From a virus, in IMG/VR virus record IMGVR_UViG_3300020468_000052, positions 1 through 28,733 of that record: a stretch of DNA of 28,733 nt. One strand, written 5' to 3'. The notes under the pieces are model-generated. The model was not told where the DNA came from, did not search any database, and worked only from the letters and a program-made list of their open reading frames with translations. Positions 1-28,733 of this stretch are shown piece after piece. Position numbers and translations under genes: made by a program. The number at the start of each line of letters is the position of its first letter. Position 1 is the stretch's first letter.

Positions 1-898
1 CAAGTGTTGTTGGTGTATTTTGTATAATACTAAAATTAGGTTGGAAGTCTATGTTGACCCAAGCAGTACCATTGTACTGTAATAAATGGCCGTTCGCTAA
101 ATTACCACCTATTGTTGTATCATTTAAATCATTTTGACCGTAAGTTGGTTTGTTATTTAAATTGTTAAAGTTAAGATAGTATGTGCTATCAAAACCATCA
201 AGTGTGTCTGCATTTAGTCCACCGCCACCTGATGTAATATCATCTGCAGGTGCCCATTGCGTACCACTCCATTTTAAAACTTGTCCTGAAGTTGGAGCAG
301 TAGAAGTTGTGTCAACGTCTGTTAAATCACCAATGTCATTTGGAATACTTGGTTTGTTTGATAAATCTAAGTAACTTCCTGATGTAGCAACATTGTCTAA
401 ATTAGGAGTGCCTGAAATATCTGTGTATGCTATTCCTGAGTTTACAAATGCTGATCCGTTCCATTTTAGATATTGATTCGATATTGGTGCAACGATAGTT
501 GTATCTGTCAAACCTGCAAGTGTGCTTGAACCACCACTTCCTCCGCCTGTTGCGGATATTGTCATCAAGTTACTTGCGTCATTGTATTGAAGTGTAATGC
601 CTGAACCTGCTTGGAAAAGATTTGATATTCTATCATCAACCCTTTCATCTGTGTAAAATTTCTTTGTACCCTCTGTAATATCATCTGTAGTTGCAGGGAT
701 AGTAGGTTTACCTGTAAGGTCTGCATAAGCACCACTGAATGGATTATATGGTACATTATTAATAGTTAAACTTGTTGCTGAAATACTACCAGCACCTACA
801 ATACCAGAACCAGTTAAGTTTAAATTATCACCTATTGGCAACTCTTTAATCTTATTGCCGTCTCCTGTATCTACTATTAGTGGTATTCTGTTTGCCAT
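1..898 (-). CDS. Tail-fibre/virion structural protein, C-terminally truncated by window edge
   Basis: About 299 codons are open from an ATG at 896-898 to the window edge with no stop; the remainder lies outside. The start has a good ribosome site (AAGGATAAAG just upstream). The N-terminus (MANRIPLIVDTGDGNKIKEL) followed by low-complexity, Gly/Ser/Thr/Asn-rich sequence is typical of fibre proteins of marine T4-like phages. Two short repeats with the pattern DLTGKP.IP / DLSNKP.IP precede 'LTD.T...P....LKWNG..W' motifs (e.g. LKWNGSAF, LKWSGTQWAP, LQYNGTAWV). These repeat units are common in trimeric phage fibres. It follows the 142-residue fibre module on the same strand after 10 nt, so it is probably the distal gene of the late fibre operon. 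Exact virion position (side, long or short fibre) cannot be told. Confidence 0.8.
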   Translation of the reverse strand, partial: MANRIPLIVDTGDGNKIKELPIGDNLNLTGSGIVGAGSISATSLTINNVPYNPFSGAYADLTGKPTIPATTDDITEGTKKFYTDERVDDRISNLFQAGSGITLQYNDASNLMTISATGGGSGGSSTLAGLTDTTIVAPISNQYLKWNGSAFVNSGIAYTDISGTPNLDNVATSGSYLDLSNKPSIPNDIGDLTDVDTTSTAPTSGQVLKWSGTQWAPADDITSGGGGLNADTLDGFDSTYYLNFNNLNNKPTYGQNDLNDTTIGGNLANGHLLQYNGTAWVNIDFQPNFSIIQNTPTTL

Positions 899-908
899 AT
901 CTTTATCC

Positions 909-1337
909 TTATAGTGCCGCTATCCTTGTCTTGAAGTCAGCGAAATCCGTACTTGCCGCCACTGTTGATTTTAATGTTGATAATTTAATGTAACCTGGTA
1001 TTGTGCCATTTACTGCATCAACTAATAAACTTGAATCGTCTCCAAAGACAGATCCATTTATATCCCCTCTAAAACTTGTAGCAGTTATTGTGCTACCAAC
1101 TATATTGTTTGTGTTAGAATCAATAATCACAGTTGAATCTTGACCTATAACATCTCCAATGATGCTCTGTGAAATAGTTGCACCACCTTGATTTGCGATA
1201 CCTACCTGTCCTTCAACTATAACTATTCTTGCGTATAAATCTGTAAAGTTGTCTTGGGTTTTACTAAAGGCCGTTCTGATTGGATCACCGTCTCCTTTGT
1301 TAGCACTCGAACCTATGTTAATATTTTTTTGCGCCAT
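909..1337 (-). CDS. Short fibre-module protein (142 aa)
   Basis: This protein starts with MAQKNINIGSSANKGDGDPI, then an 'AFxKxxxNFTxLYA' stretch. The giant neighbour (1337-7816) has the same N-terminal pattern, so both probably share one attachment domain. The rest carries two copies of a 'GxxxxDDSxxxxDxxN' repeat (around residues 60-75 and 96-110) that recurs in the 991-residue plus-strand fibre. It looks like a fibre reduced to the attachment domain and a short stalk. It overlaps the upstream stop codon in a TAATG arrangement, which suggests translational coupling. Role: minor virion or fibre component by inference; no enzymatic motif is seen. Confidence 0.7.
   Translation of the reverse strand: MAQKNINIGSSANKGDGDPIRTAFSKTQDNFTDLYARIVIVEGQVGIANQGGATISQSIIGDVIGQDSTVIIDSNTNNIVGSTITATSFRGDINGSVFGDDSSLLVDAVNGTIPGYIKLSTLKSTVAASTDFADFKTRIAAL
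1023..1046 (-). repeat. 24-bp repeat, copy A (inverted relative to 14339-14362)
   Basis: These 24 bases are identical, in inverted orientation, to 14339-14362. Both copies encode the fibre repeat FGDDSSLL. Similarity continues imperfectly on both sides. It marks recent exchange or duplication between fibre genes on opposite strands. Confidence 0.85.
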
Positions 1338-4300
1338 TATACTCTACCCACCACTGCTTCAACTACACCTTTTCCAGCATCGTCTTTTGTGCCAATTGCT
1401 TTACCAATTACTGTACCAACGCCTGCTCTATTATTAGAAATTGCATAGCCTCTTGTTGATGCCGCAACAAGTAAGTCACCTTTTTTAACAATTCCAACAA
1501 CCTTAACAGGAACTCTACCTTGCAATGCAAGTGCAACAACATTGTCGCCTTCAAGTCCTTTGTTCATTAAGTAACCTGGATTTTCTGAAACAACCCCTGC
1601 TACTCTTGTATCATCTTTTAGTTGTGTAGTTGTAACTTCTTGTTCGCCACCGAATATCAATACTGTTCCAGTTTCATATTCTGAATCTGCCTTGTAGTTC
1701 TCAGCCAAGTCAGCATAAAGAGCCGTACTTGCTTGACCACTGAACGTAACTGCATGAACACTTAACCATTCACCTGTACCACTTGTACCTAATGTTTGTG
1801 TTTGATGTCCGCCTGGATTAAATCCTGTTGTAACTGCTTTAGCAACAGTTGTACCACCTGATACAAGTGCTACCTCATCTGCGTTGCTATAACCTGTGTT
1901 TGCACCTAAGCCAATACCAGTACCTTGTTGATCCTTTTCAGTTTGTGCTTCAATGAAGTTTGTAAGCACCCAAGGAGTAGCAAGTCTGCTTGTATTGTTG
2001 TAACCTGAGTTTGCCTGGAAGTAACTTTCTGTTACTCCAACTGCTCCCATATCTATACTTCCTGCGAATGATACAGTTGTTGTAGCATCAGTCGATCCAA
2101 TAGCACTCATAAATGTTCCAGTGCCTGGAGTTTTAAAGTTTACAGTTGAACTTGATGTATCAATAGTTGGGAATCCATCTACTCTAATAATTTGTCCATC
2201 AATGGATCCATCTGTATGTGTTTTAACAATTCTGTCTGCTTGACCACTTGTGGTAAACGCACCACCTGTGTTTACGATAGTTGAGAAAGGAATAGCAGTA
2301 ATTGGTCCTAGTGCGGAACTATCACCATCGTTTCTACCAAGTATATGATTATCAGCAATATTTTTTATTCTATCTAATTTTAATCCACCAGCATCAATTT
2401 CAATCCAACCACTTGTTGATGTAAACGTTGCTGAATCAAAACTTGCAAGTCCTAGGTTCGCTTGTGAAATACCTGTTGCATTTGCTCTAGTACCTGCGGC
2501 CTGCATAGCAAGTTTGCTTTGAGATATTTGTGCGTTGGTGTTTACATCTGCGTTTTCAATGCTACCATCTGTGATATCCATTGCAACGGTTTTGTTTGAA
2601 GCATCATATGTGAAGCCTACTGTACCTGTTGGTGTTGCAGTATCCCATTCTGTTCCTGTCCATACAATTATATCATTTGTTGCTCTAGTACCATTAGTAC
2701 CAGTACCATACATTAATGAATTACCAAACGGTGTTCTAGCATCTACATAAGATTTGTTTGCGGCGTCACTAGGTACAGCAGGATCACTCAAGTTAGATAA
2801 TCTTTGTGAACCAAAACTAATAGTTGCAGTTGGAGAAGTAGTACCATCAAGTGCAAGTGCACCTGGGCCTATTAATGGACTTACTGCCGCTCCATTTTTA
2901 TCAAAGCCTAATCTTGCATTTACGTATCCAACCACTGCTTCTTCTGTTGGAACTGAGTCTGATGCTTCGTCAGTCATTGAACTGTCTGAACTGAATTCAG
3001 TTATGACAACACCACGTTTAAATCCAATACCATCTAAGTTACTTAAGGCAATACTTGCCGCGAATGTAACCTGACCTGTACCTTGGTCAACTGTAAAGAA
3101 TCTACCAACACGGAAGAATCCATTTTGGTCTGTACTTACATAGAATACTCTACCTTTGCCACGTTCGTCAACTTCATTTGCTTGTACAGGACTTTGTGGA
3201 TCACCGTAAATTACACTTGGATAGTTTGAAGTGTTAAATCCGCCTGTACCAATTTGGTTGAAATCATGTCCTGTTGCTCTACAAGTAGAAATACTTACTG
3301 TCAGTGTTGCATTTTCACCAGCCGCCAATCCTGCTCTTAAAGTTATGGCCGCAGTCTGTACAACACTTGCCGCTAGTCCTGTTTGACCAGTACCACTAAC
3401 ATCTCCGTTAGCAACATCAGAAATACTTATTGTTGCGTATGTTCCTCTGTCAATGTAGTTGTTGATTTGGTGAAGTTTACCTGCGTGTGCAAATATCATA
3501 TCACCATTGTTTAATCTGTCAATATCAGTTTGCTCACTAATTTTTGCGATAGCAATTACGTCATCACCTGCCGCCGCACCCTGTGATGCTCCGCCGGCTC
3601 CTGAATAAGTTGTTAATGCCGCTTCAGTGTTTGCAACAATCATTCTAACATAATCAAAACTTGCGTCAAATGTTACAATACTATTTCCTGCAGGAACCTG
3701 TGTACCTAAACTATCTGTTTTACCAAACGCAATACTTCTGTAAGTAAATTTTTCGTTTTCATCAAACACGATTGCAGTTGATGGTCTAATTGGAGCGTCT
3801 TCTATTAAATCTGCGAACTGGAAGTTTTGTAATGCTCTGATTGTTACCTTATCGCCATTGCTTAACGCCGCTTGTAATCCATCACTACCACCAATGTTTA
3901 ATTGTATTACAGTTCCACTCTTACTTGCATTTGTGGCTGACTGTCCTGGTGCTGTCGTGCTTTGAATACTGTTTACTTCATATCTTACAATACCTGTTGA
4001 TCCACCATGATCTATTTCAAGTTCTGAAACGTTTAGTGGTAAGTCTGTGTAATCATATATGTAAACTTTGTTTTTGTTTATTGCGTTTACAAAGGTTGAA
4101 CCATCGTCATAGATCCTTGCAGTCTGTACCATGTTTTTAACAAGTGATATCTCGTCAACTAATTCGTTCGGATCAGATCCTGCTGATACAAGTCCAAAGT
4201 CACCGTTACTGTTTGATCCATTTAATGATCTAATACTTGAACCATTGTTAACGTAATATGCAACGTGGTTGTAATATGTAAATGTTGAAACCTGTTCTGA

Positions 4301-7300
4301 CAACGCACCATTGTTTACAACAATACCATAACCTAAATCGTTAACCTGTGTGTAGTCATTTGCCAACATACTTCTATTACCAGCAGTCTGTATAACAATG
4401 TCTGTATTATTAGGTAATACAAAACCATTACCGCTATTTGATGTTGGATTCAATAATAGTGTTGCCGTACCCGCTGGACCGTTGTAATTGATTACTGCAT
4501 CAATCTGATATCTTACACCATCAATATAGAATGGTGCAGGTGTTTCCGGTTTACGTAAAAATAATCCTGTTCCTGAAGAACTTGAAATGTTAAGTGTAAA
4601 TGCATCTGTTTTGCTAACAACCGTTGCTGGTAAGTTTGCAACAAAGGCATCAATGTACATACCACCTCTAAATGCTTTTGCATTTTTACTTGCACTAAAT
4701 GAAGATGCAACCTGTACATATGGTGATTTAATTAGAATTTGTCCTTCTGGATCAAGTACCTGTGCAAAACCTCCATGTCCTTGTATAGATACGTTCATGA
4801 TTCTGTTTGCATCGTTCATCAAGAATACGTCCATCTCTGTATTGTTTTTGGCTGTGCTTGAACTGTTTGATGGATCTGTTAGATAATGGAAACCGTAACG
4901 TGGATCATTTAAGGCCGCAAGTTGACTTAAACCATTTAATATAACTGCACTATGATTTGTTAAAAGTGTATTAACAGATGTCGTAACACCTGCCTCTGCC
5001 GCAGTTGAATCTATTTGTTGAGTTGTAACACTTTGTAAACTTGAAAAAGCAGTATTTGTTAAAATATAATCTTTTAATAATATCTTAACATAATCTATCA
5101 TTGCCGCAAATTGTTGTTGTTCATTTGGCGGACCTGCTAGAGTACTTGTTGTACCAATCCAATAACTTGTTGACCTTTTAGTTATAGAAGCATTACCACC
5201 ATACTTAACATCAAGTTGTAAAGCATCCATTAGTCTTCCTACGTCTCTTTCGTAGTTGGCTTTTTCATAATTAAAGCCTGCCCATATACCTGCGTTTGTG
5301 GCAATCTGAGCATCAACATAAGCCACTGCTTCGTCTTTTACATATTCTTTGTTTGCAGACAATAAATTAATTGCATTTGGATTACCTGTTGGAATAAGTT
5401 CTAATCCATCAAATTCATAATCTCTATAGAAGTAAGTTGTTCTCCAAGGTGATTGTGAAACACGTTTTAATGGTCTAATAATTGTACGTCTAAAGTCTGA
5501 ACCTTTGATTGAACAGTTTGCAGGAAGTTTGATTGGATAGTCTTCATAGTACTGTCCTGTTTCTACGTGTATTGTTATCTGTGTTGTCTTTGTAAAGTTT
5601 CCGTATTCTAATTCTTCACCTACTGAGAAAACTTGTGGTTCCTCTAATACAACCTCAACTGCATCATTACCAGCAGTATCCTGTCTTGTGTATTTTACGA
5701 TTCTTCCTAATGCACCTGATGTCTTACCTCTAATCATCTTACCAGGTAATATATCTACGTTATTAAGTTTACCTTGGTCAACCGCAGTTGCGCCAGAAGT
5801 AAATTTAAGTTTGTAAGTGCTACCTTCTACTAGTGTTGGTATTGAACTATATCCATTTTGAATAATGTTTTCAATGACTGTAAATTTGTTTCCAAATGAA
5901 CTTATTACTGTGCCATCAACACTTTGACTGTTATCTATTGTTTGCGTTACAACTTCTGGATAAACTTTTTGTCCTAATGAACAATTCCATGTTATGTTTT
6001 GTACTCTAACTATGTCTCCAGGTGATGCACCGTGTGGAGTAGCAGTTGTAATTTTTACATATCCTTGAACATTATCATAAACTGCATCTGTAATATTGTG
6101 TGTAACAGAATTAAATTCAACAGTACCGCCACTTACATAAGTGTGAACGTAACTGTTTGCTCCTGCATTGATTGAGATAGTTGTTGAACTATGATCTTTT
6201 TGTCTAACACCAAATCTGTTTTGATATGTGCTAGATGCAGTTACCGGAGTGTTAGTTAAGATGTGTGTCTTAATTACACTTTCAGCATGATTAAGTGCCG
6301 CCAGTGTTTGTGTTCTTTGTGTTGTTCTTGCTATCTGCCCTGATACTGTACTAAAATATCTTACGCCTGATTGTATTGCATGGAAGTTGGCATTCTGATC
6401 ATTTTGAATGTCTAATAACATTCCTTCAATAATTAATCCTAAATCTAATTTACACCTTGCTTGGTTGTAAACTAATTCAGGATATGTAGCATTTAAGAAT
6501 CCAATAGTTTCTTTCTGTACAAAATTTTTGTTTGGTGTTAATAATGCAACTGCCGGTGCCGCCAATGGATTCGCTGATACAATCGCTCCACTTGTTACCG
6601 CAGATTTATTTGCACCATCATTAAATGTAATTGTTTGTGTGTAAGCACCTGGCTCCTTAGGTGCCGCGAACATAATCTCTTGTGCTTTTTCCGCCGCTTT
6701 GTTAATTGACTTGTAGGCATAGTTTATACTTCTGCCTTCTTGTCCTGCAGGTGTTAATGTTTGTGCATCATCACCTTGTGTTGAAACAAATAAATCAACT
6801 GTTGAACTAAACGTAGAATTGTCTACGTAAAACTTTGTAGCCGCCTGTAAATCATCTGCGGAATTTGGAGTACCTTTGCCTGCTAAATCTCCTGGATGAT
6901 CATGCAAGTTCAAAGCACCAGTCATTGTGTCACCATCTCTTCTAGTGATAACTTTTCTTGGAAGTGCTTCGCTGTCTAAAAATTGTCCTGTTAATGCAGT
7001 ATCATATTCAGCATCTGTAATTGTGTGCGTACCTGTTGGAATACCTGATATTCCATCATTAGCATTAATTTTTGCAGTGTTATTTTTTGCACCAACTTCT
7101 GTTGAGTGGATACTTAATGTTGTGTTGTTAATAAATCTTACATAATAAGTAAAACCAGAACTTAAATTAGTTGCGTCAGCGCCTGTTGAATTATATCTGA
7201 ATGGCGTACCATTAACACTATTATCAAAACCATGTGATACTGTAATTAGATTTCCGTTAACGAAACTACCAATTGTTAGAGTGTAACCAGATCCTGTTGA

Positions 7301-7816
7301 AGGCTCATCTCTTACTCTAATTGCTTCACCTTTGACGTAATATTCTTGGTCAGCAAATTTTTTGTCTATAACTAAATCGTGTATTGTAACTGCGGTTGCG
7401 TGTAAGTTTCCAAGTGCAGTTGCAGTTGCATCTGATACTGGTGCAATTTTTCCAATACCATATAAACCAGCACCTGTTAAGTGTCCACCTAATGTTGGGG
7501 ATAAATCTTGTGCAACACTTGATCCTGTATTTGTAATTTTTAATTGCGTAGTAGATGTATTGTCGATTACAATACCTGCTCCACCAACAATGTCTTTCAT
7601 TAATATGGCCGAGCCTGCGGAATCAGTTACTGGTACTTTGTTTTGTCCTAATGTTGACGGGGTGTCTGATAATGCAGTAAATCCAATAGCACCACCTTGA
7701 CCAAATATTGCATAAAGTTCTGTAAAGTTTTCATTTGCTTTCTTAAACGCATCTCTGATACTATCACCCGAAGCATCATTCCCTTCAACACCGATATTAA
7801 TTACTTGTTTTGTCAT
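1337..7816 (-). CDS. Giant virion structural / tail-fibre protein (2159 aa)
   Basis: This is the largest gene of the window. Its N-terminus (MTKQVINIGVEGNDASGDSI, then AFKKANENFTELYA) matches that of the 142-residue protein downstream. Repeated 'A(A/T)K.YVD' units (ATKFYVDN, AANKSYVDAR) are typical of T4-like fibres. Around residues 740-790 there is a stretch with the pattern G.YYEDYPI.LP.N.SIKG.D.R.TIIRP, resembling the first turns of pectin-lyase-like beta-helices of marine phage structural proteins. The last 120 residues begin with ALYADLAENY and contain VAGVVSENPGYLMN and ALQGRVPVKVVG, a C-terminal domain recurring in phage fibres; in related proteins such domains can act as trimerisation or self-cleaving caps, which is not shown here. 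A TAGGAT ribosome site precedes the ATG. It lies 3 nt downstream of the Fe-S carrier gene. Probable host-contact fibre. Confidence 0.88.
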   Translation of the reverse strand: MTKQVINIGVEGNDASGDSIRDAFKKANENFTELYAIFGQGGAIGFTALSDTPSTLGQNKVPVTDSAGSAILMKDIVGGAGIVIDNTSTTQLKITNTGSSVAQDLSPTLGGHLTGAGLYGIGKIAPVSDATATALGNLHATAVTIHDLVIDKKFADQEYYVKGEAIRVRDEPSTGSGYTLTIGSFVNGNLITVSHGFDNSVNGTPFRYNSTGADATNLSSGFTYYVRFINNTTLSIHSTEVGAKNNTAKINANDGISGIPTGTHTITDAEYDTALTGQFLDSEALPRKVITRRDGDTMTGALNLHDHPGDLAGKGTPNSADDLQAATKFYVDNSTFSSTVDLFVSTQGDDAQTLTPAGQEGRSINYAYKSINKAAEKAQEIMFAAPKEPGAYTQTITFNDGANKSAVTSGAIVSANPLAAPAVALLTPNKNFVQKETIGFLNATYPELVYNQARCKLDLGLIIEGMLLDIQNDQNANFHAIQSGVRYFSTVSGQIARTTQRTQTLAALNHAESVIKTHILTNTPVTASSTYQNRFGVRQKDHSSTTISINAGANSYVHTYVSGGTVEFNSVTHNITDAVYDNVQGYVKITTATPHGASPGDIVRVQNITWNCSLGQKVYPEVVTQTIDNSQSVDGTVISSFGNKFTVIENIIQNGYSSIPTLVEGSTYKLKFTSGATAVDQGKLNNVDILPGKMIRGKTSGALGRIVKYTRQDTAGNDAVEVVLEEPQVFSVGEELEYGNFTKTTQITIHVETGQYYEDYPIKLPANCSIKGSDFRRTIIRPLKRVSQSPWRTTYFYRDYEFDGLELIPTGNPNAINLLSANKEYVKDEAVAYVDAQIATNAGIWAGFNYEKANYERDVGRLMDALQLDVKYGGNASITKRSTSYWIGTTSTLAGPPNEQQQFAAMIDYVKILLKDYILTNTAFSSLQSVTTQQIDSTAAEAGVTTSVNTLLTNHSAVILNGLSQLAALNDPRYGFHYLTDPSNSSSTAKNNTEMDVFLMNDANRIMNVSIQGHGGFAQVLDPEGQILIKSPYVQVASSFSASKNAKAFRGGMYIDAFVANLPATVVSKTDAFTLNISSSSGTGLFLRKPETPAPFYIDGVRYQIDAVINYNGPAGTATLLLNPTSNSGNGFVLPNNTDIVIQTAGNRSMLANDYTQVNDLGYGIVVNNGALSEQVSTFTYYNHVAYYVNNGSSIRSLNGSNSNGDFGLVSAGSDPNELVDEISLVKNMVQTARIYDDGSTFVNAINKNKVYIYDYTDLPLNVSELEIDHGGSTGIVRYEVNSIQSTTAPGQSATNASKSGTVIQLNIGGSDGLQAALSNGDKVTIRALQNFQFADLIEDAPIRPSTAIVFDENEKFTYRSIAFGKTDSLGTQVPAGNSIVTFDASFDYVRMIVANTEAALTTYSGAGGASQGAAAGDDVIAIAKISEQTDIDRLNNGDMIFAHAGKLHQINNYIDRGTYATISISDVANGDVSGTGQTGLAASVVQTAAITLRAGLAAGENATLTVSISTCRATGHDFNQIGTGGFNTSNYPSVIYGDPQSPVQANEVDERGKGRVFYVSTDQNGFFRVGRFFTVDQGTGQVTFAASIALSNLDGIGFKRGVVITEFSSDSSMTDEASDSVPTEEAVVGYVNARLGFDKNGAAVSPLIGPGALALDGTTSPTATISFGSQRLSNLSDPAVPSDAANKSYVDARTPFGNSLMYGTGTNGTRATNDIIVWTGTEWDTATPTGTVGFTYDASNKTVAMDITDGSIENADVNTNAQISQSKLAMQAAGTRANATGISQANLGLASFDSATFTSTSGWIEIDAGGLKLDRIKNIADNHILGRNDGDSSALGPITAIPFSTIVNTGGAFTTSGQADRIVKTHTDGSIDGQIIRVDGFPTIDTSSSTVNFKTPGTGTFMSAIGSTDATTTVSFAGSIDMGAVGVTESYFQANSGYNNTSRLATPWVLTNFIEAQTEKDQQGTGIGLGANTGYSNADEVALVSGGTTVAKAVTTGFNPGGHQTQTLGTSGTGEWLSVHAVTFSGQASTALYADLAENYKADSEYETGTVLIFGGEQEVTTTQLKDDTRVAGVVSENPGYLMNKGLEGDNVVALALQGRVPVKVVGIVKKGDLLVAASTRGYAISNNRAGVGTVIGKAIGTKDDAGKGVVEAVVGRV

Positions 7817-7819
7817 TTA

Positions 7820-8146
7820 TTAAAATCCTACGCTTTCGCCACATCCGCAACTTGATGTTGAGCCTGGATTCGTTACAGTAAAATACGAACCAAACACTTC
7901 TTTTTTATAATCTATAGTTGAACCTAACAAGTACATCACACTAGCAGGATCTACAATAAACTTTCCTTGTTCAAAATCAACAACTTCATCATCGTCGGCA
8001 ACCTTATCTTCAAGTGACCAATCATACTTGAAACCAGCACATCCACCACCTTTTAATGCTAGGCGTACTGCGTGTTTGCTGTTTTCTTTAAGCATAGTAG
8101 TCATATGCTCCTTTGCTGAATCCGTCAAAGTTACTATCGTTGACAT
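7820..8146 (-). CDS. HesB/IscA/ErpA-like A-type iron-sulfur carrier
   Basis: The 108-residue protein has the full A-type carrier architecture: a GGGCAGF motif with Cys36 and a C-terminal CGCG with Cys100 and Cys102, the three cysteines that bind iron or an Fe-S cluster in IscA/ErpA/HesB. Length and the 'L...GGGCAGF.Y' and 'D..S...L.GS.ID' blocks also match. These proteins pass Fe-S clusters to apo-enzymes; phage copies are known from marine T4-like phages and are usually treated as auxiliary metabolic genes. Here it is the first gene of the late fibre unit: a GATAAATA box lies 21 nt upstream and the stop is 3 nt from the giant fibre start. So it would be made late, together with tail parts. 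Whether it supports host metabolism or supplies iron to the virion is open. Confidence 0.93.
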   Translation of the reverse strand: MSTIVTLTDSAKEHMTTMLKENSKHAVRLALKGGGCAGFKYDWSLEDKVADDDEVVDFEQGKFIVDPASVMYLLGSTIDYKKEVFGSYFTVTNPGSTSSCGCGESVGF

Positions 8147-8166
8147 TATTGTCCCTCTGTTAAAGT

Positions 8167-8174
8167 TATTTATC
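8167..8174 (-). promoter_or_regulatory. T4-type late promoter box (GATAAATA)
   Basis: GATAAATA on the minus strand fits the NATAAATA late-promoter form of T4-like marine phages (T4: TATAAATA). Start would be near 8161, giving a leader of about 15 nt with an AGAGGG ribosome site before the Fe-S carrier ATG. Probably drives the carrier and the fibre genes behind it. Confidence 0.55.
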
Positions 8175-8198
8175 TATTATTTTACAAACCGAATGTAA

Positions 8199-8206
8199 TA
8201 TAAATA
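8199..8206 (+). promoter_or_regulatory. T4-type late promoter box (TATAAATA)
   Basis: A perfect T4 late octamer on the plus strand, divergent from the box at 8167-8174. The predicted start near 8212 lies only about 3 nt before the first ATG (8215) of the zinc-ribbon gene, so either the mRNA is leaderless or translation starts at the in-frame ATG at 8251. Confidence 0.6.
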
Positions 8207-8214
8207 GTTATAGT

Positions 8215-8502
8215 ATGTTTTTAAGAACTGAACAGGAAGTGAAGTATTATATGCGCCGTAGTAAAGGTGGTAAGCACCATACCTATAAACGTATGCGTAC
8301 CATTGTCGTGTTCCAATGTGATGATTGTAAAGAAGAATTTAAAAGAGACAAAGGTAAAGTTGATCCTAAACGTCTAGATAACGCCTATTACCATGTGTGT
8401 CCTAGTTGTGATCCTAAAAGATTTGCTCAAAAAAAGGGTGTCGAAAGACGTAAAACACTAGATTCTACAATCGACACCCTAGTAACTATAGATACTTTAT
8501 AA
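8215..8502 (+). CDS. Small zinc-ribbon protein, lone plus-strand gene
   Basis: The 95-residue basic protein has two CxxC knuckles (Cys35/Cys38 and Cys62/Cys65) separated by 23 residues, a zinc-ribbon layout, with many Lys/Arg and a 'RSKGGKHHTYKRMRT' stretch. A nucleic-acid-binding or zinc-structural role is likely; no nuclease residues are obvious. It is isolated on the plus strand between minus-strand genes and has its own late box (8199-8206). The start is uncertain: the ATG at 8215 has almost no leader if the late box is used, while the in-frame ATG at 8251 (83 residues) has a GAAG site 6 nt upstream. Its stop directly abuts the stop of the minus-strand gene at 8503. Similar small proteins occur in marine T4-like phages; function unknown. 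Confidence 0.8.
   Translation: MFLRTEQEVKYYMRRSKGGKHHTYKRMRTIVVFQCDDCKEEFKRDKGKVDPKRLDNAYYHVCPSCDPKRFAQKKGVERRKTLDSTIDTLVTIDTL
8435..8480. repeat. Perfect 10-bp inverted repeat inside a gene end
   Basis: AGGGTGTCGA (8435-8444) and TCGACACCCT (8471-8480) are perfect reverse complements 26 nt apart, within the last codons of the zinc-ribbon gene and near the convergent gene junction. No T-tract follows, so it is not a standard intrinsic terminator. Confidence 0.7.
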
Positions 8503-8676
8503 TTATTCAGACTTCCAAATAGTCCAAGCGCCGTAGGCTATTGCACCGTAGGCGGCAATCTTTGCCAATGGTCCTGCGATTAAAACAATAACGCCAACTG
8601 CGATTAAGAAGGCTCCGTCCCAAGATGTTCTTTCTTTGAAACGTTTGTTTGCCCAACTTTTAATTGTGCTTATCAT
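8503..8676 (-). CDS. Small membrane protein (57 aa)
   Basis: A 57-codon gene starting at the ATG at 8674-8676, with a strong AGGAG ribosome site about 10 nt upstream and a TAA stop at 8503-8505. The protein starts MISTIKSWANKRFKERTSWD and continues with a hydrophobic segment (about residues 22-50, AFLIAVGVIVLIAGP then AAYGAIAYGAW) and ends WTIWKSE. The basic N-terminus followed by one long or two short membrane spans fits an inner-membrane protein. Similar short proteins exist in T4-like marine phages without known function; a holin-like role is possible but nothing here demonstrates it. It is the last gene of the minus-strand run from superoxide dismutase. Confidence 0.75.
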   Translation of the reverse strand: MISTIKSWANKRFKERTSWDGAFLIAVGVIVLIAGPLAKIAAYGAIAYGAWTIWKSE

Positions 8677-8687
8677 GTCATATACTC

Positions 8688-8906
8688 CTATTTGTTTAAA
8701 CTTTTAAGATGCTTGTATAGTTGGTTAACCAATTTATCTTTGGTTAATCTTCTATCCAATTCTATCTTATGTTTTCTGCCTAGATCTTCTAAAGCCTTTT
8801 TAGTCATCTTACTTAGGTCAGCCTTTTTAGGGATCAACACTAAAGGTTTTAATTTCTTTGCCTTTTTAGGTGCTGAACCAAAAATTTTGTTTATCCAATT
8901 AAACAT
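8688..8906 (-). CDS. Small basic protein with SAP/Rho-N-like helical motif
   Basis: The 72-residue lysine-rich protein (MFNWINKIFGSAPKKAKKLK...) has a C-terminal half of the form 'LSKMTKKALEDLGRKHKIEL' then 'D.RLTKDKLVNQL', which resembles the helix-extended-helix of SAP or Rho N-terminal domains that bind nucleic acid. The match is by pattern only. A CGGAGAA ribosome site precedes the ATG. It sits between superoxide dismutase and the 57-residue membrane protein on the same strand. Function unknown; nucleic-acid binding is a reasonable guess. Confidence 0.7.
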   Translation of the reverse strand: MFNWINKIFGSAPKKAKKLKPLVLIPKKADLSKMTKKALEDLGRKHKIELDRRLTKDKLVNQLYKHLKSLNK

Positions 8907-8929
8907 TTATATTCTCCGTTTGCTTTTAA

Positions 8930-9493
8930 TTATGCTAATCTTTGATTGATAACGTCCCAATTGATAATACGCATCATGTTTTGAATGTATTTCTTTTTAC
9001 ATTCTTTACCTTCTTTCGTGTAATCTGAGAAAGAATGTTCCCACATATCAATTGGCATCAATATATCTGATTTGTAAGTTTGGTTAGGTGTAGTCTTTAC
9101 TTGACCACTCTTTGAAAGATACACCCAACCCGAACCTTGTAACTTCATAGCCGTTAATAACACTTCGTCTTTGAAACTATTATAATTTTCAAAGTTGTCA
9201 TTAATAAATTCTTTAATAGGTCCTGTTGGTGTATTTGTTCCGCTTGGTTTTTGTAATTGGGTCCACCATAGATTATGCAACATGGCTCCACCATAATTAA
9301 AATTAGGATCACCTTCTTTGTTATTGTATCTGTCTACATAACCTTTTGATAAAATATTATAATGATATTCAACATTGTCTTTAGACAACACTGGAGCAAG
9401 ATCTCCTGTGCCATAAGGCAGTTTCATCAGAGTAACTTCCTCCAACTTTTTTTCGAAGAGATTCATATACTCTCTTAAATCATTGTTATTCAT
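8930..9493 (-). CDS. Fe/Mn-type superoxide dismutase family protein
   Basis: The 187-residue protein follows the Fe/Mn superoxide dismutase plan: LPYGTGDLAPVLS near the N-terminus, EYHYN, the second-ligand block MLHNLWW, GSGWVYL, and DMWEHSFSDY near the C-terminus. All four metal ligands are present (His44, His73, Asp149, His153) and the gateway Tyr (Tyr52). Gly69 together with Gln138 (in TPNQTY) is the combination usual for manganese enzymes rather than iron enzymes. The two histidines after the first ligand in normal enzymes (KHHQ.Y) are replaced by Leu48 and Ser49, so activity may differ. It would convert superoxide to peroxide and oxygen in the infected cell. The ATG lies 9 nt downstream of UvsE; two later in-frame ATGs exist. 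Confidence 0.85.
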   Translation of the reverse strand: MNNNDLREYMNLFEKKLEEVTLMKLPYGTGDLAPVLSKDNVEYHYNILSKGYVDRYNNKEGDPNFNYGGAMLHNLWWTQLQKPSGTNTPTGPIKEFINDNFENYNSFKDEVLLTAMKLQGSGWVYLSKSGQVKTTPNQTYKSDILMPIDMWEHSFSDYTKEGKECKKKYIQNMMRIINWDVINQRLA

Positions 9494-9499
9494 CAGTAT

Positions 9500-9507
9500 T
9501 ATTTATC
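9500..9507 (-). promoter_or_regulatory. Possible late promoter box (GATAAATA) at SOD start
   Basis: GATAAATA overlaps the UvsE stop codon and ends 6 nt before the superoxide dismutase ATG. As a late promoter it would start transcription 1 nt before that ATG. No Shine-Dalgarno sequence is seen there. It may be chance in AT-rich DNA. Confidence 0.3.
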
Positions 9508-10519
9508 GTGAATTATGGTCTAATAATTTAATACTTGCAAGGTTCTTAGCCTTGCTTTCTACCATAATATCTGCAGAATCCCTAAAGGATAGAGCCCAAT
9601 CATTGACAGCGTCATTCCACATATAATCACTGTGGGCACGTAGTTTTGCCTTCTTAAAGCCTTGTTCAAGCAATTCATCCATGTTAGGCAGTGTTTTTAC
9701 ATCGTGTCCTACTAGCAAATCTTCACGTGATACAGAATAGTGTATTACAGGTCTTACACCACGCCAACTATCTACTATGCGTAAAAATCTATCGTCGGTT
9801 GGTTGTATATATTCACCAGTTTTAACCCAGTGGTGGTGTATGTCAAGAACGAGGGCAAGTTTGTCTCGCAGTTCAAGACTTGCTTCAATGCCCCACGACA
9901 TTTCGTCGTTCTCAATCGTAATCGTGTTTCTCGCCTCCGGAGATAGTCTTGGGTATGCGTCGATGATACCGGCTGGACCTTTGCGGCCTGCGATGTGTAC
10001 ATTGATCTTAAAGTCTTGGTATTGTCTACCGTATCCCATCCACCTTGCAACGTCAACATGATATTCAAACTCCTCTATGCTTCTATTTACTATATTTGGA
10101 TTATCCGAAGCCAACACCGTGAATTGTCCAGGGTGCATTGACAATCTAACATCTAATTTTCTTGCAAGTTCGCCAACCCTTGCAAAATGCTTTTCACAAT
10201 ATTCTCTTACATCAGGCTTCTTCCAAAAATATGACCAAGTAGGTTCAGTGTAGACAGGAAGTACATCACTACCAAGTCTCACCATATGTAATTCATCTGA
10301 TAGTCCCCCAACATACTGAATAAGGTTTTCAAATGCCTTTATGTTGTGAACCATTAAGTCCCAAAGTCTTTGTTCAGCATCTTCTTTAGTTTGCCTATTC
10401 AACCATGCAACGGTTGTACATCTGCTTAATAAAGGACGTTCAATTTCCTCAAGTAATTTTTTCTTGAGAGTTTGATCCGAGTGCATAAATTTACAGGCAA
10501 AGCCTATGCGTTTAATCAT
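9503..10519 (-). CDS. uvsE: UV damage endonuclease UvsE/UvdE
   Basis: The 338-residue protein matches the UvdE family along its whole length: MIKRIGFACKF at the start, then LSMHPGQFTVLAS, VHIAGRKG, TIENDEMSWG, LVLDIHHHW, PVIHYSVSRED and LRAHSDYMWN. These blocks carry the His/Glu/Asp residues that bind the metal cluster in the TIM-barrel active site. UvdE enzymes nick DNA 5' of cyclobutane dimers and other UV lesions, starting excision repair. In this phage it would play the part that DenV plays in T4. The start overlaps the stop of the upstream 70-residue gene (ATGA), so it is translated in the same unit behind the promoter at 10738-10766. Confidence 0.96.
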   Translation of the reverse strand: MIKRIGFACKFMHSDQTLKKKLLEEIERPLLSRCTTVAWLNRQTKEDAEQRLWDLMVHNIKAFENLIQYVGGLSDELHMVRLGSDVLPVYTEPTWSYFWKKPDVREYCEKHFARVGELARKLDVRLSMHPGQFTVLASDNPNIVNRSIEEFEYHVDVARWMGYGRQYQDFKINVHIAGRKGPAGIIDAYPRLSPEARNTITIENDEMSWGIEASLELRDKLALVLDIHHHWVKTGEYIQPTDDRFLRIVDSWRGVRPVIHYSVSREDLLVGHDVKTLPNMDELLEQGFKKAKLRAHSDYMWNDAVNDWALSFRDSADIMVESKAKNLASIKLLDHNSR

Positions 10520-10728
10520 TTATGTCTTTTGCTCCTTTGTAATAGGTATTCAGCAACTCTATAAATCCTATGTAAATTTGTAACATCTTGTTTCCAGTAC
10601 TTGTCCATAAGTGGTTGTGCTATTTGTCTAACTGCTTTACTTCTTTTACTTTCTCTAACACCTGCTTCGTAAACTGCACCGCCAGATGTTTTTTCTTCTA
10701 TTTCAAAATCGGTAAACTTCTTTTCCAT
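10516..10728 (-). CDS. Small basic hypothetical protein (70 aa)
   Basis: The start chosen is the ATG at 10726-10728 (MEKKFTDFEIEEKTSGGAVY). A longer reading up to 10821 would run far into the glycosyltransferase gene and across a perfect promoter, so it is rejected. The protein is helical and charged, ending YLLQRSKRHK; no family is recognised. It overlaps uvsE by 4 nt (ATGA). The promoter predicts transcription starting about 3 nt before this ATG, so the message may be leaderless for this gene, with uvsE as the main product. Confidence 0.65.
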   Translation of the reverse strand: MEKKFTDFEIEEKTSGGAVYEAGVRESKRSKAVRQIAQPLMDKYWKQDVTNLHRIYRVAEYLLQRSKRHK

Positions 10729-10737
10729 ATTTGCTTT

Positions 10738-10766
10738 ATTATAACAAATAAAATGGTTAATGTCAA
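10738..10766 (-). promoter_or_regulatory. Perfect sigma70 consensus promoter
   Basis: On the minus strand TTGACA (10761-10766) and TATAAT (10738-10743) are exact consensus hexamers 17 nt apart. The -35 hexamer includes the TGA stop of the glycosyltransferase gene. Predicted start near 10731. It should drive the 70-residue gene and uvsE, as an early promoter used by host RNA polymerase. Confidence 0.85.
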
Positions 10767-11464
10767 TACCAGTTTTCCTTACACCAAGGATCAATACAAT
10801 TATGTGGGTAAGGCTCTCCATGAAATACTGCTACACTTGTTTCTGGTTTGATTTCTGGAATCCCTGGGTGGCTAAAATTTCTTACTCCATTTACCCTTGC
10901 CATTGTAGGCTTGCCTCTCATTTCCCATTTATAACTTTGAATCCATTCATCTGGCCAAAATTTATAATCATTTTTAATATGTGCAAATATCCAATCTTGA
11001 TCTCCGTGCATCTTTTTTGAATTTATTTCGGGTTGTCTTATAAAGTTATCCCAAACGTATTGATGTTGTCCTGTAGATAATCTAAACACACTTGAATTCA
11101 TTCTTTTCCAATCATCTCTAATGTGTCTATTGAAATCTCTAATGATACAAAATTGATTTGGTTCCCAAGTAAAAAGTTGGTCAATATTTTTAAACACAAT
11201 AACATCTAAATCAAAGTATAAGACTCTTCCTTGTGTTGGAATGTTTGGATTAAAGAAATATGGTTTGTACCACCAGCCGGATATCATTCCTATATCTGGT
11301 AATGGAAATATTTCAATGCTTGGATCAATGCCTTCCGGTTTTTCAGTATAGCAACCAAATTTAAAAGGCAGGGTACAATTTCTACGTACCATGTTATGTA
11401 ATTTGTTTACATATTCGGAACTATATTTGTCTCCATGCTTGAGACATATGATCCAATTTTGCAT
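10763..11464 (-). CDS. GT-A-fold glycosyltransferase (GT8-like)
   Basis: The 233-residue protein begins MQNWIICLKHGDKYSSEYVN and has the DxD metal motif in VLYFDLDVIVF (Asp85, Asp87), preceded by GWWYKPYFF, and a later HGDQDWIF block (residues 153-160). This order is usual in GT-A-fold glycosyltransferases of the GT8/GT32 kind, which use a nucleotide sugar and a divalent metal. The 'VFHGEPYPHN' near the C-terminus contains a typical late His-Gly. Length is short but complete for these families. Substrate is unknown: it could glycosylate phage DNA, a virion protein or a host surface glycan. It lies downstream of the QueD-like gene after 9 nt on the same strand. Confidence 0.8.
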   Translation of the reverse strand: MQNWIICLKHGDKYSSEYVNKLHNMVRRNCTLPFKFGCYTEKPEGIDPSIEIFPLPDIGMISGWWYKPYFFNPNIPTQGRVLYFDLDVIVFKNIDQLFTWEPNQFCIIRDFNRHIRDDWKRMNSSVFRLSTGQHQYVWDNFIRQPEINSKKMHGDQDWIFAHIKNDYKFWPDEWIQSYKWEMRGKPTMARVNGVRNFSHPGIPEIKPETSVAVFHGEPYPHNCIDPWCKENWY

Positions 11465-11473
11465 TTGGATTTC

Positions 11474-11926
11474 CTATTCTTTAGAATAAATTGCCGAGTT
11501 GGCGCCGTGTTCTGCACACTCTACCTTGACAACATAACAACGATTATCTGTTTTTTCTCTAATTAATTTGTCTGCAAAGTTAAAGGCGTGTTCGGCAAAC
11601 TTTTCTGCACCAACACCATCAAAGTATCTTAGTTCTGCAAGATCTAATTCTTCTAGTCTTTTAAATTCATCAATCATTGGATCTGCATTATCTAAACACA
11701 ATTTGTGATCGAAGTTATCTTCAAGCCATGCCTTTAATGGTTTCAATCCACCAAAGTCTACTGCCCAATTTTTGTTGTCTAATTTGTCACAACCAAAAGT
11801 AAATGTAAATGCAAGACTGTATCCATGTAGCAGATGACAGTGTGAATGATCTGCATTTGGTTGTCTAAAGACTGCACTCAACCCAATGTTGTGTCCATAA
11901 TGTTTTGTACTATAATGTTTACTCAT
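11474..11926 (-). CDS. QueD / 6-pyruvoyl-tetrahydropterin synthase-like protein
   Basis: The 150-residue protein has the T-fold layout of QueD/PTPS: a Cys-His-Gly block (CHLLHGY, Cys30, His34), VDFGGLK, NFDHKLCL (Asp73, His74), GAEKFAE and a C-terminal VECAEHGANSAIY with the pterin-anchoring Glu. QueD makes 6-carboxy-tetrahydropterin from dihydroneopterin triphosphate, the first 7-deazaguanine-specific step toward preQ0, used for queuosine or for phage DNA modification. The usual zinc-binding set looks altered: HGH is HGY (Tyr36), and the N-terminal AAH position reads AVF (Phe20), while extra histidines sit at 27, 29 and 31. No other que gene is in the window. It has its own consensus promoter and a roughly 60-nt leader. 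Confidence 0.85.
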   Translation of the reverse strand: MSKHYSTKHYGHNIGLSAVFRQPNADHSHCHLLHGYSLAFTFTFGCDKLDNKNWAVDFGGLKPLKAWLEDNFDHKLCLDNADPMIDEFKRLEELDLAELRYFDGVGAEKFAEHAFNFADKLIREKTDNRCYVVKVECAEHGANSAIYSKE

Positions 11927-11936
11927 GTTTTTCTCC

Positions 11937-11978
11937 TATAAACAACGGCGGAGTATTTAAAGAGGGTCGACGTTTATA
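11937..11978 (-). promoter_or_regulatory. Hairpin-forming leader of the queD-like gene
   Basis: In the 60-nt leader, arms TATAAAC/GTTTATA (11937-11943 and 11972-11978) can pair, and the 3' arm shares its last base with the AGGAG ribosome site (11933-11937). A second pairing, GAGG with CCTC, is possible just inside. The structure could limit ribosome access. Ligand control is not shown. Confidence 0.4.
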
Positions 11979-11993
11979 AGTCCTCATATTATT

Positions 11994-12022
11994 AATATAC
12001 TATACTCTTGGCTGATTGTCAA
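11994..12022 (-). promoter_or_regulatory. Sigma70-type promoter of the queD-like gene
   Basis: TTGACA (12017-12022), 17-nt spacer, TATATT (11994-11999) on the minus strand. The -35 site lies inside the end of the upstream oxygenase-like gene. The sequence from the -10 on (TATATTAATA) is identical to that of the ligase promoter. Confidence 0.8.
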
Positions 12023-12647
12023 CAGGAAATTTACCATAATGTTTCTGTTGTGCAATAATGTGCGGTACAAGATTTTTTCGTATAGTGTTAAAACTTACTG
12101 TAATCCTTTTTCCACTAGCATTTGGATCGGTTCTGTGTTCTAACCAACTAGGGAAAATTAATAGCAAACCATTTTTTGGTTTCATGCTTACATAATAACT
12201 GCTGAATTCATTTTGTTTATCAAATACATCACACATTCTAACCTGACGTAAAGGACTCTCAAAAATTAATGGACAACTTTCATCTTCTACTAATGGATAA
12301 TATGCTCCACTAACAACACTGCCTTCATGTCTATGTCTTTCAACATTTGAACCTTCGCCCATTACATTAAACCAACTGGTACTTAATAAACTTGGTTCTA
12401 GTCCTGCATCGTCACAGTAACTATCAATACACCCTTGGATATCCCATCTTAATTTTTCTAGTCTTTTATCAAATAAGAATTGTTCATCACCTACAACAAA
12501 ACTACTCTTGCCACCTTTTATTAATGCATGGTCAGTTAGGTTATTATGTTGTTCTATGATATCAATACAAGTTTGTTCTTGACTGTGGCCCTTTAGGTCA
12601 AACGCAGACACCAGTGTAGGAAATATTGCAAAGTTTTCTTTTTTCAT
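12000..12647 (-). CDS. 2OG-Fe(II) oxygenase-like protein (DSBH fold)
   Basis: The 215-residue protein matches the putative 2OG-Fe(II) oxygenase family common in marine phages: an N-terminal 'FAIFPTLVSAFDL', a first metal region RHRHEGSVVSGAYYPL (His105, His107), then LLLIFPSWLEHRTDPN with the distal His171, and KRITVSFN with Arg181 for 2-oxoglutarate. The position that is Asp in a classical HxD motif reads Gly109; many members of this family lack the Asp. Substrate unknown. Its start overlaps the stop of the upstream gene (ATGA), so both are coupled. Two relatives lie at 22405-22947 and 27460-28212. Confidence 0.82.
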   Translation of the reverse strand: MKKENFAIFPTLVSAFDLKGHSQEQTCIDIIEQHNNLTDHALIKGGKSSFVVGDEQFLFDKRLEKLRWDIQGCIDSYCDDAGLEPSLLSTSWFNVMGEGSNVERHRHEGSVVSGAYYPLVEDESCPLIFESPLRQVRMCDVFDKQNEFSSYYVSMKPKNGLLLIFPSWLEHRTDPNASGKRITVSFNTIRKNLVPHIIAQQKHYGKFPVDNQPRV

Positions 12648-13276
12648 TTAATGATACCGTATAAACTTTCAATTTGTTTAGGATTATCACCTAACGGACA
12701 AAAATGTACATTATCTAATGCTTTCCAATTTTGTGGCATTTTCCAATCAGCATGGTTGTACACTCTAAATTCCCTATCTTCAAAACGTTCCATTACTTTA
12801 CCTATTTGATAAATCCAGAAACTAGGATTGACACCATTTGAATCTTCTTCCTCATAATTAAACGTGCCCTTGTATATGTTATTAATTTTTCCATCTTCAG
12901 TAGGATATAGATCAAATCCTATCATGTGTATTACTTCGTTTGATCTTCCAGGTAATTTGCACCCTACGTACACTGCATATGGTCCACTTCCCCAATGGAA
13001 GTGATTATCTTGTTTTAAACCACCCTCATACCATAGGCTAGGAATAGCATTTAAATTATGCATTTTTGGAAACTGTGACATCCAATCGTGTCTGGTCCAG
13101 ATCGCTGTCTTGTTATTGATCATCTTACGACTTGCTTCAAGTACCATACGTTTATCACAACAGACCACATTATGTACTCTAGTTTCACGTATAATAGCAT
13201 TACAACCTATCGTAAGACAGTTAAATTTTTGTATTTCAAAGCCTTTTCGGCTTTCTCCGTTACCTATAATGAGCAT
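12644..13276 (-). CDS. MptE/DUF115-like Rossmann-type protein
   Basis: The 210-residue protein begins MLIIGNGESRKGF, followed by TIGCNAIIRE and VVCCDKRMV. This 'GNG.S...GCNA.....D..M' pattern is seen in DUF115/MptE-like proteins and in some sialyltransferase-like folds, which bind a nucleotide or pterin substrate. The middle has HWGSGPYAVYVGC and MIGFDLYP, compatible with that fold. I cannot decide between glycan transfer and pterin chemistry. It heads the run oxygenase - QueD-like - glycosyltransferase, and reads away from the 991-residue fibre gene. No clear ribosome site precedes the ATG. Confidence 0.7.
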   Translation of the reverse strand: MLIIGNGESRKGFEIQKFNCLTIGCNAIIRETRVHNVVCCDKRMVLEASRKMINNKTAIWTRHDWMSQFPKMHNLNAIPSLWYEGGLKQDNHFHWGSGPYAVYVGCKLPGRSNEVIHMIGFDLYPTEDGKINNIYKGTFNYEEEDSNGVNPSFWIYQIGKVMERFEDREFRVYNHADWKMPQNWKALDNVHFCPLGDNPKQIESLYGIIK

Positions 13277-13285
13277 ACAGTATTT

Positions 13286-13293
13286 AATAAATA
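13286..13293 (+). promoter_or_regulatory. T4-type late promoter box (AATAAATA)
   Basis: AATAAATA fits NATAAATA, with predicted start near 13299, leaving a leader of about 23 nt with TTAGGAAAAA before the ATG at 13322. It lies in the 45-nt divergent gap and forms part of a near-palindrome (TATTTAATAAATA). Confidence 0.6.
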
Positions 13294-13321
13294 CAGTAGT
13301 AAGTTAGGAAAAATACGAAAC

Positions 13322-16297
13322 ATGACCGCAATACACGACTTTTTTAGATTTATAAAATTATACTCTGCTGATGGTAATACTGTTGAATATAACATAGAAG
13401 CAGATGCAGTCACGGATAGTCTTCATGTAAAAAGAGGACAAGGTGTCAAATGGACAGGCGGTAACGTAAGCACAGATACTTTCACAATTGACGTACAATA
13501 TGATCTTGATGTACCACTAGGAACAACAAACATTAATCTAACAGATGTAAACACTAATACATCAACAATAGCACTTTCACAAGCAGGTGGAATACAACTT
13601 ACTAGACTAGGTGCTAATAGTTTACAGATTAGCAGTTTTGCAGTAGCAGAAGTTGACTCATTACATTCAGTAGCAAAACGTGGTAGCATCACAACCGAAA
13701 AACTTTTTATAGAAGACGTAGAAATAGGTGATATAACTAGTGCAGGATCAGATGGATTTGCAACTATTCCTGCTAACCTTCAAGGATCGGGTACAATAGA
13801 CAATCCAATTAATTTAGTACCAAGTGTAAGGGCAGTTACATCATCTGCGGCATCACAACAATATGAAATAGTCACACAGGCAGGAACAGGTTTATTTTCT
13901 TATAGTGCAGGATACGTAATCAAAAACGGTGCATCAATGAGTGTTACTGTTGAAAGAGAAGTTCCAGGATCTCCAGGCACATATACAACATTAGCAACTG
14001 AAAGTGGAAACACAGTTGACGTTCCTTATCAAGTATCAGCAAATTACAGTGAAACAACCGCAACAGGACAGAAATATAGAATTACATATACTTGGTCAGG
14101 CAATGGTGGTACTATAAATTTAGATTTAAAATTAACTTATGAACTATATGGTGTAACTTCAAATCCTGTGCTTACAACAAACAGTGCAGGTGGAAATATT
14201 ACAGTTAGAAATGTATTACCTGCAAGTGGAAACACATTTGATATTGGAAGTACGAGTGCACCATTTAGAGATATTTACTCTACAGAATTTCACGGTCACT
14301 TCATAGGAACATTAGATGGTGACTTTACAGGATCAGTGTTTGGAGACGATTCAAGTTTATTAATAGATGCGGTTAATAGTAAATTAGTAGGCCCTGTTTT
14401 AAATTCAAGTGTCATAACGACTGCGTTGACTGTAAACGGAGCAGGTGCAGTTACAGGTAATTTAGAAGTAGGCACACTTTCAGATGGTACTGCAAATATC
14501 AATAGTGGTGTTGGTACAGGATTTAACTCTATTAGTTCAAACATATTTGTAGGTGACCTTAGAGGATCTGTTAGTGCAGATGATTCAACTGTAATCATTG
14601 ATGGTGCTAATGGAAAGATTTTATCACCAAGTGTTGAAGGACACTTGAGTATGAGAGATAATGATAAAATCAAGTTAGGTGCAGGTCCTGACTTGGAAAT
14701 TTATCATGATAGTAATAACAGTTATATAGATGATGTAGGAACAGGAAGTTTATTTGTACGTTCAGGTACAACATATTTTCAAAATGCTAGTGGTACAAAA
14801 ACAAGCATAGCAACCAATGCCGGCGCAGGACAAACTGTATATTTCAACAACAATCCTAAATTAGAAACAACTGCAACTGGTATAACAGTAACTGGTAATG
14901 TTTCAGCAGTAGAATACTATGGTGACTTTAAAGGTTCTTTATTTGGTGATGATAGTTCTACCATTGTGGATTCAGTAGCAAACAAAATTAATATAGATGA
15001 CATTGAGATAAGTCCAAGCAACAGTGTTGATAAGGGTATATGGTTATATGGACAACAAGGATCGAATACCACACCACTTGCTAATATAGGATATGTTAAA
15101 TGGGGTCAAAAGTTTCAATCAGGAACCACTGCAACTTTCTCAACAAATAATAACCCATATGGATCATTGAGTATTTCCGGTGTAGGGTATGGTGCAGGGT
15201 CAGGTATTAACATAGGATCATTTGGTACTAACTCACAAGGTAACAATTTAGATTTTTACAAAGGCAGAGGTAATAGTGGTATAACATTTACCAATGCAAG
15301 TCCAGGAGATGAGATTGCAAACATTAGGGCGTTGGCTTATTCCGCGGGTGACTTTGTTGAACGTGCAAAATTACAATTTAAATTAGATAGTGCAGATGCA
15401 ACAAAAGGTGTGTTTGAATTTTATAATGGCTCTAATTTATTGATCAGCAGTGATGCTAATAATAACATACTGGTTGCAAATGAATTAACCACAAACGGTA
15501 TTACAAGAAAAATATTATCAAACAACATCAATAGTGGAGATTATGATATTGATGTTACTAGTGCATTTGGAGATGAAGTATTCTGGACTACACCAGGCGG
15601 CGGAATAAATGCAAACATTACAAACTTATCATTGAACAACAATGAGATTAAAACAATTACTATACACCTACAACAAGGTACCAATCCAAGAGTGCCTGGA
15701 TTCAAGATAGGTGGCGCGGCGGCAAACGTTGTATGGAGAACACCGTATGGTAATCCACCTAAAGGAAATTCAAATCAAACTGATAAGTTTGAATATGAAA
15801 TATACAAAAACAACAGTGGTACAACTACCGTATATGCTTCATTGGCTAATAGTACAATGCAAAGAGCATACCAAAAGAGTTACCCAGGGATTGGTGCTAA
15901 TACTGACACCACTATAAGTGCAGGAAATATTATTCAATCTCCAGGACCAAATGATATCACAGTAAACTTTACATCAACTGGTGAACAAAACATAGAAATT
16001 TATTATAGTGTACCAGTTAAAAAAGGAACAACAGAAGCATACGTTGAACTGCAAACAAAGGTAACTGCTGGTGGTTCTTGGAGTACGATAGATAAAATAC
16101 AAATACCGCATGAAACAACAGGTGCATCATATGATGAATATTGTACAGTATTCAATAAAATAGGAAACACAACTACGGCAACATATGGTGAGGAAGTTTA
16201 CTATAAATTGATAGCAGGAACTGGAAGTGTTATTGTCAACACCAGTAAAGGCTCAATAGGTTTAACTGCCCAGGAAGTTTTTAATCCAACAGATTAA
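13322..16297 (+). CDS. Large tail-fibre protein (991 aa)
   Basis: The start chosen is the ATG at 13322 (MTAIHDFFRFIKLYSADGNT), which has a ribosome site and a late promoter box. A longer reading from 13088 lies antisense over the MptE-like gene and is rejected. The protein carries three 'G(S/D)xxxDDSxxxxDxxNxKI' repeats near residues 336, 413 and 538. It also has the unit 'KLGAGPDLEIYHDSNNSYID' near residue 455, a hallmark of marine phage fibre stalks. The tail half is a Ser/Thr/Asn-rich beta region ending in a compact domain (residues about 880-991, EIYYSVPVKKGTTEAYVEL and after), a candidate receptor-binding tip. It is on the plus strand while the other fibre genes are on the minus strand. 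Its stop overlaps the lipoprotein stop by 4 nt, convergently. Confidence 0.88.
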   Translation: MTAIHDFFRFIKLYSADGNTVEYNIEADAVTDSLHVKRGQGVKWTGGNVSTDTFTIDVQYDLDVPLGTTNINLTDVNTNTSTIALSQAGGIQLTRLGANSLQISSFAVAEVDSLHSVAKRGSITTEKLFIEDVEIGDITSAGSDGFATIPANLQGSGTIDNPINLVPSVRAVTSSAASQQYEIVTQAGTGLFSYSAGYVIKNGASMSVTVEREVPGSPGTYTTLATESGNTVDVPYQVSANYSETTATGQKYRITYTWSGNGGTINLDLKLTYELYGVTSNPVLTTNSAGGNITVRNVLPASGNTFDIGSTSAPFRDIYSTEFHGHFIGTLDGDFTGSVFGDDSSLLIDAVNSKLVGPVLNSSVITTALTVNGAGAVTGNLEVGTLSDGTANINSGVGTGFNSISSNIFVGDLRGSVSADDSTVIIDGANGKILSPSVEGHLSMRDNDKIKLGAGPDLEIYHDSNNSYIDDVGTGSLFVRSGTTYFQNASGTKTSIATNAGAGQTVYFNNNPKLETTATGITVTGNVSAVEYYGDFKGSLFGDDSSTIVDSVANKINIDDIEISPSNSVDKGIWLYGQQGSNTTPLANIGYVKWGQKFQSGTTATFSTNNNPYGSLSISGVGYGAGSGINIGSFGTNSQGNNLDFYKGRGNSGITFTNASPGDEIANIRALAYSAGDFVERAKLQFKLDSADATKGVFEFYNGSNLLISSDANNNILVANELTTNGITRKILSNNINSGDYDIDVTSAFGDEVFWTTPGGGINANITNLSLNNNEIKTITIHLQQGTNPRVPGFKIGGAAANVVWRTPYGNPPKGNSNQTDKFEYEIYKNNSGTTTVYASLANSTMQRAYQKSYPGIGANTDTTISAGNIIQSPGPNDITVNFTSTGEQNIEIYYSVPVKKGTTEAYVELQTKVTAGGSWSTIDKIQIPHETTGASYDEYCTVFNKIGNTTTATYGEEVYYKLIAGTGSVIVNTSKGSIGLTAQEVFNPTD
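14339..14362 (+). repeat. 24-bp repeat, copy B (inverted relative to 1023-1046)
   Basis: Identical to the reverse complement of 1023-1046; encodes FGDDSSLL in the plus-strand fibre. See copy A. Confidence 0.85.
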
Positions 16298-16506
16298 TTA
16301 GATTCGCAAGTATGAGGAGCAAACATACATCCTAGTATGTCAGCAATGCCTTGAAAGTCCGTAGGACCATTTTGATTTATTGTGGTTTCTTTTTTATCTT
16401 TTGTGTCAGTATCTGGTTTAGTAACGTCGGTAGGAACATTAGGAGTATTAGAACAGGCTGTAATAAAAAGTAATAATGCAATACTACTTTTTCTTATTTC
16501 TGTCAT
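16294..16506 (-). CDS. Small lipoprotein, possible outer-membrane spanin
   Basis: The 70-residue protein has a lipoprotein signal: basic MTEIRKSS, hydrophobic IALLLF, and lipobox ITAC with Cys18 as the lipidation site. The mature part is about 53 residues, begins SNTPNVPTDVTKPDTDTKDK (Pro/Thr/Asp-rich) and ends with two cysteines (LGCMFAPHTCESN). Size, lipobox, proline content and a 23-nt overlap with the end of an upstream membrane coiled-coil gene resemble o-spanins of the Rz1 type, which help break the outer membrane at lysis. No sequence family is recognised, so this role is inference. It ends convergently with the 991-residue fibre gene. Confidence 0.75.
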   Translation of the reverse strand: MTEIRKSSIALLLFITACSNTPNVPTDVTKPDTDTKDKKETTINQNGPTDFQGIADILGCMFAPHTCESN

Positions 16507-16780
16507 TAATATCCTTTCTCAAATCTTTTATTTCACCAATTACTTCAGTAAATCTTGTTTGTGCATTTGTCAGTAACTCTGTTAAAGCCTTGACTGCACC
16601 CATTACCCACCACCACCAAGTAAATGCAATAGCACCAAACACAACCGCAATAGAACTTATTACAACTTCCTTGACCGATGTCATGTCAAATACAAGCACC
16701 ATGCAAAGAGTCATCAATGCTACCATTGGGAGTACTTTACCTGCCCAGTTCCAAAACCGGACTTGCTTCGACAATTTCAT
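16484..16780 (-). CDS. Membrane protein with C-terminal coiled coil
   Basis: The 98-residue protein has two hydrophobic spans (about residues 14-31 and 39-60, the second ending FTWWWWVMG), followed by a charged amphipathic helix (residues 62-98, ending KDLRKDINDRNKKK) likely to form a coiled coil. The gene overlaps the start of the lipoprotein gene by 23 nt in another frame, as membrane/lipoprotein spanin pairs often do. Classical i-spanins have a single N-terminal span, so two spans are a mismatch; a holin or other lysis-linked membrane protein is an alternative. It lies just downstream of a fibre-type gene, within a late region. Confidence 0.75.
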   Translation of the reverse strand: MKLSKQVRFWNWAGKVLPMVALMTLCMVLVFDMTSVKEVVISSIAVVFGAIAFTWWWWVMGAVKALTELLTNAQTRFTEVIGEIKDLRKDINDRNKKK

Positions 16781-16781
16781 T

Positions 16782-17912
16782 TTATTTCTCTATGCGGCCA
16801 AAAAGGGACCAAGAACCTGGAGAACCGCTTCTTATACAAACCCATCCAACATGACCGCCATCTGCTGGATTCGAATGCCACACAATATCACCTACTTGCC
16901 ATAAGCCTGTGATAGGTGGTGCATCACCTACTGCAAAAACTTTGTTCATAAATTTGATCGGTCCTGAAACACTTAGGTCTGCGTCATCACCTGGTGTTGC
17001 TATATTAACACCAACTTTTCCATGTAAACTAATTTTAGGATTAGAATTACCTTTGGTTCCGAGCACTATGTTGCCATTGTTTTCAACAGTTAATCTTGCA
17101 GTGTTGTCTGTGATTATTTCTAAGTCACTTGTAGTGTAAGTTCCAACTGTTACTTTTCTAACACCTGGATCTACAATAAATTCACTGTCAATGCTACCGA
17201 TACTTAACTGACCATTTGGTCCTTCAGTACCAATACCAAGTCTACTGTGGTTTGCATCATAGAATATAAACTCATCTACTTCAAGGCTACCAGTAGTTTT
17301 TAAATCTGTAAGTGTACCTACTGATGTAAGACTTGATTTTAGAATTGTTTCACCTAGTGTATCTGATGATAGGACATTAACCTTATCTATGGAAAAACTC
17401 TTATCTCTGGAAATATCAATCGACTCACTTGACCATAACCCTTTATCTTGTAAAATAAATTGTTTTGTTTGATCAGCAGTCTGCCATTGCAATCCTTTAC
17501 CAAATGGTGTGTCACCACTTTCTGAATTAAACGTAAGTGAACTTGTTCTTTCGTTTCTTACGTCAGCAGTAAGTTCATTAACGTGTAACTTTTGTGTTGT
17601 AAGTTCACCGTCGACTGTTAAATCGCCTTGAACCTTTGCTCCACCTGATATCGTGCTTGTTTTAATATTGTCTACAAGAATGCCATCATTGTCAACCACT
17701 AGTGCTTTTTTGCCAGCGAGATCTTCTATACCTGTGCTTTTAAATAAGGTAATCTTTCCACCTTGTATTTTATTACCACTGATACTTTTGTCAGTCACTT
17801 CCTTATCAGGAACTACACGATTAGCCACTGTTTCAATGGCTTCACCTATGGATTGTAACCCTTTTTTGATCTCGTTAATTTGACCTGAATCTATGTCATT
17901 ATAGTTGCTCAT
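16782..17912 (-). CDS. Tail-fibre-type virion protein (376 aa)
   Basis: The N-terminus (MSNYNDIDSGQINEIKKGLQ, then SIGEAIETVAN) is helical and differs from the other fibre genes. It is followed by beta-rich repeats: KVQGDLTVDGELTTQKLHV, LTDLKTTGSLEVDEFIFYD, then SRLGIGTEGPNGQLSIG and GKVGVNIATPG, the 'LGIGT..P...L.V' repeats of phage fibre stalks. The last 50 residues (LWQVGDIVWHSNPADGGHVG, then WVCIRSGSPGSWSLFG) resemble a C-terminal tip module found in many phage fibres ('GD.V....P..G...GWVC...G.PG.W..FG'). So it is a fibre or spike with a likely ligand-binding tip. It lies one nt upstream of the membrane coiled-coil gene. Confidence 0.8.
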   Translation of the reverse strand: MSNYNDIDSGQINEIKKGLQSIGEAIETVANRVVPDKEVTDKSISGNKIQGGKITLFKSTGIEDLAGKKALVVDNDGILVDNIKTSTISGGAKVQGDLTVDGELTTQKLHVNELTADVRNERTSSLTFNSESGDTPFGKGLQWQTADQTKQFILQDKGLWSSESIDISRDKSFSIDKVNVLSSDTLGETILKSSLTSVGTLTDLKTTGSLEVDEFIFYDANHSRLGIGTEGPNGQLSIGSIDSEFIVDPGVRKVTVGTYTTSDLEIITDNTARLTVENNGNIVLGTKGNSNPKISLHGKVGVNIATPGDDADLSVSGPIKFMNKVFAVGDAPPITGLWQVGDIVWHSNPADGGHVGWVCIRSGSPGSWSLFGRIEK

Positions 17913-17917
17913 ATTAA

Positions 17918-17925
17918 TATTTATC
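17918..17925 (-). promoter_or_regulatory. Possible late promoter box (GATAAATA)
   Basis: GATAAATA ends 5 nt before the ATG of the 376-residue fibre gene. As a late promoter it would give a leaderless message; alternatively its GGAT part acts as a weak ribosome site. Confidence 0.35.
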
Positions 17926-17933
17926 CAAAGAGT

Positions 17934-19220
17934 TTAGAGTATTGCTTTTAGTAAAATAGTATCAGGATTAATACGACCGTTTAATTTGATGTCTACTGCA
18001 TTGATTTCGTCTAGGAAAGTCTTGATTTTACGTGGTCCTGATTCCTTAAATTCTTTTAGTTTTTCCTCTGGTTTACGTAGTGTTTTCTGCACAGATAGTT
18101 CTTCATTGTAATCTCTAATTGTAGTTCCTTTGACACTTAATCCACTGCCTTCGCGTCCTTGATGCAAAGGATCTATGGTTTTAGCAACATATCTGCCTAT
18201 TTTGCGTGTTTTAAAGTTGAATACCCATAGTTCACTAGCATTTATTATCTCTTGCGGATTAATACTAGCCAATGCAAACTTATCGTTATTCTGTGCAAAC
18301 TTCATCTTAGCAACCATTTTTTCTTTGCTACGAAAACGTTTACGTGGTTTTCTATTTGCTTTGGCTGTTTCAATGATTACATTACAAGCACCTAATATAT
18401 TTTGTAGGGCAAGTACTTTTTTCTCTAATGCTTTCTTTGTGTAACAACTGTATGCTTCTATTAATTGTTCAGCATCATCTTTGTCATGTTCGTTCATCTT
18501 ATCACGATCAGCCTTGGAAGGTGGACTACTTGCGGCCTGTAATTCTAACAGTTCTGGATCTAACCATTCTCTTATTTTCCTTGCATGAGCCTGTGTGCAA
18601 TTTACGTTTCGTAAATGTTTTCCGAAGTCATAACCTTTAGGATTAAACTTTTCCTGTTCGTCATACCACTTGTCCACCCAAATGTCTATTGGTTCAAACA
18701 TGATGGCGGCTTGGGCAAATATTCTTTGTTGAATATTAATTTTTTCTTTAATAACCTTTTTAGGTGCTTCTTCTTTTTCTTTCTCTTGTGCTATCTTCAT
18801 ACTCTGTTCTATTAGTTCAGTCGCAAACCTATTTATACTTTGGCTCAAAGGTTTAGTCGATCCCATTGTGCCAGGAAGTGCCTCCCAATGCTTATTGTAT
18901 TCCTCGCAGTAGTCTGGTACTCCCGATAATGAAATCTTACAAAGTGCTCCGATAGTAGAACCGTAACGATTCTCAGGACACTTTTTCAACCAAGGAAGTT
19001 TCTTTTTATCATGTTTTGTGTAGTATTCAATTACCCATTTTTTATAATCTGAGTTCTTATGTTCTAGCCTATAGAAGTCAAATGCATAGGAAACAAATTT
19101 TCCATATGCTTCTCCTTTTAACTTATCTGCGTTTTCGTAATTGGGGCCGTTTAGTTTACTAGCGACTCTTCTAGGTTTTTTCCTACGTAGACTTTTACCT
19201 TTTAAGGCAGTCAAAGCCAT
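17934..19220 (-). CDS. Large basic protein of unknown function (428 aa)
   Basis: I do not recognise the family. The N-terminus is strongly basic (MALTALKGKSLRRKKPRRVA), then an aromatic helical region with WVIEYYTKHDKKKLPWLKK. A central charged helix (about residues 135-165) contains EKEKEEAPKKVIKEK, and a block of Arg/Lys (NRKPRKRFRSKEKMVAK) lies near residue 295. The C-terminal third includes WVFNFKTRKIGRYVA and GSGLSVKGTTIRDYNEE, which look like a folded domain. The charge pattern suggests nucleic-acid binding. It is followed by fibre genes but has its own early-type promoter (19256-19283), so it is probably not a virion protein. A TATAAATA octamer lies inside it (18830-18837). The start has a GGAGACACAAGG ribosome site. 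Confidence 0.8.
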   Translation of the reverse strand: MALTALKGKSLRRKKPRRVASKLNGPNYENADKLKGEAYGKFVSYAFDFYRLEHKNSDYKKWVIEYYTKHDKKKLPWLKKCPENRYGSTIGALCKISLSGVPDYCEEYNKHWEALPGTMGSTKPLSQSINRFATELIEQSMKIAQEKEKEEAPKKVIKEKINIQQRIFAQAAIMFEPIDIWVDKWYDEQEKFNPKGYDFGKHLRNVNCTQAHARKIREWLDPELLELQAASSPPSKADRDKMNEHDKDDAEQLIEAYSCYTKKALEKKVLALQNILGACNVIIETAKANRKPRKRFRSKEKMVAKMKFAQNNDKFALASINPQEIINASELWVFNFKTRKIGRYVAKTIDPLHQGREGSGLSVKGTTIRDYNEELSVQKTLRKPEEKLKEFKESGPRKIKTFLDEINAVDIKLNGRINPDTILLKAIL

Positions 19221-19255
19221 CCTTGTGTCTCCTTCTATGCTATATGATTAATGTT

Positions 19256-19283
19256 ATTATATAGCAAAAAATTTAAAAGTCAA
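19256..19283 (-). promoter_or_regulatory. Sigma70-type promoter with flanking inverted repeat
   Basis: TTGACT (19278-19283), 16-nt spacer, TATAAT (19256-19261) on the minus strand, upstream of the 428-residue gene. An inverted repeat GCTATAT/ATATAGC (19239-19245 and 19259-19265) spans the -10 and start site and could be an operator. Confidence 0.7.
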
Positions 19284-19308
19284 CAAAAAATGGCTTCAAC
19301 CTATAATT

Positions 19309-19530
19309 TTAATTGCTCTTTTCAGATTTGAACTTACTAAAGAAATTACTAATCTGCGTTTTATTTCTTGCAAATTGATCTTTAGCATCTGTCCAACTTT
19401 TCTTCTGATATTCAACAATACTATTTTTTTCTTCGATCAACCAGTTTTGTACTTTACTGACTGGATCTGCATTTACCGATGTACTAATCATCATAAATGC
19501 CAGTGTTACTATTATTGCGAAAATCTTCAT
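19309..19530 (-). CDS. Small exported protein with signal peptide (73 aa)
   Basis: The start chosen is the ATG at 19528-19530, preceded by an AAAGGAGG ribosome site; a longer reading to 19569 runs into the ligase gene and lacks such a site. The protein begins MKIFAIIVTLAFMMISTSVN and then A-DPVSK, a textbook Sec signal peptide with cleavage after SVNA. The mature part (about 52 residues) is a charged helix rich in Lys, Gln and Trp (WLIEEKNSIVEYQKKSW, FSKFKSEKSN). It would be periplasmic or secreted. No family is recognised. It lies 16 nt after the ligase gene and probably shares its transcript. Confidence 0.7.
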   Translation of the reverse strand: MKIFAIIVTLAFMMISTSVNADPVSKVQNWLIEEKNSIVEYQKKSWTDAKDQFARNKTQISNFFSKFKSEKSN

Positions 19531-19546
19531 TGGCGTATTACCTCCT

Positions 19547-20875
19547 TTATAGTTTCTCGCTTTTATCAAAACCTCTAAATGTTTTGAATCTTGGAAATCT
19601 TAAACTGTAAGTATCACTATCTTGTGATTTTGTTCTTGCGTCTGCTCTTATCTCTACTAACTGACCAATGAGAGTATCACGTTCAGTCCAGAACTTATCG
19701 CGTTGAGAGTCAGAGAGGCCGCTCCCACAGTTAAGGCTATAATTGTATCCATCATCTTCTCCTTGTAAAATTAAGGCACCTAATCGTCCTTCGTTACGTC
19801 CTGTGCCTTCTTCGACAGCAACTACTTTGAGTGTTACTTCTATAAATGGTTTTAGTTTTAGCCAAGATGTAGATCTCTTACATTCATACGGTGCATCAAG
19901 ATCTTTGATCATGATCCCTTCATATCCACCGTCTACAGCCGCTTTATTTACGTCTGTGTACGTCTTTTGCCCTTCTGGCGTGTCTAAGTTCACAATTTCG
20001 TGATCCAGCACTTGTACGTGCTCTAAGGCGTCTTTATTAGCATCATACCAAAACTTCAATGCTTCAGTTCTAAAAGACTGTGGCTTATCATATCCACCTG
20101 CCAAAAACTTGTCCAAAGGAACAAAATCGAATAGATGTAATACTGCATCTTTGGCATTCACATTGTCCTTTCTGTGTACTTGTTTCATTAAGTCCTGAAA
20201 GTTATCACTCATAACTTCTCCATCCAAAACCAAATCAAATGGTGGTGGAGACTTTTTAACAACTTCTGCTATCTCATCACAGATGTGTCCAAAGTTATGA
20301 AACTGTTTTCCATTACGTGAAAACATCTCAACCTTATCACCTTGTATGATTGTAATAACACGAACTCCATCTAGTTTTACTTCAAGCATTTTATTGCCTG
20401 TAATTTTCTTTTCGTGTTTTGCTGAATCATGTGCAAGTTGACAAGTAAACACAGGAACCATGTATTTGTCAAATCCGTTTTTCTTTGCTACATTGTTTAC
20501 AGTCTTTTCACTAACACCACAACGTAAATCCTTTATAAGGATACGTCTATAAAAACCATTCCATTGTTCTGCTGTCGCTGAACTCATTACAAGGTTAATT
20601 GCATCTCTGGCCGCATGACCAGTTAATTCTCTTTTGTTAAGTTTATCTGCAAGTTCTAAAAATATTTTCCACTCGCAACCTTGTGCTGATATCACTGTGT
20701 CTTTTGTTGGAACTTGCTTTACGCCAAATGTGTATAATGGATCAAGTGCCATTCTAACACCTTCAAAGAACTCATCTAGTCCTTCGTTCATTGCGTCTAA
20801 TAATATTGATTCTTTTGCAAGACGGGAATTGTCTGCTTCTAATTTTTCTATAACTACTTGCGGTTGTGTTCTCAT
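19547..20875 (-). CDS. ATP-dependent DNA ligase (T4 gp30-like)
   Basis: The 442-residue protein has the nucleotidyltransferase motifs in order: motif I EVKLDGVR with the adenylated Lys167, the RNGK block (FSRNGKQFHNF), motif IIIa-like LVLDGEVM, motif IV YEGIMIKDLDAPYE and motif V STSWLKLKPF. An OB-fold C-terminus follows (VVAVEEGTGRNEGRLGALI). The N-terminal helical domain (DAINLVMSSATAEQWNGFYR, then DLRCGVSEKTVN) is the T4 gp30-type DNA-binding domain. It seals nicks using ATP in phage replication and repair; T4 gp30 is slightly longer (487 residues). It has its own strong promoter (20908-20936) and an ATGAGG ribosome site. Confidence 0.96.
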   Translation of the reverse strand: MRTQPQVVIEKLEADNSRLAKESILLDAMNEGLDEFFEGVRMALDPLYTFGVKQVPTKDTVISAQGCEWKIFLELADKLNKRELTGHAARDAINLVMSSATAEQWNGFYRRILIKDLRCGVSEKTVNNVAKKNGFDKYMVPVFTCQLAHDSAKHEKKITGNKMLEVKLDGVRVITIIQGDKVEMFSRNGKQFHNFGHICDEIAEVVKKSPPPFDLVLDGEVMSDNFQDLMKQVHRKDNVNAKDAVLHLFDFVPLDKFLAGGYDKPQSFRTEALKFWYDANKDALEHVQVLDHEIVNLDTPEGQKTYTDVNKAAVDGGYEGIMIKDLDAPYECKRSTSWLKLKPFIEVTLKVVAVEEGTGRNEGRLGALILQGEDDGYNYSLNCGSGLSDSQRDKFWTERDTLIGQLVEIRADARTKSQDSDTYSLRFPRFKTFRGFDKSEKL

Positions 20876-20907
20876 TTGTGCCTCATTTATGCCTAATTAA
20901 TAATATT

Positions 20908-20936
20908 AATATAGCAAATTATATACAATTTGTCAA
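20908..20936 (-). promoter_or_regulatory. Sigma70-type promoter of the DNA ligase gene
   Basis: TTGACA (20931-20936), 17-nt spacer, TATATT (20908-20913), with an extended -10 TGC before it. Predicted start near 20901, leader about 25 nt. The stretch after the -10 forms a palindrome (ATTAATAATATTAAT) and shares TATATTAATA with the queD-like promoter. Confidence 0.8.
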
Positions 20937-20945
20937 CCTTTTTTT

Positions 20946-21518
20946 TCAAAAATTATTCAAAAAATCCTGTTGCATTTGATACTTGGCTTCCTTATAAGAA
21001 GGTGCATTTACGGAATTAATTTTGATTTCTTTTGGTGTTGCAACATATTGGATCACACTAATTGGTAATTTTTTGGTTTTGATACCATCTCCGGCATTTT
21101 CCAAATATGGTAATAACATTTCTGTTGGAGCCACTGCTATTGCATTATTATCACATATCAATAGATATTGTGCATAGGTCTCTGGTAAAGTTCTTCCTTC
21201 ACTGCCTCCCCTACTATTCATTAATTGTAAATCAGCAACATATTCTTTTTGTTTTTGTGTCTTGGTAGTGAATAAACTATCTTGGGTGTACTTCATTTCA
21301 ACTGTGGTGCCGTCAGGTAATATATGATCTACACCTTCTTGGTTTACGTATCTCATTAAACCATTGCTAAATTTTTCAAGAGACTTTTCAAATAAATCGC
21401 TTTTATCAAATCTAAGTTTGCGTTCATTTAGTTCTGTACCTATGTTATTGACTAGTGTACAAAATCTGTTCCAATCTACGTTAGAACGCAACCAATGAGT
21501 AATTTCGTTAGTGTCCAT
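20946..21518 (-). CDS. PD-(D/E)XK-type nuclease candidate (190 aa)
   Basis: The 190-residue protein contains GVDHILPDGTTVEMKYTQ (residues 62-79): Asp64 followed after nine residues by Glu74-x-Lys76, the classic PD-(D/E)XK nuclease core, with a helical N-terminus before it and LICDNNAIAVAP, a possible next core strand, after it. Residues 84-90 (TTKTQKQ) are polar and could contact DNA. Such folds include restriction enzymes, recombination nucleases and resolvases. No specific family is recognised, so the substrate is open. The ribosome site AAGAGG precedes the ATG. It is transcribed toward the ligase promoter, between the tRNA-Arg gene and ligase, among replication and repair genes. Confidence 0.7.
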   Translation of the reverse strand: MDTNEITHWLRSNVDWNRFCTLVNNIGTELNERKLRFDKSDLFEKSLEKFSNGLMRYVNQEGVDHILPDGTTVEMKYTQDSLFTTKTQKQKEYVADLQLMNSRGGSEGRTLPETYAQYLLICDNNAIAVAPTEMLLPYLENAGDGIKTKKLPISVIQYVATPKEIKINSVNAPSYKEAKYQMQQDFLNNF

Positions 21519-21553
21519 AATACCTCTTACACTAATTAATTATTCTTTGTTTT

Positions 21554-21630
21554 TGGCCTGCTCGGGAGGATTCGAACCTCCGACCTTTGGTTCCGCAAAC
21601 CAATGTTCTATCCAACTGAACTACGAGCAG
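21554..21630 (-). tRNA. tRNA-Arg (anticodon GCG)
   Basis: A 77-nt cloverleaf folds on the minus strand: acceptor CTGCTCG/CGAGCAG, D-stem GTTC/GAAC, anticodon stem TTGGT/ACCAA with loop TTGCGGA, T-arm GGAGG-TTCGAAT-CCTCC, discriminator G and encoded CCA. Anticodon GCG reads CGC and CGU (Arg). Most bacteria read these with ACG (inosine), so GCG is less usual. A promoter lies just upstream. Confidence 0.92.
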
Positions 21631-21638
21631 TCTTTATT

Positions 21639-21667
21639 ATATTACTGTCTTTATTGGTTTTTGTCAA
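21639..21667 (-). promoter_or_regulatory. Promoter of the tRNA-Arg gene
   Basis: TTGACA (21662-21667), 17-nt spacer, TAATAT (21639-21644) on the minus strand; a TATAAT at 21636-21641 is an alternative with a 20-nt spacer. It lies directly behind the terminator at 21673-21700. Confidence 0.6.
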
Positions 21668-21672
21668 TCAAA

Positions 21673-21700
21673 AAAAAAGGCCGCCTAAGCGACCTTTTTT
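21673..21700 (-). terminator. Intrinsic terminator (bidirectional form)
   Basis: Minus-strand hairpin GGTCGC-TTAG-GCGGCC (21679-21694) followed by a run of T, and preceded by a run of A, so it can work in both directions. It ends the winged-helix gene transcript. Confidence 0.85.
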
Positions 21701-21723
21701 AAAATAACGTCAGAAGTTATTTT
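21701..21723 (-). terminator. Second hairpin directly after the winged-helix gene
   Basis: AAAATAAC (21701-21708) and GTTATTTT (21716-21723) form a perfect 8-bp stem with a 7-nt loop, between the stop codon at 21724 and the main terminator. It may stabilise the 3' end or add to termination. Confidence 0.6.
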
Positions 21724-21993
21724 TTAGTTGTCTAGCAAACCTTTTGCTAATGCTTTGTAACCAGCACCGATGACTTGTCTTGAAGCCTTAGTACCCATTA
21801 CATATCTGCTTACGGCTGTACCTCTAGAATTTTTTCTAGTGTTTAAGAATACAGGATAACCTGCAAATCTTAATGCCTGTACAACTGCTTGTGGGTTACC
21901 CGCACCAAATTTGTTTTTGATGTCAGCAGTTGTTAATTTACTACCGTTTGCTAAAGAGTTTAAAACTCTCTCTTGAATTGTTGCTTTCGCCAT
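21724..21993 (-). CDS. Small winged-helix DNA-binding-like protein (89 aa)
   Basis: The start chosen is the ATG at 21991-21993 with an AAAGGAG ribosome site; a longer reading to 22104 crosses the promoter and is rejected. Residues 8-48 (RVLNSLANGSKLTTADIKNK, then FGAGNP.AVVQALRFAGYPV) look like a winged helix: two helices, a turn with LTTADIKNKF, a recognition helix and the start of a wing. The C-terminal part is basic. Similar short proteins occur in T4-like marine phages. It forms a single-gene unit with its own promoter (22061-22089), a leader of about 60 nt and two hairpins behind, which suggests high expression. A regulator or nucleoid-type role is inference. Confidence 0.75.
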   Translation of the reverse strand: MAKATIQERVLNSLANGSKLTTADIKNKFGAGNPQAVVQALRFAGYPVFLNTRKNSRGTAVSRYVMGTKASRQVIGAGYKALAKGLLDN

Positions 21994-22060
21994 TGACGTC
22001 TCCTTTAATGTTAACAATTTCACTAAACTAATGATATATTTTTTCATCATTACAAAGTAC

Positions 22061-22089
22061 ATAATACTATAAAAATGCAATAAAGTCAA
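22061..22089 (-). promoter_or_regulatory. Sigma70-type promoter of the winged-helix gene
   Basis: TTGACT (22084-22089), 17-nt spacer, TATTAT (22061-22066) on the minus strand. Predicted start near 22054, leader about 60 nt. Confidence 0.7.
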
Positions 22090-22104
22090 GTACTTGTTCG
22101 CCAA

Positions 22105-22404
22105 TTAAGGCAAAATGGCAAGGTAACGTAACAATCCTATCCCATCAATTATAAAATATAGACCGTATAGTAGTGTTAAGCCAACACTACCTCTGCTGAT
22201 GGCACCATATATTAGACACAATGCACTGACTTCCCACATAGAATATGCTAATAGTAGATTTGGTGTTGGCATAGTCACTGCCATCACAGTGGTTGCACCA
22301 ATACCTAAAACTAATCCTATGATTTCAAGAACCAATCTTGTTTTGTTTTTCTTCCAATCTTCCTTGAAAAATCTTATCAAATATTTTCTGAAACTTGATT
22401 TCAT
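22105..22404 (-). CDS. Small membrane protein (99 aa)
   Basis: The protein has a basic N-terminus (MKSSFRKYLIRFFKEDWKKN) and then about three membrane spans: LVLEIIGLVLGIGATTVMAV, LLLAYSMWEVSALCLIYGAI and VGLTLLYGLYFIIDGIGLLR. The spans contain few charged residues; one Glu and one Asp lie within them. No transporter or holin family is recognised. The gene starts directly after the stop of the degenerate oxygenase-like gene (22405), so the two are probably co-transcribed. Confidence 0.72.
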   Translation of the reverse strand: MKSSFRKYLIRFFKEDWKKNKTRLVLEIIGLVLGIGATTVMAVTMPTPNLLLAYSMWEVSALCLIYGAISRGSVGLTLLYGLYFIIDGIGLLRYLAILP

Positions 22405-22947
22405 TTACTTACGTTTGGTTTTGAAAGTTATGCAAACTCTATTTTCTGTAGGATTTTCTTCGGTAAAGTGTTTTATCGAACTAGGATAAATGATACATCT
22501 ACCAGGACCTAGTACAAATTTTTCGGACGGAGCAGTTGCCAAAGTTGTTTTTTCAACGTGGTCTCTTGGTACATTGAAAGGACTTTGTACCCAAAGGTCT
22601 GCACTGCCTTCATCAAATATTGGATAATATTGAACTGTTAAAAAACTATCATCATAAGATGCCATTTCAACCTTATCACCAACACCTAGGTTAGTCACAT
22701 GGTAACTAGTGACCTCAGCAAGTTTTAATCCTGTTTCCTGACAGTAAAACAAAATACATTCATCTATTGCTTTTTTAAGATTTGGAAATTCATCTAAGAT
22801 AAACTCTTCATGTTCGTTCTGCATCTTCATAATCACCTGCGTCATCTCTGCTGGATTATATTGTGCTAGGTCATACATTCCTGTTATTGTAGGGAATATA
22901 TGAAAATGTTGAGTTCTGAAAGTTGTATCTTGTTGTAGTGTCTGCAT
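22405..22947 (-). CDS. Degenerate 2OG-oxygenase-like (DSBH) protein
   Basis: The 180-residue protein has the layout of the oxygenase-like gene at 12000-12647: 'HIFPTITGMYDL' at the N-terminus, then 'FLTVQYYPI', a distal IIYPSSIKHFTEENP with His160, and NRVCITF with Arg170. The first metal region, which has His in the relatives, reads MASYDDS (Tyr98-Asp99-Asp100), so the proximal His ligand is missing while the distal His and the Arg remain. It may have lost oxygenase activity, bind metal differently, or serve as a binding protein. The 22-nt gap upstream separates it from the tRNA pair. Confidence 0.65.
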   Translation of the reverse strand: MQTLQQDTTFRTQHFHIFPTITGMYDLAQYNPAEMTQVIMKMQNEHEEFILDEFPNLKKAIDECILFYCQETGLKLAEVTSYHVTNLGVGDKVEMASYDDSFLTVQYYPIFDEGSADLWVQSPFNVPRDHVEKTTLATAPSEKFVLGPGRCIIYPSSIKHFTEENPTENRVCITFKTKRK

Positions 22948-22968
22948 ATTACTATATATCTTTATGTT

Positions 22969-23062
22969 TGGTGGTCCCGCCAGGATTCGAACCTGGATCG
23001 CTCTCTAATCTGGAGACTATGCCGAATATAAACCGGGTGTTTTACCTTTAAACTACGGGACC
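22969..23062 (-). tRNA. Atypical 94-nt tRNA, best read as Ile (anticodon UAU)
   Basis: The minus-strand fold has acceptor GGTCCCG/CGGGACC, D-stem GTTT/AAAC with a short loop, T-arm CCAGG-TTCGAAT-CCTGG, discriminator A and encoded CCA. The anticodon arm is CCCGG-TTTATAT-TCGGC: four pairs with a C-C mismatch at the base, T33, and A37, giving anticodon TAT for the AUA codon. The variable region is 24 nt and can form a small hairpin (TCTC/GAGA), as in class II tRNAs (Leu, Ser, Tyr), which is unexpected for Ile. Identity and activity are therefore uncertain. The alternative loop CAGATTA lacks T33. It lies 2 nt from tRNA-Thr. Confidence 0.65.
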
Positions 23063-23064
23063 AG

Positions 23065-23139
23065 TGGTGCTGGAGGAGGGAATCGAACCCCCAACCTACT
23101 GATTACAAATCAGTTGCTCTACCGTTGAGCCACTCCAGC
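23065..23139 (-). tRNA. tRNA-Thr (anticodon UGU)
   Basis: A 75-nt cloverleaf: acceptor GCTGGAG/CTCCAGC, D-stem GCTC/GAGC, anticodon stem ACTGA/TCAGT with loop TTTGTAA (anticodon TGT, reads ACA), T-arm GGGGG-TTCGATT-CCCTC with one G-T pair, discriminator A, encoded CCA. Its first 21 nt overlap the end of the SH3-barrel gene, so the message must be cut to release it. Confidence 0.94.
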
Positions 23140-23496
23140 CTCTTCAACCTTGCTCACGCGGTCATAAACAAAAGAACGCCAACCTTGTGCTTTTAAATCC
23201 CATACCGTTATATTTTCTGGTTTGGTTTCTGTATTTGTCTTAGGTTGATTCTCTTTAGGAATAACATCAAAACTTTTTGTACACGTCATTATTCTTTCAT
23301 CACCATTTAGTTTTTTGAAAGTTACAACATACACACCTTCCCGTAGCATTTCTAACAATGCTTCTTTCGTAGGTATGCCTTTCATACGTGCAATTTGTTC
23401 TTTAGGACTACCAAAGTAACCCCATTGGTTGTGCCTTGGATCCTGTTGTTGCTTTTTTAATTCAGCATCATATTCTTCTTGTGTCATCTTTGTCAT
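23119..23496 (-). CDS. SH3-barrel-fold-like phage protein (125 aa)
   Basis: The protein has a charged N-terminus (MTKMTQEEYDAELKKQQQDP) and then the pattern 'LLEMLREGVYVVTFKKLNGD' with 'MTCTKSFDVIP', a Lys/Asn/Thr linker, and 'ENITVWDLKAQGWRSFVYDR'. This 'L..G...V.F.K..G..R.M.CT' plus 'V.VWD....GWRSF' layout matches a family in T4-like phages labelled SH3 beta-barrel fold; its role is unknown. The last six codons and the stop lie inside tRNA-Thr: the TAG stop is part of the D-loop GGTAGA. The start overlaps the SGNH hydrolase stop by 4 nt. Confidence 0.75.
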   Translation of the reverse strand: MTKMTQEEYDAELKKQQQDPRHNQWGYFGSPKEQIARMKGIPTKEALLEMLREGVYVVTFKKLNGDERIMTCTKSFDVIPKENQPKTNTETKPENITVWDLKAQGWRSFVYDRVSKVEEAGVAQR

Positions 23497-24242
23497 ATCA
23501 ACTCCTTAAACGTTTCATACAGTTTTTTATGGGTTTGAATACCCGGGTGTCTTTTATCTCTACCATAATCAAGTTCTAAACTTTTAAAGTCAACATCTAT
23601 TATACACTCTTTAGGCAGTGTTTGTCTACATAAATTTTGAGTAGTTTCACTCCAACTACATACTTTTAGGATATTGTTTTTTGAGTTATCGTAGATCCAA
23701 TTTAAATAATTAATGGCTCTTAAGTCTTCTAAATCACTATGATAGTTGTTTACATACATAGGCAATCTAGGATCTTTAGTGTCATTTAAGATCATTGTAG
23801 GCTGTCTGTCTCTGTCTGGCCAACAAAATCTACTATGATCTGGAAGAAAAAATATAAATGTTTTGTTAGTCATAGGTTGTAAATTTTGAATACTGCTGAA
23901 CATCCTTGCGATAGTATCTACACTAGTTCCGATCATGCCCATGTTGTTTGCTCCTAGCATCTTTGGCCAAGGAACGTCTACTCCAACACCAAAGGTACAA
24001 CTGTCACCGAATGCCCAAATATTATTTGTGGGAATAAATGTGTCTCTAAAACAATATTTGTTTATATGGTATTTCCAATCTTCACCTAAACTGAAGTGCC
24101 ATTCATCACTGTTTGCAAATGGTCCACATTCATAGTCTTCACCGTCATAGTTTTGTTTGTGTGTATCGTTGGATATGAGATAGTCGTGATACTTGCTTAT
24201 ATCATCAAACGTAGTAACTGATAATGTGCTTAGGTTGTCCAA
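23493..24242 (-). CDS. SGNH/GDSL-type hydrolase
   Basis: The 249-residue protein has block I FGDSCTFGVGV with the nucleophile Ser81, a block II-like Gly (MIGTS), and block V DKRHPGIQTH with Asp229 and His232, the 'DxxHPG' catalytic pair. The usual GxND block III is not visible; the region reads FFLPDHSRF. SGNH hydrolases cleave ester bonds, often acetyl groups on sugars or peptidoglycan. No signal peptide is seen, so it acts inside the cell or as part of the virion. It overlaps the methyltransferase gene by 13 nt and the SH3-type gene by 4 nt, within the S21-ClpP operon. Deacetylation of glycans is a plausible but unproven role. Confidence 0.8.
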   Translation of the reverse strand: MDNLSTLSVTTFDDISKYHDYLISNDTHKQNYDGEDYECGPFANSDEWHFSLGEDWKYHINKYCFRDTFIPTNNIWAFGDSCTFGVGVDVPWPKMLGANNMGMIGTSVDTIARMFSSIQNLQPMTNKTFIFFLPDHSRFCWPDRDRQPTMILNDTKDPRLPMYVNNYHSDLEDLRAINYLNWIYDNSKNNILKVCSWSETTQNLCRQTLPKECIIDVDFKSLELDYGRDKRHPGIQTHKKLYETFKELI

Positions 24243-25225
24243 TGTATAAATCCTGATTCCTTTGGTTTCTCATCGTTGAATTTAAACTCCATAGGTTCAA
24301 AGTTTTGATTATCAAACTTATCAGGATTGTTAATAAAGTCAGGATGAGGGTTGCCACATAAAACAAATGGTCCTTGCAAGTGATCTACTCTTACTCCAAG
24401 TGTTTTATCATTTGGCATCTTAAGTCCTAATTGTTGCCAGTGATTAAAGTTATCCTTTGACCTTGCAGGAGTGTTTGTAGCAAACACTTCACCATTGCAT
24501 TTTGCTTTCCAATAAAAACTTAAAAAGTTATCCTTAGGATCTTTCTTTAATTCTACTATCTTACGTATGTCTCTGCCTGTAGGATATCTTCTTAGGTTAA
24601 ATTCAAATAGTAAATTATCTTTTACTTCAGTATCTTCTAATCTTGTAGGACGCATACCTGGAAAAGGATATAGGTATTTGCTTTCTAAATTTACAGGAAA
24701 GTTTTTTAAATATTCGTTTTCAATATCAACTTCTTTTACATAACAACCACTGTAATAGATATCAAGTGCATCAGGAATACAAATAGCATTTGGGTATCTT
24801 GCAATAAGTTGACTGTAGAGATAAGTGTAGTTTCTTTCTATGCCTGTGTCACCTAACGTTTCACTGACTATTACGCCTACATCTAAGTCTTTTGGTATTT
24901 GTGTAAAGTCACCTACAACATGATATTTTTTTAGATTGTTTTTCTTTGCAAGGTCGTGTATGATTTCATGTAGGTTAAGTTGATTTTCTATAAACCAAAC
25001 TTCCTTTGCACCCTGTACTCCTGCATATAAACCTAGTATGCCTGTGCCAGCACCAAAGTCTATAACAATCTTATCTTTACAATGTGCTTGTAATTGTGTA
25101 AAGAATCCCTGGCAACGTTCATAGTCTTTGATCATGCATAAGTGTGAAGCAGGGTCATTGAACTCTGCATCAAACAAACTAAATGTATGATGACTAAACT
25201 TGTTGCTGGGATTATTTTTTGACAC
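24230..25225 (-). CDS. PRMT-like SAM-dependent methyltransferase (331 aa)
   Basis: The N-terminal part shows the arginine methyltransferase signature: '[10 protein letters not shown]' (His28, Met31, Asp34, Arg37, as HxxMLxDxxR), motif [17 protein letters not shown] (residues 53-68), then GAKEVWFIE with Glu80 for the ribose. The 'double-E' loop follows, [14 protein letters not shown], with Glu122 and Glu130. A beta-barrel-like C-terminal half contains FNHWQQ (residues 260-265) at the place of the 'THW' loop. Glu spacing is one residue shorter than in PRMT1. PRMTs methylate arginine in proteins, mostly RNA-binding ones, and are mainly eukaryotic. The substrate here is unknown. It overlaps the clpP stop by 14 nt, in the operon that holds S21. 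Another small-molecule methyltransferase with this fold remains possible. Confidence 0.85.
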
Positions 25226-25805
25226 GTTTTGCTACTACCTCATCTGCCAATCCGTATTCGACTGCTTCGTCAGGTGTCATAAAGTTATCTCTGTCCATAT
25301 CTTTTTCTAATGTTTCAAGATCTTTTCCTGTGTGAGTAGCATATATTTCTGTTAATACTTTCTTCCAACGTGCAAGTTCTTTGTATTGTATTTCAACATC
25401 ACTTGCTTGTCCTGACGTACCACCTAAAGGTTGATGGATCATGTGTCTAGCATTTGGCAGTAATCTTCTTTGTCCTGGTTCTCCTGCCATTGCAAGGAAA
25501 CTACCCATTGAACAGGCTTGTCCCATTACTGTTGTGTGTACTGGCGACTTGATAAACTGCATTGTATCATAGATTGCCATACCAGCAGTAACTAGTCCAC
25601 CTGGACTATTAATATAAAAATTAATTGGCTTATTTGGATTCTCTGATTCCAAGAAAAGCATTTGTGCAACGACTAAACTTGCACTTTGTTCTGTGACAGC
25701 GGTATCTAACATTACAATTCTATCTTTTAATAGTCTACTGTAAATATCGTAACTGCGTTCACCTCTTTGTTCTTTCTCAACAACTATCGGTACTAAATTG
25801 GGCAT
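25212..25805 (-). CDS. clpP: ClpP-type ATP-dependent protease subunit
   Basis: The 197-residue protein is a full-length ClpP: YINSPGG, the nucleophile block [10 protein letters not shown] with Ser99, HMIHQPLGG with His124, and [17 protein letters not shown] with Asp173, in the normal order and spacing. ClpP forms a tetradecameric protease chamber that degrades proteins fed by host ClpX or ClpA. The usual GQAASMGAFL reads [11 protein letters not shown] phage copy may change what is degraded, process phage proteins, or mix with host subunits. It starts on the last base of the 76-residue gene and overlaps the PRMT-like gene, so it is translated inside the large operon. Confidence 0.97.
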
Positions 25806-26035
25806 TATCTTCCTCTTCCTAAATTAACTTCGAATATCTCAGGTCCTGGTGTAGTAAACTCCATACCAAGTTTATTTCCAACATAAACCTTTCCATTCCA
25901 ATCCATATGTATTTTGTTTTGTGCTAAAAATACATCTAAAAATTTCTTTTCTTCAAACCTATCAACTTCTGCTACTGCAACATTATCATTGTCAGTACAG
26001 GTGATTGTACATTTGTTATCATAATTACTGGCCAT
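25805..26035 (-). CDS. Conserved small phage protein (76 aa)
   Basis: The protein ([20 protein letters not shown]... [17 protein letters not shown]) is compact with two cysteines (Cys9, Cys13). Similar short proteins occur in T4-like marine phages, but I know no function. Its start overlaps the end of the membrane protein gene by 11 nt and its stop shares one base with the clpP start, so it is translationally embedded in the operon. Confidence 0.65.
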
Positions 26036-26270
26036 CTTCTATCCTTCTTTTCACGTTGTTATATTCTAACATATCATATATCAGAAAGTAAAGAAAAAAT
26101 ACCTCCAAAGTCGGAAGATATCCAAAAAAGAATACAGGTAAAAATATTAAAAGTAATACCAATTTAAAAAGGTATGCACCTACAAATCTTACAGGTACAA
26201 TCCATAATGGCCATTTACCAATGTCTTCAGGTTCTGGTCTTTTTCTAAAATCTTCTACTTCAAAGTTCAT
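26025..26270 (-). CDS. Small membrane protein (81 aa)
   Basis: The start chosen is the ATG at 26268-26270 (MNFEVEDFRKRPEPEDIGKW); the reading up to 26468 is antisense-like sequence inside the GNAT gene. After a soluble N-terminus come hydrophobic segments (WPLWIVPVRFVGAYLFKLVL, LIFLPVFFFGYLP, EVFFLYFLIYDML), two to three spans, and a charged tail [11 protein letters not shown]. No family is recognised. It overlaps the GNAT gene by 11 nt and the 76-residue gene by 11 nt. Confidence 0.65.
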   Translation of the reverse strand: MNFEVEDFRKRPEPEDIGKWPLWIVPVRFVGAYLFKLVLLLIFLPVFFFGYLPTLEVFFLYFLIYDMLEYNNVKRRIEDGQ

Positions 26271-26745
26271 ATTCAAAATTCTGTGTTGTATCGTTGATTC
26301 TAATTTGCTTTGCTCCATTCTTGATATGGAAATGAGTTGCCATTGGAGTAAGTGGAGACAATGTAACGACTCTTTCAATACCTTGCTCTTTTGCATGATC
26401 CAAAACTTTTTGTATAATCTCTCTGCCTGCTCCACGTTTACGTGACCAAACTGTATATGCAATAGCAATGGTAGGCTTTTCTTTTTTCATATGTATTAAT
26501 TCGCTCATCATGTCTAGTTCCTTTACACTATGCGGAACTTCATTTGTATATGCAATACAAATAATACCTTCTATATCATCTTCAAATTTTAAACCATATA
26601 TCTTACGACCATTTGTGATTCTCCAACCTAATGTTAATTCTGGTCTTACTGGATCTTCTGATACATCAATATCATCTAGTTCTACTAGTTCAGTTCCTTT
26701 TACCCATCTAAAAAAATCATCTTTTTTGTTTTTCCAAAATTTCAT
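26260..26745 (-). CDS. GNAT-family N-acetyltransferase (161 aa)
   Basis: The central part has the GNAT layout: a beta strand 'PTIAIAYTVWS', the acetyl-CoA loop SRKRGAGREIIQKVLDHA (R-x-x-G-x-G pattern), then 'RVVTLSPLTPMATHFHIKNG' and 'AKQI' at the end, the usual late strand-helix-Gly. GNAT enzymes move an acetyl group from acetyl-CoA to amines of proteins, antibiotics or small molecules. The substrate cannot be told. It starts with an ATGA overlap with the upstream gene and lies in the same operon as S21, a relevant neighbour because some GNATs (Rim enzymes) acetylate ribosomal proteins; that link is only inference. Confidence 0.8.
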   Translation of the reverse strand: MKFWKNKKDDFFRWVKGTELVELDDIDVSEDPVRPELTLGWRITNGRKIYGLKFEDDIEGIICIAYTNEVPHSVKELDMMSELIHMKKEKPTIAIAYTVWSRKRGAGREIIQKVLDHAKEQGIERVVTLSPLTPMATHFHIKNGAKQIRINDTTQNFEYEL

Positions 26746-27467
26746 ATAACATTCCGTTTAATAATTTTAAGTACCTTTTGTCTCATTCTTGCATTGTCGA
26801 AATACTCATACGCCTTGTTCAACGGTGTAGGAGGAAGTTGATTTTTTAATGTAATACAAGCATTTATAGGACTATGAAATCCTAATTGATCTAATTCATG
26901 TGCATCAAACTCAACTAATTCTATTTTTTCCTCAGTATTAAACTTGACATACATTAGGGCATCACCTTCATTAATGTTTATGTTCTTGGTGCCTGGCTTC
27001 TTTTGAAAAAGTGGACGTACACCTGGACGAAACCATCTGCCTATATCATAACTACCACAGATTGCATCAACGTTTCTTGTGTATCCGTTATCATGATAGT
27101 ATGCTGGTAAGTTGGTAGCCATCAAAGGTTTGTCAGCAAAAAATATGTAACCAAATCCTAATTGATGTATGCCGTTCTTGCCTTGTGGTTGTCCAAAGAA
27201 TATTTGACCAAATGCTGGATCTTGTCTATGTATTTTTAGATTCTGATCATCTGCATATTCTAAATCCACAGTCACAGGACTTTTAATAACAACAGTCTTT
27301 GTCATTTCTTCTACAATCCCAGGACAATGTAAAAGTTCAGGACCTAAAAATTCTTTATAGTCTATGTCTTTGTTTAGAAATATAGGTTCTTGAAAACGTA
27401 AAGGCGAAATAAAATGCCTTTCACCACTTCCTGGTGCTATTGCTCTTGTCCAATAAACTTTAATCAT
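26742..27467 (-). CDS. Conserved protein of unknown function (241 aa)
   Basis: The protein begins MIKVYWTRAIAPGSGERHFI, and the middle reads GFGYIFFADKPLMATNLPAY, YHDNGYTRNVDAICGSYDIG, RWFRPGVRPLFQ, then INEGDALMYVKFNTEEKIEL and basic C-terminal helices (MRQKVLKIIKRNVI). The strand-rich centre with several His and the 'EGDALMYVKF' turn suggests a cupin or jelly-roll-like fold, but I see no clear metal triad, and I cannot name the family. It overlaps the 2OG oxygenase gene by 8 nt upstream and GNAT by 4 nt downstream, so all are coupled. Confidence 0.7.
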   Translation of the reverse strand: MIKVYWTRAIAPGSGERHFISPLRFQEPIFLNKDIDYKEFLGPELLHCPGIVEEMTKTVVIKSPVTVDLEYADDQNLKIHRQDPAFGQIFFGQPQGKNGIHQLGFGYIFFADKPLMATNLPAYYHDNGYTRNVDAICGSYDIGRWFRPGVRPLFQKKPGTKNININEGDALMYVKFNTEEKIELVEFDAHELDQLGFHSPINACITLKNQLPPTPLNKAYEYFDNARMRQKVLKIIKRNVI

Positions 27468-28212
27468 ATGTATTACACCACATCTTGTATGGTTTACTTT
27501 CTAATGTTTCTTTATGTATCCAACCAAAGTCTGCTATGTTGAAACTTAATGTAATTCTTTCTACATCACTCTTGAAAGGATAAACTGCGTGTTTCATTTC
27601 ACCTGGAAATAAAATCATATCTCCTGTTGTAGGCGTATGGTTAAACATACTAGATTCAAATATGTTATCTTTCAGTCCTCCAAAGAATACGATGTCTCCT
27701 GGAGCAGGTTGATTGCTATATTCTTTTGCTTTTTCTTTTTCTTCTTTTATAACTTCTGGAATATCTACATATAGACTTGCACTTACAATACTATCTGCGT
27801 GTGTGTGCATAGGATTAAACTCGCCTGCCTTACTAAAGTTTACCCAAGGATAACCTCTAAGATTAAATTTAATATTGTGTTGTAGTTTATCAGGCATCTC
27901 ATCTAGATTAAAAACGTTTAGACTGCTTCTAAGGTAGTTGTCTAAATGCACACCAACTATATCATGGAACTGCTTTTGTTCCTCGGGTGTGCCAACATTT
28001 TGTAGATCATATTGTCCTCTGATGTTACCAGATAGTTGTTGTCCTAGTTTTTGACTTCTATCTTTTGCATCATGAGAAAGTTTCTGTAGGAACTTTATTT
28101 CGTCAGAAGTGAACTTTCCGAAATAAACACTAGGACCAAAAGGTCTTCGCACTTCGTAATCTCTTTCATCATTTCTATAACTGTAACCAGTGTATCTAAA
28201 TTGATCTTTCAC
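27460..28212 (-). CDS. 2OG-Fe(II) oxygenase with intact metal triad (250 aa)
   Basis: The C-terminal half is a double-stranded beta-helix oxygenase: NPMHTHADSIVSASLYVDIP with His138-x-Asp140, then TGDMILFPGEMKHAVYPF with His208, and ERITLSFN with Arg219 for 2-oxoglutarate. This is the complete HxD...H...R set, so activity is likely. Such enzymes hydroxylate proteins, nucleic acids or small molecules. The N-terminal 100 residues are helical and specific to the phage family. The gene starts 17 nt inside the S21 gene, the closest link between any enzyme here and S21. Hydroxylation of a ribosomal protein is a possible but untested role. Confidence 0.88.
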   Translation of the reverse strand: MKDQFRYTGYSYRNDERDYEVRRPFGPSVYFGKFTSDEIKFLQKLSHDAKDRSQKLGQQLSGNIRGQYDLQNVGTPEEQKQFHDIVGVHLDNYLRSSLNVFNLDEMPDKLQHNIKFNLRGYPWVNFSKAGEFNPMHTHADSIVSASLYVDIPEVIKEEKEKAKEYSNQPAPGDIVFFGGLKDNIFESSMFNHTPTTGDMILFPGEMKHAVYPFKSDVERITLSFNIADFGWIHKETLESKPYKMWCNTYD

Positions 28213-28393
28213 GAATCTTTTGTTCCTTTTTTACTCTAGCAATACCACGTTTTTTTGCTAGTCTTTTCTTTTCACTAGGCTTCTGGTAATATTGCCTTTC
28301 TTTAATCTCTTGAAGTAATCCTGATTTCTTAATTTTTTTCTTAAGAACTCTTAAGGCCTTCTCGACATTATTATTTCTTACTTGAACGTACAT
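28196..28393 (-). CDS. rpsU: Ribosomal protein bS21 homologue
   Basis: The 65-residue protein matches bS21 from end to end: MYVQVRNNNVEKALRVLKKK, a GLLQEIKERQYYQKPSEKKR stretch and a basic tail ending KEQKIRERSI. S21 binds the 30S subunit near the anti-Shine-Dalgarno region and helps start translation. Phage-borne S21 genes are known from pelagiphages and other marine phages and may favour phage messages on host ribosomes. A TAGGAGG ribosome site precedes the ATG. It overlaps the 2OG oxygenase gene by 17 nt. Confidence 0.97.
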   Translation of the reverse strand: MYVQVRNNNVEKALRVLKKKIKKSGLLQEIKERQYYQKPSEKKRLAKKRGIARVKKEQKIRERSI

Positions 28394-28403
28394 AGTCCTC
28401 CTA

Positions 28404-28643
28404 TCAATGAAGTGTTCGTTTAATTAGATTCTCCTCTTCCAAGTCCACTCCAAAAAACTCTTCACAGATATGTAATATGCTCTGTGGAACAGGTGAATCA
28501 GTTAAGTCCTTAGGTATAAACATACCTTTCAACTTTCCATTCTCATCGAATATCAAACCCCAATCCTTTTCTCCCATAGCATCTTCAAAACTAACGTATT
28601 CATGGGATGGTTCATTCTTTTTATCATCGTCATTTTTTGCCAC
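28404..28643 (-). CDS. Small acidic conserved protein (79 aa)
   Basis: The protein has a charged start (MAKNDDDKKNEPSHEYVSFE), then DWGLIFDENGKLKGMFIPKD, a turn (TDSPVPQSILHICEEFFGVD) and an acidic end. It looks like a small folded alpha/beta protein; no family is known to me, although similar proteins occur in T4-like marine phages. AAAGGAG precedes the ATG. It ends 10 nt before S21 and heads the visible part of the operon. Confidence 0.72.
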   Translation of the reverse strand: MAKNDDDKKNEPSHEYVSFEDAMGEKDWGLIFDENGKLKGMFIPKDLTDSPVPQSILHICEEFFGVDLEEENLIKRTLH

Positions 28644-28659
28644 ATGATGCTCCTTTGTA

Positions 28660-28733
28660 TCATAATTTATTTAAAATTTTTACGTAATTTAGTTGTGTTT
28701 CTGGCATCTTGGTTATCCAGTTTTCACTGTGCC
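28660..28733 (-). CDS. C-terminal end of a gene cut by the window edge
   Basis: The minus-strand frame ending with TGA at 28660-28662 is open to the window edge and gives HSENWITKMPETQLNYVKIL then NKL. Composition fits a coding C-terminus, and the next start lies 17 nt downstream, as usual in this operon. Too short for identification; it could also be chance. Confidence 0.4.
   Translation of the reverse strand, partial: HSENWITKMPETQLNYVKILNKL

Follow-up and report, generated by a model that had tools for sequence, protein, structure and literature searches.

The tRNA gene and its surroundings

The window analysed here is an IMG/VR virus fragment in its full length (28,733 bases). It encodes among others a ClpP-type protease, 2OG-Fe(II) oxygenases, UvdE, PTPS, a HesB-type protein and a DNA ligase, a gene content that suggests a T4-like marine phage as its source. 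ARAGORN reported a tRNA-Ile(TAT) on the minus strand (Table 1), in exact agreement in span and anticodon with the 94-nt Ile-UAU tRNA proposed in a sequence-only reading of the same DNA. The gene was assigned to the tRNA family by the Rfam covariance model RF00005 with 57.6 bits (cut-off 29, E = 3.6e-10). All pairs of the acceptor (7/7), D (4/4) and T (5/5) arms are formed, and A73 and an encoded CCA are present, as is the T33 (U33) and A37 context of the anticodon. The 24-nt variable region noted earlier, with its TCTC/GAGA hairpin, was recovered as a 21-nt insertion relative to RF00005 in the Rfam alignment and in the minimum-energy fold, which consists of the cloverleaf plus this hairpin with a 7-nt loop (z -1.95). 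The C-C mismatch at the base of the anticodon stem (C27.C43) is real as well and is a trait of the family, in which 14 of the 29 rows with letters at this place have no standard pair.

Table 1. Features of the two-armed tRNA gene and its neighbour (window coordinates)
Feature	Position	Strand	Basis
Two-arm tRNA-Ile gene (UAU + GAU), 94 nt including encoded CCA	22969..23062	-	ARAGORN, Rfam, alignment
First anticodon arm (putative decoding arm), loop UUUAUAU, C27.C43 mismatch at base	23021..23037	-	Sequence; covariation (helix 3)
Anticodon UAU (34-36), between U33 and A37	23028..23030	-	ARAGORN; family U33 114/114 (U33 part of the search pattern), A37 113/114
Second, anticodon-like arm: 4-bp stem TCTC/GAGA and 7-nt loop CAGAUUA	23002..23016	-	Fold; helix 4 covariation, double changes in all 4 pairs
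GAU in the second loop, at the places that correspond to 34-36 (the ordinary tRNA-Ile anticodon)	23008..23010	-	47/51 viral clusters and 10/10 bacterial members, collected without regard to the loop
In the GAU arm, G of the pair that corresponds to 29-41 (partner C at 23015)	23003..23003	-	C-G in 84% of 76 clusters
5-nt linker GCGAU from GAU arm to T stem; class I variable loop length	22997..23001	-	5-6 nt in 105/114
T arm	22980..22996	-	Covariation (helix 5)
Discriminator A73	22972..22972	-	A73 in 74/76 clusters
Ordinary tRNA-Thr(UGU), directly upstream neighbour	23065..23139	-	ARAGORN, Rfam; present in relatives without the UAU gene

A conserved GAU arm in the variable region

For comparison, IMG/VR was searched with a permissive pattern for UAU tRNAs whose variable region is long, which returned at least 120 matches and gives no estimate of frequency; from the ARAGORN calls on the matched loci, 114 distinct class II UAU tRNA sequences were parsed. 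From this viral scan, which was blind to the variable-arm loop, 51 clusters (90% identity) of such tRNAs were obtained. A 7-nt loop with GAU at the equivalents of positions 34 to 36, placed on a short stem, was found in 47 of these, while a GAU-centred loop was missing in the remaining four. Of the 47 clusters, 46 have A at position 33 and 39 have C/A at positions 32/38, as in an anticodon loop. All ten tRNA members obtained in a blind bacterial search carry GAU too, with loops including CCGAUUA, UAGAUCA and UGGAUCG. An exclusion of U33 from the second loop, suggested by the 47 blind clusters, was disproved by dedicated scans, in which GAU arms with U, G or C at position 33 were also found; this position can be any of A, U, C and G, while GAU is kept.

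All five helices covary over 36 relatives, with 94.4% of the cells paired and a covariation score of 0.78 versus 0.21 in shuffled alignments, so the gene is no pseudogene. The stem of the GAU arm varies freely with compensation, and compensatory changes were seen in each of its four pairs. CAGAUUA, the loop of the window copy, makes up 110 of 193 GAU loops, most of which have A33 and U37. The exact tRNA-Ile loop CUGAUAA occurs in eight members, two of which (L497 and L558) add AGGUC before the T stem; among the class I Ile-GAU tRNAs encoded at these loci, CUGAUAA is the commonest anticodon loop (50/100) and AGGUC the commonest variable loop. Tied to the second arm is the anticodon of the first: a CAGAUUA arm selected without regard to the anticodon gave tRNA-like matches that read UAU in 115 of 115 cases, some of these loci having first been fetched by the UAU pattern, and no other anticodon was found beside a CAGAUUA arm among these 115.

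Where ordinary class II tRNAs occur at these loci, their variable-arm loops mostly have 4 nt. The linker from the variable arm to the T stem measures 5 to 6 nt in 105 of 114 two-armed tRNAs versus 1 to 2 nt in most Ser/Leu tRNAs. Taken together, the class I-length linker and the 7-nt GAU loop indicate that the GAU hairpin sits where a class I tRNA has its anticodon arm, and that the UAU arm resembles an insertion between positions 26 and 27.

At ten loci, phage tRNAs with anticodons for Asn, Thr, Lys, Gln, Glu, Pro, Cys, Trp and Gly were also seen to have a class II-like variable arm, in many cases closed by a tetraloop (e.g. GAAA). An extension of the two-arm scheme to these other anticodons was rejected, no 7-nt loop with the cognate anticodon being present among those listed.

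Family and distribution

The window tRNA belongs to a large, previously undescribed family present on hundreds of phage contigs and in a few bacteria. An exact 25-mer of the gene had no match in IMG/VR, and near full-length relatives of the 94 nt (74 to 80% identity, blastn) were found only in Lactobacillus Herelleviridae. Two body types were distinguished. In type 1, to which the window copy belongs, the D arm is normal. In type 2, which was seen in the cultured cyanophages S-SKS1 and S-SRM01, the D arm comprises 4 bp and a 4-nt loop, and the UAU stem is 7 bp long. The two-armed tRNA lacks an annotation in the database entries for S-SRM01 (L383, 3001-3088), S-SKS1 (L384, 2997-3085), LpeD (L125, 3000-3091) and Lpa804 (L382, 378-468). 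Most family members begin with a G1:U72 wobble pair (40/76 clusters; 14/15 in type 2).

Bacterial carriers are rare and comprise many Ruegeria and other Rhodobacteraceae, tRNA arrays of Pyrinomonadaceae, and Nostoc; searches blind to the loop gave tRNA matches in 4 of 394, 5 of 396 and 1 of 386 genomes. The Pyrinomonadaceae (Acidobacteriota) arrays, seen at seven loci, in some cases hold many isoacceptors, including tRNA-Ile(GAU) as well as the two-armed UAU tRNA. In Ruegeria (L288 and 12 further loci), a lone copy lies in a block of approximately 250 to 350 bp that is conserved across species in partly differing surroundings, and R. profundi has two copies (L320 and L326). A plasmid search returned partial matches only, of which the one in Deinococcus is a tRNA-Lys within a tRNA array. 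TilS is encoded in 21 of 22 bacterial carriers, so that the tRNA is an extra there and not a replacement, and the idea of carriers that lack TilS and depend on the two-armed tRNA was rejected on the same count.

Isoleucine identity elements

In E. coli tRNA-Ile, the anticodon and the discriminator are strong determinants for isoleucyl-tRNA synthetase (IleRS), with C4-G69 and C29-G41 among the minor ones (PMC9976931). The triplet G34-A35-U36 in an anticodon-type loop is provided by the second arm, the first one having UAU. C29-G41, compared after this pair had been seen to be conserved, is present in 84% of the GAU arms (76 clusters), 30% of the UAU arms, 43% of the class I Ile-GAU tRNAs and 11% of all other tRNAs of these loci. 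The discriminator is A73 in 74 of 76 clusters. C4-G69 is only moderately kept (40/76 clusters, 53%, including the window copy). As read from its sequence and the alignment, the window copy has A73, C4-G69 and U12-A23, plus C29-G41 within the GAU arm. The E. coli identity set also includes A37 (as t6A37) and A38 next to the anticodon; at these places the GAU loop has mostly U37, with A38. The UAU arm, on the other hand, keeps what decoding requires, with A37 in 113 of 114 sequences and U33 in 114 of 114, the latter count not being independent of the search pattern.

AUA usage and gene context

AUA accounts for 226 of the 572 Ile codons in the window (39.5%). At the AUA sites of ClpP, Ile stands in 70% of the cells over about 80 relatives, which indicates that AUA means isoleucine; the AUA sites in the ligase and UvdE are too divergent to inform. 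The closest relatives, L389 and L390 (identity approximately 85% at the DNA level), share the flanks and the tRNA-Thr but lack the UAU gene, so the gene is gained or lost as a whole. Since AUA use in close relatives without the gene is only slightly lower (0.39 to 0.40 versus 0.45), no strong codon argument follows from it.

For Arg, bacteria normally use an ACG anticodon, which is deaminated by TadA. Most bacteria are listed as lacking the GCG anticodon (PMC8007984). A tRNA-Arg(GCG), which would likewise spare the phage a modification enzyme of the host, lies at positions 21554 to 21630 of the window (minus strand) and was also seen in L389, L390, L392 and L402.

A proposed division of labour between the two arms

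Bacterial IleRS normally accepts unmodified UAU poorly. In prokaryotes, AUA is normally read via lysidine or agmatidine, and UAU is generally avoided and described as a lost anticodon (PMC8007984; PMC8450103), a gap in which a two-armed tRNA would remove the need for lysidine. The second arm would imitate the anticodon arm of tRNA-Ile(GAU) by its 7-nt loop with G34-A35-U36, Y32/R38, C29-G41 and the class I-length linker; host IleRS would recognise and charge the molecule through this arm, and the preceding arm, with UAU, U33 and A37, would read AUA on the ribosome. Under the D stem, the GAU arm would probably stand in for the anticodon arm, with the UAU arm moved to the side, the simplest picture being an arm exchange. 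In this way the phage would gain a tRNA for AUA that does not depend on lysidine made by TilS of the host.

As the GAU arm keeps what IleRS reads and the UAU arm keeps the decoding features, we infer charging via the former and AUA decoding by the latter, with lysidine bypassed, and put the probability of this at about two in three. The computed observations that bear on it are the anatomy, the covariation, the near-invariant GAU, the exclusive link to UAU and the retained determinants, while charging by IleRS, the way in which the molecule would present its GAU arm and the independence of TilS are deduced from them. The wider claim, that this is a new tRNA architecture with charging and decoding split between a synthetase arm and a ribosome arm and AUA read without lysidine, is held to be likely as well, if a little less firmly. 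The suggestion in the sequence-only reading that the tRNA serves AUA without TilS fits this evidence; what it took for a class II-like arm is a conserved GAU hairpin of the anticodon type.

Some observations count against the divided roles. The GAU loop mostly has U37 in place of the A37 determinant of E. coli IleRS, and an inserted arm of 17 nt would have to fit into the enzyme. Class I, one-armed UAU tRNAs occur in phages (107 ARAGORN calls), and one- and two-armed UAU tRNAs were seen on the same contig in L028 and L245; the second arm is thus not always needed, or the hosts differ. Among 80 loci fetched by ClpP alone, only two UAU tRNAs were found, a small number, and both are two-armed. 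In the Lactobacillus phages, GAU is lost in two of five (GAC in 3-521, GAA in Semele) and kept in ENFP1, LpeD and Lpa804. IleRS of lactic acid bacteria is reported to recognise UAU, according to a reference quoted in PMC9976931, and the loss of GAU in these phages would, on five phages only, weakly suit a relaxed need for the second arm where IleRS accepts UAU.

Alternative explanations

The occurrence of hairpin-free class I UAU tRNAs in phages would also suit an ordinary AUA-reading tRNA-Ile charged via UAU by a tolerant IleRS, with the hairpin serving RNA stability, protein binding, or protection from or bait for tRNA-cleaving defences. A protein-binding loop could be conserved too, and in one publication tRNA array units are termed a putative antidefence system. 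What is conserved, however, is exactly GAU, while position 33 varies, together with C29-G41, and both are features of tRNA-Ile; a general role in stability or as bait also leaves the strict coupling to UAU unexplained. This explanation is considered unlikely.

Decidedly improbable is a class II tRNA charged by LeuRS or SerRS, with AUA misread as Leu or Ser, as proposed in vitro for the nematode nev-tRNA-Ile(UAU). The class II shape, UAU and A73 match the LeuRS-charged nematode nev-tRNAs (PMC4300185), and A15-U48 is present in 24 of 34 type 1 clusters. The 7-nt GAU loop and the linker of 5 to 6 nt are unlike those of phage Ser/Leu tRNAs, though, and with AUA at 39.5% of the Ile codons and mostly Ile at conserved AUA sites, such misreading would scramble the phage proteome; the conserved GAU would also be left unexplained.

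Slightly less credible still is a dual decoder, in which AUU and AUC are read on the ribosome by the GAU arm as well, so that one tRNA serves all three Ile codons. Some GAU loops do have U33 and A37 (CUGAUAA), yet most have A33/U37 (110/193 are CAGAUUA), which is poor for decoding, and it is the UAU arm that has U33/A37 almost without exception.

A decaying or neutral copy, as the C27.C43 mismatch and the lack of the gene at the same site in L389 and L390 might suggest, is very hard to reconcile with covariation in all helices, an intact CCA, family-wide conservation and the recurrence of such mismatches as a family trait, and the earlier proposal of a decaying or re-purposed tRNA is contradicted by the same covariation and intact elements.

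Comparison with known tRNAs

No description of such two-armed tRNAs was found in the literature searched in full text, a coverage outside which most subscription papers lie. The tRNA-Ile is a known kind of molecule, and a categorically new mechanism would rest on the charging deduced above. If this reading is true, the widespread tRNA would be a second natural answer to prokaryotic AUA decoding, with the synthetase determinant and the decoding triplet on separate arms; it would break the rule of one anticodon per tRNA and suggest a design for tRNAs with a changeable anticodon and charging retained.

With the class II Ser, Leu and Tyr tRNAs, the two-armed tRNA shares a long hairpin between the anticodon and T arms. 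These have short loops without GAU and, in Ser/Leu, a 3' linker of 1 to 2 nt, whereas the window tRNA has a 5-nt linker and the anticodon UAU, and thus lacks both the linker and the cognate anticodon that define Ser/Leu membership. The nematode nev-tRNA-Ile(UAU) likewise combines UAU with a long variable arm (PMC4300185), but it is eukaryotic and leucine-charged in vitro, and no GAU arm is mentioned in the available part of that source. The class I tRNA-Ile3(UAU) of Mycoplasma, Bifidobacterium and Lactobacillus also has UAU for AUA, with a short variable loop in contrast to the 24-nt variable region in the window. The lysidine-modified tRNA-Ile2(CAU) of the TilS pathway equally decodes AUA as Ile; the two-armed tRNA differs in its extra arm and in having UAU instead of CAU, and hence no lysidine site. 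The closest parallel to the second arm is bacterial tRNA-Ile(GAU), with which the two-armed tRNA shares a 7-nt loop with GAU, which in some members is CUGAUAA, the pair C29-G41, in many members also C4-G69, A73 and the linker length, and from which it differs by the UAU arm added between positions 26 and 27 and by a GAU loop that usually has A33 and U37.
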